DNA from: Ignavibacteriae bacterium HGW-Ignavibacteriae-2
GTDB taxonomy: Bacteria > Bacteroidota > Ignavibacteria > Ignavibacteriales > Melioribacteraceae
Assembly (NCBI GenBank): GCA_002839805.1
Contig: PGYT01000003.1
Span: 1-64,000 of the forward strand
Direction: 5' to 3'
DNA: 64,000 nt
In this document: piece after piece, positions 1-64,000 of the stretch
Position numbering within the stretch: position 1 is the stretch's first letter
How the letters are laid out: each line of letters begins with the position of its first letter
Made by a program: the position numbers and the translations under genes
Notes under the pieces: model-generated
Told to the model about the DNA's origin: nothing
What the model saw: the letters and a program-made list of their open reading frames with translations, nothing else
Database searches by the model: none

Positions 1-976
1 CATCTATACATGGCTTATCTTCATAAAGTTGGTAGTTGGCTCGGAAACGCGTATCTGTAACGTTGGGCATTATTATATTAGCGCCGGCTTTTAAACCCAT
101 TTCTCTTCCATACGGTTTAAGTGCTTGCAGCGCTGTTGTTGAGGCAATATTTACATCTTTAAGAAATATACGCGTAACGGCTATCATCTTTATTGCCATT
201 AAATATTGATGTTCTTTAATCGCCTTAAAATCAGGAACGTTAAGTGCCGTTGGTGTGTTGGGGCTTACTATATATGGACCCATTCCAATCATATCAATAT
301 CTAATTCTCTGAAGAAAAGAATATCATTAATAAGATCATCAATGTTTTGCCCAGGCAGTCCGATCATAACGCCGGTTCCTACCTGATAGCCAATTTCTTT
401 TAGAAAAGCTAAACATCCTTTTCTTTTTCCGAATGTATGGTTCGATGGGTGGAGTGATTTATACAAATCTCTGTTTGTTGTTTCAATTCTTAAAAGATAT
501 CTGTGCGCGCCTGCATCGAACCATTTTTTATAAGTCTCAAATAATTGTTCTCCAACAGAAAGAGTTATTCCCAATTTTCCATCACTTAATTTTTTAATAC
601 CTGTTACAAGTTCGGTAATAAAATCTATAAAAATCTTGTCGTTACGCTCTCCGCTTTGTAATACAATGGAGCCGTAATTCTGTTTAAATGCCCACTCGGC
701 TCCTGCTAGAATTTCTTCTTTTTTCATCGTAAACCGTTCAACTGATTTATTGCTCTTCCTTATTCCGCAGTAATAACAATCTTTTTGGCAGATATTGCTG
801 AATTCTATTATTCCACGAAACCATACCTTTCGACCTATATATTTAGATTTTATTTCATATGCTTTTTGGAAAAGTTGGTCTAATTCTTTTTTATCTTCAA
901 GCAGTAAAAGTTGTTTCAACTCATCTTTGCTCAATTCTTTATCTGAATCAATTTTAGAAAATATTTCACTTAACAT
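1..976 (-). CDS. hydE: [FeFe]-hydrogenase H-cluster radical SAM maturase HydE (3' end beyond window)
   Basis: The reading frame starts at ATG 976-974 on the minus strand and stays open to the left edge, so the C-terminus is missing; about 325 residues are visible against roughly 350 usual for HydE. The radical-SAM cluster motif is C63-X3-C67-X2-C70, set in a context (FRGIIEFSN before it, GIRKSN after) typical of HydE, which helps build the dithiolate-bridge part of the H-cluster in the cytoplasm. Related radical SAM enzymes (BioB, PylB, ThiH) are the main alternatives, but the motif context favours HydE. No HydF, HydG or hydrogenase gene lies on the visible side; the 127 bp to the divergent phoH gene would hold both promoters. 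Confidence 0.88.
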   Translation of the reverse strand, partial: MLSEIFSKIDSDKELSKDELKQLLLLEDKKELDQLFQKAYEIKSKYIGRKVWFRGIIEFSNICQKDCYYCGIRKSNKSVERFTMKKEEILAGAEWAFKQNYGSIVLQSGERNDKIFIDFITELVTGIKKLSDGKLGITLSVGEQLFETYKKWFDAGAHRYLLRIETTNRDLYKSLHPSNHTFGKRKGCLAFLKEIGYQVGTGVMIGLPGQNIDDLINDILFFRELDIDMIGMGPYIVSPNTPTALNVPDFKAIKEHQYLMAIKMIAVTRIFLKDVNIASTTALQALKPYGREMGLKAGANIIMPNVTDTRFRANYQLYEDKPCID

Positions 977-1103
977 TTATGTGTCCGTATTTTGAAGCGT
1001 AAATTATGATAAAATAATTATTAATTTCCATAACGGTATTTTAATCAACTTTATAAAATTATATATTAATCATAATAATTGCCCAACCAAAAATTAATGT
1101 GGA

Positions 1104-2453
1104 ATGAGGATGGCCGAAAAAAAGACCCCAAAAACTTTTGTGTTAGACACAAATGTAATTTTACATGATCCTACCTGTATACATCAATTTCAGGAAAATA
1201 ATATCGTTATTCCTTTAGCGGTGATTGAAGAGATTGATCACTTTAAGAGAGGAAATAACGTAATTAACCTCAATGCGCGTGAGTTCACCCGTACTCTTGA
1301 TAAAATTACGGGCAATGCAATTTTTAACGGCGGTGTTTCTCTTGGCAAAGGTAAAGGAAAGGTTAGAATATTAATAAGCCGCGGTTTATGCAAAGAAATA
1401 AGGGAAGTATTCAGGGAAGATAACCCCGATCACCGAGTACTGAGCACCGCGTTTGAATTAGAAAAAGAAGCGAAAATTAAAAAGAAAAATATTCTTGTTT
1501 CAAAAGATGTTAATTTACGAATGAAAGCCAAAGCACTTGGCCTGCTGGCGGAAGACTATACAACCGATAGGATAAGCAATGTAGAAGATCTGTATAGTGG
1601 CAAGGAATATATTGAAGATTTCGATGATGATATAATTCAGAAATTCTACACTTCTCCTTTTGCTGTTCCCGCAAAAAAAGTGTTTTCAAAAGCAAAGGTG
1701 GAAGTAGTTCCGAATAAATATTTTATTGTGAGAAACGGCAACCGTTCCGTATTAACATACTATAACCCGGAAACGGAAATGCTCCAAAAAATCGATAAAA
1801 CGCAAACTTATGGTATTACACCTCGTAACGCAGAACAAACATTTGCGGTTCACGCTTTAATGAATTCAGATATTCCATTGGTATCAATGACAGGTAAGGC
1901 GGGGACTGGTAAAACTTTACTTGCTTTGGCGAGTGCACTCCATATTAAAAAATATTATAGACAAATATATATAGCGCGACCGGTTGTTCCTTTAAGCAAC
2001 AAAGATCTGGGTTATTTGCCCGGTGATGTTGAAAGCAAACTGGGTCCTTATATGCAGCCACTTTGGGATAATCTGAAAGTTATTCAGGATCAATTCAATG
2101 AGAACGATAAAAGTTTTCAGGCAATTAATACTATGATTAAAGAGGAAAAGCTCGTTATAGAGCCTTTGAGTTATATAAGAGGACGAAGTTTACAAAGAAT
2201 CTTTTTTATTGTGGACGAAGCGCAAAATTTAACTCCCCACGAAATTAAAACGATTATAACCCGTGTCGGGGAGGGATCAAAAATTGTATTAACCGGAGAT
2301 ATTTATCAGATAGATCATCCCTACCTTGATACATTGTCTAATGGACTTTCTTATTTGATTGATCACTTTAAAGGACAAAAACTATATTCTCATGTTAATT
2401 TGGAAAAAGGCGAAAGGTCGCAACTAGCGGAATTGGCAAGCAATTTATTGTAA
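1104..2453 (+). CDS. PhoH family ATPase with N-terminal PIN domain
   Basis: A 449-residue protein with two parts. Residues about 10-150 form a PIN-type nuclease-like domain with spaced acidic residues (LDTN, EEIDHFKRG, SKDVNLR). Residues about 240-445 form a PhoH-type P-loop ATPase with Walker A GKAGTGKT and Walker B FIVDEAQN. This architecture is known as YlaK/PhoH2-like; family members have been described as RNA helicase-ribonucleases, but the role here is inferred. The start could be ATG 1104 or ATG 1110; neither has a good ribosome-binding site. It is divergent from hydE and ends at a strong hairpin. Confidence 0.9.
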   Translation: MRMAEKKTPKTFVLDTNVILHDPTCIHQFQENNIVIPLAVIEEIDHFKRGNNVINLNAREFTRTLDKITGNAIFNGGVSLGKGKGKVRILISRGLCKEIREVFREDNPDHRVLSTAFELEKEAKIKKKNILVSKDVNLRMKAKALGLLAEDYTTDRISNVEDLYSGKEYIEDFDDDIIQKFYTSPFAVPAKKVFSKAKVEVVPNKYFIVRNGNRSVLTYYNPETEMLQKIDKTQTYGITPRNAEQTFAVHALMNSDIPLVSMTGKAGTGKTLLALASALHIKKYYRQIYIARPVVPLSNKDLGYLPGDVESKLGPYMQPLWDNLKVIQDQFNENDKSFQAINTMIKEEKLVIEPLSYIRGRSLQRIFFIVDEAQNLTPHEIKTIITRVGEGSKIVLTGDIYQIDHPYLDTLSNGLSYLIDHFKGQKLYSHVNLEKGERSQLAELASNLL

Positions 2454-2457
2454 TTAA

Positions 2458-2484
2458 TTAAGAGGCGAAAAATTCGCCTCTTAA
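2458..2484 (+). terminator. Hairpin terminator after the phoH-like gene
   Basis: A perfect 12-bp stem (2458-2469 with 2473-2484) with an AAA loop begins 4 nt after the stop codon. There is no long T-run after it, so termination efficiency is uncertain. Confidence 0.7.
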
Positions 2485-2562
2485 CATATACATACCAATT
2501 TGTCGTCATCATTTTATTTAATTAATATTGTTTTTGATTCTCTAATTAATCTCAGGAAACTA

Positions 2563-4452
2563 ATGAGTAGATCATCAAAATTATTTATAATACTTTTTTG
2601 TTCCATCTCGTTTACGGTATTTGGGCAATCGAAAAAACTGTATACTCCTCTCGAAGTAGAGAACGCGTTGAGCAAAGGAACAAGAAGCCTAGAAGGCAGA
2701 CCGGGTCCAAATTACTGGCAAAATAGTGCCGATTATAAAATTAGAGCCGAACTTAATCCCGATAGTAGTACACTTAAAGGACATGTTGATATTACTTATT
2801 ATAACAACAGCCCCGATACTTTAAAATCTATTTTTATTAGACTTTACCAGGACATATTAAAAAAGGGAAGCGCGCGGGATTGGTATGTTGGCAATGTTGA
2901 ACTTCACGATGGAGTTAAAATAACAAATCTAAAAGTAAATGGGATTGATGTTAACATGGATCCTTCACACCGAGAATTATTTTACACATCAACTAATATG
3001 ATGATAAAACTAAGTGAAAATTTTGCTCCCAATACATCTCTAAAAATTGAAATGAATTTCAGTTTTAAAATACCCCAAATAATCCGTTTGCGAATGGGGA
3101 ACTACGGCGACGGAGATTATTTTGTAGCTTACTGGTATCCGCAAATTGCCGTTTACGATGATATTGATGGCTGGGATAAGCAGGAATATACCGGTTCGGT
3201 TGAGTTCTATAATGATTTTAACAATTATGAATTTGAAATTTCTTTGCCAGACTCATTTGTTGTATGGGCAACCGGCGAATTACAAAACGAAAAAGAAGTA
3301 TTTAAAGAAAATATTATAAAAAAATTAGATAAAGCAAAAGAATCAGATAAAATTGTTCAAATAATATCACCTGCAGATTTTGCGGCGGATCGTGTAACCA
3401 TAAAAAATGGTACCAATACCTGGAAATTTATAGCGAGTAATGTTCCAGACATTTCTTTTTGCCTAAGCAATAATTTTAATTGGGATGCGGCAAGTATAGA
3501 AGTGGAACCAGGAAGAAGAGTTCTAACAAGCGCTGTATATGAAAACGGCACTATCAATTTCGATAAAGCCACAGAATATTCCCGCGCCACTATTGAGTAT
3601 TTGTCTGAACAGTTACCCGGTTATCCTTATCCATATCCACAGGTTACTACTTTTTGTAATAAGGGACGCGGCGGCGGAATGGAAACGCCGATGATGGCAA
3701 ACGATGGCGCACCTGAAAGTTTGGGAAGGTATGTTGGTCTAGTCTTTCATGAAATCGCCCATAACTATTTCCCTTTTATGATGGGTACTAACGAAAGAAA
3801 ATACGCGTGGATGGATGAAGGTTGGGCTTCTTTTTTCCCTATAGAACTGGTTGATAAATTATTGGACAATGATGAATCTTATGCAGGGAGAGTTAAATCT
3901 TTTGAGAATAATTCAGGCAAAGAAGCTGAACTGCCTCCAATGATTGTTTCTTATTCAAATAGAGGAGAAGCGAGAACCGCTGCTTACGATAGACCAGCTG
4001 TCGCTTATAAAGAATTATACGAACTTCTTGGAAGGGACTTATTTAAAAAATCTCTTCTGGAGTATATAAATAGATGGATTGGCAAACATCCAATTCCATC
4101 GGATTTCTTTTATACATTCGATCAGGTGACAAATGAAGATTTGAGCTGGTTTTGGAAACCGTGGTTTTTCGAATTCGGTTACCCTGATCTTGCAATTGAT
4201 TCGGTTATTAAGGAAACAGATGGAATAACAGTGAACATTAATAAAATTGGAAATATGCCTGTAAGAGTTTTATTGCAAATTGAATTTGAAGATGGGAGAA
4301 TCGAAAACCTTCAAAAATCGGCCCGTGTTTGGAAAGATAAAGATGAACTTAAAATAGAATACAAATCTTCTGAAAAAATCAAAAATGTTAAACTGGGCGA
4401 TCCAACTATCCCTGATATAAACCAGAATAACAATTTTTATTCATTAAAATAA
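2563..4452 (+). CDS. Exported M1 family (aminopeptidase N-like) zinc metallopeptidase
   Basis: The frame is open from TTG 2500, but ATG 2563 is the better start: AGGA lies 6 nt upstream and the protein then begins with a clean signal peptide (hydrophobic LFIILFCSISFTVF followed by GQ). The product is about 629 residues. Zinc ligands are H396-E-X2-H400 and E419 (WMDEGWASFF), the gluzincin spacing of M1. The substrate-binding GxMEN motif is present as a variant, GGMET. It probably acts in the periplasm or is secreted, trimming peptides. Its exact specificity cannot be read from the sequence. Hairpins bound it on both sides, so it is probably monocistronic. Confidence 0.9.
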   Translation: MSRSSKLFIILFCSISFTVFGQSKKLYTPLEVENALSKGTRSLEGRPGPNYWQNSADYKIRAELNPDSSTLKGHVDITYYNNSPDTLKSIFIRLYQDILKKGSARDWYVGNVELHDGVKITNLKVNGIDVNMDPSHRELFYTSTNMMIKLSENFAPNTSLKIEMNFSFKIPQIIRLRMGNYGDGDYFVAYWYPQIAVYDDIDGWDKQEYTGSVEFYNDFNNYEFEISLPDSFVVWATGELQNEKEVFKENIIKKLDKAKESDKIVQIISPADFAADRVTIKNGTNTWKFIASNVPDISFCLSNNFNWDAASIEVEPGRRVLTSAVYENGTINFDKATEYSRATIEYLSEQLPGYPYPYPQVTTFCNKGRGGGMETPMMANDGAPESLGRYVGLVFHEIAHNYFPFMMGTNERKYAWMDEGWASFFPIELVDKLLDNDESYAGRVKSFENNSGKEAELPPMIVSYSNRGEARTAAYDRPAVAYKELYELLGRDLFKKSLLEYINRWIGKHPIPSDFFYTFDQVTNEDLSWFWKPWFFEFGYPDLAIDSVIKETDGITVNINKIGNMPVRVLLQIEFEDGRIENLQKSARVWKDKDELKIEYKSSEKIKNVKLGDPTIPDINQNNNFYSLK

Positions 4453-4467
4453 ATTGATGCTTGCATG

Positions 4468-4497
4468 GCCCTCAAAGTTATTAAATATTTTGAGGGC
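4468..4497 (+). terminator. Hairpin after the M1 peptidase
   Basis: A 9-bp stem GCCCTCAAA/TTTGAGGGC (4468-4476 with 4489-4497) and a 12-nt loop, placed between the peptidase stop and the MFS start. Confidence 0.65.
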
Positions 4498-4508
4498 TAT
4501 TTCATGAA

Positions 4509-5660
4509 ATGAAAAATAAATTCCAATTTGGTAATGTTGTAACTGTCTCAATCGCGCATCTTATTCATGATGTTTTTTCATCTTTTCTCGCCCCTGTTTT
4601 ACCCCTCCTAATTGCTAAATTAAATATTTCTTATTCTATGGCCGGGTTACTTACGATTTTTCAAAATCTACCATCGCTTATAAATCCTATTATTGGATTA
4701 TTAGCCGATAAATTGCCCATGCGTTATTTATTAATATTTGCTCCTGCTGTAACCACAATTTCTATGAGTCTTATAGGGATTTCCGATAGTTACGTGTTTT
4801 TAGTATTTCTGTTACTAATTGCAGGAGTGGGGGCCTCTTTGTTCCATGTCCCCGCGCCCGTAATGATTAAAAGAATTTCAGGAAACCGTCTTGGAAAAGG
4901 AATGAGTTTTTTTATGTTCGGGGGGGAAATTGCAAGAAGTGTTGGACCCATTTTAATACTTAGCGCTGTTTCTTTTTGGGGTTTAGAGGGCAGTTATAGA
5001 TTAATGCCGATAGGTCTTATAGCCACACTAATATTGTTTTTTAAGTTTAGAAATTTGCCTATCTCCTCTTCTTTTTATAAAAGCAAACAAGATGAAAAAG
5101 CCGTTGAATCAGTGAGAAAGTTTTCACCGACTTTTATTAAAATAGCAGCTATAATATTCTTTACCTCACTGTTAAAGGGTGCGCTAACGACATTTCTTCC
5201 CACATATATTACTAGTGCTAAAGACGGATCCTTATGGGCTGCGGGAATTTCTTTATCTGTTTTACAACTATCCGGGGCTCTGGGTACATTCGCCGCGGGG
5301 ACTATTTCCGATAAAATCGGAAGGAAAAACACTTTACTGATAATGGCAATTACAGTGCCCGCATTTATGTTTTTATTTATCTCCTCTTCCGAAATATTTG
5401 CAATCCCTCTTCTTCTTTTGATGGGATTCTTTATGTTTGCGACAACTCCCGTTCTACTGGCAATAGTTAATGACGTCGACTCTGAGCACCCGGCTCTAAT
5501 GAACGGAATATTTATGACTATTAATTTTTTAATTAGCAGTATAGCCGTTGTTGCAGTAGGATTTATGGGAGATTTTTTCGGTCTTGAAAACGCATATTTC
5601 CTTTCACCATTACTGGGGCTTCTGGCACTCCCTTTCATATTAAAATTACCTTCTCGATAA
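4509..5660 (+). CDS. MFS transporter, Fsr (fosmidomycin resistance)-like
   Basis: A 383-residue, very hydrophobic protein with about 11-12 membrane segments. Both MFS halves show loop motifs: GLLADKLPMR after TM2 and GTISDKIGRKN in the second half. The N-terminal pattern (AHLIHDVFSSFLAPVLPLL) resembles Fsr-type drug exporters, but the substrate is not determined by the sequence. No ribosome-binding site is visible before ATG 4509, and the start lies just after a hairpin. It is followed by the nitrogen block, with no evidence that it belongs to it functionally. Confidence 0.82.
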   Translation: MKNKFQFGNVVTVSIAHLIHDVFSSFLAPVLPLLIAKLNISYSMAGLLTIFQNLPSLINPIIGLLADKLPMRYLLIFAPAVTTISMSLIGISDSYVFLVFLLLIAGVGASLFHVPAPVMIKRISGNRLGKGMSFFMFGGEIARSVGPILILSAVSFWGLEGSYRLMPIGLIATLILFFKFRNLPISSSFYKSKQDEKAVESVRKFSPTFIKIAAIIFFTSLLKGALTTFLPTYITSAKDGSLWAAGISLSVLQLSGALGTFAAGTISDKIGRKNTLLIMAITVPAFMFLFISSSEIFAIPLLLLMGFFMFATTPVLLAIVNDVDSEHPALMNGIFMTINFLISSIAVVAVGFMGDFFGLENAYFLSPLLGLLALPFILKLPSR

Positions 5661-5723
5661 TTTAAAACTCACACTCAAAACCCCTAAGTTTTTTAGTCTA
5701 AGTCGGGTGAACGATATAATAAA

Positions 5724-5762
5724 ATAAGGCAAAAAAGTATAAATACATTATAATATAAGGCA
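5724..5762 (+). promoter_or_regulatory. Candidate promoter/operator region of the glnK-amtB operon
   Basis: Two copies of ATAAGGCA (5724-5731 and 5755-5762) lie 31 bp apart just before the P-II gene. TATAAT boxes occur at 5715-5720 and 5749-5754. A strong Shine-Dalgarno (GAAGGAG, 5763-5769) follows. No sigma-54 element was found here. The regulatory role is inferred. Confidence 0.3.
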
Positions 5763-5774
5763 GAAGGAGTAAGC

Positions 5775-6113
5775 ATGAAAAAAATAGAAGCAATAATAAG
5801 ACCACATAAAGTTGAAGATCTGCACACAGCTCTGCAGGAAGCAGGCTTTAACGGAATCACAGTTAGTGAGGTGAGAGGTTACGGCAGGCAAAAGGGACAC
5901 AAAGAAATTTATAGAGGTTCAGAGTATAACCTGGAATTTGTTCCAAAAGTAAAAATCGAACTAGTTTGTTCCGATGACGCGGCTGAAAACGCGATTAAAA
6001 TTATAATTGAAACAAGTAAAACAGGGCAAGTAGGCGATGGGAAAATATTTGTTTTCTCAATTGAAGATGCTATCCGTATTCGAACTGAAGAATCCGGCGA
6101 ACAAGCTATTTAA
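5775..6113 (+). CDS. glnK: Nitrogen regulatory P-II protein
   Basis: A 112-residue P-II signal transducer of normal length. The T-loop contains Y51 in the context IYRGSEYNLEF, the residue uridylylated in many P-II proteins, and the C-terminal signature GQVGDGKIFVF is intact. P-II proteins bind ATP/ADP and 2-oxoglutarate and control ammonium uptake and nitrogen enzymes. It lies 55 bp upstream of amtB, the classical pairing in which GlnK plugs the channel, so GlnK is favoured over GlnB. The start has a good ribosome-binding site (GAAGGAG). Confidence 0.95.
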   Translation: MKKIEAIIRPHKVEDLHTALQEAGFNGITVSEVRGYGRQKGHKEIYRGSEYNLEFVPKVKIELVCSDDAAENAIKIIIETSKTGQVGDGKIFVFSIEDAIRIRTEESGEQAI

Positions 6114-6168
6114 TAACAGCCTCTTTAACAACCTACTTTAAAGAATTAATAATTAACAGGAGTTTCAA

Positions 6169-7419
6169 ATGGAAGTTGATCTTACACAATCGATAAATAA
6201 TAATCTATTTACAATAAATAACTTGTGGATGATGATTGCGACAGCATTGGTTTTTATAATGCATTTAGGATTTGCTACTTTAGAGACCGGACTTACGCGA
6301 TCAAAAAACACTGTAAATATTCTTTTCAAAAATTCAATTATCCCCGCACTTGGCATCTTAACATATACTTTGTGGGGGTTTAATATGATGTATCCGGGTG
6401 AAAGTTTCGCCGGAAGTTTCTTTGGTTTTTCAGGATTTGGAGTTTTTACGGATGCGGAAGGTTTAACGCCGATTTATAATATTGGATATACATACTGGAC
6501 GGATTTTTTATTCCAAGCAATGTTTGCTGCAACGGCAGCCACCATAGTATCAGGTGCAGTCGCCGAGAGGATAAAGCTTTCAAGTTTCCTAATCTTCTCG
6601 ACTCTTTTTGTAGGTATAGTTTATCCCGTAGTTGGAATGTGGAAATGGGGCGGGGGATTTTTAAACGAATTGGGCTTCTATGATTTTGCTGGATCAACTA
6701 TTGTTCATTCAGTTGGGGGATGGGGCGCTTTAACGGGAGTTGTTTTTCTCGGGCCGCGTTTGGGAAAATTTGGTAAGAACAAAATAAATCCCATTCCCGG
6801 ACACAGTATGCCACTTGCTGTAATCGGAGTGTTTCTATTGTGGCTTGGCTGGTTTGGATTTAACGGTGGTTCTGTTTTATCTGCCGATCCGGGATTGGTC
6901 TCTTTGGTCCTCGTTACTACCTCATTGGCCGCTAGTGCCGGAGGAGTAAGCGCCATGATCTCGTCCTGGATGTATACCAAGAAACCTGACATAACAATGG
7001 TGCTAAACGGCATTCTTGCCGGGTTGGTTGGTATTACTGCCGGTGCTGATTTAATGGGGCCGCTGTCTTCCATAATTATTGGGGGTATTTCAGGTTCACT
7101 TGTTGTTTTTTCTGTGGTTTTTTTCGATAAAATGAAGCTTGATGATCCAGTTGGCGCGATGTCCGTTCATTTAGTTTGTGGAATATTTGGAACTCTAGCT
7201 GTGGGACTTTTCGGAAGCAAAGCCGGCTTAGATCAATTATGGGCACAAGTTATTGGTATTGCCAGCACTGCTGTATTTGTGGTGATATCAACAAGCCTCA
7301 TGTGGTATGTACTTAAGAAAACTATGGGAATAAGAGTTTCGGAACTTGAAGAAGTTGAAGGACTCGATTTTGGTGAACATGCAATGGAGGCTTATCCTGA
7401 ATTTGAAAAAGTTTCATAG
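6169..7419 (+). CDS. amtB: Ammonium transporter
   Basis: A 416-residue Amt/MEP/Rh family channel with about 11 membrane segments. The twin histidines of the conduction pore are visible at H180 (STIVHSVGGWG) and H334 (MSVHLVCGIFG), as is the family signature around the EWIK-like conserved core. It imports ammonium across the inner membrane. It starts at ATG 6169 with AGGAG upstream, and is likely co-transcribed with glnK. A cleavable leader is not obvious; the N-terminus is short and polar before TM1. Confidence 0.95.
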   Translation: MEVDLTQSINNNLFTINNLWMMIATALVFIMHLGFATLETGLTRSKNTVNILFKNSIIPALGILTYTLWGFNMMYPGESFAGSFFGFSGFGVFTDAEGLTPIYNIGYTYWTDFLFQAMFAATAATIVSGAVAERIKLSSFLIFSTLFVGIVYPVVGMWKWGGGFLNELGFYDFAGSTIVHSVGGWGALTGVVFLGPRLGKFGKNKINPIPGHSMPLAVIGVFLLWLGWFGFNGGSVLSADPGLVSLVLVTTSLAASAGGVSAMISSWMYTKKPDITMVLNGILAGLVGITAGADLMGPLSSIIIGGISGSLVVFSVVFFDKMKLDDPVGAMSVHLVCGIFGTLAVGLFGSKAGLDQLWAQVIGIASTAVFVVISTSLMWYVLKKTMGIRVSELEEVEGLDFGEHAMEAYPEFEKVS

Positions 7420-7443
7420 CTTCATAAATCTAATATAAAACAG

Positions 7444-7461
7444 ACAAACTGGAAAGTTTGT
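7444..7461 (+). terminator. Small hairpin between amtB and the TorF-like gene
   Basis: A 7-bp stem ACAAACT/AGTTTGT with a GGAA tetraloop and no T-run. It may be only a partial terminator or an mRNA-stability element. Confidence 0.35.
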
Positions 7462-7508
7462 ATATGTACCCGAGGTGGTTAATATTCATTATTAGTTAAG
7501 AGGATAAC

Positions 7509-8234
7509 ATGAAAAAAATAAAAGTTAAGTCATACATTTTAATTTTCTTATTTATAGCAGCGTTTTTATATAATAATTCAATTGCTCAGTCATTATCTGC
7601 GAGCGCAGGCGCGGATATCGTAAGCAGGTATATATGGCGAGGTATCGAAGTAAATAACACTCCAAATATTCAACCGTCGTTAGCAATCTCCGCAGTAAAC
7701 TTTGAATTGGGAATTTGGGGGTCGTATACTTTGTCGAACCAAAAATTTAATACAGATGAAATGGATTTTTATCTGGGCTATAATATAAGCACTTCCAGCG
7801 GAGATATTTCCCTGCTTGTTACTGATTATTACTTCCCAAATTCTGGCGTGGCAATTGACGATTTTGATGACGGTGGAGGTGCTCATACTTTGGAATTTGG
7901 TGTAGGGTATTCTGGAACAGAATCATTTCCAATAACCGTGTTTGTTGCATACAATTTTTATAACGATCCGGGCAACAATATTTATACTGAAGTAGGCTAT
8001 CCATTTACACTTTCGGAAATTGATTTCAGGGCTTTTGCCAGTGCGACTCCGGGAAGTAAGAAAAATCCTATTTATTATGGCACGGAAGAATTTAAATTTA
8101 CACAGCTCGGCTTAACAGCATCTAAAGAAATAAAAATAACAGAAGATTTTTCGTTACCATTGTTTTCGTCATTCATAATTAACCCGAACGCCAAAATAGC
8201 TCATATGGTTTTTGGCACCGGGTTTAGTTTGTAA
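7509..8234 (+). CDS. TorF-like (Gcw_chp family) putative outer-membrane porin
   Basis: A 241-residue protein with a signal peptide (basic MKKIKVK, hydrophobic core, cut near SIAQS). The mature part is made of alternating amphipathic strands and begins SASAGADIVSRYIWRGIEVN, the hallmark of the TorF/TIGR02001 family; it ends in an aromatic/hydrophobic strand with terminal L. Members are thought to be small beta-barrel porins of unknown substrate and in proteobacteria often accompany glnK-amtB. The same order here suggests a role in passage of nitrogen compounds across the outer membrane, which is an inference. Confidence 0.75.
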   Translation: MKKIKVKSYILIFLFIAAFLYNNSIAQSLSASAGADIVSRYIWRGIEVNNTPNIQPSLAISAVNFELGIWGSYTLSNQKFNTDEMDFYLGYNISTSSGDISLLVTDYYFPNSGVAIDDFDDGGGAHTLEFGVGYSGTESFPITVFVAYNFYNDPGNNIYTEVGYPFTLSEIDFRAFASATPGSKKNPIYYGTEEFKFTQLGLTASKEIKITEDFSLPLFSSFIINPNAKIAHMVFGTGFSL

Positions 8235-8326
8235 AAAAAATACATTCAGTAATAGTTGCATTATTAAAAAATTTTATTATTATAGGGGAATGAATTTGCT
8301 ATTACAAATAAAGCAACATAATAAAT

Positions 8327-8367
8327 CTTCGTTAAATGAGGCAGATCCCTCATTTAATGAAGTTTTT
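8327..8367 (+). terminator. Intrinsic terminator of the glnK-amtB-torF operon
   Basis: A long stem, 8327-8341 with 8348-8362 (15 pairs including one G-U), with a 6-nt loop, directly followed by TTTTT. It lies 93 nt after the torF stop and 135 nt before gltB. Confidence 0.85.
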
Positions 8368-8448
8368 ATGATCTTTCCGCCTAATAATCTTAGGGTGTTT
8401 AGCGTCATAACCTCAGTTTGTGTCAACACCTTACCCCTGCGTTGATGC

Positions 8449-8469
8449 TATACTTTAGTGTTAACTAAA
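8449..8469 (+). promoter_or_regulatory. Possible -10 box with overlapping inverted repeat upstream of gltB
   Basis: TATACT (8449-8454) overlaps the inverted repeat TTTAGT-GTTA-ACTAAA (8454-8469), 33 bp before gltB. The layout would suit a repressor or activator site, but no -35 match was found at the right spacing. Confidence 0.25.
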
Positions 8470-8501
8470 ATCATATTATAATTATAGAACGGAGAGAGTA
8501 G

Positions 8502-11500
8502 ATGGCTATGAACGCATCTTTTCCCGGAAATCAAGGTCTGTATAGTTCAGATTTTGAACATGATAGTTGTGGTGTTGGCTTTGTTGCAAATATTAAAGGC
8601 AGCAAATCCCATGAAATCGTTCGAAATGGAATTGAGGTATTGGAAAACCTTAAACATCGAGGAGCTACCGGCAGCGATCCGGATACTGGCGACGGTGCGG
8701 GAATTCTTATACAGATACCCGATAAGTTTTTTAGAAAAGTTTGTCCTTTAATAGATATTGAGCTGCCTGAAAAAGGAGACTATGGAGTGGGACTCATTTT
8801 TCTTCCTACTCTTGTTGAAGACAGACATACGATTGAAAATATTATTGAGCACGCGGTTCACGAAGAAGGACAAAAGTTTCTGGGTTTCCGTGATGTGCCC
8901 CATAACGAAAATACAATAGGTAGAGTTGCCAGATCGGTAATGCCCGAGTTTAAACAAATGTTTGTGGGAAGGGGTAATAGTACTTCACCGGAAGATTTTG
9001 AAAGAAAGCTTCTTGTTATCCGCAAAAAACTCGGCTTGAAAGTAAGAGTGCGGGAACTCTCTCAAAAACATTACTTCTATATGTGCAGCCTTTCTTCTAA
9101 AGTTTTGATTTATAAAGGCCAGTTAAAAGCTGAACAATTGGATAAGTTTTTTCCGGATTTACGCGATGAGAATCTTGAGTCAGCAATATCGCTTGTCCAT
9201 TCGCGTTATAGTACAAATACATTCCCAACTTGGGCATTGGCACATCCATTTAGAATGATTGCTCATAATGGAGAAATAAACACATTACGCGGAAATTTAA
9301 ATTGGTTTAACGTTAGAGAAAAACTTTTTGCAAGTGACATTTTCGGTGAAGATCTTGAAAAAATATATCCCGTAATCGCCCCCAGCAAAAGTGATTCGGC
9401 CGCATTCGACAATGCACTTGAAATGCTTGTATATTCGGGGCGTTCCCTGCCGCACGCTGTAATGATGATGATACCTGAAGCATATACCGGCGATAAAAAC
9501 ATGGAAGAGTATAAAAAGTCATTCTATGAATACCACGCATGTTTGATGGAGCCCTGGGATGGTCCCGCCGCTATATCTTTTACCGACGGTCGTTACATCG
9601 GATCGGTACTAGATAGAAATGGGTTGCGCCCTTCACGTTATACAATAACTGAAGATGATGTTGTTATTTTGGCATCCGAAACAGGGGCCTTAAATATTCC
9701 TGAAGAAAAAATTGTAAAAAAAGGAAGACTCCAACCTGGAAAAATATTTCTTGTTGATACTTTTGAAGGCAGAATAATTGATGATGAAGAAATTAAAAAA
9801 TCCGTAGCTGAATCGAAACCATACAAACTATGGTTGAAAGATAACCTTCTGCATCTAGATGATCTTCAAGAAACAACCGAAGAAGTTGTTGTTGAAAATA
9901 TTCTGCTTTTACAAAAACAGAAGATTTTTGGTTATACAATTGAAGACATTAAAATAATTATACAACCAATGCTGGAGCTTGGAGTTGAAGCCACAGGCTC
10001 AATGGGTGCGGATACTCCGCTTGCAGTTTTAAGTAAAAAGCCTCAGCTGCTATTCAATTATTTTAAACAATTATTTGCTCAGGTTACTAATCCGCCAATC
10101 GATGCGATACGTGAAAAAATAATAATGTGTGAGCAGGTGTTTCTGGGCAGCGAACAAAATTTACTCGTGGAAACCCCTTCACATTGTCGTAGGCTTAAAC
10201 TTGAAAGTCCAATAATCAAGAATTCGGATCTTGTTAAAATTAAAAGACTGGACAAAGACAAATTAAAGACTAAAACTTTATCGATGCTTTTTAATAAGGG
10301 CGAAAAAATTGCCGATTCGCTGGACTCAATCTTTGTAGCTGCTGATAAAGCAATTTCAGATGGTAATACAATAATTGTGCTTTCCGATAGATATGTTGAT
10401 AAGGAATATGCTCCGGTCCCTTCGTTATTAGCTTGTTCCGGACTGCATCATCATCTTATTAGAAAAGGAACGCGAACAAAAGTTAGTATTATTATTGAAA
10501 CCGGCGAAGCGAGAGAAATGCATCATTTCGCCGTATTGATAGGTTACGGAGCCAATGCCATTAATCCATATCTTGTATTTGAAACCATTGAGGATCTTGT
10601 TAATAGGAATCAGCTAAGTGAAAATCTGGATTACCGTACAGCCGAAAAGAATTATTTAAAAGCTATAACAAAGGGACTTTATAAAATAATTTCTAAAATG
10701 GGTATTTCTACTATCCAATCTTATTGCGGAGCTCAAATATTTGAAGCTATTGGAATTAATGAAGAAGTGATTGATAAATATTTTACCTCAACATACTCGC
10801 CGATTGGCGGAGTTGGACTGAATGTGATTTGCAAGGAAGTCCAAATGCGTCACGAATCTGCGTTTGCCGATGAATATCAAGTGTCGGAAATGCTTGATGA
10901 AGGAGGATTTTACGCATGGCGCAAAGGCAGCGAATACCATCAATGGAATCCTTCTACCATTGCTTTACTGCAGCATGCCGTAAGATCGGGCGATTATAAT
11001 CTTTATAAAAAATACGCTCTGCAGGTAAATGATCCGATAGAAAATTACGCAACCATTCGTTCGCTTCTTCAATTTAAGGAACGTAAAACAGTGCCCATTG
11101 AAGAAGTTGAACCTGCCTCCGAAATTGCTAAACGTTTTGCAACAGGAGCAATGAGTTACGGTTCAATTTCCAAAGAAGCACACGAAAGTTTGGCTATTGC
11201 TATGAACGAACTAGGGGGGTTTTCTAATACTGGAGAAGGCGGCGAAGATCCCGAAAGATTTGTGCTTGATCCAGATGGAAAAAGCAGGCGAAGCAGAATT
11301 AAACAAGTTGCACAAGGCCGTTTCGGCGTTACTATAGAATACCTCGTAAATGCCGATCAAATACAAATTAAAATGGCACAAGGAGCCAAACCCGGTGAAG
11401 GAGGGCAATTACCCGGATATAAAGTGAGCAAAGAAATTGCAAAAACGCGTTATACAACTCCAGGTGTTGGATTGATTTCCCCTCCACCACATCATGATAT

Positions 11501-13046
11501 TTATTCAATAGAAGATTTAGCTCAACTTATACATGATTTAAAAAAATCAAATCCGTCGGCGGACATAAGCGTTAAATTAGTTTCTGAAGCGGGAGTTGGA
11601 ACAATTGCTGCGGGTGTATCTAAAGGCAAAGCAGACCATTTGGTAATTAGTGGATATGAAGGAGGCACTGGCGCTTCTCCGCAAACTTCAATTAAGCACG
11701 CCGGTTTACCAATGGAACTTGGCATAGCTGAAACACAGCAGGTTTTGGTTATGAATGATTTACGAAGACGTATTAGAGTGCAGGTTGACGGACAGTTAAA
11801 AACTGGGAGAGACGTTGTAATTGCTGGTATGCTGGGAGCCGACGAATTTGGTTTTGCAACTTCGGCATTGATTTCAATGGGATGCGTAATGCTCAGGAAG
11901 TGCCACTTAAATACCTGCTCGGTAGGAGTTGCTACACAAGATCCGGAATTAAGAAAGTTATTTAAAGGAAAACCGGAACATGTAATAAACTTTTTCACTT
12001 TTATTGCTGAAGATGTCCGAGAAATAATGGCCAAGATGGGTATAAGAAAGTTTAACGACCTTATAGGTAAATCGGATATGTTGGAGCAAGTTGATACAGT
12101 TGACCATTGGAAGGCAAAGTATCTGGATTTAACCAATATACTTCATCGTCCGGATGTACCGGTAAAAGTGCCTATTTATAATATGGAAAAACAAATTCAT
12201 AAAACACATAAATGGGTGGATACATCTTTAATTGAGGCTTGTAATAAAGGAATAACTAAAAAAACTCCGGTAAGGTTTGCTAGGTTAATTAACAATACTG
12301 ACAGAACAGTTGGAACAACATTAAGCGGGAAAATAGCAAAACTTTATGGATTAAACGGACTACCTGAAGATACAATACAGATAGATTTTGAAGGCACAGC
12401 CGGTCAAAGTTTCGGTGCCTTTCTTGCAAAAGGGATTACTTTTTATTTGGAAGGAGACGCTAACGATTATGTGGGCAAAGGTTTATCGGGCGGTAAAATA
12501 GTTATTGTTCCAATGGAAAAGTCTAAGATTATACCCGAACAAAATATAATTGTTGGTAATGTTGTTCTCTATGGGGCAATAAGCGGAGAAATGTATATCC
12601 GCGGTCAGGCGGGTGAGAGATTTGCAGTTCGTAACAGTGGAGCTGTTGCAGTAGTTGAAGGTGTTGGCGATCACGGCTGTGAATATATGACAGGCGGTCG
12701 AGTTGTTGTTTTGGGTAAAACAGGAAGAAATTTTGCCGCAGGAATGAGCGGAGGAATTGCTTATGTGTGGGATAATGATAAAACATTTGCTAAAACATAT
12801 AATCCCGAAATGGTGGATCTTGTGAATGTGGAAGTGAAAGATCAGTCCGAACTTTTAACTTTAATAAAGAATCATCATAATTATACTCGAAGTACACTAG
12901 CAAAGTATGTTTTGGATAATTGGAAGGATCAGAGGAGTAAATTTATAAAAGTATTTCCTAAAGATTATAAACGAGTGCTTGATGAAATGGGCACCGATGA
13001 AAACAGCAGAAGCCTTATTGAAACGAACGAATTAATAAAAGAATAA
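8502..13046 (+). CDS. gltB: Glutamate synthase, large (alpha) subunit
   Basis: A 1514-residue protein of the normal length for NAD(P)H-dependent GltB. The order is: a short propeptide, then the type-2 glutamine amidotransferase with nucleophile C23 (HDSCGVGFVAN), the central domain, the FMN/Fe-S synthase domain (AMSYGSISKEAHE, GEGGEDP, KPGEGGQLPG, CHLNTCSVGVATQ) and the C-terminal GXGXG helix. It hydrolyses glutamine and channels ammonia to 2-oxoglutarate to make glutamate in the cytoplasm. It forms an operon with gltD, 15 bp downstream. The start at 8502 has GGAGAGAG upstream; ATG 8508 is a possible alternative. Confidence 0.97.
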   Translation: MAMNASFPGNQGLYSSDFEHDSCGVGFVANIKGSKSHEIVRNGIEVLENLKHRGATGSDPDTGDGAGILIQIPDKFFRKVCPLIDIELPEKGDYGVGLIFLPTLVEDRHTIENIIEHAVHEEGQKFLGFRDVPHNENTIGRVARSVMPEFKQMFVGRGNSTSPEDFERKLLVIRKKLGLKVRVRELSQKHYFYMCSLSSKVLIYKGQLKAEQLDKFFPDLRDENLESAISLVHSRYSTNTFPTWALAHPFRMIAHNGEINTLRGNLNWFNVREKLFASDIFGEDLEKIYPVIAPSKSDSAAFDNALEMLVYSGRSLPHAVMMMIPEAYTGDKNMEEYKKSFYEYHACLMEPWDGPAAISFTDGRYIGSVLDRNGLRPSRYTITEDDVVILASETGALNIPEEKIVKKGRLQPGKIFLVDTFEGRIIDDEEIKKSVAESKPYKLWLKDNLLHLDDLQETTEEVVVENILLLQKQKIFGYTIEDIKIIIQPMLELGVEATGSMGADTPLAVLSKKPQLLFNYFKQLFAQVTNPPIDAIREKIIMCEQVFLGSEQNLLVETPSHCRRLKLESPIIKNSDLVKIKRLDKDKLKTKTLSMLFNKGEKIADSLDSIFVAADKAISDGNTIIVLSDRYVDKEYAPVPSLLACSGLHHHLIRKGTRTKVSIIIETGEAREMHHFAVLIGYGANAINPYLVFETIEDLVNRNQLSENLDYRTAEKNYLKAITKGLYKIISKMGISTIQSYCGAQIFEAIGINEEVIDKYFTSTYSPIGGVGLNVICKEVQMRHESAFADEYQVSEMLDEGGFYAWRKGSEYHQWNPSTIALLQHAVRSGDYNLYKKYALQVNDPIENYATIRSLLQFKERKTVPIEEVEPASEIAKRFATGAMSYGSISKEAHESLAIAMNELGGFSNTGEGGEDPERFVLDPDGKSRRSRIKQVAQGRFGVTIEYLVNADQIQIKMAQGAKPGEGGQLPGYKVSKEIAKTRYTTPGVGLISPPPHHDIYSIEDLAQLIHDLKKSNPSADISVKLVSEAGVGTIAAGVSKGKADHLVISGYEGGTGASPQTSIKHAGLPMELGIAETQQVLVMNDLRRRIRVQVDGQLKTGRDVVIAGMLGADEFGFATSALISMGCVMLRKCHLNTCSVGVATQDPELRKLFKGKPEHVINFFTFIAEDVREIMAKMGIRKFNDLIGKSDMLEQVDTVDHWKAKYLDLTNILHRPDVPVKVPIYNMEKQIHKTHKWVDTSLIEACNKGITKKTPVRFARLINNTDRTVGTTLSGKIAKLYGLNGLPEDTIQIDFEGTAGQSFGAFLAKGITFYLEGDANDYVGKGLSGGKIVIVPMEKSKIIPEQNIIVGNVVLYGAISGEMYIRGQAGERFAVRNSGAVAVVEGVGDHGCEYMTGGRVVVLGKTGRNFAAGMSGGIAYVWDNDKTFAKTYNPEMVDLVNVEVKDQSELLTLIKNHHNYTRSTLAKYVLDNWKDQRSKFIKVFPKDYKRVLDEMGTDENSRSLIETNELIKE

Positions 13047-13061
13047 AAAGCAGAGATAAAT

Positions 13062-14495
13062 ATGGGTGACATAACAGGATTCAAAAAATTTAATAGGGCA
13101 GATTACAAAAAAGAACCCCCTGAAAACCGAGTGAAACACTGGGGTGAATTTATAAATTTGCCGGAAGAAAAAGAACTTCAACAACAAGGCGCCAGATGCA
13201 TGGATTGCGGAGTTCCCTTCTGCCAGTTCGGATGTCCTGTAAGTAATATAATTCCCGATTGGAATGACCTTGTTTATAAAAACGATTGGAAAGCCGCATT
13301 CGAGCGCTTGAGTAAAACAAATAATTTTCCTGAATTTACGGGGAGAATCTGTCCCGCTCCTTGCGAAAATTCCTGTGTTCTGGCTATCAATAAGCCAGCG
13401 GTTACAATTAAAAATATTGAATTAGCCATTATAGAAAGGGCATTTAAAGAGGGGTGGATAAAGCCCTTTGTTCCCGTAAAACGAACCGAAAATAAAGTTG
13501 CCATTGTTGGATCTGGCCCTTCCGGCTTGGCTTGCGCTGATCAGCTAAATAAAGCAGGGCACAATGTAACGGTGTTCGAAAAAAATGAGTATGTCGGTGG
13601 TTTATTAATGTTAGGTATTCCGAATTTTAAACTGGATAAGAAAATAGTGGATCGCCGTGTAAAATTAATGAAAGAAGAAGGCGTAGAGTTCAAAGTAAAT
13701 ACATTTATAGGTAAAGATATTCAAGCATCTACATTATTGGAAGATTATGACGCTGTTGTACTGGCAGGCGGAGCTGAAAACGCCCGTGAATTAAATGTTG
13801 AAGGACGGGAGCTGAATGGCATTTATTTGGCAATGGAATATCTAACGCAGCAAAACCGTGAAAATTTAGGAGCTGATTTTAACGGTAGTAAAATATCCGC
13901 GAAAAATAAAAACGTTGTCGTTTTAGGCGGTGGCGATACTGGATCCGATTGTATCGGTACAGCCAATAGACAGGGTGCCAAATCGGTACTGAATTTCGAA
14001 CTTTTAAAAATGCCCCCAAAAGAAAGATCTGATGATAATCCATGGCCTCAATGGGCGTTTATAGAACGAACCTCCACATCTCACGATGAAGGGTGTAAAC
14101 GTGAATATGGGATAATGACAAAAAAATTTAGCGGCGAAAAAGGAAAAGTAAAAAAGCTTCACGCGGTTCGTTTGGAGTTCGGCGAAAAAGATTTAGTTAC
14201 TGGCAGGCAGCCAATGACGGAAATACCCGGCTCAGATTTCGAAGTAGATACGGAACTTGTTTTACTTGCAATGGGATTTCTTGGGCCTGATAAAAATGGA
14301 ATGCTCAACGAATTAGGTGTTCAGTTTGATGAACGCGGCAATGTTAAAACAGACGATTCGCGCATGACTACTATTGATGGAGTGTTTGCTGCAGGAGATA
14401 TGAGAAGAGGGCAATCTCTTGTAGTTTGGGCGATTAACGAAGGCAGAGAGACCGCTCAGTATGTGAATAATTATTTGAAGAGAAAAAAAATATAA
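13062..14495 (+). CDS. gltD: Glutamate synthase, small (beta) subunit
   Basis: A 477-residue FAD/NAD(P)H oxidoreductase. The N-terminal Fe-S part has the cysteine clusters CMDCGVPFCQFGCP and CPAPCENSC. It is followed by a dinucleotide-binding fold (IVGSGPSGLACA) and a second nucleotide site (VVLGGGDTGSDC). It supplies electrons from NAD(P)H to GltB. The start at 13062 lies 15 bp after gltB, so the two are co-transcribed. Length and motifs are complete. Confidence 0.97.
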   Translation: MGDITGFKKFNRADYKKEPPENRVKHWGEFINLPEEKELQQQGARCMDCGVPFCQFGCPVSNIIPDWNDLVYKNDWKAAFERLSKTNNFPEFTGRICPAPCENSCVLAINKPAVTIKNIELAIIERAFKEGWIKPFVPVKRTENKVAIVGSGPSGLACADQLNKAGHNVTVFEKNEYVGGLLMLGIPNFKLDKKIVDRRVKLMKEEGVEFKVNTFIGKDIQASTLLEDYDAVVLAGGAENARELNVEGRELNGIYLAMEYLTQQNRENLGADFNGSKISAKNKNVVVLGGGDTGSDCIGTANRQGAKSVLNFELLKMPPKERSDDNPWPQWAFIERTSTSHDEGCKREYGIMTKKFSGEKGKVKKLHAVRLEFGEKDLVTGRQPMTEIPGSDFEVDTELVLLAMGFLGPDKNGMLNELGVQFDERGNVKTDDSRMTTIDGVFAAGDMRRGQSLVVWAINEGRETAQYVNNYLKRKKI

Positions 14496-14521
14496 ATTTT
14501 CTTAGTTTTGAAACGTTTCTG

Positions 14522-14560
14522 TGCCTCTTAAATATTTTCAAAAATACTAAGAGGCATTTT
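14522..14560 (+). terminator. Intrinsic terminator of gltBD
   Basis: A 9-bp stem TGCCTCTTA/TAAGAGGCA (14522-14530 with 14548-14556) followed by TTTT. Confidence 0.8.
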
Positions 14561-14608
14561 ATTTCTTATTCATTTCCTGTAATTTTATTGTGCTAATTGA
14601 GGACTGAA

Positions 14609-15286
14609 ATGAATTTTGCCAATAATTATGTTTCCGAAATTACAGAGTTGTTTAAGGCGCATGCAAATCCCCGCAATGCATTGCCCATGAAAAAATACAT
14701 GAAAGATTTGTTCGAGTTTTATGGTATTAAAACACCTGAGCGCGACGAACTTTGCAAATCGTATTTAAAAAAGGAAAACCTTCCACCGGTAAATCAACTG
14801 AATAAAATTGTTAAAATGTTTTGGGCTTTACCGCAAAGGGAATTTCAGTACTATGCAATGAGGCTTACCCATAAACAATTAAATCATTTGGAAGAAGATT
14901 TTATAGATTTATTTGAATTTATGATTACGAATAAATCATGGTGGGATACAGTTGATTTTATAGCTTCAAATCTTGTTGGTGGACATTTCAAAAAACATTC
15001 AAAGCTTATTATTCCTAAATCACAACTCTGGTTGGAATCCAACAATATCTGGCTTCAACGGACTTCACTATTATTTCAGCTAAAATATAAATCGAAAACT
15101 GATACAGGAATTCTTTTCAACAATATAAAACATCTCAGCAAATCAGAAGAATTTTTTATCCGGAAAGCTATAGGATGGTCATTGCGCGAATACTCAAAAA
15201 CTGATCCAGCCGCAGTACTCAAGTTTGTAACTGCAAATGAATTATCGAACCTCAGCAAAAAAGAAGCACTTAGACTGATAAGATAA
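14609..15286 (+). CDS. DNA alkylation repair protein (AlkD-like HEAT-repeat glycosylase)
   Basis: About 225 residues of helical HEAT-like repeats. The stretch KSWWDTVDFIA matches the AlkD region that carries the conserved tryptophan and catalytic aspartate, and ALRLIR near the end fits the family. AlkD enzymes excise N3- and N7-alkylpurines without base flipping. ATG 14609 is preferred over an in-frame TTG at 14597 because GAGG sits 6 nt before it. It is flanked by terminators and appears monocistronic. Confidence 0.85.
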   Translation: MNFANNYVSEITELFKAHANPRNALPMKKYMKDLFEFYGIKTPERDELCKSYLKKENLPPVNQLNKIVKMFWALPQREFQYYAMRLTHKQLNHLEEDFIDLFEFMITNKSWWDTVDFIASNLVGGHFKKHSKLIIPKSQLWLESNNIWLQRTSLLFQLKYKSKTDTGILFNNIKHLSKSEEFFIRKAIGWSLREYSKTDPAAVLKFVTANELSNLSKKEALRLIR

Positions 15287-15413
15287 ATTTCGAAAAATAA
15301 CTTTTACTAATCTATAATCCGGAAGGAACCAGTAATAGAGACGTGATTTCCCTCTTTGTTTTTTTATTATACAATAAATTAAAATTCCACGCGTTTACAG
15401 ATATATAAACCAA

Positions 15414-15971
15414 ATGATTATGGAAAACTTGTTGGAAAATCAATTAATTCTTAGGTGTAAACAAGGCGATAGCTCGGCATTCGGTTTATTGGTTAAGAAC
15501 TACAGAAAACAACTTTATACATATTTGGTGCGGATGAGCGGCAGTAGAGTTGCCGCTGAAGACTTACTGCAGGACACTCTAATTAAAGCATGGAAAGCTA
15601 TTCCTAAATATAAGGAACAAAACAAGTTCTCCTCCTGGCTGTTTTCGATAGCTCATAATATTGCTATGGACTCGTATCGTAAAAATAAAGTTAGGGCGAT
15701 TATTAAATATACTGATGAACAAGATAATGAGCCCGGCAGTGAAAGTTTACAATATAATATTGAAACGGAGGAACTAAAAAATATTATTATTGAATCGATA
15801 GAAACTCTATCGGAAAAACAACAGCACGTTTTTTTGTTAAGACAGCATAGCGGTATGTCTTTCAAAGAAATTGCCGAAGCTACCGACCAGCCGCTTAATA
15901 CTGTTTTAAGTCACATGAATTATGCTGTAAAAAAGTTAAAAAAAATATTAAGAGAAAAAAATGCAATCTGA
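15414..15971 (+). CDS. ECF-type RNA polymerase sigma factor
   Basis: A 185-residue sigma-70 family protein with only regions 2 and 4. Region 2 includes AEDLLQDTLIKAWKAIPKY and WLFSIAHNIAMDSYRK; region 4 (about residues 125-175) is the HTH with SGMSFKEIAEATDQPLNTVLSHM. Such factors answer envelope signals and are held by a membrane anti-sigma factor. The next gene overlaps its 3' end by 11 bp and encodes a single-span membrane protein, so the two are translationally coupled. Start alternatives are ATG 15414 and ATG 15420; neither has a clear ribosome-binding site. Confidence 0.92.
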   Translation: MIMENLLENQLILRCKQGDSSAFGLLVKNYRKQLYTYLVRMSGSRVAAEDLLQDTLIKAWKAIPKYKEQNKFSSWLFSIAHNIAMDSYRKNKVRAIIKYTDEQDNEPGSESLQYNIETEELKNIIIESIETLSEKQQHVFLLRQHSGMSFKEIAEATDQPLNTVLSHMNYAVKKLKKILREKNAI

Positions 15972-16563
15972 AAATTCGATGTTAGCTAAACAATTTGAGA
16001 CTGAAATATGGCTTTATATTGACGGTGATCTGAAACCCGAAAAAATTAAATTTTGGGACGATCAAATGGAGAGTAATCCGCAACTACGTCGAATATTTGA
16101 AGAGACCAAAGAATTGTTGAAAATATATGACTCCGAAACTTTACACGATATTGATGATCCAGCATTTGAAAAAATGCTTACAGCGGCTACCCGAAAGGGT
16201 AAAAGAAAATTTGGCGGGTCATTTTTTAATTTAATCTATACTGGTGATAATAATGGGTCTGGAGTTAATTTCTCAAAAATAGCATTCGTTTCCTTAATAA
16301 TGATCGCCTCAATTGTAATACTGCTGCTTTCCGAAAAGCCGAATTCCGTTAAAACAATCAGCAACGAATTGCTCGATTGGGAAGCTGAAACTATATCCTC
16401 ACAGATTAACCAAATTGAGACGGGATTATCCATAATTGAGGATGAAAAATTAGAGCAGTATATGTTATATAAACGAACCGGCGATGTTTGGTCTGTTCAT
16501 GTTAAGTCAATACGCAATGACATCGAAAAGCTGATTAAAGAAACGGATAGACGTCCATTATAA
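15961..16563 (+). CDS. Putative membrane anti-sigma factor
   Basis: A 200-residue protein: an N-terminal cytoplasmic part of about 105 residues, one membrane segment (about 103-121, FVSLIMIASIVILLLS), and a mainly helical periplasmic part of about 80 residues. The N-terminal segment (EIWLYIDGDL near residue 14, then an amphipathic helix) resembles the start of anti-sigma domains, but it lacks the zinc Cys/His motif of zf-HC2 types. Its overlap with the ECF sigma gene is the main basis for the call. It would bind the sigma factor until a periplasmic signal arrives, which is inferred. Confidence 0.65.
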   Translation: MQSENSMLAKQFETEIWLYIDGDLKPEKIKFWDDQMESNPQLRRIFEETKELLKIYDSETLHDIDDPAFEKMLTAATRKGKRKFGGSFFNLIYTGDNNGSGVNFSKIAFVSLIMIASIVILLLSEKPNSVKTISNELLDWEAETISSQINQIETGLSIIEDEKLEQYMLYKRTGDVWSVHVKSIRNDIEKLIKETDRRPL

Positions 16564-16588
16564 AGTTTAATAAAATAAGAGGTGTATG

Positions 16589-17179
16589 ATGAAATCATTT
16601 TCAAAATCTTTTGTATTAATTTTATTTGTACTGCTTTGTAAAGCGGTGTATTCTCAGGATATACCTGATTTTCCAGAAATCGCCGAACCAGCTGCGCCTC
16701 TATATCCGTCGATGCAGTTGAGCGAAAAGGAAGAAAACGAATATCTTAAAAATATATCTGAACCTGTAAAAGCTCAGTTAAAAATAATTAAAGAAAACAA
16801 TAAAAACAGGTACCACGATTTTCTCAGAGAATACTATTATAGAAATATGAAGTTTCCAGCGCTTCATCGTTCTGAGAAACAGATGAGACAAAACGAAAAA
16901 GATGTTATTGAAAATGAAATTTTGGTAGAGTCTCTGGCAATAAAGTATAAAAAAAGCAAAGCAGGTGAAAAAGAAAAAATTAAGAACGATTTAGAAAAAA
17001 GTCTGAACAAACTTTTTGATTTGAAAGAAGGGCTAAGGGAAAACGAAGTAAAAGAATTGGAAAAAAGATTACAGGAGTTGAAAGAAAAGTTAAATATCAG
17101 ACAAAAAAACAAAAGTACAATAATCCGCAGAAGAATTGATGAATTACTGGGGGATGACAAATACCTTGATTGGGATTAA
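16589..17179 (+). CDS. Periplasmic coiled-coil protein of the ECF sigma operon
   Basis: About 196 residues with a signal peptide (MKSFSKSFVLILFVLLCKAVYSQ). The rest is strongly charged and helical, with a long predicted coiled coil (about residues 95-190) rich in Lys and Glu. No family was recognised. Small helical periplasmic proteins (Spy/CpxP/ZraP type) often sit in stress-sigma operons and sense or buffer envelope damage, which is only an analogy here. ATG 16589 is preferred to ATG 16586 because AGAGG lies 6 nt away. It is 25 bp after the anti-sigma gene, so the three genes form one operon. Confidence 0.6.
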   Translation: MKSFSKSFVLILFVLLCKAVYSQDIPDFPEIAEPAAPLYPSMQLSEKEENEYLKNISEPVKAQLKIIKENNKNRYHDFLREYYYRNMKFPALHRSEKQMRQNEKDVIENEILVESLAIKYKKSKAGEKEKIKNDLEKSLNKLFDLKEGLRENEVKELEKRLQELKEKLNIRQKNKSTIIRRRIDELLGDDKYLDWD

Positions 17180-17189
17180 AAAAACAGAA

Positions 17190-17219
17190 AGTCACCCTTT
17201 AGTTAAATAAAGGGTGACT
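17190..17219. terminator. Bidirectional terminator between the sigma operon and yitT
   Basis: A 12-bp perfect stem (17190-17201 with 17208-17219) with a 6-nt loop between two convergent genes, flanked by AAAAAA on one side and TTTATTT on the other. Confidence 0.8.
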
Positions 17220-17225
17220 GTTTAT

Positions 17226-18161
17226 TTAAATTCTTCTTCTGAAACCTTCGCCTAATACTTCGTGAACATTGTTTATAATAACAAATGCATCCGGATCGAT
17301 TTCTTTTATTTGATCTGTTAACAAGCCGAGTTCTCTTATAGAAATAATAGTCATAATCATTTCACGTTCAACATTGCGGTACAATCCGCGAGTTTTAATA
17401 GCAGTTGCGCCGCGGCTCATACCGGTCATAATTTTTTGTGCTATCAATTCGTGCTTGTCAGATATAACATAAACTACTCTCGCATAGTCGAAACCGTCAA
17501 TAATAGCGTCAATTATTCTCGCTGAGATAAAAAGTAAAAAGAAAGCATATAGGGTTAACGAAAATGCCGGTCTGGCATCAGCAAGATCTTTTATCTCAAT
17601 AATAAATCCTGCCAATGAAATTACAATAAAATCTATAAGCATAATTGCTGTGCCGGGTTTGATACCGAATTTTGTTCGCATAATAGCGGCCACAATATCC
17701 GAGCCGGCGGTTGTACCGCGGAATTTGAATATTATTCCCAAACCTATACCAAGCAGTACAGCGCCAATTAGTATTAGAAATAAAAAGTCATTATTCAAAA
17801 GATCTTTTATTGTTTGTGTATCCTGCAATCTTATTTTTTCCAATCCAGGAATATCTCCACGGAAAAGATCAATAAAAATTGAACTCATTGTAAAACCGTA
17901 AAATGTTTTGGCGCCGAATTGTTTGCCTAGTACTTTCGTACCCCAAATAAATAAAGGGACATTAAAAATCCAAATCAAAACACCAATTGGAAAAGTGTTG
18001 TCCGATAAATAGTGTATTGCCATTGCCAATCCGGTAACTCCTCCAGGAACAACTTTGGCGTCCACCAAAAAAACTCCTATCCCTATAGCCATAAAAGCGG
18101 CGCCAATTGTTATGGCGATATAGTCTATAAATGGGTATTTTTTTAACATCGAGTCTGTCAT
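17226..18161 (-). CDS. YitT family membrane protein (DUF161 + DUF2179)
   Basis: A 311-residue protein with five to six membrane segments in residues 1-215, including the conserved loop KVVPGGVTGLAMAIHYL and GTTAGSDIVAAI of YitT proteins. A C-terminal soluble DUF2179 domain (about 225-305) contains GMSRGATAIKTRGLY. The function of the family is not established; it is a widely spread inner-membrane protein. The start at 18161 is supported by GAGG 6 nt upstream. Confidence 0.88.
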   Translation of the reverse strand: MTDSMLKKYPFIDYIAITIGAAFMAIGIGVFLVDAKVVPGGVTGLAMAIHYLSDNTFPIGVLIWIFNVPLFIWGTKVLGKQFGAKTFYGFTMSSIFIDLFRGDIPGLEKIRLQDTQTIKDLLNNDFLFLILIGAVLLGIGLGIIFKFRGTTAGSDIVAAIMRTKFGIKPGTAIMLIDFIVISLAGFIIEIKDLADARPAFSLTLYAFFLLFISARIIDAIIDGFDYARVVYVISDKHELIAQKIMTGMSRGATAIKTRGLYRNVEREMIMTIISIRELGLLTDQIKEIDPDAFVIINNVHEVLGEGFRRRI

Positions 18162-18390
18162 TCTATCCTCTAAATAAGTAAACTTCTAAGTGTTTTCGTT
18201 GAATTTGACAAATCGAACGAAAATTAGTTTACTAAGCTAAGCAGATTAATTTTCAGGGCAAAAAAAATGTTTGTAGTTAAGGAATTAACTTTTATAAAAC
18301 TTTGCGGCAATGAAAAATTTTATGCAGAACAATTAGGAATTACAGGGGTATAAAAGTTAAATTTAATGTTAAATATAAATTGGAGTGGAT

Positions 18391-19758
18391 ATGAAAATTA
18401 AAGCATTGTTATTGTTTCTATTTGCGTTATTATCAATCCAAAATGTTAATGCCGGAGATGAGCAGAAAAAACTAGCTGTTACTGTTTACAACCAGAATTT
18501 GGGAGTAATCAAAGATGTTAGAACTTTCAGTATTAAAAACGGAGAGTCCACTATTTCGTTAACTGATGTCGCTCAGTTTATCGACCCGACAAGTGTTCAC
18601 ATTAAACTTGAAGGAGCCGTTTTGGAGCAGAACTATCAATATGATCTTGTTAGTGTGGACAAAATCTTGCAGAAATATATAGACAAAAATGTTCAGCTTT
18701 TGGGGAAAAACGGGGAATTAATTGAAGGCAAACTTCTCTCCTCTTACGGAGCTCAGGTAGTTTTACAAAAAAACGAAGGCGGATTATTGATGATTCCTAA
18801 TATAAACGAATATCGCTTTTCTGTTGAATCCTTGCCAGAAGGATTAAAAACTAAGCCTACTCTTGTGTGGACCGTTAGTTCTCCCAAAACGGGAAATCAG
18901 GATGTTGAAGTAACTTATCAGACGAACGGAATGAACTGGCATGCTGAATATGTAGCTCTGCTTAATAAAGATGATACAGCATTGGATCTAAATTCCTGGG
19001 TTAGTGTCGAAAATCAATCGGGTACGACCTATAAAGACGCCAAACTGAAATTGATAGCCGGAGACATTAATATGATTCAAGAGCAGCCCACTGTTTATAT
19101 GAATGGTTTAAGAAGGGCTAAAACTATGTCAATTGAAGCCGATGAACAATTTGCAGAAAAAAGTTTTTTCGAATATCATATTTATAATTTAAAACGTCCT
19201 ACAACATTGGCAAATAATGAAACAAAACAAATATCTTTGTTCGAATCTAATAATGTTAAAGCCGGCAAAAAATTTTATTACAAAAGTTTTAATAATTACG
19301 GCGGAACAATTCAAGGAAAAGTTAGTGTGGTTGTAGAGTTCATAAACAGCTCTGACGATGGATTAGGAGTTCCTATGCCCAAAGGCAAAGTGCGTGTTTA
19401 TAAACATGACGGCGAATCAGTGGAATTTGTTGGCGAAGATTTAATAGACCATACGCCGATTAAAGAAAAGGTAAAACTTAAAATCGGAGATGCTTTTGAT
19501 ATTGTTGTAGAGGACAAACAAACTGAAAACAATAAAATAACTGACAAAGTATTTGAAAAAGTTTGGGAGGTTACTCTAAAAAACAGAAAAAAAGAGAATG
19601 TAGTGGTTGATGTGGAAAAATATCTTGGATCGGGTTGGAAGGTTATATCTTCTAATTTTGATTTCTCTGAAAAGGATTCGCAGAACATTCAAATTAGAGT
19701 TCCTGTAAAAGCTGATGATGAAACCACATTAAAATTAAAAGTGAGATTTACTAATTAA
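18391..19758 (+). CDS. DUF4139 domain-containing exported protein
   Basis: About 455 residues with a signal peptide (MKIKALLLFLFALLSIQNVNA). The rest matches the DUF4139 pattern: an N-terminal VYNQNLGVIKDVR segment, a middle WTVSSPKTGNQDVEVTYQTNGMNWHAEY block, and a C-terminal beta-rich part ending in KVRFTN. The family is beta-structured and envelope-located, of unknown function. ATG 18391 has GGAG 5 nt upstream and is preferred over GTG 18385. It is divergent from yitT across about 230 bp with no recognised site. Confidence 0.8.
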   Translation: MKIKALLLFLFALLSIQNVNAGDEQKKLAVTVYNQNLGVIKDVRTFSIKNGESTISLTDVAQFIDPTSVHIKLEGAVLEQNYQYDLVSVDKILQKYIDKNVQLLGKNGELIEGKLLSSYGAQVVLQKNEGGLLMIPNINEYRFSVESLPEGLKTKPTLVWTVSSPKTGNQDVEVTYQTNGMNWHAEYVALLNKDDTALDLNSWVSVENQSGTTYKDAKLKLIAGDINMIQEQPTVYMNGLRRAKTMSIEADEQFAEKSFFEYHIYNLKRPTTLANNETKQISLFESNNVKAGKKFYYKSFNNYGGTIQGKVSVVVEFINSSDDGLGVPMPKGKVRVYKHDGESVEFVGEDLIDHTPIKEKVKLKIGDAFDIVVEDKQTENNKITDKVFEKVWEVTLKNRKKENVVVDVEKYLGSGWKVISSNFDFSEKDSQNIQIRVPVKADDETTLKLKVRFTN

Positions 19759-19770
19759 AACTTACCCTGG

Positions 19771-19798
19771 CCCCGGATTTAAATTCCGGGGTGGTTTT
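19771..19798 (+). terminator. Terminator after the DUF4139 gene
   Basis: A GC-rich stem CCCCGGA/TCCGGGG (19771-19777 with 19785-19791), then GG-TTTT. Confidence 0.75.
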
Positions 19799-19905
19799 AT
19801 TCCAAAACACTTGGGAATAAATTAAAGAACACATTTTTGCTACTCTGAATAAAAATTTGTTATCTTTTCCGAACTCATTTCTAAATAATTGCTGAACATT
19901 TTTAT

Positions 19906-20802
19906 ATGCACCATTCTCCCGAGCACCGAATAAAACCAATTTTGCAGGCGTTATTTGTTACGCTTCTATGGTCTTCCTCATTTGTTATAATAAAGCTGGG
20001 ATTAAGCGAGATTCCACCTCTTGTATTTGCCGGACTTCGCTATTTTATCGCTGCTTTATGTCTTCTTCCGATGTTATTAAAGAATGAAAACAAGTCCCAA
20101 ATTAGATCACTAAGCGGATCGGATTGGCGGAAACTAATTTTATACGGAATAATTTTTATTGCCCTAACACAAGGAACCATGTTTTTGGGATTATCGCTTT
20201 TACCCTCGGTAACCGTTAGTCTCATGCTAAATTTTACCCCGATTGTAGTGGCGATTATGGGAATATTTTTAATAAATGAAATTCCCACCAAGCAGCAATG
20301 GTTCGGCTCTCTATTGTTTATAACTGGTATTTTGATTTTTTTTTCACCCACTTCTTTGGAAGGGAGCAGAACATTAGGAATTATTGTGATGTCGCTTGGC
20401 GTGCTTTTTAATGCGGCATCCTCTGTATTGGGGAGGGATATTAATCGTAATATGAAACATTCTCCTATTGTGATTACAACTATTAGTATGACCATAGGTT
20501 CGGCAATATTATTAACCATAGGAATTTCACTCCACGGCTTTCCTTCTATAAGCTTTACAAATTGGATGCTCTTATTGTGGATGGCAGTAATTAACACAGC
20601 GTTCGCTTTTACTATGTGGAATAAAACGCTTCAGTCGTTAACAGCTATGGAATCAAGCATTATAAACGGGACAATGCTCATACAAATTGCATTATTAGCC
20701 TGGATATTTTTAGGAGAAGAAATTACTCTGATAGAGGGCGTTGGAATGATAATTGCCGCGGCGGGCGCATTGATGGTCCAACTAAAAAGAAAATTAAAAT
20801 AA
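19906..20802 (+). CDS. EamA/DMT family transporter
   Basis: A 298-residue protein with about ten membrane segments arranged as two EamA repeats: FVTLLWSSSFVIIKLGL at the N-terminus and a second half from about residue 155. The end is a basic tail (QLKRKLK). DMT-superfamily members export amino acids or other metabolites; the substrate cannot be read from the sequence. There is 18 bp to the convergent gene downstream with no hairpin between them. Confidence 0.85.
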   Translation: MHHSPEHRIKPILQALFVTLLWSSSFVIIKLGLSEIPPLVFAGLRYFIAALCLLPMLLKNENKSQIRSLSGSDWRKLILYGIIFIALTQGTMFLGLSLLPSVTVSLMLNFTPIVVAIMGIFLINEIPTKQQWFGSLLFITGILIFFSPTSLEGSRTLGIIVMSLGVLFNAASSVLGRDINRNMKHSPIVITTISMTIGSAILLTIGISLHGFPSISFTNWMLLLWMAVINTAFAFTMWNKTLQSLTAMESSIINGTMLIQIALLAWIFLGEEITLIEGVGMIIAAAGALMVQLKRKLK

Positions 20803-20819
20803 CTTGTTGATTCTAATAA

Positions 20820-21416
20820 CTAATTGCTGCGTACAGTAAAGAAAAGTATTACAGTTGCGGCAATTGACGCAACTGCTATGGCGGGTTCTAAAAGTGAAGC
20901 AAAAAACGGTTCATCGGGAATTCTACCATGTGTAAAAGAAAAAGAAATTGATTCATATTCCTTCACTCGATCATAATCTATAGTGTCCCGATAGGTTTTA
21001 AGGAATTCATCCCCTTTAACAACAGCATCGTTTTCGTAAATTAAAAAATTACCTAAAAGCGAGATCTGCCTTTCCATTTTATAGCTGCCAAATAATCCGT
21101 CTTTATATGGATCAAGATAAATTGTGGAAATGTTTTTGACAGTATAAAATAATGATTTAATGCTTTTCGTTTTATTGTCGGTAACGTTCACCTTTTTACT
21201 TAAAGAATAGAGAGCCTGATTTTTTAAAATAGAATGTTCAGGCGCGCCGTTAAATTGAAGGTAATAAACAACGTCTTCAAAGACAAAATCTTTGCTGATG
21301 TCGGTGATTGAAGAATCTATAAGGCTATTAATTATTTCAATATTCGTTTTGGTTTGTGCAACCGAAACCATGTTGAAAAGCATCACAAATAATAAAATAG
21401 TTCGAAAATTTATCAA
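20820..21416 (-). CDS. Uncharacterised exported protein with C-terminal membrane anchor
   Basis: About 198 residues, no family recognised. It starts with a signal-like hydrophobic segment (LLFVMLFNMVSVAQ) and ends with a membrane segment (about 177-195, AIAVASIAATVILFFTV) followed by RSN. The centre is mixed alpha/beta, with YYLQFNGAPEHSI and a HEAT-like NQALYSLSKKV stretch. The first possible start is TTG 21416; a TGA lies just upstream in frame. The next ATG is residue 12, inside the signal segment, so TTG is preferred though unproved. Confidence 0.6.
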   Translation of the reverse strand: MINFRTILLFVMLFNMVSVAQTKTNIEIINSLIDSSITDISKDFVFEDVVYYLQFNGAPEHSILKNQALYSLSKKVNVTDNKTKSIKSLFYTVKNISTIYLDPYKDGLFGSYKMERQISLLGNFLIYENDAVVKGDEFLKTYRDTIDYDRVKEYESISFSFTHGRIPDEPFFASLLEPAIAVASIAATVILFFTVRSN

Positions 21417-21483
21417 AACTCATCTTAAATGATTATAGAATATTTCAAACATAACTATAGAAAGGGATAAAAATCAATTGAGT

Positions 21484-21514
21484 TGAAAAAGAAAGAGCCG
21501 TGAATGCGGCTCTT
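21484..21514 (-). terminator. Intrinsic terminator of htpX (minus strand)
   Basis: An 8-bp stem AAGAGCCG/CGGCTCTT (21493-21500 with 21507-21514). Read on the minus strand it is followed by TCTTTTTC. Confidence 0.8.
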
Positions 21515-21521
21515 ATATTCT

Positions 21522-22367
21522 TTATCTTCTACCTCCGGCAATTTCCTGGAGTCGTTTAATTCTTTCTTCAGAAGAAGGATGGGTTGAAAATAAACGCGCT
21601 AAAGCTTTACCGGATAATGGATTTACAATAAACATATGCGCTGTAGCCGTTTCTGCGTTTCTCATCGGAATTTGAGCGTTGCCCGCAGATAATTTGGCAA
21701 GTGCCGAAGCAAGAGCCAGGGGTTTTCCTGAAATTTCAGCACCGCCGGAATCAGCACCATACTCACGCGAACGTGATATTGCCAGTTGAATTAATACAGC
21801 CACCAAAGGGGCTAAAATCATTAGCGCCAAATCAGCAAATATGTTTCCGTCTTTCTCATCTCTTCCACCGAACATAGCTGCCCATCCAGCCATACGAGCG
21901 ATAAGTGTAATGGTTCCAACAAGAGTCGCGGCAATTGTACTTACTAAAATATCTCTGTTTTTTATATGCGACAATTCATGTGCTATTACACCTTCCAATT
22001 CATCTTGCGATAACATTTTTAATATTCCGGTTGTAACTGCTACAGCTCCATTTTGGGGATTCCTGCCTGTAGCAAATGCGTTAGGTGTGGGATTCTCGAT
22101 TATGTATACTTTAGGCATCGGAAGCAATGCGTTGGAAGCTAAATTTTCAACTGTATTATATAGTTTAGGAGCGTCTTCTCGTGAGACCTTACGCGCTTTG
22201 TACATTGAAAGTACAATTTTATCGGAAAACCAATAAGAGCCGAAATTGAGCGCGAGTGCAAATATGAAGGCAATCATCATCCCTGTTTGTCCACCGAGCA
22301 GGGATCCGACGACAATAAAAAGTATCATCATAAAAGCCATGAGAAGGGTTGTTTTCATCGTATTCAT
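21522..22367 (-). CDS. htpX: M48 family membrane zinc metalloprotease HtpX
   Basis: A 281-residue protein of normal HtpX length. Two N-terminal membrane segments (residues about 7-45), then the zinc site HELSH (in VIAHELSHIKNRD), two more membrane segments (about 150-200), and the third-ligand region SREYGADSGGAE. It degrades misfolded inner-membrane proteins from the cytoplasmic face. The start has AAGGAAA upstream. It ends in a clear terminator. Confidence 0.95.
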   Translation of the reverse strand: MNTMKTTLLMAFMMILFIVVGSLLGGQTGMMIAFIFALALNFGSYWFSDKIVLSMYKARKVSREDAPKLYNTVENLASNALLPMPKVYIIENPTPNAFATGRNPQNGAVAVTTGILKMLSQDELEGVIAHELSHIKNRDILVSTIAATLVGTITLIARMAGWAAMFGGRDEKDGNIFADLALMILAPLVAVLIQLAISRSREYGADSGGAEISGKPLALASALAKLSAGNAQIPMRNAETATAHMFIVNPLSGKALARLFSTHPSSEERIKRLQEIAGGRR

Positions 22368-22570
22368 AAAATTTCCTTTAATCTTTCCTCATTTGTGTTA
22401 TATTAAATAAATGGTTTTATTAACGAATTATTATAACATATATTACGTTCAAATTGTTCCTGGTCTTATACATAGACTTTAATAAAATTAAATATATTAA
22501 AACGGGTTATATTTATGACTTGCATAATATATCGAACATAAGTAAAATCGTCAATTAAAATGAGGAATTT

Positions 22571-23503
22571 ATGCAAAGGATACTTATAGCGGTTTTTTTG
22601 ATTATTACGATTACGCATTCGGCAATTGCCCAAAATACATACGATTTTCTGAGATTAGACCCAAGTCCGCGCGCTGCTGCGTTAGCCGGAAGTTATGTTG
22701 CTAACACAGATGACCCGAATGTTGTGTTTTATAATCCTGCCGGAATTGTATCCTTAGAAGAAAATCCAATTTCTCTTTCATACTTTAAACACCTTGTTGA
22801 TATTAATTCGGCGAGCATAGCGTATTCGCAAAATTTTGAAAGTATTGGCAGATTTGCAGCCGGCATTCAATATATCAATTACGGAAGTTTTACCAAATCC
22901 AACGAGTTGGGAGAAAGATTGGGTGAATTTAATGCTTCTGAAATTGCCATTTTAGTTGGGTACGGAGGCGCTTTGGATGAAAATTTCCACTATGGCGCAA
23001 ATGTTAAATTTATTTATTCGGGTATTGAGGAGTATTACTCTACCGGTATGGCCGTGGATTTAGGAATGCAGTATTTATGGCTGGAACAGGGCTGGAATTT
23101 CGGGATATCAATACAGAATTTAGGTTCGCAAATTAAAACTTATTTCAGTGCACGGGAAGATTTGCCGCTTAATGTCCAGATAGGGTTTTCAAAAAAATTA
23201 CAACATATGCCGTTCGAATTCTTTTTTGCATTTAATAAATTGAACCAGGACGAGGGTGGTTTTTCTGAAAGGTTCAGCAACATTACGGCTGGAGGAGAAT
23301 TCAGATTAAGCAATGTAATTCGACTTAGATTAGGCTACGACAATGAGAAACGAAAAGAATTGAAAGTGGGCACTACCGCAGGCTTAGCCGGATTCAATTT
23401 GGGACTAGGTATAATTACAAATGGTTATAACATTGATTATTCTTTCAGCTCATTGGGCTCGATTGGCGCGATGCACAGGTTTGGTATTACTACTCAGATT
23501 TAG
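22571..23503 (+). CDS. PorV/PorQ family outer-membrane protein
   Basis: A 310-residue protein with a signal peptide (cut after SAIAQ) and an outer-membrane beta-barrel pattern. The first mature part, FLRLDPSPRAAALAGSYVANTDDPNVVFYNPAG, is typical of PorV/PorQ proteins, which in Bacteroidota shuttle or anchor type IX secretion substrates. Whether this copy serves type IX secretion is not shown; Ignavibacteria carry several paralogues. The stop overlaps by 3 bp the stop of the convergent TPR gene. Confidence 0.75.
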   Translation: MQRILIAVFLIITITHSAIAQNTYDFLRLDPSPRAAALAGSYVANTDDPNVVFYNPAGIVSLEENPISLSYFKHLVDINSASIAYSQNFESIGRFAAGIQYINYGSFTKSNELGERLGEFNASEIAILVGYGGALDENFHYGANVKFIYSGIEEYYSTGMAVDLGMQYLWLEQGWNFGISIQNLGSQIKTYFSAREDLPLNVQIGFSKKLQHMPFEFFFAFNKLNQDEGGFSERFSNITAGGEFRLSNVIRLRLGYDNEKRKELKVGTTAGLAGFNLGLGIITNGYNIDYSFSSLGSIGAMHRFGITTQI

Positions 23504-24648
23504 TGTTGATCTTTAATTCGAGCTAATTCTTTTTTTGCTTTAGAATAAGATTCATTATATTCTCTGTAATCAAGGACTTGTTCAAATTTTTTAATGGCTT
23601 TTTTAGTATCACCAAAACGAGCGTAAATTTTACCTAAATACAAACCGGCATTAATTAAAAATCCGGATTCCTCGTCTTCGTCAAGTTTATTGGATGCAGT
23701 TTCGCAGATTTCAAAATAATACTTTGCTGAATCGTATTTACTTATCTCATCATAATATGCTCCTAAATAATAAACGGCCTCCCGTTTTGCAACATCGTTG
23801 TAACCGGGCATTCCAGCATTACTTCTTTTAAATATTTCCCTAAATATTGGCGCCGCGGTTTTGTAGCTGTTAGTACGAATCCATATACGTCCCAATAAAC
23901 TCTGAAATTTTGGATTATCTGGATACTGAGACGTAAGTTTCAGCGTATAATCCATCGCTTTATCATAATTATTCTCTATACTGAAATAAGAAGTTGCCAG
24001 AAAATAAAGTGATTCGATTTTAGCATATTTGCCATCCCTTGAAACATAGTCCAGTTGTTTTAATCCCTTCTCTTTATCCCCTTTTGGGAAGAATACCATG
24101 AAAGGTTTTACCGCTGGGAATTTTTCCGGAATTACAGAGGCGTAATAGTTATATATCCCAAATCCTAATTGAACATCAATGTTTTTAGGATCAGCAGAAT
24201 AGGCGCTGTATACAAGGGGTAAAGCATCTTTGCCGTCTAAGGCGGCATCGAACCAGTTTTCGCGATAGGCATACAATCTGCCTCTAAAACCCAGAGAGCC
24301 GCCCTTAAAAAAAAGAGCGTCAACATTTTTAGGGTCTTTATCAAGAATATCATCGCAAAAATCTATTACATACTCCAGTCTATCTATAAACTGATCGTCA
24401 TATTTTTCATTGGAGAAATCGAGTAGAATTTTCCACCATAATATCATTGTATCAAAAAAATATCCCGCGGGTTGTTTGGGAAATTCTTTTATAACAAGCC
24501 CGAATGTAGTTTTAGCTTCGCTTAATTTTATATTGTATATCTGATCTATTCCTGCCGTAATTAGAGAATCGAACCTGGTATTGTTGGCATATGTGTTGGA
24601 ATTGCATACTATCACAAATATTATGAGGAGCGAAATTTTTTTTGTCAC
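23500..24648 (-). CDS. Exported tetratricopeptide repeat protein
   Basis: A 382-residue protein with a signal peptide (MTKKISLLIIFVIVCNSNTYA) and several TPR-like helix pairs, clearest at about residues 120-160, 205-260 and 330-378 (GLYLGKIYARFGDTKKAIKKFEQ). The start is GTG 24648 with GGAA upstream and no ATG nearby. It probably works as a periplasmic scaffold. Its 3' end overlaps the PorV/PorQ-like gene tail-to-tail; such an arrangement does not imply an operon. Confidence 0.72.
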   Translation of the reverse strand: MTKKISLLIIFVIVCNSNTYANNTRFDSLITAGIDQIYNIKLSEAKTTFGLVIKEFPKQPAGYFFDTMILWWKILLDFSNEKYDDQFIDRLEYVIDFCDDILDKDPKNVDALFFKGGSLGFRGRLYAYRENWFDAALDGKDALPLVYSAYSADPKNIDVQLGFGIYNYYASVIPEKFPAVKPFMVFFPKGDKEKGLKQLDYVSRDGKYAKIESLYFLATSYFSIENNYDKAMDYTLKLTSQYPDNPKFQSLLGRIWIRTNSYKTAAPIFREIFKRSNAGMPGYNDVAKREAVYYLGAYYDEISKYDSAKYYFEICETASNKLDEDEESGFLINAGLYLGKIYARFGDTKKAIKKFEQVLDYREYNESYSKAKKELARIKDQH

Positions 24649-25075
24649 TTCTAATTTCCGTAATAATTTATAGATGTAAAAATATTATTTTTATTGTTTC
24701 TCCGGTAGTATACAAAATTATGAACACACAGTTTCAGAATTCAGTTGATACGTAAGTTGAATTATTTATTTGATTATAAGCAGAGTCACTTAAATCAAAA
24801 TGAAAAGATTTAATATATTCCCGCTATAAAAACTATTACATAAAGAAAATATAAATTGTGTTATTTTCAAGAGAAGAAAAATTCCTTCCTGACCTGGATC
24901 AAAAAATCCTGGAAGGATATTTGAATATAAAAAATTGGGTTTCCTGTTTTTGAATGAATGGGTTTTGACTTGGTCAAGTGTTAAAAGCTATAGTAGAACG
25001 TTAGAATTGCTGTAGTTATGGTGTTTATAATCAAAAAAAAATAAACTTGTTTAATGTTGCATCCGGAAAAATATA
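24649..25075. other. 427-bp divergent intergenic region with a hairpin
   Basis: No coding sequence or RNA gene is recognised. It should hold the promoters of the minus-strand TPR gene and the plus-strand ClC gene. One imperfect stem TCCTTCC/GGAAGGA (24883-24889 with 24911-24917) encloses an inner GGAT/ATCC hairpin (24896-24899 with 24906-24909). Its function is unknown. Confidence 0.4.
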
Positions 25076-27139
25076 ATGGCGACTTTAAAAAAACTTTATA
25101 ACACTTTGTCGGACAGAATATATTTGTTCGTTGAAAAAGCTAAACTAACGGAACATACTTTTCTAATTATAGTAGCAATAATTATAGGAGTTCTGGCGGG
25201 GTTTGCCGCTATCGCAATTCGTTTTATGATTGAGGAGATTTCACTATTATCATTCCCCGGCGACGGCACTCTTCTGGATAATATTATTAACTCACCTTGG
25301 TATGTGAAACTGCTAATTCCAATACTGGGCGGATTGATCGTAGGACCTTTAATATACTTTTTCGCCCCAGAGGCAAAAGGACATGGTGTGCCTGAAGTTA
25401 TGCAGGCTATTTTGCTTAAAGGTGGAAAGATACGCCCAAGGGTAGCTTTAATTAAAGCTCTAGCCTCCGCAATAACAATAGGTACAGGCGGATCAGTAGG
25501 GCGGGAAGGACCTATTATTCAAATAGGTTCCAGTATTGGATCTACAGTGGGACAGTTTTTCAGGATACCCAGTAAACGGTTAAAAACATTAGTCGGGTGC
25601 GGTGCTGCTGCGGGCATAGCGGCCGCATTCAACGCTCCAATTGCCGGTGCCTTATTTGCCGTAGAGATAATACTGATGGATTTTGCTGTGGCCCAATTTT
25701 CGCCTATAGTCATTTCATCGGTTATGGCTACTGTTATTTCTCATACTTTCGAGGGCAATTTATCAACATTTGTAGTCCCTAAGTATTCATATGCTTCACC
25801 TTACGAGATGATATTGTACTTTATACTTGGTGCGTTGGCGGGACTTGTCTCATTTCTATTTATAAAAACACTTTATTTCTCCGAAGATTTTTTCGACAAC
25901 AAGTTCAAATTTCCCGAATATTTTAAACCTGTTGTAGGAGGTGTAGGTATTGGAATTATAGCCTTGTTATTCCCGGAAATTATGGGCGTTGGCTACGATT
26001 CAATAAATAATGCTTTACAAGGCAATATGCTTTGGCAGGCCGCCCTTGCTTTGTTATTCGTAAAAATACTTGCAACTTCATTAACATTGGGCACGGGGGG
26101 ATCTGGCGGTATATTTGCTCCATCTCTGTTTATGGGAGCTACGCTTGGAGCGTTTTTCGGATACTTTGTAAATACATTGTTTCCCGGATACACTGCCGGA
26201 CCTGGCGCATATGCGCTCGTTGCTATGGGAGGACTAGTTGCCGGCACTACACGTGCACCGATTACCGCTATTATTATTGTGTTTGAGCTGACTAACGATT
26301 ATCGAATAATACTGCCTCTGATGATTACATGTATCATTAGTACAATTCTTTCCTCTAAGCTTTCCAGAGAATCTATTTACACGCTTAAACTATTGCTTCG
26401 TAATATAAATCTTAAAGAAGGTACAGAAACTAATGTAATGGAATCCATTTTTGTAAAGGAAGTATATAACAGTAGTTTCGACAGTATAAATGTATCTGAC
26501 AATTTCAGCAAAATTGTAAATAATGTTATTCAAGGAAAAGCTATTGATTATCCGGTTGTTGATAATCATGGGATTGTTGTTGGTATGATTTCAATGTATG
26601 ATATTAAAGATTACCTTTTCGAAAAAGAATCCTTAAGTAATTTGTTAATTGCAAACGATCTTGCAAGTCACCGTTATGAATGCGTGACCGTTGATGATAA
26701 TTGTAAAACGGCTCTCGATAAAATTGCTAAATACGATCTTGAAGGATTGCCTGTGGTCGCCATCGACAGACAAAAAATTATTGGTATGATCTGGAGAAAA
26801 GAAATTCAGGACGCTTATCAAAAAGAAATTGAACGCAGAGAAATAACATCAAATCTTGCAAGCAGTATTAACATGCATGATGCGGAAAAAACTATTCAGT
26901 TTCTCGAAGGATATTCGATAGCCGAAATTAAACCACCCGGCTCATTTCTAAATAAATCGATAAGAGAGCTTAATATTCGTGCAAAATATGGAATTGATGT
27001 ATTATCGATAAAAACTTCAACCGCTAACAGCAGTGCAATAAAAGCAATTCCAAGCTCAGAATATATTATTAGGGAAAACGATACTTTGGTTGTAGCGGGG
27101 GAAATAGGTAATATAAATCTCCTCAGAAATATTCCATAA
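25076..27139 (+). CDS. ClC family chloride channel/antiporter with CBS and TrkA-C domains
   Basis: A 687-residue protein. The membrane ClC core (about 20-450) shows the three anion-pathway motifs: GHGVPEV (variant of GSGIP), GREGP with the gating glutamate, and GSGGIFAPSLFMGA (GxFxP). A pair of CBS domains follows (about 460-590), with a TrkA-C/RCK-C-like domain at the end (about 600-687, ending in ENDTLVVAGEIGNINLL). The soluble domains probably gate by nucleotide or ligand. No ribosome-binding site is visible before ATG 25076. Confidence 0.92.
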   Translation: MATLKKLYNTLSDRIYLFVEKAKLTEHTFLIIVAIIIGVLAGFAAIAIRFMIEEISLLSFPGDGTLLDNIINSPWYVKLLIPILGGLIVGPLIYFFAPEAKGHGVPEVMQAILLKGGKIRPRVALIKALASAITIGTGGSVGREGPIIQIGSSIGSTVGQFFRIPSKRLKTLVGCGAAAGIAAAFNAPIAGALFAVEIILMDFAVAQFSPIVISSVMATVISHTFEGNLSTFVVPKYSYASPYEMILYFILGALAGLVSFLFIKTLYFSEDFFDNKFKFPEYFKPVVGGVGIGIIALLFPEIMGVGYDSINNALQGNMLWQAALALLFVKILATSLTLGTGGSGGIFAPSLFMGATLGAFFGYFVNTLFPGYTAGPGAYALVAMGGLVAGTTRAPITAIIIVFELTNDYRIILPLMITCIISTILSSKLSRESIYTLKLLLRNINLKEGTETNVMESIFVKEVYNSSFDSINVSDNFSKIVNNVIQGKAIDYPVVDNHGIVVGMISMYDIKDYLFEKESLSNLLIANDLASHRYECVTVDDNCKTALDKIAKYDLEGLPVVAIDRQKIIGMIWRKEIQDAYQKEIERREITSNLASSINMHDAEKTIQFLEGYSIAEIKPPGSFLNKSIRELNIRAKYGIDVLSIKTSTANSSAIKAIPSSEYIIRENDTLVVAGEIGNINLLRNIP

Positions 27140-27473
27140 GTTTACCAATTCATGTGGAGTTGATTCAATTTTTCCATCAAAAAACGAAATTAGATTTATT
27201 GGGTTCGTTATACCGTGCAAGACTAATATAAGTAGTTTAGTTAAACTATTTGACGAATTGATGATGCGTCATTTAACATCAAGCCAGTATTTGTATTTAT
27301 ATGAGAGTTTGGAGACTTGACCTTTTTTTTGAAAGTATGCAGTATTTGGTATAAAACCATTAGTTAATTGCTTCAATGTGAAATAAAAGTAGGTTTGCAT
27401 ATAACATTGTTTTGTATTGGAAAGTCTTTATTGTTATTTTGCGCCTCGAATTTAAATAAGAGAATAAAGGTAT
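27140..27473 (+). other. 334-bp leader region upstream of aspS
   Basis: No gene or RNA family is recognised. It contains the inverted repeat TAGTTTA-GT-TAAACTA (27233-27248), which could be an operator, and a T-run near 27322-27330. No T-box features (anticodon stem or the conserved T-box sequence) were seen. Confidence 0.35.
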
Positions 27474-29240
27474 ATGAAGTTTAACAGAAGAACTCATACT
27501 TGTGGTGAGTTGAAAGAAGAGAATATCGGTCAACAAGTTGTACTAAATGGCTGGGTCGACACTAGAAGAGATCTTGGCGGAGTTATATTTATTGATATTC
27601 GGGATCGGCATGGAATTACACAAATAGTTTTTGAACCATCCTTCAATGAAACTGCGCACGAAATTGGTAAAGATTTAAGAAGTGAATTTGTTATCTCTAT
27701 TGAGGGTAAAGTTCGCAGAAGACCGGAAGGTACTGAAAATTCTGGTATTACAACCGGATATGTTGATGTAATGGTGGAGAGAGTCGTAGTGCTAAATAAA
27801 TCGCTTACTCCCCCTTTCCAAATTAAGGATGGTGTGGAAGTAAATGAGGATGTTCGTCTAAAATACAGATATCTTGATTTACGCAGAAAAGAAATGCAGG
27901 ACAATATGATTCTGCGTCATAAAATGTATCAATCGGTTAGAAAATATTTTGACGCCAACTCATTTGTTGAAATTGAAACTCCGGTTTTAATGAAAAGTAC
28001 TCCTGAAGGGGCCAGAGATTTTCTTGTTCCCAGTAGGACTCACAAAGGAAGGTTTTATGCACTCCCACAGTCTCCGCAACAATATAAACAGTTGCTTATG
28101 GTGGCGGGATTCGATAGATATTTTCAGATTGTAAAATGTTTTAGAGACGAGGATCTTAGAGCTGACCGTCAGCCGGAGTTTACGCAGATAGATTTAGAAA
28201 TGTCCTTTGTTGACACAGAAGATGTTTTTGAGATTATGGAAGGCTTGATGAAACAATTGCTGAAAGAGGTGAAAGATTACGACCTTCAAACTCCAATTCC
28301 CCGTTTAACATTTAATGAAGCGATGGAAAAATACGGCAGCGATAAACCCGATCTTCGATTCGATCTTGAAATGACAACTCTTAACGAAACATTCGTTCAA
28401 ACCGAATTTAAAGTGTTCAAAGATATTTTGGCTGAAAAAGGCGTTATTACAGGACTAAACGCAAAAGGTTGCGGTAGTTATACAAGGAATCAACTTGATG
28501 TGCTTACAGACTATGTGAAAAAATTAGGCGCCGGCGGTTTAATATGGATGCGTGTTAAAGAAGATGGTCTGGAAGCTCCAATCGCAAAATTTTTAACCGA
28601 TAAAGAGAAAGCTGATCTTCAGGAATCATTAAAAGCGGAAGCTGGCGACCTTCTACTTATTCTTTCAGGACCCAAACTTAAAGCTCTTTCCATAATGGGA
28701 AATCTCCGTTTGGAAATTGGAAAAAGAATGGATTTAATTACGAAGAATAGTGACCCCAAATTATTATGGGTTACTGATTTTCCATTATTAGAGTGGGATG
28801 AAGAATCTCAAAGATACTACGCTATGCACCATCCGTTTACCTCCCCTTACTTAGAAGAGGTTGATCTGTTGTCTTCTGATCCCGGAAAGGTTAGAGCCCG
28901 TGCTTACGACCTTGTACTAGACGGTAATGAAATTGCCGGTGGAAGTATAAGAATTCACGATGCTAAATTACAGGCCCTTATGTTTAAAACACTTGGAATC
29001 ACTCAGGAAGAGGCCGAACAGAAATTCGGGTTTCTAATGAATGCTTTCAAATACGGCGCCCCACCTCACGGTGGAATTGCTTTTGGACTCGATAGACTTG
29101 CAATGCTATTTGCTGGCGAAAATTCAATTCGTGAAGTGATAGCATTTCCTAAAACAGCCAGCGGAATGTCTTTAATGGATGAAGCTCCCTCCTTTGTTGA
29201 TGAAACACAGTTAAAAGAATTGCATATTAAAATCCGATAG
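27474..29240 (+). CDS. aspS: Aspartyl-tRNA synthetase
   Basis: A 588-residue class IIb synthetase of bacterial type: an N-terminal OB-fold anticodon domain (about 1-105), a catalytic core with motif 2 FRDEDLRADRQPEF and motif 3 GIAFGLDRL, and the bacterial GAD insertion (about 290-415). It charges tRNA-Asp (or tRNA-Asp and tRNA-Asn if the genome lacks AsnS; this cannot be told here). Complete and monocistronic, ending in a strong terminator. Confidence 0.97.
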   Translation: MKFNRRTHTCGELKEENIGQQVVLNGWVDTRRDLGGVIFIDIRDRHGITQIVFEPSFNETAHEIGKDLRSEFVISIEGKVRRRPEGTENSGITTGYVDVMVERVVVLNKSLTPPFQIKDGVEVNEDVRLKYRYLDLRRKEMQDNMILRHKMYQSVRKYFDANSFVEIETPVLMKSTPEGARDFLVPSRTHKGRFYALPQSPQQYKQLLMVAGFDRYFQIVKCFRDEDLRADRQPEFTQIDLEMSFVDTEDVFEIMEGLMKQLLKEVKDYDLQTPIPRLTFNEAMEKYGSDKPDLRFDLEMTTLNETFVQTEFKVFKDILAEKGVITGLNAKGCGSYTRNQLDVLTDYVKKLGAGGLIWMRVKEDGLEAPIAKFLTDKEKADLQESLKAEAGDLLLILSGPKLKALSIMGNLRLEIGKRMDLITKNSDPKLLWVTDFPLLEWDEESQRYYAMHHPFTSPYLEEVDLLSSDPGKVRARAYDLVLDGNEIAGGSIRIHDAKLQALMFKTLGITQEEAEQKFGFLMNAFKYGAPPHGGIAFGLDRLAMLFAGENSIREVIAFPKTASGMSLMDEAPSFVDETQLKELHIKIR

Positions 29241-29266
29241 TATTCTTATAAAATTTGTTATAAATG

Positions 29267-29300
29267 AGCTCGTTCTTAATTTAAAGGGCGGGCTTTTTTT
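29267..29300 (+). terminator. Intrinsic terminator of aspS
   Basis: An 11-bp stem (29267-29277 with 29284-29294) including several G-U pairs, followed by a seven-T run. Confidence 0.85.
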
Positions 29301-29478
29301 GTTTTATAAAACGAATAATCTTCGAATTAAGCCTATAAACAAAACAAATCAGTTTTCCCAAGTAATAATTACCTTGCTCTGAATCACAATGTAAATGTTA
29401 CAGGTAAAAATGTAATTATTTTAGTGCATTTAAATATCTACTTCCTTATTTTTAGATTGAAACGAAAGAATAATGGCT

Positions 29479-29494
29479 TGGCTTAATAGTTGTT
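29479..29494 (+). promoter_or_regulatory. Candidate sigma-54 promoter of the pilin genes
   Basis: TGGCTT-N5-TTGTT matches the -24/-12 sigma-54 consensus at TGGC and TTG with exact spacing, but has T instead of the usual C at -12. It lies 35 bp before the first pilin-like gene. A sigma-54 activator is encoded in the same cluster (43809-45155), as is common for pilin control. The assignment is inferred. Confidence 0.4.
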
Positions 29495-29529
29495 TAATAG
29501 AATCAAGAATTTAAAACTATAGGTTTCAA

Positions 29530-29919
29530 ATGGGTCAGCAACAACTTTTACTTATAGTACTAGGAATAATACTGGTTGCTGTAGCTCTTGTGGTTGGAAT
29601 AAGTTTGTTTAGAGAGAATGCTGTAGATCAAAAGAGACACAATTTAATAAATGAGTGTATTAACTTGGCGGCAATGGCTCAACAATATTTTTTAAAACCA
29701 ACAACTTATGGAGGAGGCGGACAAAGTTTTACTAATTGGCAAATTCCAAACGAATTAAGAACAACTGCAAATGGGTCATACAAAATTATTACTCAAACAG
29801 CTGCTGAAGTAGTTGTTCTTGGAACAGGAAACGAAGTTGTTACCGGAACTGATAGTGTAAAGGTTAAAATTACAATTCCATCTCCACCCAACACTTATTT
29901 GGTTCAACCATTAAATTAA
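29530..29919 (+). CDS. Pilin-like protein with non-canonical N-terminus (copy 1)
   Basis: A 129-residue protein. It begins MGQQQLLLIVLG and continues as one hydrophobic helix to about residue 26, then a small globular beta-rich domain. Aligned to type IV pilins, G2 takes the place of the residue before the prepilin cut, leaving a leader of only two residues, and the usual Glu5 is Leu. It shares with the next gene the block C-x-NL-x-AMAQQYF-x-KP, a GGGG turn and a TTANG-Y segment. Its place ahead of PilC/PilB/PilT/PilMNOP/secretin genes makes it a likely structural subunit. No canonical pilin family is matched confidently by eye. Confidence 0.65.
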   Translation: MGQQQLLLIVLGIILVAVALVVGISLFRENAVDQKRHNLINECINLAAMAQQYFLKPTTYGGGGQSFTNWQIPNELRTTANGSYKIITQTAAEVVVLGTGNEVVTGTDSVKVKITIPSPPNTYLVQPLN

Positions 29920-29979
29920 AATTTTCACTTTATTTTTCTATTAAATAAAATATCTTAAAATCAATTAAAGGAGTTAGTC

Positions 29980-30363
29980 ATGGGTCAACAGCAATTATTA
30001 CTTATCGTATTAGGCGTTATCATTGTTGGTATAGCCGTGGTTGTTGGTATTAACGTATTTACTGCTCAGTCTGAAGAATCATCAAAAGACGCAATTGTAT
30101 CAGACTGTACAAATTTGGGAGCTATGGCTCAACAATATTTCAGAAAACCAGTTGCTATGGGTGGTGGAGGAAACGCATTTACGGGTTGGACAATTCCTGC
30201 TAACTTAGCTACTACAGCTAATGGAACTTATACAGTAACTATTACCGATGCTACAAACATTGTTATTACTGGGACACCACTTGCCGGAACCAATTACACC
30301 TGGACTGTCTCTACTGCCGTTACGCCAACGACCGTAACGTCAACTATAGCGGTTGCAGAATAG
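29980..30363 (+). CDS. Pilin-like protein with non-canonical N-terminus (copy 2, probably major)
   Basis: A 127-residue paralogue of the preceding gene: the same MGQQQLLLIVLG opening, a hydrophobic helix to about residue 27, one cysteine in DCTNLGAMAQQYFRKP, a GGGG turn, and a Thr-rich C-terminal half typical of surface-exposed beta structure. It has an unusually strong Shine-Dalgarno for this window (AAAGGAG) and is followed at once by a terminator, so it may be made in excess over the downstream machinery. The role as main filament subunit is inferred from context. Confidence 0.65.
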   Translation: MGQQQLLLIVLGVIIVGIAVVVGINVFTAQSEESSKDAIVSDCTNLGAMAQQYFRKPVAMGGGGNAFTGWTIPANLATTANGTYTVTITDATNIVITGTPLAGTNYTWTVSTAVTPTTVTSTIAVAE

Positions 30364-30398
30364 TAATATTTAGTTTTGGCATAATATTTTATATCTTT

Positions 30399-30437
30399 AA
30401 GGCTGATAATAGGATTTTTCTTTTATCAGCCTTTTTT
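30399..30437 (+). terminator. Strong terminator/attenuator between pilins and assembly genes
   Basis: A perfect 11-bp stem AAGGCTGATAA/TTATCAGCCTT (30399-30409 with 30423-30433) running into TTTTTT. It lies 36 nt after the second pilin and 21 nt before the PilC-like gene, so downstream genes need read-through or their own promoter. Confidence 0.85.
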
Positions 30438-30457
30438 CATTATCAGGTGATAACATT

Positions 30458-31801
30458 ATGGTAGAATTACGATTCAGTGCTCTAAAACCTAATGGACAAA
30501 CAATTACCGGAACGCTTAGCGCCGAATCTTACGGTGAAGGTAAAAAAAAGATTTTAGCTCTGCTCGCGAAAAACCAGTTCAAATTACATTCCATAGACAA
30601 AAAATCTACTTTTATTTATAAAATAAGGCGCGGATCAGACGCTCCTATTAAAGGAGAACAGCGCGCATTTACAAAAGACGAAGTTGTTAAGGCGCTTACT
30701 AAACTCGGTTATCAGGTAATTTCTGTTAATAAATTTCTTTTTGAATGGAACCCTAAACCCCCTCAGCAGGAGATATTGTCGTTTGTAAAAATTAGCGCCG
30801 AGCTGTTGGAACAAAAACTCCCTTACAGCGAAATTATGACTCTTCTTGTTAACGACATCGAAAATAAAACACTTAAAGAGACATTAAAACAAATAAACAA
30901 CGAGTTAAAAAAAGGGGGCGACAGCGAAACAGTTTTCTTACGTTATCAAACTATTTTCGGTAAATTTACCGCATATATGTTAGGATTAGCCGCAAAGAGC
31001 GGTAATATGACCGAAATTTATAGAGCCACGGCCAAGTTTCTTGAAAGGAGAATGCAATTCAAAAAAGATTTACGAAGTGCTTTAATAACTCCTATGATAA
31101 CTATGTTTGTTTTGTTCCTTGCTGTAGTTTTTTATGTTGCGTATATTTTTCCTGAAACAGCTAAATTATTTGTTAAATTTAACATAGAATTACCGCCTAT
31201 GACTGCATTTACTCTTAAGATAAGTGATTTGCTTTTGGATAATGTTTGGCTGTTTACAGCTATGGTCGTAATTCCGATTATCGTATTAATTCGTTTCTTC
31301 AGCACTAAAAATGGGCGATTATTTTTCGATAAGATGATTATGAAAGTTCCTATTATGGGAAGTCTTGTTCATAAAACAAATATTGAAGTCTTTTGCAGAG
31401 TATTTTACACATTGTACAGCGGTTCGGCAGAAAGTATTGAACCAATTAGAATAGCCGCGGAAGCAACGGACAATTCTTATTTTGAAAAACAAATTAAAAA
31501 TATTGCAATCCCCATGATGATTAAAAAAGGGGCGGGAATAACCGAATCTTTTGAAGCCTCGGGTGTTTTTACAGAAACGGCTATCTCCCGATTTCACTCA
31601 GGAGAAGAGACTGGTACTATTAAAAATACCGCTCTTCAGCTCGCAAATTATTACGAAAGCGAGACTGTTTTTAGATTAAAAAACATTATTGAAATGATAC
31701 AAGTAGGAATTGCAATGGTGATAATGATTGTTATGATTCTTTTGACTTTGGTCTCAGCCGAAACGGCGACTGTAAGTCCAAAATCACCATTTATTAAATA
31801 A
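30458..31801 (+). CDS. Type II secretion F / PilC-like inner-membrane platform protein
   Basis: A 447-residue GspF/PilC family protein. It has an N-terminal cytoplasmic extension with two small repeats of a KxxxAL-x-K-x-GYxV type (about 30-110), then two T2SSF domains. Three membrane segments are visible (about 210-232, 262-283 and 410-430). The conserved F-domain phrase LRSALITPMI is present. It would couple the ATPases to pilin assembly at the inner membrane. It is followed 14 bp later by the PilB-like ATPase gene. Confidence 0.88.
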   Translation: MVELRFSALKPNGQTITGTLSAESYGEGKKKILALLAKNQFKLHSIDKKSTFIYKIRRGSDAPIKGEQRAFTKDEVVKALTKLGYQVISVNKFLFEWNPKPPQQEILSFVKISAELLEQKLPYSEIMTLLVNDIENKTLKETLKQINNELKKGGDSETVFLRYQTIFGKFTAYMLGLAAKSGNMTEIYRATAKFLERRMQFKKDLRSALITPMITMFVLFLAVVFYVAYIFPETAKLFVKFNIELPPMTAFTLKISDLLLDNVWLFTAMVVIPIIVLIRFFSTKNGRLFFDKMIMKVPIMGSLVHKTNIEVFCRVFYTLYSGSAESIEPIRIAAEATDNSYFEKQIKNIAIPMMIKKGAGITESFEASGVFTETAISRFHSGEETGTIKNTALQLANYYESETVFRLKNIIEMIQVGIAMVIMIVMILLTLVSAETATVSPKSPFIK

Positions 31802-31815
31802 TTAAAGGCGATTGC

Positions 31816-33603
31816 ATGCTAGATTCTCAATTAGAAATGACCGATAAAATTGGATATTTGTTGCTTAAAAAGGGCATTATCGATACTAAAATATTAGAAG
31901 AGGCTCTTCTAATTAAAAATGAGGATCAGGCGAAATTAAAAAGAAATCTTGCTCAAATACTTGTACAGGAGTTCAATTTTGATCATGATACAATCTTTAG
32001 AGAAGTTTCTGTTCTTTATGCGTTTAAGGAGTTAAATGTAAGCATAAAAGATTTATCCGACGAAAGAATAGAAGAGATAAGAAAACTTATGTCCGCTAAA
32101 GGGGACGAGATTAAACTGATGCTAATTGAACATCATGTTATTCCGTTTCAGTACGACAAGTTCAGAGATAAACTTGTGCTTGCCGCAGTAGATCCTACCG
32201 ACAGGGCTTTAACAAAAATTGCATACACGTTAAATGCGAAAAAATATGAAATAAATTATCTGCGTAAAAGGGATTACGATAAACTCATTCAAATAATTGC
32301 GCCTCCCGAAAATGAATTTCTGAAAATGATAGAAGAGGCAGACGAAGAAATTTCAGTTGAAAGAGACGAAATTTCAGTTGATGAAGAAGAACTGGACGCT
32401 GAAATTAATAAAAGCGCTCTTGTAAATCTTGTTGAAGCGGCTTTAGTTGAAGGAGTGCGTAAAGGTGCCAGCGATATTCATTTTATTCCCAGATCCAACA
32501 AAAAAACAGAAATACATTTTAGAGTAGACGGCAAATTAATGCTCTGGCATACTCAGGATGGTACTTTACCCGAAGCGGTAATGTCTGTTGTTAAGGATAG
32601 AGCGAAAGGATTGGATAGATTCGAAAGGGAAAGAGCCCAGGATGGATTTATACAGAGAGAAATTGATAGACACATTATAAGGTACAGAGTTTCTGTTCTG
32701 CCAATGGTTGGAACTGAACTAAGAAATAAATTTGAATCTATAGTAATACGAATTCTTGATGATAGGAAAGTTATTAAAGATCTTGGTAAACTTGGTTTGG
32801 TAGGATATGCAAGGCAGGCTTTTGAGAAATCAATTAATAAACCACAGGGAATGATAATTTTAACTGGACCTACGGGAAGTGGTAAAAGTACGACTCTTAT
32901 TGCAGCGTTATATCAAGTAATAGACCCGACAAAAAATGTTCTAACAGTTGAAGATCCTGTAGAGTATGTTATTGAAGGAGCGCGTCAGCTCAAAATTGGT
33001 CATAGAATGAATTTTGAACAAGCTATACGAGCAATATTACGACACGATCCTGATATTGTTTTGGTAGGCGAGATGCGCGATAAAGAAACCGCTGAAACTG
33101 CTGTTAAACTAGCAAACACAGGACATTTAACGTTTTCTACACTCCATACTAACGACGCTCCAAGTGCGGTTTCCCGACTTTATAAAATGGGTGTTGAGCC
33201 GTTTCTAATAGCTTATGCCATTAATATAATTGTTGCTCAAAGGCTGATTAGGAAACTATGTGAAAAGTGTAAAAGAAAAATCACTAATATTGATCCTGAA
33301 TTATTAAAAAAAGCAGGACTTGAAGTTGAAGAGTGGAAAAATTATGAAATATACGAATCTGTTGGGTGCGAACTTTGCAACAATTCAGGTTTTAAAGGAA
33401 GAATGGCAATACACGAAGCTTTACTATTTACAAATGAAATTCGAGAAATGATTGTTAGGTCAGGCGCTGAAGTTGACGAGGAAAAAATTCGTAAACAGGC
33501 AAAAAAAGATGGGACTCTTAATCTTAGGGAATCCGGTTTCGAAAAAGTGAAACAAGGTTTAACCACAATTCAGGAAGTTTTGGCAGGTACAGTTGAGGAG
33601 TAG
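31816..33603 (+). CDS. PilB/GspE-family assembly ATPase
   Basis: A 595-residue protein with a MshEN/T2SSE N-terminal domain (about 10-165), a short acidic linker holding a repeated EISV segment, and the ATPase core. Walker A is GPTGSGKST with K357, the Asp box VEDPVEY (E379-D380) is intact, Walker B is DPDIVLVGEMRD, and a His box is present (TLHTNDA). A tetracysteine zinc site (CEKC and CELC) follows, typical of PilB/GspE extension motors. It drives polymerisation of the pilin or pseudopilin. Start ATG 31816 has AAAGG 7 nt upstream. Confidence 0.93.
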   Translation: MLDSQLEMTDKIGYLLLKKGIIDTKILEEALLIKNEDQAKLKRNLAQILVQEFNFDHDTIFREVSVLYAFKELNVSIKDLSDERIEEIRKLMSAKGDEIKLMLIEHHVIPFQYDKFRDKLVLAAVDPTDRALTKIAYTLNAKKYEINYLRKRDYDKLIQIIAPPENEFLKMIEEADEEISVERDEISVDEEELDAEINKSALVNLVEAALVEGVRKGASDIHFIPRSNKKTEIHFRVDGKLMLWHTQDGTLPEAVMSVVKDRAKGLDRFERERAQDGFIQREIDRHIIRYRVSVLPMVGTELRNKFESIVIRILDDRKVIKDLGKLGLVGYARQAFEKSINKPQGMIILTGPTGSGKSTTLIAALYQVIDPTKNVLTVEDPVEYVIEGARQLKIGHRMNFEQAIRAILRHDPDIVLVGEMRDKETAETAVKLANTGHLTFSTLHTNDAPSAVSRLYKMGVEPFLIAYAINIIVAQRLIRKLCEKCKRKITNIDPELLKKAGLEVEEWKNYEIYESVGCELCNNSGFKGRMAIHEALLFTNEIREMIVRSGAEVDEEKIRKQAKKDGTLNLRESGFEKVKQGLTTIQEVLAGTVEE

Positions 33604-33674
33604 AATATTTATGTCAATTAGTGTTTTTTTTTAATAAATTCAAATAATCCCTTTCATATTATTTTAAGTGCGAA

Positions 33675-34901
33675 ATGATTGATAAAGCCAAAGAGATATT
33701 AACTAGATTTACCAGCCAGATTCCTCAAACTATATTAGGGCCGGAAAGGGTTAATTTTGTTGTTGAAAAAATAAAAGATTTGTCTAGCGACGATAAATTG
33801 ATCCTTTTTAAATTGACAAATCATATTCTAACTTTAATGATTGAACGAAATGCCTCCGACGTAGAAATTGGCGGGTATGGTACAAATGGTTATGTGTGGT
33901 TTAGGATTCACGGTGTAAAGAATCGTGTGGAGGATTTGCCGGTTTTAACTACTGACGAAGCTTCAACTTTGATAATAACTTTGTTAAATCAAAATCAACA
34001 CAGGCATTTACTTGTAAGCAGAAATCTGGATTTCAGTTATACATTTTTTCACGAAAAAGTAAAGAAAAATGTACGATTTAGAGCTGACGCATATTTTGAT
34101 CTAGATTCACTCGCTTTAAACATGCGCGCAATTTCAGCAACAACACGTCCTATTGAATCTCTTGAATTTCATCCTAATGCTGTAAAAATGATGAGCCACA
34201 ATTATATCAAATTTGGTTTGTCGTTAGTTACAGGAATTACTGGATCAGGTAAATCCACTACATTGGATTCTATAATTGACATGCACAACAAAGTAGATCC
34301 CTGCCATATTGTCATCATTGCGGCACCAATCGAGTATGTTCATGTATCAAATTCTTCTATAGTTCGACACCGAGAAGTCGGACGTGATGTGCTTTCCTTT
34401 AAAGAAGGTGTAATTCAGGGATTAAGGCAGGATCCGGATATAATTGTCATAGGTGAAATGCGCGATCCTGATACAATTATGGCTGCATTAGAGGTAACAG
34501 ATACCGGTCATAAGGTATTTTCTACACTTCATACCTCATCTGCTACTGAATCTATCGATAGAATTATCGCAGAAGTTAACCCAGTTGAGCAGGAAAGAGT
34601 TCGAAACAGGCTCGCCGATGTGCTTATTACTATAGTTTCGCAAAAATTAGTGCCCAGTACAGACGGTAAAAGAGTGCTAGCCAAAGAAGTTCTGATTGTT
34701 ACCCCCAGCGTAAGAGCAGCTATCAAGAATAATAATACAAGTGAAATTTATATGATGATTGTTCAAGGCGGTCCGCAAGGAATGATTACAATGGAACAAG
34801 ATTTGCTGCGATTATATCAACAAAGGAAAATTACGCAGGAAAATGCCCTTTCTTACGCCAATAATAAAACCAGAATGCTCCAGATTATGAGAGGGGTTTA
34901 A
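33675..34901 (+). CDS. PilT-like ATPase with altered Asp box
   Basis: A 408-residue PilT-family ATPase: Walker A GITGSGKST with K193, Walker B DPDIIVIGEMRD and His box TLHTSSATES are intact, and there is no zinc motif. The Asp box, which in PilT reads IEDPIE, is here IAAPIE: the Glu and Asp are both alanine (A216, A217). The Glu of this box has a catalytic role in related motors, so hydrolysis may be weak or differently organised. The N-terminus is longer than usual PilT by about 50 residues. It may act as a retraction motor, a regulator of PilB or a non-hydrolysing partner. Confidence 0.87.
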   Translation: MIDKAKEILTRFTSQIPQTILGPERVNFVVEKIKDLSSDDKLILFKLTNHILTLMIERNASDVEIGGYGTNGYVWFRIHGVKNRVEDLPVLTTDEASTLIITLLNQNQHRHLLVSRNLDFSYTFFHEKVKKNVRFRADAYFDLDSLALNMRAISATTRPIESLEFHPNAVKMMSHNYIKFGLSLVTGITGSGKSTTLDSIIDMHNKVDPCHIVIIAAPIEYVHVSNSSIVRHREVGRDVLSFKEGVIQGLRQDPDIIVIGEMRDPDTIMAALEVTDTGHKVFSTLHTSSATESIDRIIAEVNPVEQERVRNRLADVLITIVSQKLVPSTDGKRVLAKEVLIVTPSVRAAIKNNNTSEIYMMIVQGGPQGMITMEQDLLRLYQQRKITQENALSYANNKTRMLQIMRGV

Positions 34902-34907
34902 TTTAAA

Positions 34908-36446
34908 ATGAAACCGTTGATAAGTGTATACACAGAAGGCAACGAAACTAAAATTGCTGTTGTTTCCTTGGAAAAGGACTTACCACGTGTTTTAAAAGTT
35001 TTTAGCACTACAATCTCTTCTCCATCTGGATCGCCCGATAAAATTCAAGACCTAGGTATTGATACTTTAGGTGGTGATATAAGTTTTGAAAGTCTTGAAG
35101 ATAATAGCCCAGTTGGGGCCGATACAGACAATTCGGATGTCGGAATACTTTCGAGAGAATTAAACGAATTTAAATTGAGCAGAAGCAGCTTTATTCCCGT
35201 TACTACTGATCCCAGTGTTAACTTCCATGTTTATGAGGGAGAAAAGTTAAAGGATAGGAATAAACAGTTAGATCTGATTATTAAAGATATTGAAAAAACA
35301 AAAGGAATATTTGTTAATAAAGACAGTATTGATTTTGTTGAACTTGATGACAAATCTTATCTCTGCACTTTTTTGGAATCTTCGGTTCCATGTGTAAATA
35401 TTGTAAATCAGTTGGCCGGCTATCACCGAAGAAGATATTATAAAATTGAAACAATAAAAAATGCCGAAATAGCACTTGCCAATTATGTTTCGCGTTCTAC
35501 AAAATTTTTTCCTGAAGATTATACTTTGATAATCCATATCGGAAAAGAATCCAGTAAACTTATTTTTCTTGAAGGACAAAAACTTAAACATATTGGGACA
35601 ACTCTCGATATCGGGACACATAACCTTCACACTTACGATGTATATTTTTCCAAAATTCTACTCGAAATGGAAAACGGTGGAATTCCAAGGCTGGATAATG
35701 TTGTACTATGCGGTGATGATCGATCAGAGAATCTTGTTTTGTCGTTCTATGGTACTTTTCCGGAAGCGAACGTTGTTGAGCTTAAATTTGAAAACTTCGA
35801 TGTTTCCCAGCTAAAGCAAGATGTGTTGGAGAATTTATCCTCTTTTTCAATTCCAATTGCGGCTGCCTACGAATTTATTCGCGAAAAGGAAGATAATATT
35901 CAGGGGATCAATATACTGCCGAAGTATATTCTGGATAACCAAAAATTTCTTCAATTTGGCTGGCATAGTTATCTGATGCTTGCTCTTTTATTTGTTGCCA
36001 CTTTTTTTGTTACGTTTATGGTATTGAAAAATTTTAGTACAATTAGCAAGCATGATGCGGAAATAGCGAGATTAGAAGCTTTACAAAAAAAGAATGAGGA
36101 AATAATAAATCAAATAGCGCCGTTAACAAATAGGATAGCTAATTTCGATAATACACAAGCTATTTTGGATTCTGCAACGGTCGGAACAGAAATTTGGGGA
36201 ACAACTATTGAGAAAATTTCCAATTTTGTTGAAAGGAGAAGAAATTTCTGGATAACTCATTTGGAAACAACACAAAATAATGAAATTTTACTTAAGGGAT
36301 TTTCATTATCGCGCAGTTCGTTAACTGAATTTGCCCGCGATAATGATGCTTCTATTATAAATAATGTTCTGTATGAACCATTGAGAGAAAAAAACGCTTT
36401 TTCTTTTTCTATCAATATTTTTCACGCCAATAATCCGAATAAATAA
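34908..36446 (+). CDS. PilM-PilN fusion (GspL-like) inner-membrane assembly protein
   Basis: A 512-residue protein joining two normally separate functions. Residues about 1-335 look like the actin-like cytoplasmic PilM fold (LIIHIGKESSKLIF, DNVVLCGDD). The segment INILPKYILDNQKF (about 335-350) matches the PilN start, followed by one membrane segment (about 352-375), a coiled coil and a small periplasmic ferredoxin-like domain (about 420-510). The layout resembles GspL of type II secretion. It begins 7 bp after the PilT-like gene; its stop overlaps the start of the next gene by 1 nt (TAATG). Confidence 0.78.
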   Translation: MKPLISVYTEGNETKIAVVSLEKDLPRVLKVFSTTISSPSGSPDKIQDLGIDTLGGDISFESLEDNSPVGADTDNSDVGILSRELNEFKLSRSSFIPVTTDPSVNFHVYEGEKLKDRNKQLDLIIKDIEKTKGIFVNKDSIDFVELDDKSYLCTFLESSVPCVNIVNQLAGYHRRRYYKIETIKNAEIALANYVSRSTKFFPEDYTLIIHIGKESSKLIFLEGQKLKHIGTTLDIGTHNLHTYDVYFSKILLEMENGGIPRLDNVVLCGDDRSENLVLSFYGTFPEANVVELKFENFDVSQLKQDVLENLSSFSIPIAAAYEFIREKEDNIQGINILPKYILDNQKFLQFGWHSYLMLALLFVATFFVTFMVLKNFSTISKHDAEIARLEALQKKNEEIINQIAPLTNRIANFDNTQAILDSATVGTEIWGTTIEKISNFVERRRNFWITHLETTQNNEILLKGFSLSRSSLTEFARDNDASIINNVLYEPLREKNAFSFSINIFHANNPNK

Positions 36447-37333
36447 TGGATAGAAAACTAAAAAATACCATTGCCCTTATTATAATTTTTGTGCTTATAC
36501 TCGGTGCGGGCGGCATTTTTATTTTCGTTTATCAAAAAGGAAAAATTGATAAAAAAGAAAAACAAATTAATGATTTGAGTATCAATTCGGTGGATACTGA
36601 AAAATTAATGGAACAACTAAACATGCTAAAAAAAAGAGTCGCTGAGCTCGATTCTATTTTGGCATTGCGCAAATATAATATACCTTCAAATTTAGATCAG
36701 TCCAGTCTTTATGATTTTGTGAACAGAATATCTTTCTCTTTCGATCCAAAATCTTTTGTAAATATAGAATACATTGAAATTGGTAAGGACCCGAACTTCT
36801 ATTATTATAAATATAACATAACAGGGACGGCTTATTTTAACGAATTGTTTTACCTAATTTACGCTATTGAACAAAGCCGAGAACTAAAAAAAGTTACGGA
36901 CTGTAGTATAGATAATATTGTAAGTGTGGATGACGATGGAGTAGCTGGTTATAAGGTTTCTTTTAAACTGATGCTTCAAATATATTTTTCCGATTCCGAT
37001 CGATTTACTTCTTCCGCGATGGTGGAAAATAATTTAAAACCAAATGCTTTGTACGATGTATTTTATCCCCTAATACGCAATGAAATACCGCCGAATATTG
37101 ATAATTTGCCAGACGTGCAGTCTGCCCAACTTTTAGCTCTAATACCGGATGGAGCATTTATTGCGGATTCTCGAGGCAATACATATCTGCTCTGGGAAGG
37201 TGATAAAGTTTATTTAGGATACTTGACTGAAATTGATTATCAAAAGAACGAAGTGCATTTTATCCTGAATAAAGGCGGTATAATAGAGAAAGTTAAACTA
37301 ACTCTTGAAAAAGAAAAAAAATCGAGTGAATAA
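36446..37333 (+). CDS. PilO-PilP-like fusion assembly protein
   Basis: A 295-residue protein: a short cytoplasmic tail, one membrane segment (about 9-30), a coiled coil (about 33-68) and a PilO-like periplasmic domain (about 75-185). The C-terminal part (about 225-290: ALIPDGAFIADSRGNTYLLW then KVYLGYLTEI) resembles the beta domain of PilP that touches the secretin. Both similarities are by pattern, with low sequence conservation in these families. It would link the inner platform to the secretin. It is translationally coupled to the PilM-PilN gene. Confidence 0.7.
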   Translation: MDRKLKNTIALIIIFVLILGAGGIFIFVYQKGKIDKKEKQINDLSINSVDTEKLMEQLNMLKKRVAELDSILALRKYNIPSNLDQSSLYDFVNRISFSFDPKSFVNIEYIEIGKDPNFYYYKYNITGTAYFNELFYLIYAIEQSRELKKVTDCSIDNIVSVDDDGVAGYKVSFKLMLQIYFSDSDRFTSSAMVENNLKPNALYDVFYPLIRNEIPPNIDNLPDVQSAQLLALIPDGAFIADSRGNTYLLWEGDKVYLGYLTEIDYQKNEVHFILNKGGIIEKVKLTLEKEKKSSE

Positions 37334-37334
37334 A

Positions 37335-38585
37335 ATGAAAAAGGTATTTTTAATAATCTTTACTTTAACCAGCATGTTAACTCTTTTTGCGCAGAAAAAC
37401 TTGCAGGAAAAGTTGAGTGGTTATGTTAATCCTGAAGAAATTGTAACTCTTTCTGAAAATATACCTTTTGCGCAGGCAGTTGAAGTATTGAGCCAAGTGA
37501 GTGTTAAACTTACCGGAAAAACAATTGTTTCAACAGCTTCAGTTAATGAACCCATCGGAATTCAAATTGATAAAATGCCTTACAAAAGAGTTTTGAATAT
37601 TATTACTCAAATGAAGAATTTGGTTTACGATGAACAGGAAAGCGCTATAATTATAAAAAGTCCGGCTACATCAAACTCAAATCTTAAAGAAGATATTTAT
37701 GCTTCAGTTGAATCGCGTGAAGTTGAAATTTCAGCAATATTTTTTGAAGCTAATACAAGAGATTCGCGTGAACAGGGAATAAACTGGGATTATCTGCTTT
37801 CTCAAGCGGGATTATCTTTTGGTCCGAAATTGAAAACTTTTATGAGTGCTGCCGATCAACAACAACAATCGCAGGGAGCAACAGGTCAGGTGGTTGAAAC
37901 ACCTGATTTTACAATAGAGAATAAGACAGAATTTGATTTGGGAAGTTTTAAAGGCAACGCAACTGCAGCTTTTAAGTTTTTTGAAAATCAGAATCTTGGA
38001 GAAATTATTGCAAGGCCTTCTATTTCGGTAAGAAATAAAATGAAAGGAAGAATACAAATAGGAGAGGACATTTCTATAAAGGAAAGAGATTTTTCGGGAA
38101 ATTTAATCGACAAGTTCTTTTCAACTGGAACCATAATTGAAGTTACGCCTTACATTTACACCGAGGATGGAATAAATTATATATTACTTAAACTGATGGT
38201 TGAGCGAAGCAGCGGCACTCCAGGACAAATTAGCACCACAATTCAAAAAACTAATGCTACTACTGAAGTCCTGATGCTTGACGGCGAAGAAACAATAATC
38301 GGTGGTTTATTTGTTAACAACGAAGTTTCTGAAAGACGTGGAATTCCTTTTCTTAAAGATTTGCCATGGTGGGTTTTTGGTATTCGGTACCTAACAGGTT
38401 ACAATAGTGAGACTTTGGAAAAAAGGGAAATAATAATACTAATAAAAACAAATATTCTTCCCACACTTAAAGAAAGGATTGAACTGAAGAAAAATGAAAA
38501 TTTGATTAGAAAAACTATTGAAGAAACAGAGAAGGAAATTGAATCCCATAAATCGAATACAATGAAGAAAGAGAAAGAAGAATAA
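37335..38585 (+). CDS. Compact secretin (GspD/PilQ family)
   Basis: About 416 residues with a signal peptide (MKKVFLIIFTLTSMLTLFA). A single N-terminal STN/N-type domain (about 40-110) is followed by the secretin core (about 125-375), with VEISAIFFEANTRDS, GTIIEVTPYI and DGEETIIGGLFVNNEVSERRGIPFLKDLPW. The tail is Lys/Glu-rich. It is much shorter than PilQ or GspD (usually over 600), lacking repeated N domains and an AMIN domain. ATG 37335 is preferred over TTG 37305 because it gives a clean signal peptide. It forms the outer-membrane pore for the filament. Confidence 0.88.
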   Translation: MKKVFLIIFTLTSMLTLFAQKNLQEKLSGYVNPEEIVTLSENIPFAQAVEVLSQVSVKLTGKTIVSTASVNEPIGIQIDKMPYKRVLNIITQMKNLVYDEQESAIIIKSPATSNSNLKEDIYASVESREVEISAIFFEANTRDSREQGINWDYLLSQAGLSFGPKLKTFMSAADQQQQSQGATGQVVETPDFTIENKTEFDLGSFKGNATAAFKFFENQNLGEIIARPSISVRNKMKGRIQIGEDISIKERDFSGNLIDKFFSTGTIIEVTPYIYTEDGINYILLKLMVERSSGTPGQISTTIQKTNATTEVLMLDGEETIIGGLFVNNEVSERRGIPFLKDLPWWVFGIRYLTGYNSETLEKREIIILIKTNILPTLKERIELKKNENLIRKTIEETEKEIESHKSNTMKKEKEE

Positions 38586-38587
38586 TA

Positions 38588-38962
38588 ATGCACTCGATTC
38601 TAATAGTCGATGATGATATAAATCTTTGTACTGTATTATCCGAAGAATTAAACGAAATCGGGTTTAATGCAACAGCAGTAAATTCGGCCGACAAGGCTAT
38701 CAGTTTTATAGAAAATAATCAATTAGATTTAATTTTATTAGATCTGAAAATGCCAGAGAAGGACGGTTTTTATGTTTTAAACTCTTTAAAAGAAATGGGG
38801 ATAAAAGTTAAAGTAATTGTTCTAACCGCTTATGCCGACGTCCAGAGTGCAATAGATTCGGCAAAATTAGGTGCGAACAATTTTATCAGTAAACCTTATG
38901 ATCTAGATGATTTAATAATTACTGTCCGGAAAGTTTTACAAACAGAAGACAATGAAAATTAA
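38588..38962 (+). CDS. Single-domain response regulator (CheY-like)
   Basis: A 124-residue receiver domain without output domain. The acidic pocket is D8-D9-D10, the phospho-acceptor is D52 (LLDLKMPEKDG), with T in VLTAY and K in SKPYD. It starts 2 nt after the secretin stop and overlaps the following kinase by 11 bp, so it appears to be part of the pilus operon. It may pass a signal to the PilB or PilT motors or act in a relay with the hybrid kinase. Confidence 0.9.
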   Translation: MHSILIVDDDINLCTVLSEELNEIGFNATAVNSADKAISFIENNQLDLILLDLKMPEKDGFYVLNSLKEMGIKVKVIVLTAYADVQSAIDSAKLGANNFISKPYDLDDLIITVRKVLQTEDNEN

Positions 38963-41729
38963 TGTTCGTATTACTCTCATCACTTTTCTTGTTGTAGTAA
39001 TCGTTTCAGGAGTATCTTCCTTAGTATATTATTCCACTACAAATGCAATCCTAGAATCCAGAAACACTAAAAATATTATTAATAGCACCAACGATTTTGT
39101 TTTTTTTCTGGAATCCAGTATCGATAAAACCAATGAAGATTTTCAGAAGTATTACCTAAATAAAAACAAAATAGAACCTATTAATATAGACAGTACAAGT
39201 GTTGATTTAATTTTTTCTATAGGTGAAGAAAATCAGGTAAAAATTATTGCAATTAAAACAGGGATAATAATAAACAGACGTTTTAATACTTTTAAGGATT
39301 TTGTAGACGATAACCCGCACTTGATTGTACAATTCTTTAAGAATTGGGAAGGCGCCACAATTTATTACGCTATAGTTATCGATGAAAAATTTCTTAATGA
39401 AGCTTCAAAAAAAATTAGAGCCGATGTAGCTCTTATGATAGACAATTTGCCCTATAATTACTCGAATTCAAATGAAAACAGCAATTATGTGGCAAACATG
39501 ATAAATTCACAAAATAAGCTGAAATATTTAAATAATTTCGATATTATAAATTCTTCCACCAGCGGGGCCGATTTTGTTGCAGTAAAATATCAGCCTAAAA
39601 ACATTTTAACATCTACATCCAAATTTAGTTTTTTAGTTTTCTCGCTTTATTCAGAGTTGTATTATTTTACTGATACAATGAAAATTATAATTCCAGTAAT
39701 AATATTGACCGGAATTGTACTGGCAATGATATTTGCTCTTGTTTTTACAGCAAAATTCAGAAAACAAATTTCCCTATTAACCGAAGCCACTACAATTAAT
39801 CGCCAGGGGAATCTGGATTATCATGTCCCGATCATTTCTAAAGACGAAATAGGAAATTTAGGCGTTACATTCAATCAAATGATTTCTGAAATTAACAACA
39901 AAGAAAAACTGGAAAAACAATATGCCGAATTTATTGTTATACTTAACCAGAACATTACTTTGAAAGATTTATCACATTCGGTTCTAGTAAAAATTCTGGA
40001 ATCAGTTAATTTTAAATTTGGTGCCATCTATTTGCAACAGGAAGACGATTTGAGTGTACTCTGCAGCATCGGGCTGGATAAGAATTACAATGTTGATATT
40101 GAAAACACCGGACTGTACAAAAGCGTAATTGAACAACGTGAATCCGTTGAAATGAAATTTGAAGAAAATATGCCAGTTATTCGCAGCGCAATTCTTGAAA
40201 TTGAAATAAGGTATTTGGTTATTGTACCGATAATTTTCGGCGACAAATTTTTAGGACTTATTGAATTAGTAAGTGAAACAATTCCAATTATTTCACCAAG
40301 AGAGTTTTTGGAGAAAATTAAAGAACAATTGGCAATAGGGTTGAACAATTCGTTATCATATCAGAAACTTTCTAAACTTGTTGATGAACTGAAACAATTG
40401 AATGAGGAATATCATAAACAAAACATACAAATTAGTGGACATAACGAGGAACTTGTTAAGCTGCACTCACAATTGAAAGAAAAGGCTTCAGAACTGGAAG
40501 AGGAAAAAAGAAAAGCTGTTGAATTATCTCACGTTAAGTCGCAGTTTCTGGCAAGTATGTCGCACGAATTAAAAACTCCTCTCAATTCTATTATTGGATT
40601 AAGTGAACTAACTGAAAAAGATCCAGCATCTCTTCAAAAAACTAAAGATCGAGTAAAAATTGTATTAAGAAACAGCAAAAAACTGCTCGGGATGATTAAC
40701 AATATTTTAGAGTTTTCAAAAATTGAAGCTGGGAAATACGATGTAAATAAACAAAACTTTTTGCCCTCCGAATTTTTAACAGAAATATATTTAAGTTCCG
40801 AAATTTTATTTAGCGAGAAACAACTGCCGTTTACAATTAAAATTAACAGTTCAAAAAATCTACTTCTTAATACGGATAAAACTAAAGTCGAACACATTCT
40901 ACTTAATTTGATCAGTAACGCTGCTAAATTTACAGATATTGGTTCTGTGACTATGAATGTCGAAAAAGTAGATGCCAGGGATGTTAAGTTTAGTATTATT
41001 GATACGGGAATTGGAATTTCTGAAACTAATCAACAGAAAATTTTCAATGAATTTAGCCAAGTTGAATCGGGAAATAGCAGAAAATACAGTGGGGCGGGTT
41101 TAGGATTGGCTATCTGCGCAAGATATGCTGAAATATTAAACGCTTCTATTGGCGTAAATAGTTTAGAGGGAGTAGGCTCAACATTTACGTTGCTAATTAG
41201 TGAGGCAATATCTGAAGAAATACCATTTCACAACGAAAAAGAATTTTTGATATCTTCTGATAGAAAAAATAAAAAAATTAACACTCCCGATTCATTACTA
41301 ACAGTAAATCAATCTTTAATTCCCGACGAAAGTTCGAAAACTCTTTTGCCCCAGATCTTATTAGTAGACGATGATAAAGATACTTTATATACAGTAGGTG
41401 AAATTCTTACCAATCTTGGTTACAATCTGCATTATGCAAACAACGGGATAGAATGTTTGGCTAAGTTGGAAGAAATTAAGCCTGATTTAATTCTGCTTGA
41501 TATTATGATGCCAGAAATGGACGGTTTTGAGACTATAAAAAAAATAAGAGCCAGCGAATCTTTAAAATATCTTAAAGTATTCGCTTTAACCGCTCACGCA
41601 ATGCTTGATGATAAACATATTATTGAACAAACCGGCTTTGATGATTTAATAACAAAACCGGTTGAAAATACAACAATTCAATTAAAAGTTAAACAAGCCA
41701 TTATCAATAACAATAGAAAACCAGTATGA
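38952..41729 (+). CDS. Membrane hybrid sensor histidine kinase with C-terminal receiver
   Basis: A 925-residue protein. The order is: membrane segment (about 8-28), periplasmic sensor (about 30-240), membrane segment (about 242-268), HAMP (about 270-320), GAF-like domain (about 330-465), coiled coil (about 470-530), HisKA with H538 (MSHELKTPLN), HATPase (N, DTGIGI and GAGLGLAI boxes), and a receiver with D850 (LLDIMMPEMDG). It overlaps the genes on both sides (11 bp and 4 bp). The stimulus is unknown; position suggests pilus or surface signalling. Confidence 0.92.
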   Translation: MKINVRITLITFLVVVIVSGVSSLVYYSTTNAILESRNTKNIINSTNDFVFFLESSIDKTNEDFQKYYLNKNKIEPINIDSTSVDLIFSIGEENQVKIIAIKTGIIINRRFNTFKDFVDDNPHLIVQFFKNWEGATIYYAIVIDEKFLNEASKKIRADVALMIDNLPYNYSNSNENSNYVANMINSQNKLKYLNNFDIINSSTSGADFVAVKYQPKNILTSTSKFSFLVFSLYSELYYFTDTMKIIIPVIILTGIVLAMIFALVFTAKFRKQISLLTEATTINRQGNLDYHVPIISKDEIGNLGVTFNQMISEINNKEKLEKQYAEFIVILNQNITLKDLSHSVLVKILESVNFKFGAIYLQQEDDLSVLCSIGLDKNYNVDIENTGLYKSVIEQRESVEMKFEENMPVIRSAILEIEIRYLVIVPIIFGDKFLGLIELVSETIPIISPREFLEKIKEQLAIGLNNSLSYQKLSKLVDELKQLNEEYHKQNIQISGHNEELVKLHSQLKEKASELEEEKRKAVELSHVKSQFLASMSHELKTPLNSIIGLSELTEKDPASLQKTKDRVKIVLRNSKKLLGMINNILEFSKIEAGKYDVNKQNFLPSEFLTEIYLSSEILFSEKQLPFTIKINSSKNLLLNTDKTKVEHILLNLISNAAKFTDIGSVTMNVEKVDARDVKFSIIDTGIGISETNQQKIFNEFSQVESGNSRKYSGAGLGLAICARYAEILNASIGVNSLEGVGSTFTLLISEAISEEIPFHNEKEFLISSDRKNKKINTPDSLLTVNQSLIPDESSKTLLPQILLVDDDKDTLYTVGEILTNLGYNLHYANNGIECLAKLEEIKPDLILLDIMMPEMDGFETIKKIRASESLKYLKVFALTAHAMLDDKHIIEQTGFDDLITKPVENTTIQLKVKQAIINNNRKPV

Positions 41730-42394
41730 AAAAAATTCTAATCGTAGACGATCAACCGGATAATGTTTTTATTCTTGAAGATAGACTAAAAAGAGAAGGA
41801 TTTGAAACTATAAGTGCTTACGACGGGCCTACTTGTCTGCAAAAAGCAGAAGATGACAATCCGGATTTAGTTTTGCTCGATGTAATGATGCCCGGTATGT
41901 CGGGATTCGAGGCATGCGAAAAACTTGTATCCAATGAAAAAACAAAGTCTATCCCCGTTATTCTTGTTACAGCGCTCACGGATATTGAAGATATTAAAAA
42001 GGGACTATCAGTAGGTGCCTTCGATTATATTAAAAAACCTTATAATAGGGCGGAATTAATCGCTCGAGTTAACTCTGCTCTGCGATTTAGCGAATCTAAC
42101 AAAGTATTGATAGAAGTGGAAAAAATTAAAACTTTTGCAGCAACGGTAATTACTGCCAATCACGAAATTAAACAGCCGTTAACTCTTATAAACCTATCTA
42201 CCGCTGCAATAACACGTGAATTGGGCCGTGAAGAGCTAAGGAAGGAAGTAATACAAAAACGGATAATGTTTATTGACAATGCCACTAAGGATATAATTAG
42301 AGTACTGGAAAAATTTAATCAAATCAAAAAACCTGTAATTACAGATTATGTTAATAATTTAAAAATGGTTGATCTGGATAAATCGGAGGAATAA
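41726..42394 (+). CDS. Receiver-DHp protein lacking a kinase ATP-binding domain
   Basis: A 222-residue protein: a receiver domain (1-120) with acceptor D52 (LLDVMMPGMSG), then a helical region with H146 in NHEIKQPLTLINLS, an H-box like that of HisKA dimerisation domains. No N, G1 or G2 box follows; the protein ends at about 70 residues past the histidine. It might act as a phosphotransfer intermediate or a dimerising partner of the hybrid kinase. The stop abuts the stop of the convergent kinase gene with no bases between. Confidence 0.8.
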   Translation: MKKILIVDDQPDNVFILEDRLKREGFETISAYDGPTCLQKAEDDNPDLVLLDVMMPGMSGFEACEKLVSNEKTKSIPVILVTALTDIEDIKKGLSVGAFDYIKKPYNRAELIARVNSALRFSESNKVLIEVEKIKTFAATVITANHEIKQPLTLINLSTAAITRELGREELRKEVIQKRIMFIDNATKDIIRVLEKFNQIKKPVITDYVNNLKMVDLDKSEE

Positions 42395-43807
42395 TTAATT
42401 CAGTAATATTTTAATCTCTTCTAGTAATTCCTTGAAGTCGTAAGGTTTTGTCATTATTCTGTTTACAGAAAGTTCAGATATGGCATCATCATTTAATATT
42501 GATTGTGAACCGGATGTTAGAATTATCGGATTTTTATAATTTAAGACTCTAAGTTTTCGTATACATTCTATTCCATTCATAGCCGGCATTTTCCGATCGA
42601 TAATCATTAAATCTATTTCGGTTTCTGTTTGTAAAATATTTAGTACTTCCAAACCGTTTCGTGTCTTAATTACTTTGTAATTATAAGATTCAAGTAAATC
42701 TGTTAATAACTCCAAAATAGTTTCCTCATCGTCAGCTATAAGAATGATTTTTTCGTTATTGGCAGTGAGTTCGCTTTTTTGGAACATATCTCTTGCAGGT
42801 AAATAAATAACGAATTCTGTGCCCAACAGCCATTTGCTTTTAACTTCGATGTATCCATTGTGATCGGTAATTATACTTTTTACAATATTTAATCCAAGTC
42901 CCGATTCTCTGTTTCTTATTTTTGTGGAAAACTCGGGATTAAATACTTTATGGATGTGTTTTTTACGAATACCTGAGCCATTATCTTTAACAGTGATTTT
43001 CACGTACTGTTTAATAGATTTGTTGTAGTTAGCGGGCAATGAGTTTGAGTTTATATTTGATGCGGAAATAGAAATTGTACCTTTTCGTCTAATTGCTTCG
43101 GAAGAGTTTATACTTAAATTTAATAGGACTCTGTAAATATCTGAATAATTGGAAGTGATGAAACTCAAATCATTGTCAATATTCATTTTAATATTAATAT
43201 CGCTTCTAACAATGTTCTGAAGTGAATTTTCAAGTTCCTCGAGAAGCTGCCTTAGGTCTACTTTCTTTTTAATAGATTCCCTTGAAGTGTTTTCCGATAA
43301 TACTTGTTGAATGATATCGGCCGCTCTTTGAGAATTTATTTCTAGGGTGTCTAGCAAATGTTTAGGATACTCTCCTTTTTCATAATTTGATTTTAGAAAA
43401 GATGCGCTATTGGAAATACTTGTTAAAATGTTATTCAGATCGTGGGCAAAGTTTTTTATCGATTTAACTCTTCTGCTTAGTTTGTCGGAGGTTTGTTTAT
43501 TCTCCTCCAAATAAATAATGTAACCTATTTTATCATGTTTTTCCTTCGTACTAATTATCCGAACTTCCCAAAATAAATTTTCTTCAACTATCACATCGTC
43601 ACTATCTAATCTTGCTGTATCCAGATCAAATAATTGATCTATTTTTACACCTAAAATATTCCCCTCGATCATTGAAGCAAATACTTTTGTGTGCCAAATC
43701 AATTCTTTGTTTTTATCGGCAATTGCCAAAGGGATATTTAAGGAATCGAAAAGACTAAGACTGCTCTTAGAAAAAAAGTTCACCGGATTCTGCATTGCTG
43801 AAGGCAT
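42395..43807 (-). CDS. Cytoplasmic NtrB-like histidine kinase with C-terminal receiver
   Basis: A 470-residue protein without membrane segments: a PAS-like domain (about 15-105), a HisKA domain with H122 (FAHDLNNIL, as in NtrB-type kinases), HATPase (NLSINSSEA, DNGSGI, ESGLGLNIV) and a receiver (about 348-468, IDRKMPAMNG). It lies 1 bp after the sigma-54 regulator gene on the same strand, so the two form a cognate NtrB/NtrC-like pair. The PAS domain may read a cytoplasmic signal. Confidence 0.9.
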   Translation of the reverse strand: MPSAMQNPVNFFSKSSLSLFDSLNIPLAIADKNKELIWHTKVFASMIEGNILGVKIDQLFDLDTARLDSDDVIVEENLFWEVRIISTKEKHDKIGYIIYLEENKQTSDKLSRRVKSIKNFAHDLNNILTSISNSASFLKSNYEKGEYPKHLLDTLEINSQRAADIIQQVLSENTSRESIKKKVDLRQLLEELENSLQNIVRSDINIKMNIDNDLSFITSNYSDIYRVLLNLSINSSEAIRRKGTISISASNINSNSLPANYNKSIKQYVKITVKDNGSGIRKKHIHKVFNPEFSTKIRNRESGLGLNIVKSIITDHNGYIEVKSKWLLGTEFVIYLPARDMFQKSELTANNEKIILIADDEETILELLTDLLESYNYKVIKTRNGLEVLNILQTETEIDLMIIDRKMPAMNGIECIRKLRVLNYKNPIILTSGSQSILNDDAISELSVNRIMTKPYDFKELLEEIKILLN

Positions 43808-43808
43808 T

Positions 43809-45155
43809 TTATTTTAGATCGTATTTTTTAATTTTTGAATACAGTGTTTTTTGAGCAATTCCCAGAGCTTTAGCCGTCAATTCCCTATTCCATTCAAACT
43901 CGTCTAAAACTCTGCTGATATGTGCTTTTTCAATGTAATCTAGATTTAGGATGCGTCCATGTTCATCATAAATCCCGTCAGAAGTTGTCATACTCCCCCG
44001 CGGTAAATTAAGATCTTTTACTTTTATCGTTTCACCGTCAGAGAAAATTAAGGCTCGCTCAATTGTATGAGCCAATTCGCGAACGTTGCCCGGCCAGGCA
44101 TAATTTATCAATGCATTTTCAGCTTCTGTAGATAAAGTTTTAAGACTTCGAATGGGCGAGTTTTTTTGCAAAAAATAATTTGCTAACAATAATACGTCTT
44201 TGCCTCTGTCTCTGCAAGGAGGAATAGTAAGTGTAATAACATTCAATCTAAACAAAAGGTCTCGTCTAAACGTTTTATTCTCGGCTTCTTCCATTAAGTT
44301 TTTATTTGTCGCGCCAATTACTCGAACATCAGAATTTAAATTTGTTATTCCGCCTACTCTTCGAAATTCACCTTTTTCTAGAAACCGAAGTAGTTTTGGT
44401 TGAAGTGTTAAACTGAGTTCCCCGATTTCATCCAAAAATAGTGTTCCACCGCTTGCAATTTCAACCAATCCCTGTTTTGCTGTTTTTGCGTCTGTAAATG
44501 CGCCCTTTTCATAACCAAATAATTCACTTTCCATCAGCTGATCGGGCAGTGACGCACAGTTTATTGCCACAAGAGGCTTTTTATTTCTATTCGAGTTTTT
44601 ATGTATGAACTCCGCAAACAATTCTTTGCCGGTTCCAGTTTCTCCTTCGAGCAAAATATTAGAATCCGATTTCGCGGCTCTTTCGGCCAGGCTGATTACT
44701 TCCCTTATGGCCTTACTTTCTCCTATTATCGAATGAGGCGCAAACTTATCAACTTTAGAAGACAAGATTTTATTTTTAACCACAAGATCTTTATGTTCTA
44801 AAGCACGGTCAATAACCACGACTAATTGACCAAACTCATAAGGCTTCGGAATAAAATCGTATGCACCGTTTTTAATACAGTCTATAGCGGTTCGCACATC
44901 TGTTTTTGCGGTTAAGATAATTACTTGAACGCTTGGGTGGTGTTCGTTTGCGTATGCTAGAACTTCTTCGCCATGAACTTCAGTCATTTCCAGATCTAGC
45001 AGTAGCACATCGTAAGTTTTACTTTTTAGGTTTTCAATCGCAAATTTACCATCAAATACAATATCAACTACATAACCTTCGCTGACAAGCTCTTCTTTTA
45101 ATAGATAACACAGAGTTTGATCGTCGTCGGCAATTAAAATTCTAGAATTAATCAT
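43809..45155 (-). CDS. Sigma-54-dependent response regulator (NtrC/PilR family)
   Basis: A 448-residue protein with a receiver (1-120, D54; the usual Pro of the MP pair is Thr, EMTEV), a sigma-54 AAA+ domain (about 140-365; Walker A GETGTGKE, the loop GAFTDA in place of GAFTGA, Walker B GGTLFLDEIGELS) and a Fis-type HTH (about 405-445). It would activate sigma-54 promoters after phosphorylation by the downstream kinase. A candidate target is the promoter before the pilin genes. GAFTDA occurs in other family members too, so activity is likely kept. Confidence 0.93.
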   Translation of the reverse strand: MINSRILIADDDQTLCYLLKEELVSEGYVVDIVFDGKFAIENLKSKTYDVLLLDLEMTEVHGEEVLAYANEHHPSVQVIILTAKTDVRTAIDCIKNGAYDFIPKPYEFGQLVVVIDRALEHKDLVVKNKILSSKVDKFAPHSIIGESKAIREVISLAERAAKSDSNILLEGETGTGKELFAEFIHKNSNRNKKPLVAINCASLPDQLMESELFGYEKGAFTDAKTAKQGLVEIASGGTLFLDEIGELSLTLQPKLLRFLEKGEFRRVGGITNLNSDVRVIGATNKNLMEEAENKTFRRDLLFRLNVITLTIPPCRDRGKDVLLLANYFLQKNSPIRSLKTLSTEAENALINYAWPGNVRELAHTIERALIFSDGETIKVKDLNLPRGSMTTSDGIYDEHGRILNLDYIEKAHISRVLDEFEWNRELTAKALGIAQKTLYSKIKKYDLK

Positions 45156-45244
45156 TTTGCCTACAATTGTTAATAATACCTGAGAAATATATGAAATTAT
45201 CGAAAATTAATTGGAATATTAAACCATTTATAAAATATTGTTCG

Positions 45245-46195
45245 CTACCATGGCAGTTTTTTTAGATCAATATTTCCACCTGAAATTATCAAACATATGT
45301 TTTGTCCTGCAAAAAGCTCTCTATGTTTTAAAACAACGGCAAGGGGCACTGCACCGGAAGGTTCAACTATTATTTTCATACGTTCCCAAATAAGTTTCAT
45401 CGCTTCAATAATCAAATTATCTTCAACAGTTAAAATTGATTCCACATGCTGTTTGATAATATTATAAGTTTTATCGCTCAATGAAGTTAGCAGACCATCG
45501 GCAATTGTATTGGGATTTACAGAGGGATATACTTTCGAGTCACGAATGGATTTAAACGCATCATCAGCTCCCGCGGGTTCTGCGCCTATTACTTTTGTGT
45601 GAGGAGAAAAATATTTTGCGGAGAGACAAGTTCCGCTCAATAATCCTCCGCCCCCCACAGGGGCAATAATAAAATTCAAAAAATTCAGCTCATCAAACAC
45701 TTCTTTTGCACATGTGGCTTGACCCTCGATAACATGATTGTTGTTGAAAGGATGAATAAACACGGCGCCTGTGCGATTAAGAACTTTTTCGAGCTCCGCC
45801 TCTCTTGATGTTAAAGTTGATTCCGAATATATAATTTCCCCTTCGTATTCTTTTACAGCTGCTTTTTTAATTTCGGGCGCGCTATTGGGCATTACAATAA
45901 ATGCTTTAACACCCTTTAACTTAGCAGCTAATGCTATTGCCGCAGCATGATTACCGCTTGAATGTGTGGCAACTCCTTTGTTCAATTCCTGCTCACTTAA
46001 GCTGAGAATAGCGTTGGACGCTCCCCGCATTTTAAAAGCACCCACCTTTTGAAAGTTTTCGCATTTAAAAAATAATTTTGTCCCGGTAATTGCATCAATT
46101 GAACGGGAAGTTAAAATTGGGGTTTTATGAATAAATGATTCTATTCTTTTGTGAGCTGCAATAATCTCATTTGAGGATGGGAAAATAGAATTCAT
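45245..46195 (-). CDS. PLP-dependent threonine/serine dehydratase
   Basis: A 316-residue fold-type II PLP enzyme. The Schiff-base lysine is K55 in QKVGAFKMRGA; the phosphate-binding glycine loop GGGGLLSG, SSGNHAAA and the C-terminal ISGGNIDL are present. There is no regulatory ACT domain, so it resembles catabolic threonine ammonia-lyase or serine racemase more than biosynthetic IlvA. The product would be 2-oxobutanoate or pyruvate plus ammonia. It is a lone gene, divergent from xdhC. Confidence 0.88.
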   Translation of the reverse strand: MNSIFPSSNEIIAAHKRIESFIHKTPILTSRSIDAITGTKLFFKCENFQKVGAFKMRGASNAILSLSEQELNKGVATHSSGNHAAAIALAAKLKGVKAFIVMPNSAPEIKKAAVKEYEGEIIYSESTLTSREAELEKVLNRTGAVFIHPFNNNHVIEGQATCAKEVFDELNFLNFIIAPVGGGGLLSGTCLSAKYFSPHTKVIGAEPAGADDAFKSIRDSKVYPSVNPNTIADGLLTSLSDKTYNIIKQHVESILTVEDNLIIEAMKLIWERMKIIVEPSGAVPLAVVLKHRELFAGQNICLIISGGNIDLKKLPW

Positions 46196-46424
46196 ATAAT
46201 ATATTTCTCTGTAAATTAATAGGTGTAATTTATTATCAATATCGATCGGATTATAATTAATTTTGTGGTGTTTTGTAATTCCAAAAATAGATATTTTTCA
46301 AAAAATTATTCACTTTTAATTTGGAACTAACTCAACTTGCAACACAAATTTTATAAGCAAAATATATTCAATAAAATTATCTTTATGTGCAAGAATTATC
46401 ACTCATTAAAAATGATTATATATT

Positions 46425-47231
46425 ATGAATATTTTAGGCAAAGCCTCGCAACTGATTGAATCAAATTCTCCTTTTGTACTAACAACCGTAATTGAAAGTA
46501 AGGGCTCATCGCCCGGGAAATCCGGATTTAAAATGATTGTTCTTTCAAATGGTGAAACTATAGGTACTGTAGGCGGCGGAGCTATAGAAGTTAAAGTAAA
46601 AGAACATGCAATGGTTTTGCTAAATAACGGCTGTAATGAGTTTAAAGATTATTTGCTCGATGCCGATAAAGAGGTACTAAACAGCGAAAAAGAAATTGTT
46701 CCTATGATGTGTAAGGGTTCGATAAAAATATATTATGAAGTCTTTGGAAAAATGCCCACCCTATATGTTTTTGGAGGGGGTCATGTAGGACAAGCATTAT
46801 GCAAGTTGATTGCCGACATAGGCTACTACACGATACTAATAGATAACCGAAAGGATTTCGCAACTCGAGAAAAAAATCCGTATCCTAATGATATTATTCA
46901 TGCCGATTACTTGGAATACGCAGATGAGTTTAAACCCCAGGGGAATAGTTTTGTTGTAATATTAACTCATGGACATAAGTATGATTTTGGAATATTGCAA
47001 AAAATCTTATCCAGAAAATTAAGCGTAAAATACATTGGAGTTATAGCATCAAATAGTAAAGCGGCAAAAATTGTTAATGATATAAAAGAATCGCTTGGAA
47101 AAGATGTTGACTTATCAATGCTCCATTCTCCAATCGGCCTTAAAATAGGAGGAGATTCGGCAATTGAAATAGCTCTAAGCATTGCCGCGGAAATGCAGTC
47201 GGTTAGATATAATCAAAAATTAGTGTTTTAA
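46425..47231 (+). CDS. xdhC: XdhC/CoxI family molybdenum-enzyme maturation factor
   Basis: A 268-residue protein: an N-terminal XdhC/CoxI segment (ESKGSSPGKSGFKM, TVGGGAIEV) and a C-terminal Rossmann part (LYVFGGGHVGQAL, VILTHGHKYD). Family members bind molybdenum cofactor, help its sulfuration and insert it in xanthine-dehydrogenase-type enzymes. It is convergent with, and adjacent to, the subunit genes, which supports the call. No ribosome-binding site is visible before ATG 46425. Confidence 0.88.
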   Translation: MNILGKASQLIESNSPFVLTTVIESKGSSPGKSGFKMIVLSNGETIGTVGGGAIEVKVKEHAMVLLNNGCNEFKDYLLDADKEVLNSEKEIVPMMCKGSIKIYYEVFGKMPTLYVFGGGHVGQALCKLIADIGYYTILIDNRKDFATREKNPYPNDIIHADYLEYADEFKPQGNSFVVILTHGHKYDFGILQKILSRKLSVKYIGVIASNSKAAKIVNDIKESLGKDVDLSMLHSPIGLKIGGDSAIEIALSIAAEMQSVRYNQKLVF

Positions 47232-47274
47232 AATTAAATTCAAGAAACAACAATTAAGTGGAATAAAAATTTTG

Positions 47275-47320
47275 AAAACCTTACGCTAAGTTAAGAATCG
47301 ATCTCTTTGTAAGGTTTTTT
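47275..47320. terminator. Bidirectional terminator between xdhC and the FAD subunit gene
   Basis: A 10-bp stem AAAACCTTAC/GTAAGGTTTT (47275-47284 with 47309-47318) ending in six Ts on the plus strand. It overlaps the last codons of the minus-strand gene. Confidence 0.65.
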
Positions 47321-48258
47321 ACCAAAGGTAATTTATAGGCGTTTTCCGATAATGTTTCAGAATCATTCAATAAAGAATTTAGCGCCTCACTCACTGAGGT
47401 TTCATTTAAAGCCAGTCCACTTAATTTTTTGTTAAATTTATCATCCGTCCAGGGTCTTGGGGCTACCCCGCCGAATGCGGCCTTGCCTTCAATTATACTC
47501 TTTGCTGCAACTATCTCCAATACCAAACCAACGCTAACAGATGCAAAATCCCAAGCACCTCGTTCTTTAAATTTTATATAACTACTGCGCGTGTTCTGTC
47601 CGGGAGGGGCTACTAAAATTTCTTTTATTATCTCGCCTGGTTTCAGTATGGTTTCCTGACTGGAATTTTCTGAAGGAAGAACATATAGTTCATTAATTGG
47701 AATTGTCCGTTCACCAACTTCGGAAAAGATAATTACTTTTGCGTCTAAAGCGAGCAATGCAACAGCCATATCCGAGGGATGAACAATATAACAAGGACCT
47801 CCTCCAACTACGCAGTGAAATTTGTTCCTGCCTTCGTAGGCGTAACATTCGCCACCCCCTTTGCGTATACAGTCGAAATCTTCCCTGTAATACCAGCATC
47901 GAGGACTTTGGCATAAGTTGCCACCCAGCGTTCCTATGTTTCTTAGTTGCGGCGAAGCTATTTCGTTTGCGGCCTCGTGAAGTATTTTATATTCAGATTT
48001 AATTGTTTCATCCTTCGCAATTTCGGAAATAGTTGTTAAAGAGCCTATTCTAATTCCACTGGTTTTATTATGTGTTATAGAATTCAACCCTCCAATCTTT
48101 TTTAAGTTAATTATTTTACTATGTGTATAAATATCATTTTTTAGTAAACTGAGCGCATCTGTACCTCCGGCATATAACAAAGCACTTTCACCAAATGAAA
48201 TCATTAGATTGCTAGCTTCTTTAATGGAAGTTGGATTTATGTATTGAAAATTTTTCAT
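47281..48258 (-). CDS. Xanthine dehydrogenase family, FAD-binding subunit
   Basis: A 325-residue FAD subunit of the molybdenum hydroxylase family. FAD-site motifs YAGGTDAL (near residue 30) and GTLGGNLCQSPRCWY are visible; a cysteine-containing insertion (CIRKGGGECYAYEG) suggests an extra Fe-S cluster, as in some CoxM/PaoB-like subunits. It is the third gene of a minus-strand operon (Fe-S, Mo, FAD). The start at 48258 has GGAG upstream. Confidence 0.9.
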   Translation of the reverse strand: MKNFQYINPTSIKEASNLMISFGESALLYAGGTDALSLLKNDIYTHSKIINLKKIGGLNSITHNKTSGIRIGSLTTISEIAKDETIKSEYKILHEAANEIASPQLRNIGTLGGNLCQSPRCWYYREDFDCIRKGGGECYAYEGRNKFHCVVGGGPCYIVHPSDMAVALLALDAKVIIFSEVGERTIPINELYVLPSENSSQETILKPGEIIKEILVAPPGQNTRSSYIKFKERGAWDFASVSVGLVLEIVAAKSIIEGKAAFGGVAPRPWTDDKFNKKLSGLALNETSVSEALNSLLNDSETLSENAYKLPLVKNLTKRSILNLA

Positions 48259-48326
48259 ATTAAACTCCGACTAATAAAGTAACCCCGAGCAATTAATTGG
48301 TTTTACAATTCTCAGAGATCCCGTGT

Positions 48327-49286
48327 TTACAGCTTGTATATTTCATTTAGAATTTTATCCGGTGTTATAGGCAAACTCTTCATTCTTAATCCGGTAGCGT
48401 TAAAAATTGCATTTGCAATCGCGCCTGCTGTAGGAATAATTGCAGGTTCGCCAATACCTTTTGCACCAACTGCGCTTATCATGTTATCGCTCTCGCCGAC
48501 GGTTATTACTTCAATTTCAGGATAGTCCATAACGGTTGGCATCTTATAGGAATGCAGGTTGGTCGTAAGTACTTTGCCTGTGTACTCATCCATAATGCGT
48601 TCTTCCAATAAGGCGTAACTAAGTCCCTGCATAATTCCGCCGTGAAACTGATTTTCCAAAAGTTTTCTGTTTATCACTCTTCCAATATCATGCGCCGCTA
48701 CAATTTTTAATACAGTAACTCTTCCGGTTTCAGTGTCAACTTCAACTTCAGCAAACTGTGCCCCAAATGAGTTTATCATGTATCCTTTTGGATTTTCGTT
48801 CCGCGCACCAGCTGCAACAATTTCTCTCACATTCATTTTATCAATAACTTCTTGGATGGTAATCTTTTTAGTGTTGGTTCCATCTGAAATTGTGCCTTCA
48901 GAATAGACAAGATCTTTTTCCAGTAATTCCAGTATTGCTGAAGCGGCGGAAAGCAATTTTTTACGGATTTGTAATGCGGCGTCGTATACAGCAGGGGTCA
49001 TTGATGGAGTTGTAGTACTTCCACCGCTCGAGGGCGCAAAAGGGTGCTCGTCTGTATTCCCAATGTTAACACTTATTTTTGTTAATGGTATTTCTAAAAC
49101 CTCAGCGGCAACCTGAGCTAATATTGTGTATGTTCCTGTCCCTAAATCTTGAGTTCCTGCAGAAACATTAAGACTGCCATCGCTATTTAATTTAAGAATC
49201 GCATAAGCCGGAGGGTCTCCGCCTCCCCACCAAATGATTAAGATTTCTTTTCTCTTTCCATCCAATTGCTTTCGCGCCTTTATCAT
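48327..49286 (-). pseudogene. Xanthine dehydrogenase family, Mo-binding subunit, C-terminal fragment
   Basis: A 319-residue frame carrying the second half of the molybdopterin subunit: GTQDLGTGTYTILAQVAAE, SSGGSTTT, AAHDIGRVINR and the catalytic-glutamate motif GAKGIGEP. It lies in a different frame from the first half (49192-50577) with 95 nt overlap. The family-like sequence begins at WWGGGDPPAYA, about residue 19; the residues before it look like out-of-frame translation of the first half. The ATG at 49286 has no clear ribosome-binding site. It may be the broken end of one gene or, less likely, a separately made subunit. Confidence 0.75.
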
Positions 49287-50577
49287 AACATTCTTTCAAT
49301 AATTTACTAGTCCAAGGAATATTCCAATTAGGCTCCGAATCTGCATAGTTTTTTAATCGGAATTCAATAGGGTCCATTCCAAGTTTATTTGCCATTTCAT
49401 CCATCATAGATTCGAGGGCGAAAACACCCTGTACATGACCAGGTGCCCTAAATGGTCTGGCACGACCGGCATTGGTAGCCACGTAATACTCATTAATTTT
49501 AATATTAGGGCATTTATATAAACTGCGCATAGGCCAGGCACATCCAGCGCCAGACTGATGTGCTCCCATAGATCCGTACATTTCTAATCCCAGAGCAGTT
49601 AGAGTCCCGTTTTTTTTAGATCCTATAGATACCTTTTGAAAAGAATCAGGACGGTTGCCAACTGCTAAATTCATTTCTTTTCTATCCAAAACTATTCTAA
49701 CTGGTCGCCCCAAACGTTTTGCAAGCAAGGCAGCCATAACAGTATATTTCCCACTTTCCAGTTTAGCGCCGAATCCACCGCCCATATATTTTTTAATTAC
49801 ACATACTTTACTTTGAGGAATGTTTAACGCATCCGCTAAAGAGTTGCGAACTGAGAAAATCGCCTGAGTGCTGTCCCAAACATATAATTTGTCTCCATCC
49901 CAATTTGTAACGCTGCAATGCACTTCAGTTGGATTATGCACAGCGACTTGAGTAGAATAATTATCTTCTAATTTAATATCGGCTTCATTTAATCCATCTT
50001 CGTAACTGCCCCGTACATAATTAGAGGGATTAGCCCAGGTTGCAATATTTCCCCAGTCGTATAATTTCGGCGCATTTTCTTTTATCGCTTCCATAGGGTG
50101 GCAAACGAAAGGTAAAATATCGTATTCGACTTCAATTAGTTTTAAAGCTTCATCGGCCAAACTTTCTGTTTCCGCGGCGACACATGCAACTTCATCACCC
50201 TGGTATCTTAAATGTTCATCGAATAAATAGGTATCGTTCCTATACCATTTTATTTTTTCGGTATTATCCTTGGTTAAAATATCCAAAACGCCCTTAAGTT
50301 TTTTCGCTTTGGAAGTATCTATTCGTTTTATTGACGCGTGAGGATGAGGGCAGCGTAATGTTTTTGCTTGTACTAAATTGGGAAAAGTTTTATCGAACGT
50401 AAATGTTGCAGTACCGCTAACTTTATCGTAACCGTCAATCCTATTTATTCCTTTTCCAATATATTTTAGTTCAGAATTCGGTTTTAACGGTATCAATTTT
50501 TCTTCGGGTACTTCGGCGAGCAACTCAACATTTTCGTCATATAGTTTATATTTCGATTTTATAATTTTTCGGGACAT
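49192..50577 (-). pseudogene. Xanthine dehydrogenase family, Mo-binding subunit, N-terminal fragment
   Basis: About 461 residues carrying the first half of the Mo-subunit: RIDGYDKVSGTATFTFD at the start, then HNPTEVHCSV, KKYMGGGFGAKLESG (moco-binding glycine motif) and GRARPFRAPGHVQG. Family-like sequence ends at about IGWKEKRN, after which the frame runs out of register (LVGRRRPSGLCDS) to a stop. ATG 50577 is preferred over TTG 50631 because GGAGG lies 4 nt upstream. The downstream frame continues the family sequence, so a frameshift with loss of about 10-15 residues is likely, whether real or from sequencing. Confidence 0.75.
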
Positions 50578-50699
50578 TACGCCTCCGTTATCAAATTCAT
50601 TTAGTTCATTACAATCAATTAACTGAACCAATTTTTCGTATTTAAAAAAGGGAGAACAGCAGCCCTAAAATTGACTGCGTTTAAGCAACTTTATCAAGA

Positions 50700-51326
50700 T
50701 TATTTATTCATTTTACGGGCGGCCTCTTCAACCGATTTAACAATATTCGGATATGCTGAACACCTGCAAATATTGCCGGACATTCCCTTAAGAATTTCTT
50801 GCTTATTTGGCTGCGGATTGTTCAACAGCAAAGCATATGCTGACATAATCTGACCGGGTGTGCAGAATCCGCACTGCATACCATCTTGTTCAACAAATGC
50901 TTCTTGTAACGGATGTAGTTCTTCCCCCTTTAATAAGCCTTCAATTGTGATTATATCTTTTCCATCTGCGTCCATAGCCAGCATTTGGCATGAGTAAACA
51001 GCTTTTGTATTCATTAAAACCGTGCAGCCGCCGCATTCACCATGATTGCAAACAACTTTTGTCCCCGTCAATTTAAGTTCATCTCTCAGAAGTTCTGCAA
51101 GAGTAGTGTTCGGTTCAACCATAAATGAATAATCTTGTCCGTTAACAGTAATTGAGATATTTTGGGCATAAGATGAAAATGTTTTTAACGTCTCTTTTTC
51201 AGATGAAGATGTTGACTTGGCTTCGTTTATATCCGACAGAATTATATAACTGCCCGCAACACCGGTCCCGGTTCTTTTTAAAAAATCTCTCCGGCTGAGT
51301 CCTTTTTTTTTGTTTTTATCTTCCAT
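50700..51326 (-). CDS. Tat-exported xanthine dehydrogenase family 2Fe-2S subunit
   Basis: A 208-residue protein. It starts with a twin-arginine signal (SRRDFLK, residues 11-17, then a hydrophobic stretch). The plant-type 2Fe-2S domain has CNHGECGGC and a later C, and the second cluster domain has CGFCTPGQ and [12 protein letters not shown]. Electrons pass from the Mo subunit through these clusters to FAD. The Tat signal implies that the whole complex works in the periplasm, as in PaoABC-type aldehyde oxidoreductases. Substrate unknown. A nine-T run (51303-51311) near the start could permit slippage. Confidence 0.9.
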
Positions 51327-51481
51327 AACTTATCCGCCCTAATGCGATAACTGGGTCTAAGTTAATAAAGTAAAAATCGAGATTCAATATTAAAACAAAC
51401 ATATTTCTTCATTTATAAATGTATCCGGGATTGTTTATATTTACCATTATAAATAACTACTAAAACAAGCACGGAATTCAA

Positions 51482-52099
51482 ATGAAAACCAAATCATTAT
51501 ATATTTATCTGGGAGCCGTAGTTATCATATTAGCGGCCATATTAATTTATAATTCAGCTAGCGATAAACCCGCTGAAGTATCTACTGAAACCCCCGGCAA
51601 CAATATGCCGAATGATGACGTTCATAAAGGTCTTTCTGATGATGTCCCAAATAAAAGTAACGTTCGCGGCGATTTTATGGAAAGATATACGGAATTAAAA
51701 AATAAATATGCTGAAAATCCTAAGGATACAACTGTGGCAAAAGAGTATGCTATTATGTTATCGCAAGCTCACAGAAAAGGACAAGCAATTGAAATCTATG
51801 AAAATATTCTCAGCATGGATGCTTCCAGAGCAGATGTTATTCTTATGCTCGGTTACGAATATTTTGAAACCAATGATTTAGTAAAGGCCGAAGAAATGAC
51901 AAGAAAGGTTCTGTCTATAAAAAAGGATAACTCTCAAGCTCAATTTAATTTAGGGGCCATACTAATGGCAAAAGGTAAACCGGATGAAGCGAAAAAAATA
52001 TGGAAAGAAATAATTAAAAAATATCCGGGTTCTGAGGCGGCAACTGTTGCAAAAAAAGCTCTTGATAAAATGTTGGAAAAAACACAGACCAATTTGTAA
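51482..52099 (+). CDS. Membrane-anchored TPR protein
   Basis: A 205-residue protein: an N-terminal membrane segment (about 6-25, YIYLGAVVIILAAILIY), a polar Asn/Asp-rich linker, and about three TPR units (about 80-195, such as ANLGAILMAKGKPDEAKKIW-like helices). It is probably anchored in the inner membrane with TPRs outside, acting in assembly. Similar to CcmH/NrfG-type TPR parts by shape only. Confidence 0.72.
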   Translation: MKTKSLYIYLGAVVIILAAILIYNSASDKPAEVSTETPGNNMPNDDVHKGLSDDVPNKSNVRGDFMERYTELKNKYAENPKDTTVAKEYAIMLSQAHRKGQAIEIYENILSMDASRADVILMLGYEYFETNDLVKAEEMTRKVLSIKKDNSQAQFNLGAILMAKGKPDEAKKIWKEIIKKYPGSEAATVAKKALDKMLEKTQTNL

Positions 52100-52123
52100 C
52101 AAATAGATTAACTCCTTAATATT

Positions 52124-52165
52124 GAAAAGGACAAGGCACATTACCAGTAGTGTTTTGTCCTTTTC
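52124..52165 (+). terminator. Intrinsic terminator after the TPR gene
   Basis: An 11-bp stem GAAAAGGACAA/TTGTCCTTTTC (52124-52134 with 52155-52165) with an inner GCAC/GTGT pairing, followed by ATTTTTG. Confidence 0.8.
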
Positions 52166-52238
52166 CATTTTTGTGGAATGTAAAAAGCTTAAAGGCATTA
52201 AAAAAAATTAATTTATAAATTAAAGCAATCCGTTGGAT

Positions 52239-53066
52239 ATGAAGATAAACAAACCATCAATTTCGATTATGGGATGCGGTTGGCTGGGTTTGCCATTAGG
52301 TGAAAATCTTGCCCAAATGGGCTATCAAGTAAGTGGATCAACAACAAACCAATCCAAGCTTAGTATAATTTTGGAGAAAAACATTAAACCATATCACCTT
52401 AATTTTACTCCGTATGCAGGCGCTAATATATCATTGGATTTTTTTGATTCGAAAATTCTGATTATTAATATACCCCCCGATAGACGCGTTGGTATTATGG
52501 GGTTTTATATTACTCAGATTCAAGAAATTGTGAATTTTGCGAAAGCCGGGAAAACTTCAAAAATTATTTTTATAAGCTCCACATCGGTTTATGGAGAACC
52601 TAACAGGGATGTTTATGAAGAGGACGAAGTTGTTCCCGTATCCGAAGCCGGAAGAGCATTAGTGGAAACGGAAAAGTTTTTACTTAGTTTATCCTGTTTA
52701 AATTCAACAATAATTAGGTTTGGCGGACTAATAGGTAATGATAGAAATCCGGTAAAATTCTTTATGGGTAAAACAAATCTGCCTAACGGAAGAGCTCCGG
52801 TAAATTTAATTTATTTGGATGATTGCATTGGAATAATTAAAAGTGTAATTGAACGAGAAGCGTGGGGCGAAATTTTTAACGCCTGTGCGGATTATCATCC
52901 CGAAAAACAAAATTATTATACTGAAGTAGCAAAAAAAATGAATTTGACTGTTCCTGTTTTCCTTAACGAACTGTTATCTTTTAAAATCATTCGTTCAAAC
53001 AAATGTAAAAATCAATTAAATTACATTTTCAAATATCCTGATCCATTGGAGTTTCCACTCGATTAA
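52239..53066 (+). CDS. NAD(P)-dependent epimerase/SDR-like protein (YeeZ-type)
   Basis: About 275 residues. It has an N-terminal Rossmann motif GCGWLGLPLG, a strand-plus-loop (ILIINIPPDRR), and FISSTSVYGEP with a tyrosine in the position of the SDR catalytic region; GGLIGNDRNPVKF follows. It matches the YeeZ-like subgroup of extended SDRs, whose substrate is unknown. ATG 52239 is preferred to TTG 52233. It is followed by ettA 36 bp later. Confidence 0.78.
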   Translation: MKINKPSISIMGCGWLGLPLGENLAQMGYQVSGSTTNQSKLSIILEKNIKPYHLNFTPYAGANISLDFFDSKILIINIPPDRRVGIMGFYITQIQEIVNFAKAGKTSKIIFISSTSVYGEPNRDVYEEDEVVPVSEAGRALVETEKFLLSLSCLNSTIIRFGGLIGNDRNPVKFFMGKTNLPNGRAPVNLIYLDDCIGIIKSVIEREAWGEIFNACADYHPEKQNYYTEVAKKMNLTVPVFLNELLSFKIIRSNKCKNQLNYIFKYPDPLEFPLD

Positions 53067-53102
53067 AAATGAATATAATATAAATAAAAAAGAGAAATCA
53101 AT

Positions 53103-54788
53103 ATGAGCGTTGAACCAAATAAAATTATTTATTCTATGCACAGGGTAAGTAAGTACTATAATACAAAACCTGTGATAAAAGACATTTCACTTTCGTATTT
53201 CTATGGGGCGAAAATTGGCGTTTTGGGGCTTAACGGTTCTGGAAAAAGCACTCTGCTTAAAATTATGGCCGGTGTTGATAAGGAGTTTAATGGTGAAGCT
53301 GTATTGTCACCAGGCTATACTGTGGGAATGCTTGAGCAGGAGCCAAACCTTGATCCAGATAAAACTGTAAAACAAATAGTTGAAGAAGGCGTTCAGGAAG
53401 TGATGGATTTAATGAACGAATTTAACGAAATAAGCGCTCGTTTTGCAGAACCCATGAGTGATGATGAAATGACTGATCTGCTTGAACGGCAGGGAGTTAT
53501 TCAAGAAAAAATTGACGCTCTGGATGCTTGGGATATTGATGCGAGGCTAGAAATGGCTATGGACGCATTACGCTGCCCTCCATCCGAGACTCCGGTTAAA
53601 GTAATTTCAGGCGGTGAAAAAAGACGTGTGGCTCTTTGCAGATTGTTACTTCAAAAACCGGATATCCTTTTGCTCGATGAGCCTACAAATCATCTGGATG
53701 CCGAATCTGTAGCTTGGCTGGAACATCATCTGCAGAAATATGCTGGAACCATAATTGCTGTAACACATGATAGATATTTCCTGGATAATGTAGCTGGCTG
53801 GATATTGGAACTTGACCGTGGTGAAGGTATACCCTGGAAAGGCAATTATTCCTCATGGCTCGATCAAAAACAAAAACGTTTGCTGCTCGAGGAAAAAAAA
53901 GAAACGCAGCGTCAAAAAACTTTGCAAAGGGAATTGGAGTGGATTAAAATGTCGCCAAGGGCGAGACATGCAAAATCAAAAGCGAGAATAAGTTCATATG
54001 AAGAATTGCTTAATGAAGAAGCTGAAAAAAGAGAAAAAGATCTGGAGTTATTTATTCCGCCGGGACCCAGATTAGGTGATGTAGTTATTGAAACCGAAAA
54101 TCTTACTAAAGCATACGGCGACAATATTTTAATCGAAAACCTTTCGTTCGCTTTGCCGCCGGGCGGAATTGTAGGTGTTATCGGCGCTAACGGCGCGGGC
54201 AAAACTACTTTATTCCGTTTAATTACTGGACAGGAAACACCCGAAAAAGGTACTATTAAAATTGGCGAAACTGTTAAAATTGCTTATGTGGATCAAAGTA
54301 GAGATATACTTGATCCTGATAAAACATTGTTCGATCTTATTTCCGGCGGCGATGAAAGAATAATGCTAGGAAACAAAGAAATTAATTCGCGCGCGTACGT
54401 ATCCAGATTTAACTTTTCGGGTGGTGATCAGCAAAAATTAGTTGGTATGCTATCGGGCGGGGAACGTAATCGTGTTCAACTCGCGATGATTTTGAAAGAG
54501 GGGGCTAATGTAATATTACTTGATGAACCAACAAACGATCTTGATGTTAATACCATGCGCGCATTGGAAGAAGCGCTGGAAAATTTTGCCGGATGCGCGG
54601 TTGTAATAAGTCATGATAGATGGTTTCTTGACAGAATTGCCACACACATTCTTGCATTTGAAGGCGATAGTAAAGTTGTGTGGTTTGACGGTAACTTTTC
54701 GGAATACGAGGCTCATCGTAAAGAAAGATTAGGTGCCGATGCGGATAGACCGCATAGAATTAAATACAGACATTTGACAAGAAACTAA
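53103..54788 (+). CDS. ettA: ABC-F translational throttle protein EttA
   Basis: A 561-residue ABC-F ATPase with two nucleotide-binding domains and no membrane part. Walker A sites are GLNGSGKST and GANGAGKTT; signatures are ISGGEKRR and LSGGERNR; Walker B DEPTNHLD and DEPTNDLD. The start (YSMHRVSKYYNTKPVIKDIS) and the arm/linker pattern match EttA. EttA binds the ribosomal E site and gates the first peptide bond according to ADP/ATP ratio. Complete. Confidence 0.95.
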   Translation: MSVEPNKIIYSMHRVSKYYNTKPVIKDISLSYFYGAKIGVLGLNGSGKSTLLKIMAGVDKEFNGEAVLSPGYTVGMLEQEPNLDPDKTVKQIVEEGVQEVMDLMNEFNEISARFAEPMSDDEMTDLLERQGVIQEKIDALDAWDIDARLEMAMDALRCPPSETPVKVISGGEKRRVALCRLLLQKPDILLLDEPTNHLDAESVAWLEHHLQKYAGTIIAVTHDRYFLDNVAGWILELDRGEGIPWKGNYSSWLDQKQKRLLLEEKKETQRQKTLQRELEWIKMSPRARHAKSKARISSYEELLNEEAEKREKDLELFIPPGPRLGDVVIETENLTKAYGDNILIENLSFALPPGGIVGVIGANGAGKTTLFRLITGQETPEKGTIKIGETVKIAYVDQSRDILDPDKTLFDLISGGDERIMLGNKEINSRAYVSRFNFSGGDQQKLVGMLSGGERNRVQLAMILKEGANVILLDEPTNDLDVNTMRALEEALENFAGCAVVISHDRWFLDRIATHILAFEGDSKVVWFDGNFSEYEAHRKERLGADADRPHRIKYRHLTRN

Positions 54789-54820
54789 TGCTAGTGAAAA
54801 AAGGAATTTAAGGATTAAAG

Positions 54821-56917
54821 TTGTCCGAATCTATTAAAGGCACAATTCAAAACTATCTGTTTTACAGTGAAGACAATGGATACTCTGTAATTAAGCTGGG
54901 CGACAACACTATAGTTGTCGGTTATCTTCCATTGTTTCATCCCGGTGACAGTATCGAGTTTACTGGCATTTGGACAGAACACGCAAAATATGGAGTTCAG
55001 TTTAAGGTAGAAAGTTTTAATGTGGCATATCCTACAACTCCGGCAGGAATTAAAAATTTTCTGGGTTCCGGTTTAATAAAAGGGATTGGTAAATCGACCG
55101 CAGAAAAAATTGTTAACCATTTTGGCGAAGGCACTCTTGATGTTATTGACAACGAAATAGATAAACTATTAGAGATAGATGGTATTGGTGTTAAAAAGCT
55201 TGAAACAATTAAACAGGGTTGGCAGGAGCAACAGGGTATAAAAAATGTGATGTTGTTTTTACAATCGCATGGCATTTCAACTGCATATTCATTAAAAATT
55301 TATAAAACCTACGGCGATAACGCACCCGAAATAATCAGCGAAAATCCTTATAAACTTATAAGCGATGTTTGGGGAATCGGATTTAAAATTGCTGACGATA
55401 TAGCAAAAAAACTCGGATTTACGGATCATGATCCCGCTCGAATAAAAGCAGGTATTGTTTATGCTCTTTCCGAAATTGCACGCAACGGACATGTTTATTC
55501 GCCTGAAATTGATTTGATAAATTATTGCAGTCAATTGCTAAAATTTGAATTAGCTTATTCTGATCCGGCTATGCAGGAGATTGAAGAAGAGGGGATAATA
55601 GTTAAACATAAGGATCGTATTTATTTAGCCGACCTGTTTTATGCAGAACGTGGAATAGAAGAAGCAATAAACAATCTTTTAACAATGCCTTCCGACCTTA
55701 CAAACGCCGATATTAAAGCTCTTAAAATGATTCAAACAAAATTTTCCGAAGAACAATTTGATGCGATAAAACTTTCGTTGCAAAGCAAAATGCTTATTAT
55801 TACCGGTGGACCCGGAACAGGAAAAACCACTGCTTTGCGCGGTATAATTGATATTTATAAGCATAGGGATAAACAAATCCTTTTAACCGCTCCAACCGGA
55901 AGAGCCGCAAAAAGAATGACTGAAGTAATTGGGCTCGAAGCAAAAACTATACACCGATTGCTCGAATTTAATCCTTCAGATAATTCCTTCGGGTATAATA
56001 AGTTCAATAAACTTGAGACAGATCTCCTTATCGTAGATGAACTTTCCATGATAGATACTTTTTTAATGTATCATCTCATCTCATCGGTAAAAGAAAACAC
56101 TACCGTAATTTTTGTTGGAGATATCGATCAACTGCCCTCAGTGGGACCGGGTAATATTCTTAAAGATTTAATCGCATCAGGAATAATCCATGTAGTTCAA
56201 TTAAATAAAATTTTTAGGCAAGCTGAACAGAGCGATATTGTTTTAAATGCTCATCGAATAAATAAGGGCGAAATGCCAGTTGTTAATTATTTAAAAAATA
56301 CAGACTTCGCATTTTTGGAAGAGAACGACAATAGCCTGATAGCTGAAAAAATATTAACGCTCGCTAAATTAGAAATACCGAAACGCCTTAGTTTTGATTC
56401 CATAGAAGATATACAGGTATTGTCTCCAATGTATAAGGGGGATGTTGGAGTAAATAATTTAAATAAAATTTTTCAGAATAATATTAACGACTCTCCCGTA
56501 ATCTATCATTCAAATGAACGAATATTTAAAGGCGGCGATAAAATAATGCAGTTGCGTAATAATTACGACAAAGGTGTTTTTAACGGGGATATTGGATTTA
56601 TAATAAATCTCGACGATGAGACCAAAACACTAAATACATCATTTGACGGCAGAATTGTACAATATAACCTTGAGGAACTCGATGAAATAACTCTTGCATA
56701 TGCTGTTACCGTTCATAAAAGTCAAGGGAGTGAATATCCCGTTGTTATCATGCCTGTTACAACTTCGCATTATATGATGCTTCAGAGAAATTTACTTTAC
56801 ACTGCTATTACACGTGCATCTAAATTGCTTATTCTAATAGGCACAAAACGGGCTATAAATATGGCTGTAGGAAATAATAAAGTAAAAAATAGATTTTCAA
56901 GTTTATTTAAGAGTTAA
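54821..56917 (+). CDS. recD2: RecD2-type ATP-dependent DNA helicase
   Basis: A 698-residue superfamily 1B helicase. It has an N-terminal OB-like and helix-hairpin-helix part (about 1-200), then the motor: Walker A GGPGTGKTT (K335), Walker B LLIVDELSM, GDIDQLPSVGPG, and C-terminal AYAVTVHKSQGSEYP and LLYTAITRASK. The start is TTG 54821: AAGGA sits 6 nt upstream, no ATG is nearby, and the N-terminus aligns with RecD2 proteins from the first residues. RecD2 takes part in DNA repair without RecBC. Confidence 0.93.
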   Translation: MSESIKGTIQNYLFYSEDNGYSVIKLGDNTIVVGYLPLFHPGDSIEFTGIWTEHAKYGVQFKVESFNVAYPTTPAGIKNFLGSGLIKGIGKSTAEKIVNHFGEGTLDVIDNEIDKLLEIDGIGVKKLETIKQGWQEQQGIKNVMLFLQSHGISTAYSLKIYKTYGDNAPEIISENPYKLISDVWGIGFKIADDIAKKLGFTDHDPARIKAGIVYALSEIARNGHVYSPEIDLINYCSQLLKFELAYSDPAMQEIEEEGIIVKHKDRIYLADLFYAERGIEEAINNLLTMPSDLTNADIKALKMIQTKFSEEQFDAIKLSLQSKMLIITGGPGTGKTTALRGIIDIYKHRDKQILLTAPTGRAAKRMTEVIGLEAKTIHRLLEFNPSDNSFGYNKFNKLETDLLIVDELSMIDTFLMYHLISSVKENTTVIFVGDIDQLPSVGPGNILKDLIASGIIHVVQLNKIFRQAEQSDIVLNAHRINKGEMPVVNYLKNTDFAFLEENDNSLIAEKILTLAKLEIPKRLSFDSIEDIQVLSPMYKGDVGVNNLNKIFQNNINDSPVIYHSNERIFKGGDKIMQLRNNYDKGVFNGDIGFIINLDDETKTLNTSFDGRIVQYNLEELDEITLAYAVTVHKSQGSEYPVVIMPVTTSHYMMLQRNLLYTAITRASKLLILIGTKRAINMAVGNNKVKNRFSSLFKS

Positions 56918-56959
56918 TTCTAAAATAATCGGATAAAAATTATAATTAAAAAAGACAGA

Positions 56960-56994
56960 ACGATACCGATGATTTTTATTATCATCAGTATCGT
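56960..56994. terminator. Bidirectional hairpin between recD2 and the yceI-like gene
   Basis: A 14-nt stem (56960-56973 with 56981-56994) with one mismatch, between convergent genes. Confidence 0.7.
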
Positions 56995-57021
56995 CCTTTA
57001 CAAAAATAAATTATATGAAAA

Positions 57022-57636
57022 TTATTTTGCGGTTGCGTCGGTCGCTATAAATGTTGCCGATACTTTAATGTTTTCATCAACTTTACCCACAACCATTCCC
57101 GGAATATCAATACCAAAGTCGTTTAGTTTAATCATAAAATCTGTATTTACTTTTAACAAGTTTCCTTCTAAACGGGATTTAGTTTTTTCAGTTTCTTTAA
57201 AATATGTTAATTCTCCGTCAACAATAATTTCTTTAGTTACGCCATTAACAGAAAATGCACCATGAAGTTTTACTTTTTCTGGTTTGGCATCAATAAGTTT
57301 AGATGCACCTGCAATCTTTTTTAACTCAAAAACGGCGTTGGGATTTTTTTCAGTGTTAAGCCAGTTTTCGCTTCTTAAATGTTGATCCCTTAAATCAATT
57401 CCTGTTTTTAAAACATTCAGATCAACACTTACTTTTCCTTTGGCGCTGGATAAGTCCTCCGGATTTAAATTAACACTTATTACAAGTCCATTTGATACAC
57501 CAACAATGTCTTCCAGGGGTGCATTCGATTCGAAAGTTGCTTGGTTTCTTGTATCGCCCGACGAATTAAATGTTTGCGCAGATAAAGATATTGCGGCAAA
57601 AAAAGCCAAATAAATCATAAATCTTAATTTATTCAT
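57022..57636 (-). CDS. YceI family periplasmic protein
   Basis: A 204-residue protein with signal peptide (MNKLRFMIYLAFFAAISLSAQ) and the YceI lipocalin-like beta barrel: SSAKGKVSVDLNVLKTGIDLRDQHL then GAFSVNGVTKEI and LNDFGIDIPGMV. Family members bind polyisoprenoid or amphiphilic lipids in the periplasm; the role here is unknown. GGGAG 6 nt before ATG 57636 supports the start. Confidence 0.88.
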   Translation of the reverse strand: MNKLRFMIYLAFFAAISLSAQTFNSSGDTRNQATFESNAPLEDIVGVSNGLVISVNLNPEDLSSAKGKVSVDLNVLKTGIDLRDQHLRSENWLNTEKNPNAVFELKKIAGASKLIDAKPEKVKLHGAFSVNGVTKEIIVDGELTYFKETEKTKSRLEGNLLKVNTDFMIKLNDFGIDIPGMVVGKVDENIKVSATFIATDATAK

Positions 57637-57787
57637 TTAAATCTCCCTTTTGGTTCACTATTAAAGTTGAATTTATAGTTTATTAGAATGTAATTACAAA
57701 AATCAACGCTGCCTAAATTTGTAGTCAGTTATATTATAACATATTTTTATTGCTGGGAGTTTCAAATGAGGGAATTGGGAATACTTT

Positions 57788-58903
57788 TTATCCCCAAAAA
57801 TAAAGAACCAAATAATACATCACGATAATTAGAAGCGAGGATGCAATTATTATTTTCCAGGGAAAAGTTTTCACCATTCGGACAATTTTTAATTGCGATT
57901 TTTCATTTTCCATCCGTATCGGGTTGTCGGAATTTATATTCGGAATTGGTGTTTCTGGAGTATTTGTGGAGTGATCGATTTTTTTGCGTACTTTACCGTT
58001 GGAGTCAAATACAAGATGAATTCCTTCTTTTACTCCATCATTAAAATTAAGTTCTTCTTTTATTACTCCGTTTTTATAATATACTTTTGTACTTCCATGA
58101 TCCTTACCGGCATTAAAGTTTTTTATTCCTAACAATTCTCCTGTTTCGTAATAAAATTTGCATTCTCCGTTGGGTTTATCACTCTCATAGTTCCATTCCC
58201 CTTTTAGAGTGCCGCTTTTATAAAAGGTTTTTACAACTCCCTCCACTTTATCGTTTATATGCTCTTTATCCTCTTTAAGTGAACCAGTATAATAATATGC
58301 CCTTGTTGGCCCATTTTTTAAACCATCTTTATAATTAATAGAAGATTTAAGTTCTCCGTTTGGATAGAAATATTTTACTTCCCCATTAAGTACATTATCG
58401 GCATACATTTCTTCTTTAAACAGATTGCCATCGCTTTTATAAAATCGAGCCGGACCTTCGCGCAAGTTGTTCAGAAACAAATAAGTTTCCGCGATTTTAC
58501 CATTTTTGTGATAAATAACATATTCTCCCTGAATGATTCCACGATTGTAAACAATTTCTTTCCATATGTTACCGTTGGGGTAAAAATATTTAATAATACC
58601 GTCAAGTTTATCGTCATTAAAATATGAGGAGGATTCAATTTTTCCGTTTTGATAATACGTGTAGGCTTGTCCCTCTTTTTTGTTATTCTTAAAATTTATT
58701 TTTTCCCGAATGGTCTTATTCTGAAAATATTCTACCGATTCTCCATGAATTTCACCTTCCACATAATTGACTACTTTTTTTAAAGTATTATTAGGAAAAT
58801 AAATTTTTTGGGGACCGTTCCAGCGCATAGTTTTTGCCACTAATAGTGATAGTTTAATTATCGAATTTTTTATTTTTTTTTTGACGACTATTGAAAAAAA
58901 CAT
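57788..58903 (-). CDS. MORN-2/YwqK repeat protein with C-terminal membrane anchor
   Basis: A protein of up to 371 residues with about 12 tandem MORN-2 (YwqK-type) repeats, each about 22-24 residues, with a core such as YYxNGxIKEE-x-x-F-x-x-GxxxG (residues about 30-305). One membrane segment lies at the very end (about 350-370, IIIASSLLIIVMYYLVLYF). Without a clear signal peptide it would be tail-anchored. The start could be ATG 58903 or ATG 58828 (residue 26); neither has a ribosome-binding site. YwqK is annotated as an antitoxin in Bacillus; that function is not shown for this protein. Confidence 0.8.
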   Translation of the reverse strand: MFFSIVVKKKIKNSIIKLSLLVAKTMRWNGPQKIYFPNNTLKKVVNYVEGEIHGESVEYFQNKTIREKINFKNNKKEGQAYTYYQNGKIESSSYFNDDKLDGIIKYFYPNGNIWKEIVYNRGIIQGEYVIYHKNGKIAETYLFLNNLREGPARFYKSDGNLFKEEMYADNVLNGEVKYFYPNGELKSSINYKDGLKNGPTRAYYYTGSLKEDKEHINDKVEGVVKTFYKSGTLKGEWNYESDKPNGECKFYYETGELLGIKNFNAGKDHGSTKVYYKNGVIKEELNFNDGVKEGIHLVFDSNGKVRKKIDHSTNTPETPIPNINSDNPIRMENEKSQLKIVRMVKTFPWKIIIASSLLIIVMYYLVLYFWG

Positions 58904-59001
58904 GTGGCAATAATACAGTTGGAAGCATAGGAGTTTTTAGAATAATTATTTAATTTTCATGCATAAAAGTAAAGTTTCTTCATAATTAAGGGGGTTCACT
59001 T

Positions 59002-60876
59002 ATGTTTAAAAATACTATTCTAGTGTTTTTGTTTTTTCTGCTGTTTCTATCGGCCGATATATTGGCGCAAGTAAAAGACCGAAGCGAAATTGATGATAAT
59101 TTAAAATGGAATCTGAATGATCTATACCCAACTGTGGAAGATTGGCAAAAAGCTAAAAATGATCTTGACGCTAAAATATCTGACATAACAACTTATAAAG
59201 GTAAATTGGCGGAAAATGCCGGAAACTTGTATTACACACTTAATATTTCCACAAATCTTCTTAAAGATTACTATAGGTTAGCAGTTTATTCAGCCCGACT
59301 TAAAGATCAGAATCTTTTAATAAGTGATAATGAATCTCTAAATCAGGAAGCGGCTTCACTTGGAACTAAATTTTCAGAAATAAGTTCTTTTATTAATCCG
59401 GAAATTTTAAAAATTGATCCCAAAATAATAGACCAGTTCTATAATGATAAACCTGAATTAAAGGATTTTAAAGTAGCCATCGACGATATTCAAAGATTAC
59501 GCACTCACACTCTATCAGAAAGAGAAGAGGAGATACTGGCAAGTTTCGGCCAGGTTACACAAACTCCCGCTGATGTTTACGGTACATTTAACAACGCCGA
59601 AATGCCTTACGAAAAAGTGAAATTAGCCAGTGGTGAAGAGATAGAATTATCGAATTCGGCTTTTGTTCGATACAGAACAAATGAAAATAGGGAAGACAGG
59701 GCGAAAATTTTTGAGACGTTTTTTAACAATTATGGAAAATTTAAGAATACAATTGGTCTAAATCTGGCAGGTAAAGTCCGTTCCGATTGGATCTATGCGA
59801 AAAACAGAAATTACAAATCAAGTCTGGAAGCTTCATTAGATAATTTTGCTATTCCAACTTCGGTTTATGAAAATCTTATTAAACAAATCCATAGTTCTTT
59901 GCCTACATTGCATCGCTTCCTCGATCTTAAGAAAAAAATGTTGGGCGTTGAGAAACTTCATTATTATGATTTATATACATCTGTTGTTGAAGCTGTTGAT
60001 CTGAAATATAGTTTAACAGAAGCTCAGGATATAATAAAAACATCTCTTAAACCAATGGGAGAAGAATACGTAAGTACTGTTAATAAAGCACTAACAAGCC
60101 AGTGGATAGATTATTATCCAAACAAAGGTAAACGCAGCGGAGCCTATTCTTCAGGAGCGGCCTATGATGTACATCCATACATTCTAATGAATTGGAATGA
60201 CGATTATAACTCTCTTTCCACGCTTACTCATGAATTAGGTCATACTATGCACTCGTATTTTTCCACCCAAACTCAACCTTTTCAATACGCAGGGTATTCC
60301 ACTTTTGTCGCTGAAATTGCATCCACGTGTAACGAGAATCTATTGAATAATTATCTTCTCACTCAGGTTAAATCTGATAAAGAAAAATTGTTTTTGTTAG
60401 GAAGTTACCTTGAATTATTGCGCACCACAATATTCAGGCAAACTTCTTTTGCGGAGTTCGAATGGGAAATTCACAAGAAAGTTGAAAAAAACGAGCCTTT
60501 AAACGGTGAGATTATGAGTCAAATTTATTATGATATTGTAAAAAAATATTATGGACATGACGAAGGGCATTGTATTGTAGATGATTATATGAAATATGAA
60601 TGGGCATACATCCCGCATTTTATTGGTTACAATTATTATGTTTATCAGTATTCAACTTCATTGATCTATGCAACCGCTATCGCAGAAAAAATTGTGAATG
60701 AAGGACAACCAGCGGTTGAAGCATATTATAATATATTAAAAGGGGGGAGTTCAGATTATCCAATAAATCTGATAAAAAAAGCGGGCATCGATCCTCTTTC
60801 TTCAGAACCGTTCGAATTAACAATGAAAAAAATGAATGAAGTTATGGATACAATAGAATCTATACTTAAAAAATAA
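59002..60876 (+). CDS. pepF: Exported oligoendopeptidase F (M3B family)
   Basis: A 624-residue M3-family zinc peptidase. The zinc site is H410-E411-L-G-H414 (THELGHTMHSYF) with the third ligand in the downstream GYSTFVAEIAST helix. The usual PepF start (YPTVEDWQKAKNDLDAKI) is preceded by a signal peptide (MFKNTILVFLFFLLFLSADILA-Q). Most PepF enzymes are cytosolic; this one is probably exported and degrades short peptides in the periplasm. AAGGGGG 7 nt before ATG 59002 supports the start. Confidence 0.93.
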   Translation: MFKNTILVFLFFLLFLSADILAQVKDRSEIDDNLKWNLNDLYPTVEDWQKAKNDLDAKISDITTYKGKLAENAGNLYYTLNISTNLLKDYYRLAVYSARLKDQNLLISDNESLNQEAASLGTKFSEISSFINPEILKIDPKIIDQFYNDKPELKDFKVAIDDIQRLRTHTLSEREEEILASFGQVTQTPADVYGTFNNAEMPYEKVKLASGEEIELSNSAFVRYRTNENREDRAKIFETFFNNYGKFKNTIGLNLAGKVRSDWIYAKNRNYKSSLEASLDNFAIPTSVYENLIKQIHSSLPTLHRFLDLKKKMLGVEKLHYYDLYTSVVEAVDLKYSLTEAQDIIKTSLKPMGEEYVSTVNKALTSQWIDYYPNKGKRSGAYSSGAAYDVHPYILMNWNDDYNSLSTLTHELGHTMHSYFSTQTQPFQYAGYSTFVAEIASTCNENLLNNYLLTQVKSDKEKLFLLGSYLELLRTTIFRQTSFAEFEWEIHKKVEKNEPLNGEIMSQIYYDIVKKYYGHDEGHCIVDDYMKYEWAYIPHFIGYNYYVYQYSTSLIYATAIAEKIVNEGQPAVEAYYNILKGGSSDYPINLIKKAGIDPLSSEPFELTMKKMNEVMDTIESILKK

Positions 60877-60926
60877 AATCCAATCAAAAATATGTTGAAA
60901 TTAATTTATTGGGAAATAACAATATT

Positions 60927-60957
60927 AAAAGGCAGAATTTTATTTCTGCCTTTTTTT
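60927..60957 (+). terminator. Intrinsic terminator of pepF
   Basis: A perfect 11-bp stem AAAAGGCAGAA/TTCTGCCTTTT (60927-60937 with 60944-60954) in a run of seven Ts. Confidence 0.9.
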
Positions 60958-61106
60958 ATTATTTAATGTTATGTATAATTCAACACTCTTCAAATTAAAC
61001 GAAAATATTTTTCCAAAATTCAGCTATTCTTTTTAAACGACCAACTTTTGAAAGAAAAGCAAGAGTTATTAAGAAAATTAGATGGCAAACTTTAATGATA
61101 TAAAGA

Positions 61107-61136
61107 TCGTTTATCTTAAATATTAGTCGTTTATCT
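61107..61136 (+). repeat. 10-bp direct repeat, possible operator
   Basis: TCGTTTATCT occurs at 61107-61116 and 61127-61136, exactly 20 bp apart (about two helical turns), 157 bp before the TPR-kinase gene. The first copy lies within the inverted repeat AAGAT-CGTTT-ATCTT. This geometry suits a dimeric response regulator; the function is inferred. Confidence 0.35.
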
Positions 61137-61292
61137 ATAAAAAATTGATTTTAAAGTTTATTTTGCTTTTTTTGATTTGGGGAACATAAACCTTTCGGCA
61201 GTTTGAACTTTGTCAGCACTCTATACCTTTATTCTGTTTGTTGAGATCAACAATAGAACAGAAAATAATTAATTTACTATAACAGTAAATAT

Positions 61293-63716
61293 ATGCAGAC
61301 GTTAATATTCCACTTAATCATAAGCATTATAGTCTTGTTCTTAGGAGCACAAAAGCAACAGGATAAAAATGACAATTCTGGTTTTGAGGACTTGTACAAA
61401 AAATCATCAAATTTATTTTTTGCCAATCCGGATTCCTGTCTTGTTTTAGCTCAATATGCCTTAAAGACCGCGAATAAAGAGAATAACAAGAAAAATATTG
61501 CATCCGCGTTACTATTAATCGGCAAATCCAATAATAAATTAAACAATACAAAACAAGCTATAATAGATTTAAAAGCTAGTGAAGAAATTTATTTTGAATT
61601 AAACATGCAAGACAGTATTGCTCAAATTATTAATATATACGGCGAGATAGCCGAAAATTCAGGGGATTATGACGAGGCTATTAAGCAATACAATAAAAAG
61701 CTGAATATACATAAAAATTTGAATGACAAAATTGGAGTAGCAAATACTCTTAATAAATTAGGCGTGGCATATAAGTACAAAGCAAAATATTCTCAAGCTT
61801 TGGAATATCATTACGCTTCCCTTCAGATTAGTGAAGAAATTGGTTATGTAATTGGAAAAGCTAACGCATTGGGAAATATAGCTAATGTTAATGAAGCGAT
61901 GAAAAATTCTAAAAAGGCAATAGAACTTTATACTCAAATTTTATCAATATACCAGAAGCTCAATCATGAGGACAAAATCGCCAATACTTTTATGAATATT
62001 GGCGTTGTTTATTATTATACGAACGAATATGACAAAGCTCTTAAAAATTTTTCGAAATCGTTGGAAATTTCAGAAAGATTGGGCAATAAATTAATGGAAG
62101 CATATCTACTAAATAATATAGCATGTACATATCAAGTTCTAAAAAAATATAAGGAAACACTTAAATATTTTGAAAAAGCACTTCACGTTTCTGAAAAAAT
62201 AGACAACAAGTGGAATATTGCAAATACACTTAATAATTTGGCCGCCACACAGATTGAACTCGGAAATTTGAACGATGCTTTAGTCAAATCCAACAAGGCG
62301 TTATCGATAGCCAAAGATATTAAAGCTTCCGATTTAACTTTAGAGAGTTATAAACTTCTATCGGATATTTATAATAAAAACAAAAATTATGAAGAGGCTC
62401 TCAGTTATTTTAAACTTTATAAGGAAGCTAACGACACTCTGTTTAACGAGACTAACCAGAGACAAATTGCAGAAATGAATGCCAAATATGAATCACAATT
62501 AAAAGAAAAAGAAATTCAAGCGCTACAGATAAAGGAACAACAAAGAATTATTGTTTTTGTGAGTATAACAGTCATACTTTTTATGATTATTGCAGTAACC
62601 AGTTACGTAAGGTTTAGACAGCGAAGGAGAGATGTAAACTTTTTAAAGTCGGTAATAGAATCTTTAACACACCCTTTTTGTGTGTATAATGTTGATACCC
62701 ACAAAATAGAAATGGCAAATAAAACCGCGGAGAACCCCAGCTCTCCATACTTCAAATATTTGAATGGACATGATTCTGATAAAACATCCACCAGCTTTAC
62801 TCCAAACACAACTGAGAAAGTGTTAAAAAATAAAACAATGATTTCCATGGAGTTTCCGATAGAATTAAATAACGAAGAAACTAAATATTATGAATTCTAC
62901 GGATTCCCGATTTTGGACAATAAAAAAAACGTAACAAAAATAATAGAATACGCCGTAGATATAACCGAGAAAAAAGTAGCAATGCAAAAAATTAAATCGG
63001 CATTCGAAAGAGAAAAAGAATTGAACGATTTAAAATCACAGTTTATTTCCAGTACATCCCACGAATTCAGAACACCGCTTGCAACTTTATTTAGTTCGGT
63101 AGAACTGATACAACATTACGATAAAACAAACTCGGAAAGTAAAAAATTATATCATATAGCCAGAATTAAAAGCGTTGTAAAATATATGGCAAGAATGTTG
63201 GACGATATCCTCACAATTAATAAAGCCGAAGCAAATATGCTGGAATTTGAACCTGAAAAATTCAACTTACGAAGCTTTTGCGGTGAAATTATAGAAGATG
63301 TTCTTGTATACGCATCCTCAAATCATTATATAAACCAAATATTTGAAGGCAAAACAAACAGCGTTTTTCTTGATACCAAGCTGCTCAGACATATACTTTC
63401 CAATTTACTTTCGAACGCAATTAAATATTCCCCACATGGAGGACAAATAATATTTAAAACGGAAATACTTGAAGATGAGGTAGTGTTCTTGATAAGAGAC
63501 GAAGGGATAGGGATTCCAAAGGAAAACCAAAAGAATTTATTTCAACATTTTTTTAGGGCTAAAAATGTCGGTTCCATTTCGGGTGCAGGATTAGGATTGG
63601 CTATTGTAAAAAAAGCGGTTGAAGCTCATAATGGTAAAATTGAATTTGAAAGTGAAATAAACCGTGGAACAAAATTTATTATTAAACTCCCATTGCCCAA
63701 AAACACCCAGCCGTAA
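61293..63716 (+). CDS. TPR-containing membrane histidine kinase
   Basis: An 807-residue protein: signal/anchor at the N-terminus (about 1-19), eight or more TPR units (about 45-390, each like YxxALKNFSKSLEISERLGN), a coiled coil, a membrane segment (about 412-435), a PAS-like region (about 450-560), HisKA with H590 (TSHEFRTPLAT) and HATPase (NLLSNAIKYS, RDEGIGIP, GAGLGLAIV). TPR-type sensors are common in Bacteroidota. The response regulator gene 15 bp downstream is the likely partner. Confidence 0.92.
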   Translation: MQTLIFHLIISIIVLFLGAQKQQDKNDNSGFEDLYKKSSNLFFANPDSCLVLAQYALKTANKENNKKNIASALLLIGKSNNKLNNTKQAIIDLKASEEIYFELNMQDSIAQIINIYGEIAENSGDYDEAIKQYNKKLNIHKNLNDKIGVANTLNKLGVAYKYKAKYSQALEYHYASLQISEEIGYVIGKANALGNIANVNEAMKNSKKAIELYTQILSIYQKLNHEDKIANTFMNIGVVYYYTNEYDKALKNFSKSLEISERLGNKLMEAYLLNNIACTYQVLKKYKETLKYFEKALHVSEKIDNKWNIANTLNNLAATQIELGNLNDALVKSNKALSIAKDIKASDLTLESYKLLSDIYNKNKNYEEALSYFKLYKEANDTLFNETNQRQIAEMNAKYESQLKEKEIQALQIKEQQRIIVFVSITVILFMIIAVTSYVRFRQRRRDVNFLKSVIESLTHPFCVYNVDTHKIEMANKTAENPSSPYFKYLNGHDSDKTSTSFTPNTTEKVLKNKTMISMEFPIELNNEETKYYEFYGFPILDNKKNVTKIIEYAVDITEKKVAMQKIKSAFEREKELNDLKSQFISSTSHEFRTPLATLFSSVELIQHYDKTNSESKKLYHIARIKSVVKYMARMLDDILTINKAEANMLEFEPEKFNLRSFCGEIIEDVLVYASSNHYINQIFEGKTNSVFLDTKLLRHILSNLLSNAIKYSPHGGQIIFKTEILEDEVVFLIRDEGIGIPKENQKNLFQHFFRAKNVGSISGAGLGLAIVKKAVEAHNGKIEFESEINRGTKFIIKLPLPKNTQP

Positions 63717-63731
63717 AAATGAGGTGAAACT

Positions 63732-64000
63732 ATGAAAAAAATTGTTTTAATAGAAGACGATGTAACTCTCAGTCAAAATTTAATTGAAATTTTACAAGAT
63801 GAATTCGACATAGATCACGCGAGCAACGGACAACAAGGAGTTGAATTGGTAAAAGCACAGCTTCCTGATCTTGTTATTAGCGATATCCTTATGCCCGAAT
63901 TTACAGGACATGAAATTAAAAGGATATTTAATGCCGATCCTTTGCTGTCTACAATTCCTTTTATTTTTTTAACTGCCAAAGCCGACAAAAAAGATATAAG
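63732..64000 (+). CDS. Response regulator receiver domain (cut by window end)
   Basis: The first 89 residues are visible: acidic pocket E8-D9-D10, acceptor D51 (VISDILMPEFTG), then FLTAKADKKDI. The output domain, if any, lies beyond the window. Start ATG 63732 has GAGGTG 5 nt upstream, 15 bp after the TPR-kinase stop, so the pair is an operon. Confidence 0.9.
   Translation, partial: MKKIVLIEDDVTLSQNLIEILQDEFDIDHASNGQQGVELVKAQLPDLVISDILMPEFTGHEIKRIFNADPLLSTIPFIFLTAKADKKDI

What the first reader, a model, noticed from the sequence alone, without database searches (positions are those of the whole stretch)
29530..30363. Two paralogous pilin-like proteins with an ultra-short leader and no Glu5
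Both products start MGQQQLLLIVLG and run straight into a hydrophobic helix, with the same C-x-NL-x-AMAQQYF motif and GGGG turn. By alignment with type IV pilins the leader would be only Met-Gly and residue 5 is Leu instead of Glu. They precede a complete set of pilus assembly genes, and no prepilin peptidase gene is seen in the window. This may be a distinct pilin class, perhaps not processed or processed only by Met removal.
Basis: partly seen in the sequence, partly recalled or inferred. Interest (0 to 1): 0.82.

Follow-up and report, generated by a model that had tools for sequence, protein, structure and literature searches.

The report
Leaderless pilins without prepilin peptidase
Many bacteria of the Bacteroidota phylum appear to build type IV pili from subunits that lack the cuttable leader found on known type IV pilins, and most of these bacteria have no gene for the enzyme that would cut it, which would break a textbook rule about this very common machine.

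Summary
Both ORFs are real and their N-termini are not an annotation error: each ATG follows an in-frame stop with no other start. They belong to a family with an almost fixed N-terminus, M-[G/A]-Q-Q-Q-L-L-L. Of 124 members, all start at this Met, 122 have Gly2, 2 have Ala2, and 116 have no possible upstream start. The family occurs in 129/396 genomes sampled across the phylum, beside a dedicated PilC-PilB-PilT lineage, and tracks the platform protein PilC almost one to one (103 of 106 in the class). AlphaFold gives the type IV pilin architecture: one 54-residue helix plus a beta sheet.

No prepilin peptidase was found in this genome, nor in 114 of the 129 carriers. A broader profile that recovers divergent peptidases still finds none. 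Exceptions examined carry a separate, classical pilin system next to the peptidase. [quoted passage not shown] this family supplies the missing pilin.

Best reading: pilin-like subunits made in assembly-ready form, trimmed at most by Met removal. Filaments and mature N-termini are not yet observed.

The parts
29530..29919 (+). Leaderless pilin-like subunit, distal paralogue (129 aa, MGQQQLLLIVLGIILV...)
   Evidence: ORF; in-frame stop 6 codons upstream, no other start; member of family A1; distal and proximal copies form two old lineages (2 label changes in a 96-row tree)
29968..29973 (+). Shine-Dalgarno-like AAGGAG, 6 nt before the ORF2 ATG
   Evidence: Sequence; across the family 49/81 members have GGAG/AGGA 4-18 nt upstream of this ATG against 0/81 in a control window
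29980..30363 (+). Leaderless pilin-like subunit, proximal paralogue (127 aa); probably the major subunit
   Evidence: ORF; stop 8 codons upstream; AlphaFold pLDDT 92.4, helix 2-55 then four-stranded sheet; top PDB fold match is a minor type IV pilin, weak
30399..30441 (+). Terminator-like hairpin with T run between the second pilin-like gene and pilC
   Evidence: AAGGCTGATAA...TTATCAGCCTTTTTT; a comparable hairpin (score at least 7) in 20 of 22 syntenic loci between the last pilin-like gene and pilC (not reported by the generic scanner, whose loop limit is 8)
30458..31801 (+). PilC-like inner-membrane platform protein (447 aa)
   Evidence: Pfam T2SSF 1.7e-28; NCBIfam PilC/GspF models, below curated cut-offs; dedicated lineage
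31816..33603 (+). PilB-like assembly ATPase (595 aa)
   Evidence: Pfam T2SSE 1.2e-103; NCBIfam type_IV_pilB 7.9e-127, below its cut-off; PilB structures 9e-89
33675..34901 (+). PilT retraction ATPase (408 aa)
   Evidence: NCBIfam pilT_fam 321.0 bits, above cut-off 319.1; PDB PilT 1.7e-62
34908..36446 (+). Probable PilM-PilN-like fusion (512 aa); assignment weak
   Evidence: Position; NCBIfam Amuc_1101 PilM-like family 4.4e-06, below cut-off; PDB PilN 0.053
36446..37333 (+). Candidate PilO (295 aa); assigned by position only
   Evidence: No informative family match; conserved position in relatives
37305..38585 (+). PilQ-like outer-membrane secretin (426 aa)
   Evidence: Pfam Secretin 9.7e-23; NCBIfam IV_pilus_PilQ 1.5e-29, below cut-off
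38588..38962 (+). Single-domain response regulator, conserved at the operon end
   Evidence: NCBIfam receiver-domain matches; synteny
38952..41729 (+). Large histidine kinase, conserved at the operon end
   Evidence: ORF; synteny

Best explanation
These are the structural subunits (a conserved pair) of a type IV pilus-like filament that uses no prepilin peptidase. Each subunit is translated directly in near-mature form: Met1-Gly2-Gln3 sits where a classical pilin ends its leader, and the hydrophobic N-terminal helix begins at once. Shown here: the sequence, the absence of any longer start, the absence of Glu5, the predicted pilin fold, the fixed link with a dedicated PilC/PilB/PilT/PilQ machine, and the absence of a detectable peptidase. 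Inferred: methionine aminopeptidase removes Met1 (Gly2/Ala2 always allows it); the uncharged helix inserts into the inner membrane with its C-terminal domain outside; PilC-PilB extract and stack the subunits, PilT retracts them, and the filament leaves through PilQ. The nearly invariant Gln cap (Q3-Q4-Q5) may replace the pairing between the N-methylated amino terminus and Glu5 that aligns classical pilins. A hairpin after the second gene probably keeps subunit expression above that of the machine.
For: Start site: (116 of 124 members have no upstream start; Shine-Dalgarno-like motif at this ATG in 49/81 against 0/81 control). N-terminal constancy across the phylum. Fold: (pLDDT 92-93, helix 2-55 plus antiparallel sheet); Foldseek top hits PilX and PilV, minor type IV pilins, probability 0.90 and 0.92 but E above 0.01. 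Machine. Co-occurrence with PilC: 103 both, 3 and 3 alone, 88 neither, Fisher p 4e-48. Dedicated PilB and PilC lineages at 100/100 support. No peptidase: including closed single-contig genomes. Peptidase-positive genomes carry a second system with G|F-S-[LM]-x-E-L-M-type pilins. No classical N_methyl pilin in this genome even at E 10. Independent report that M. roseus has pilT/Q/B/C but no pilA or pilD (PMC3534657).
Against: No statistically significant sequence or fold match to a known pilin: profile-profile comparison finds nothing, no PDB sequence match, best Foldseek E 0.045. Topology is unexplained: 120/124 members have no charged residue between positions 2 and 24, so nothing obvious holds the N-terminus inside. 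No filament has been observed and no mature N-terminus measured.
Confidence: 0.8

Rival explanations
1. They are pilins, but a peptidase of an unknown, non-A24 family cuts the short Met-Gly(-Gln) leader, so maturation is replaced rather than lost.
For: The N-terminal five residues are more conserved than most of the protein, as a recognition site would be; Gly2 is almost invariant, as Gly-1 is in classical prepilins.
Against: No unassigned peptidase-like gene lies in the conserved operon. A 2-3 residue leader is far below the 6-26 residues known (PMC4471445). Constancy is equally expected if these residues are part of the filament.
Confidence: 0.1
2. The N-terminus is an ordinary class I signal peptide cut by signal peptidase I after the helix (around A29-x-A31), and the rest is a secreted or periplasmic protein used by the machine.
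For: Some members have A-x-A-like residues just after the hydrophobic stretch (e.g. FTASA, FRANA).
Against: The motif is lost in distant members (FSENQKK). There is no positive n-region (120/124 uncharged), the hydrophobic stretch is about 22 residues, and the helix is predicted to continue unbroken to residue 55 at pLDDT above 90.
Confidence: 0.05
3. They are membrane accessory proteins of the machine (a PilP/PilN-like or regulatory role) and the true pilin lies elsewhere in the genome.
For: No experiment shows them in filaments; fold matches are weak.
Against: No N_methyl pilin anywhere in the genome at E 10. They occur in tandem and as dispersed extra copies, as pilins often do, lie upstream of the machine with a hairpin between, and have a pilin-like predicted fold.
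Confidence: 0.05

Closest known systems
Type IVa pilins (PilA/PilE/PpdD) and their pilus machine
   Same: Predicted long N-terminal helix plus antiparallel sheet; PilB, PilC, PilT and PilQ homologues beside the genes; one clear best ungapped register on the helix, +3
   Different: No class III leader, no Gly-1/Phe1 cleavage site, no Glu5, no prepilin peptidase in the genome, no significant sequence match
Type II secretion major pseudopilin GspG, including the Bacteroidetes T2SS of Cytophaga
   Same: Helix register +3 scores best; neighbouring ATPase and platform genes
   Different: Cytophaga-type systems encode a divergent A24 peptidase and a classical GspG (PMC5553014); this operon has a PilT retraction ATPase, and its PilB/PilC form a separate lineage
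Melioribacter roseus 'incomplete' type IV pilus genes (Kadnikov et al. 2013, PMC3534657)
   Same: Same family of bacteria; genomes titled M. roseus carry this pair followed by pilC, pilB, pilT (L148, L152, L165)
   Different: The paper did not recognise the subunits and concluded that a complete set is probably not present
Archaeal pilins with non-canonical class III signals
   Same: Glu5 is often missing there too (PMC4471445)
   Different: Archaeal pilins still have a cleavable leader and an A24-type peptidase (PMC4471445 and general knowledge)
MSH pilus loci
   Same: MSH loci also lack a prepilin peptidase gene (PMC6668835)
   Different: MSH genomes always have a peptidase from another system; here whole genomes lack one

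Membership tests
Type IV pilin (class III signal peptide proteins) | Hydrophilic leader of 6-26 residues ending in Gly | tested here: not met
   At most 2-3 residues precede the helix; in-frame stops just upstream; 116/124 members without any alternative start
Type IV pilin (class III signal peptide proteins) | Glu5 in the mature protein | tested here: not met
   The aligned position (8) is Leu in 115/124 and is not acidic in any residue listed
Type IV pilin (class III signal peptide proteins) | Prepilin peptidase (A24) encoded in the same genome | tested here: not met
   PF01478 absent from the genome; divergent-A24 profile also negative while recovering 5 of 5 T2SS genomes that PF01478 missed
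Type IV pilin (class III signal peptide proteins) | Extended N-terminal helix packed against an antiparallel beta sheet | tested here: met
   Prediction only: AlphaFold pLDDT 92.4 and 93.3, helix 2-55 then sheet
Type IV pilin (class III signal peptide proteins) | Significant match to a known pilin family or solved pilin structure | tested here: inconclusive
   No family above cut-off; Foldseek top hits are minor pilins but E 0.18 and 0.045
Type IV pilin (class III signal peptide proteins) | Subunit of a surface filament | not testable with these tools
   Needs microscopy and mass spectrometry
Type IVa pilus machine | Assembly ATPase PilB, platform PilC, retraction ATPase PilT and secretin PilQ encoded together | tested here: met
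   synteny. PilT exceeds its NCBIfam cut-off; PilB, PilC and PilQ match but fall below their curated cut-offs
Type IVa pilus machine | PilM, PilN, PilO inner-membrane proteins | tested here: inconclusive
   A PilM/PilN-like fusion and a PilO candidate by position, weak matches only
Type II secretion system | GspG major pseudopilin with leader, no PilT | tested here: not met
   No N_methyl protein in the genome; PilT present

The most novel reading that the evidence does not exclude
Across the phylum Bacteroidota there is an old, separate lineage of type IV pilus machines whose subunits are born mature: no leader, no prepilin peptidase, no N-methylation by it, no Glu5. Assembly is then controlled by something other than leader cleavage, and a glutamine cap replaces the charge pair that positions classical pilins.
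Probability: 0.7. Interest if true: 0.92.

Novelty: new variant of a known kind. Interest (0 to 1): 0.85.

Why it matters
Leader cleavage by a dedicated prepilin peptidase is treated as universal for type IV filaments: reviews define pilins by the class III signal peptide (PMC4471445) and surveys use leader-based profiles. A class that dispenses with it would show that cleavage, N-methylation and Glu5 are not intrinsic needs of PilB/PilC-driven polymerisation, and would let one test which step they really serve. It also explains why genomes such as Melioribacter roseus looked to have pilus motors but no pilin, and means pilus surveys based on N_methyl and PilD models miss many Bacteroidota. 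For electroactive or particle-attached Ignavibacteria and relatives it names the likely filament protein.

Tried and rejected
Longer leader from an upstream start: rejected. Peptidase lost in an assembly gap: rejected, since closed single-contig carriers are also negative. Peptidase too divergent for PF01478: tested with a 15-sequence profile (A3) that recovers divergent Bacteroidota peptidases; still none. Presence of A24 in some carriers: explained by a second, classical system. Significant homology by profile comparison with nine classical pilins: none found. PDB sequence search: nothing. Cys as a family motif: rejected. Literature for leaderless or unprocessed pilins and for the motif MGQQQ: nothing relevant. 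In the PilB and PilC trees my script mislabelled two peptidase-linked loci (L235, L236) as leaderless, which accounts for the reported extra label changes; correctly labelled, the two groups separate on one 100/100 branch. The register at offset 0 (Met1 = Phe1, Gln5 = Glu5) looked attractive by eye but scores clearly below +3.

Full report
What is there. ORFs 29530-29919 and 29980-30363 encode 129 and 127 residues and share their first 12 residues, MGQQQLLLIVLG. The frame upstream of each ATG closes within 6 and 8 codons, with no alternative start. ORF2 has AAGGAG 6 nt before its ATG. They precede pilC, pilB, pilT, a PilM/N-like gene, a PilO candidate, pilQ, a response regulator and a histidine kinase. 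PilT passes its NCBIfam cut-off (321.0 against 319.1 bits). The window lies in a 4.16 Mb, 99.92% complete draft genome.

A family with a fixed N-terminus. ORF2 finds relatives in 52 of 58 genomes of its genus, family and order. Of 81 distinct members, all begin with a start codon at the same place (70 ATG, 6 TTG, 5 GTG) and residue 5 is always Gln. Another 43 members from other families of the phylum, many under 40% identical overall, all start with ATG at the same place. Together: Met1 124/124, Gly2 122 and Ala2 2, Gln4 118, Gln5 123, Leu6-8 115-118. In 116 of 124 there is no possible upstream start. A Shine-Dalgarno-like motif sits 4-18 nt before this start in 49 of 81, against 0 of 81 in a control window further upstream. 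Members from named records, whose loci were found by the motif itself and so are not independent for it, add 138 with the same start, including the isolate Stygiobacter electus and genomes titled Melioribacter roseus.

No prepilin peptidase. Peptidase_A24 (PF01478) is absent from the genome, while 12 of 14 control genomes ring. In a sample of 197 genomes of the class, 106 have the subunit family, 106 have the PilC domain, 103 have both (Fisher p 4e-48), and only 8 have A24. In 396 genomes across the phylum, 129 have the family, 128 of these have PilC, and 114 lack A24. Because Bacteroidetes T2SS peptidases can be divergent (PMC5553014), I built a 15-sequence profile with both catalytic Asp conserved. 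It recovered a peptidase in 5 of 5 T2SS genomes that PF01478 had missed. In 18 carriers of the leaderless subunits, this genome and several closed genomes among them, it gave nothing better than E 0.4. The carriers that do have A24 and were examined hold it beside a second PilB/PilC and classical G|FSLTELMV-type pilins. This genome has no N_methyl pilin even at E 10.

A dedicated machine. In the loci read, the subunits sit directly upstream of PilC-PilB-PilT and the rest in nearly all cases, and in most of the distant families. PilB and PilC from leaderless loci separate from peptidase-linked copies on single 100/100 branches (two rows were mislabelled by my script, see tried and rejected). 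The two tandem copies form two old lineages kept in order, distal and proximal (2 label changes for 96 rows). A strong hairpin with a T run lies between the last subunit gene and pilC in 20 of 22 loci, and in the window at 30399-30441, the arrangement expected when a subunit must outnumber its machine (inference).

Fold. AlphaFold with family alignments gives pLDDT 92.4 for ORF2 and 93.3 for a distant member: a single helix from 2 to 55, then an antiparallel sheet. Foldseek against the PDB puts a minor type IV pilin first in both cases (PilX, probability 0.90, E 0.18; PilV, probability 0.92, E 0.045), with PilE also in the top seven. These E-values are not significant on their own. No sequence method connects the family to known pilins. 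On the helix, the ungapped register against both GspG-like and PilE/PpdD pilins has one clear best offset, +3. Classical Phe1 then corresponds to Gln4 and Glu5 to Leu8, so only Met-Gly-Gln precedes the mature position 1.

How it most likely works. The subunit needs no leader removal: it is translated nearly in mature form, methionine aminopeptidase probably removes Met1, and PilC/PilB polymerise it. Classical pilins use a free, methylated N-terminus and Glu5 to align neighbours; here an uncharged Gln cap stands in that place. How the protein gets its orientation is open: 120 of 124 members have no charged residue from 2 to 24. Polymerisation, Met removal and the role of the Gln cap are inferences.

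Relation to what is known. Reviews define type IV pilins by the class III signal peptide and list the peptidase as core (PMC4471445). The type IV filament survey notes that MSH loci lack a peptidase but always share one in the genome (PMC6668835). The M. roseus genome paper found pilT, pilQ, pilB and pilC but not pilA or pilD (PMC3534657). I found no description of this class, within a library that lacks most subscription journals. By the leader-based definition the proteins are not type IV pilins; by fold, context and machine they most likely work like them.

Noticed in passing
G000 contig C113:295-699 (locus L059) and L070:5259-5663: A third, dispersed member of the family stands alone beside an aminodeoxychorismate synthase-like gene and an MFS transporter; the same neighbours occur in G007, so this copy is conserved in place. 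It has a Cys-containing C-terminal stretch.
   Followed up: partly
L069:4260-5412 (G037 C31): A 384-aa lipoprotein-like protein matches the globular part of the family twice, without the N-terminal helix: possibly a soluble or anchored use of the pilin head domain.
   Followed up: no
L009 / G046 C1:3073813-3074152: The distal subunit gene is broken by several stops in this closed genome, while the proximal one is intact, suggesting the distal copy can be lost.
   Followed up: no
window 38588-41729: A response regulator and a large histidine kinase close the operon in most relatives, suggesting dedicated control of this pilus.
   Followed up: no
L079, L080, L235 and similar loci: Some Ignavibacteria-group genomes carry a second, classical pilin system with its own A24 peptidase in addition to the leaderless one.
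   Followed up: partly
L132, L192: Two records titled Deltaproteobacteria encode members of the family; possibly mislabelled MAGs or transfer.
   Followed up: no

Follow-up and report, generated by a model that had tools for sequence, protein, structure and literature searches.

A PilT-like ATPase encoded in the 64,000-nucleotide stretch of DNA analysed here (the window) raises the question of what a pilus motor does when its Asp box lacks the two acidic residues with which this box normally begins. The gene (33675..34901; this and all other features of the window described below lie on the + strand) encodes a protein of 408 aa that matches the T2SSE profile, and it is the sole PilT-like gene of the genome. 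As the initial annotation pointed out, the protein reads IIAAPIEY (I214-I215-A216-A217-P218-I219-E220-Y221; 34314..34337) where other PilTs read (I/V)EDP(I/V)E(Y/F) and the PilB of the window reads VEDPVEY, and A216-A217, with the codons GCG-GCA (34320..34325), stand in the place of Glu-Asp. The same annotation held that the Walker A, Walker B and His boxes are intact, and this was borne out for Walker A (GITGSGKST, residues 187-195; 34233..34259), for Walker B with the catalytic Glu (IIVIGEMRD, residues 256-264; 34440..34466) and for the His box (T277-H286; 34503..34532), in which both histidines are present.

Assignment to the PilT family is supported by profile and by predicted structure. 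The score against TIGR01420, the NCBI model for PilT/PilU, passes the cut-off narrowly (321 bits against 319.1, i.e., 2 bits over), and the scores against the DotB and TraJ models fall far below the cut-offs of both. An AlphaFold2 model (31 sequences; pLDDT 91, pTM 0.77) has a PilT fold, aligning with 6ojy_D over 350 residues at Z 42.9 and rmsd 1.9, and the predicted structure of the protein is that of a complete PilT. The protein shares with the PilTs of Geobacter (PilT4), Aquifex and Pseudomonas this fold, about 36% identity, the Walker A and B motifs, the His box, the second Glu of the Asp box, the trans arginine and a neighbourhood of pilB and pilC. It differs from them in the replaced Glu-Asp, in about 45 extra residues at the N-terminus and in the sequence SVRAAIKN (residues 345-352; 34707..34730), which does not match the PilT motif AIRNLIRE expected at this site.

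The genome from which the window derives (4.16 Mb in 147 contigs, 99.92% complete) contains only two genes over the T2SSE cut-off, the PilT-like gene and the adjacent pilB, and the possibility that the PilT-like protein is a spare beside a second, normal PilT is therefore rejected for this genome. A third, sub-threshold T2SSE match lies in an open reading frame for a RecD2 helicase and not for a motor ATPase. One relative (G028) carries an extra canonical PilT with the Asp box FEDPIEY on a 9.3 kb contig (locus L054); no prepilin peptidase was found in the G028 genome, and the extra gene could be contamination. The viral contigs scanned contained no relative of the window protein and one partial relative of a canonical PilT, the phage collection searched contained distant PilTs only, and a search of PHROGs pointed to two families of unknown function.

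The missing pair is a property of a whole clade. The search for orthologues covered 58 relatives, 197 genomes of the class and 296 genomes of the phylum, three samples that overlap, and PilT-like matches were present in 51 of the relatives (with E of at most 1e-60; a contig end truncates one of these matches), in 107 of the class genomes and in 101 of the phylum genomes. Sequences were taken from the loci of the relatives, from selected stretches and from 80 named loci, i.e., from a part of all matches; removal of duplicates and short rows from the 172 rows above 300 bits left 137 different orthologues, each 380 aa or longer. At position 216 these have Ala (111), Ser (13) or Gly (13) and never Glu, and at position 217 Ser (83), Ala (37), Lys (6), Gln (4), Asn (3), Glu (2) or Arg (2) and never Asp, while all nine canonical PilTs aligned with them (L054, L191 and L194-L200) have both Glu and Asp. 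Among 66 PilB-like rows, the pair is ED in 61 and EE in four, with a gap in one. The orthologue alignment at positions 216-217 that the initial annotation had suggested therefore excludes, for this sample, both orthologues with the normal pair and a sequencing error, and a private mutation is rejected on the same ground.

P218, K193, R263, the trans arginine R251 (34425..34427; R195 in Geobacter PilT), the catalytic E261 and the His-box residues H279 and H286 are invariant in the 137 orthologues, and E220 (34332..34334) is Glu in all except one. The exception (L173) reads SSPIQF and is the sole orthologue with Gln for this Glu. Another member of the clade (L066, from genome G083) reads ITEMRD for the IGEMRD found elsewhere, Thr replacing the Gly before the catalytic Glu. 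In a tree of 69 rows, the 47 clade rows stand on one stem with 2.88 changes per column and support of 100/100, beside the canonical PilTs and apart from PilB; the order among the canonical rows is unsure because some of them have long branches. The Glu-Asp pair disappeared a single time, on the stem leading to this clade, whose members are spread across the phylum of the window. By name, the nearest records belong to Melioribacteraceae and other Ignavibacteria and then to Kryptonia, and a few are titled Chlorobiota, Calditrichota or Acidobacteria.

Purifying selection is evident in six pairs of orthologues (pN 0.11-0.16 against pS 0.73-0.86), and dN/dS is 0.046 and 0.062 in the two of these pairs that are not saturated. 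Together with the alignment, this selection indicates that the substitution is genuine and maintained by selection in a protein that is conserved elsewhere, which bears out the initial annotation on this point. That the gene is a decayed remnant or the product of a sequencing error, for which nothing but the missing pair itself speaks, has a negligible probability and is already refuted for the sample: the pair is absent from every one of the 137 orthologues, purifying selection is strong, the frame is open and free of stops in all PilT-like matches listed, and the operon is conserved.

The consequences of the loss depend on what the two residues do in known motors. In the PilB of Geobacter metallireducens, Asp-box residue E357 is described as lying on magnesium and E395 as catalytic (PMC5424180). 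When aligned, the PDB chain of this PilB, which is offset by 20 tag residues, reads E353-D354-P-V-E357, and E357 is therefore the second Glu of the box, which is kept as E220 in the window protein. In the PilT of the same species, the Asp box is given as E160-E164, E164 being its only residue that touches magnesium, and D161 contacts R195 of the neighbouring subunit; the catalytic Glu sits after Walker B, and its mutation abolishes twitching in Pseudomonas (PMC6858323). Residue numbers in the window protein run 56 ahead of those in Geobacter PilT throughout the region that starts at Walker A and ends at the His box; A216-A217 therefore correspond to E160-D161, and E220 corresponds to E164. The same count places the named Asp-box Glu of CpaF at the position of the second Glu, given what we take to be the residues of CpaF at its Asp box. 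It also places the named Glu of DotB there (PMC6153414).

The view that the lost Glu is the catalytic one, which the initial annotation had put forward, is thus not upheld, nor is a role of this Glu in binding magnesium: mapping onto the PilB and PilT structures assigns magnesium to the second Glu, E220, and activation of water to the Glu after Walker B, E261. The lost equivalents of E160 and D161 are therefore neither magnesium-binding nor water-activating residues. No measurement of a mutant of E160 only or of D161 only was found in the literature searched; mutations in these motifs are reported to disrupt ATPase activity and function, in a statement that does not name the residue (PMC5424180). 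A natural variant is offered by Legionella DotB, which, like TraJ, is a PilT-like hexameric ATPase and whose Asp box reads ESPIE, so that the Asp is absent and the first Glu is kept. DotB hydrolyses ATP (PMC6153414), and the Asp is dispensable in DotB. Because DotB keeps the first Glu, this precedent is partial and does not cover the loss of both residues; TraJ of L190 keeps YEDPVEF, and both DotB and TraJ, unlike the window protein, serve type IVB secretion systems.

The window protein is the single PilT-type motor of a type IV pilus-like machine. It probably hydrolyses ATP and drives retraction with a subunit interface that has been rewired, hydrolysis and retraction being attributed to it from its homologues. 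This reading is favoured because the magnesium and catalytic Glu residues, Walker A, the His box and the trans arginine are kept, and because the residue equivalent to D161 makes an inter-subunit contact. The first two acidic residues of the Asp box disappeared a single time, in the common ancestor of the clade, and mostly small residues have stood in their place since. In the proposed mechanism, ATP would be bound by Walker A, magnesium would be held by E220 and water would be activated by E261, the His box and R251 being still present. The change would thus concern the sensing of nucleotide between neighbouring subunits and not the chemistry, because the lost Asp is the partner of the trans arginine in the solved PilT.

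The loss is unlikely to be neutral because both residues are present in all nine canonical PilTs. Sixteen positions separate the clade from the canonical sequences, the lost pair accounting for two of them, and several of the other differences, found only in the clade, are changes of charge: Ala to D198 (34266..34268; five residues past the Walker A lysine, and Ala in eight of the nine canonical PilTs), Gln to H232, Thr to E273, Leu to K280, and Gln to both R308 and R312. D198, H232, R308 and R312 occur in all 137 orthologues, and E273 and K280 in 136. E273 corresponds to T217 of Geobacter PilT; this Thr contacts H230 in one of the conformations, and Aquifex has Arg at the site (PMC6858323). 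These residues, fixed on the same stem, are candidates for compensation, and we propose, on comparison with homologous sequences, that the new charges may repair the interface. Against a hydrolysing motor with a rewired interface we count the probably non-neutral loss itself, the reported effect of mutations in these motifs (PMC5424180), the replacement of AIRNLIRE, described as a PilT signature required for retraction (PMC6153414), the narrow family score and the incomplete precedent of DotB.

The main alternative is that the protein is a slow or nearly inactive ATPase that acts as a regulator, binding ATP and forming a hexamer that competes with PilB for PilC and so halts extension without pulling. 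We consider this unlikely, although several observations are in its favour: two residues fixed in the canonical PilTs are lost, changes in these motifs have been reported to disrupt activity (PMC5424180), the genome has no second PilT or PilU that could compensate, and AIRNLIRE is not matched. If regulation did not require hydrolysis, however, there would be little reason for at least 136 of 137 orthologues to retain the catalytic Glu, the Glu that binds magnesium, both histidines of the His box and the trans arginine. A still less probable arrangement, to which we give little credence, is that the protein forms mixed rings or shares an axis with PilB, which would then provide the trans arginine with the acidic partner that it lacks. 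It would fit the gene order, since the gene immediately follows pilB both in the window and in the majority of loci with both genes, and the retention of EDPVEY in pilB, and two such ATPases can cooperate, since PilU needs PilT (PMC6762196); yet in Kryptonia loci minor-pilin genes separate pilB from pilT, and the model of the window protein is that of a complete PilT. PilU is a second PilT-type motor, and in the species studied its work depends on a partner (PMC6762196), whereas the window genome has no canonical PilT on which such a protein could depend. The suggestion of the initial annotation that the motor has a changed mode of work stands as a possibility, without its original rationale from a catalytic Glu; for two of the options it named, passive retraction and regulation of PilB, no positive support was found. 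The family of this ATPase is known, its Asp-box variant has no description in the literature searched, and the more surprising part is the machine that surrounds it.

This machine is encoded in an operon. Two pilin genes (pilin 1, 29530..29919; pilin 2, 29980..30363), whose products both begin MGQQQLLLIVLG..., are followed by pilC for the platform protein (30458..31801), pilB for the extension ATPase (31816..33603), the PilT-like gene, genes for a PilM-like protein (34908..36446; a weak assignment from its place and a sub-threshold NCBIfam match) and a PilO-like protein (36446..37333; a weak assignment from place and size only), pilQ for the secretin (37305..38585; the ATG start is probably at 37332) and a gene for a single-domain response regulator (38588..38962), which often adjoins pilQ in relatives. 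PilB, PilC and a secretin are thus encoded together, as in type IVa pili. The order pilin, pilin, pilC, pilB, pilT, pilM-like, pilO-like, pilQ, response regulator is found again in many of the named loci whose contigs extend far enough, and in some named loci the pilins are absent at that place. Like a type IVa pilus, the system has PilB, PilT, PilC, PilQ and pilins of the type IV fold, but it differs in that its pilins lack both a leader and Glu5 and in that no prepilin peptidase was found in the genome.

Both pilins start with MGQQQLL, which is invariant in 21 aligned pilins chosen from the loci; a class III signal is defined by a leader followed by a hydrophobic helix (PMC10191384), and of these the helix is present and the leader absent. 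Starts of the form MG[QT]QQL were found 70 times, in 43 of the 81 sources scanned, and within the window genome at 29530 and 29980 only; wider loci from the phylum also contain similar short starts. In 39 of the 70 frames, the Met is preceded by fewer than five in-frame residues, and the other 31 have room for at least five. A leader hidden by a wrongly chosen start codon is unlikely, because of the 39 short frames and the conservation of the start (the 31 other frames do have room); in-frame stops lie just upstream, and a Shine-Dalgarno-like AAAGGAG precedes many of the ATGs. The model of pilin 2 (pLDDT 88) consists of one long helix and four strands, and type IV pilins fill all of its top 19 rows in VIA-align (Z 11.0 to 5.1), which predicts a type IV pilin fold; Foldseek on the pilin model, taken alone, gave no hit at E of 0.001 or below (best E 0.098) and did not place it. 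In many of the VIA-align alignments, residue 4 of the window pilin falls close to residue 1 of the mature pilins, so that a Leu occupies the position of Glu5.

Leaderless genes resembling those of minor pilins occur in the window genome as two trios (L201, 349-2536 on contig C94; L202, 980-3425 on contig C42), and the middle type of the trio often has an acidic residue at position 6, which becomes position 5 once Met is removed. In Kryptonia, such a trio is found between pilB and pilT (L168, 3224-5863; L169, 3396-5878). Seven minor-pilin-like proteins from relatives gave no Pfam match over the cut-off. No description of leaderless pilins was found in the literature searched, which consisted largely of papers that need no subscription.

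A leader and a prepilin peptidase are described as general for type IV filaments (PMC10191384). Profile searches of the window genome with PF01478 and PF06750 gave no match, a result that would miss a very divergent enzyme; as controls, the same searches were positive in 12 and 8 of 14 genomes, respectively. Among the 58 relatives, PF01478 matches numbered six in five genomes, and each of the six has a second GspE-like ATPase encoded no more than about 500 bases away, the arrangement that a separate secretion system would give. A PilT-like gene without a PF01478 match was found in 46 of 51 relatives, 99 of 107 class genomes and 90 of 101 phylum genomes. Both are present in 11 genomes of the phylum sample, and in two of these (G025 and G033) the PF01478 matches belong to the six already described. 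An assembly gap is unlikely to be the cause, since five one-contig genomes (G010, G035, G046, G048 and G049) carry the PilT-like gene and gave no match to PF01478. A 2013 paper notes that pilA and pilD are missing in Melioribacter. The putative type II secretion system of Cytophaga hutchinsonii is likewise a machine of the type IV filament family in Bacteroidetes, but its cluster includes a Peptidase_A24 protein, CHU_3197 (PMC5553014).

We see an even chance that a deep branch of the Bacteroidota/Ignavibacteriota assemblage builds type IV pilus-like filaments without a prepilin peptidase, from leaderless major and minor pilins (the major pilins also without Glu5) from which presumably only the first Met is removed, and with a retraction motor whose nucleotide interface has been rebuilt and lacks the Glu-Asp of the Asp box. 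That the two changes are linked, the motor having been adjusted to extract subunits whose way into the filament is different, is only a guess. The clade provides a natural test of the purpose of the Asp box, since its first two acidic residues are gone and all known contacts to ATP and magnesium are kept, and it could allow the chemistry of the motor to be separated from signalling between subunits. If a pilus does form without prepilin peptidase, one large lineage would manage without a step that reviews call required for type IV filaments, and direct tests could then address the insertion, extraction and stacking of a pilin that has neither leader nor Glu5. Control of the pilus is possibly encoded nearby, as a response regulator, a hybrid histidine kinase and a second response regulator (38588-42394) lie right after pilQ.
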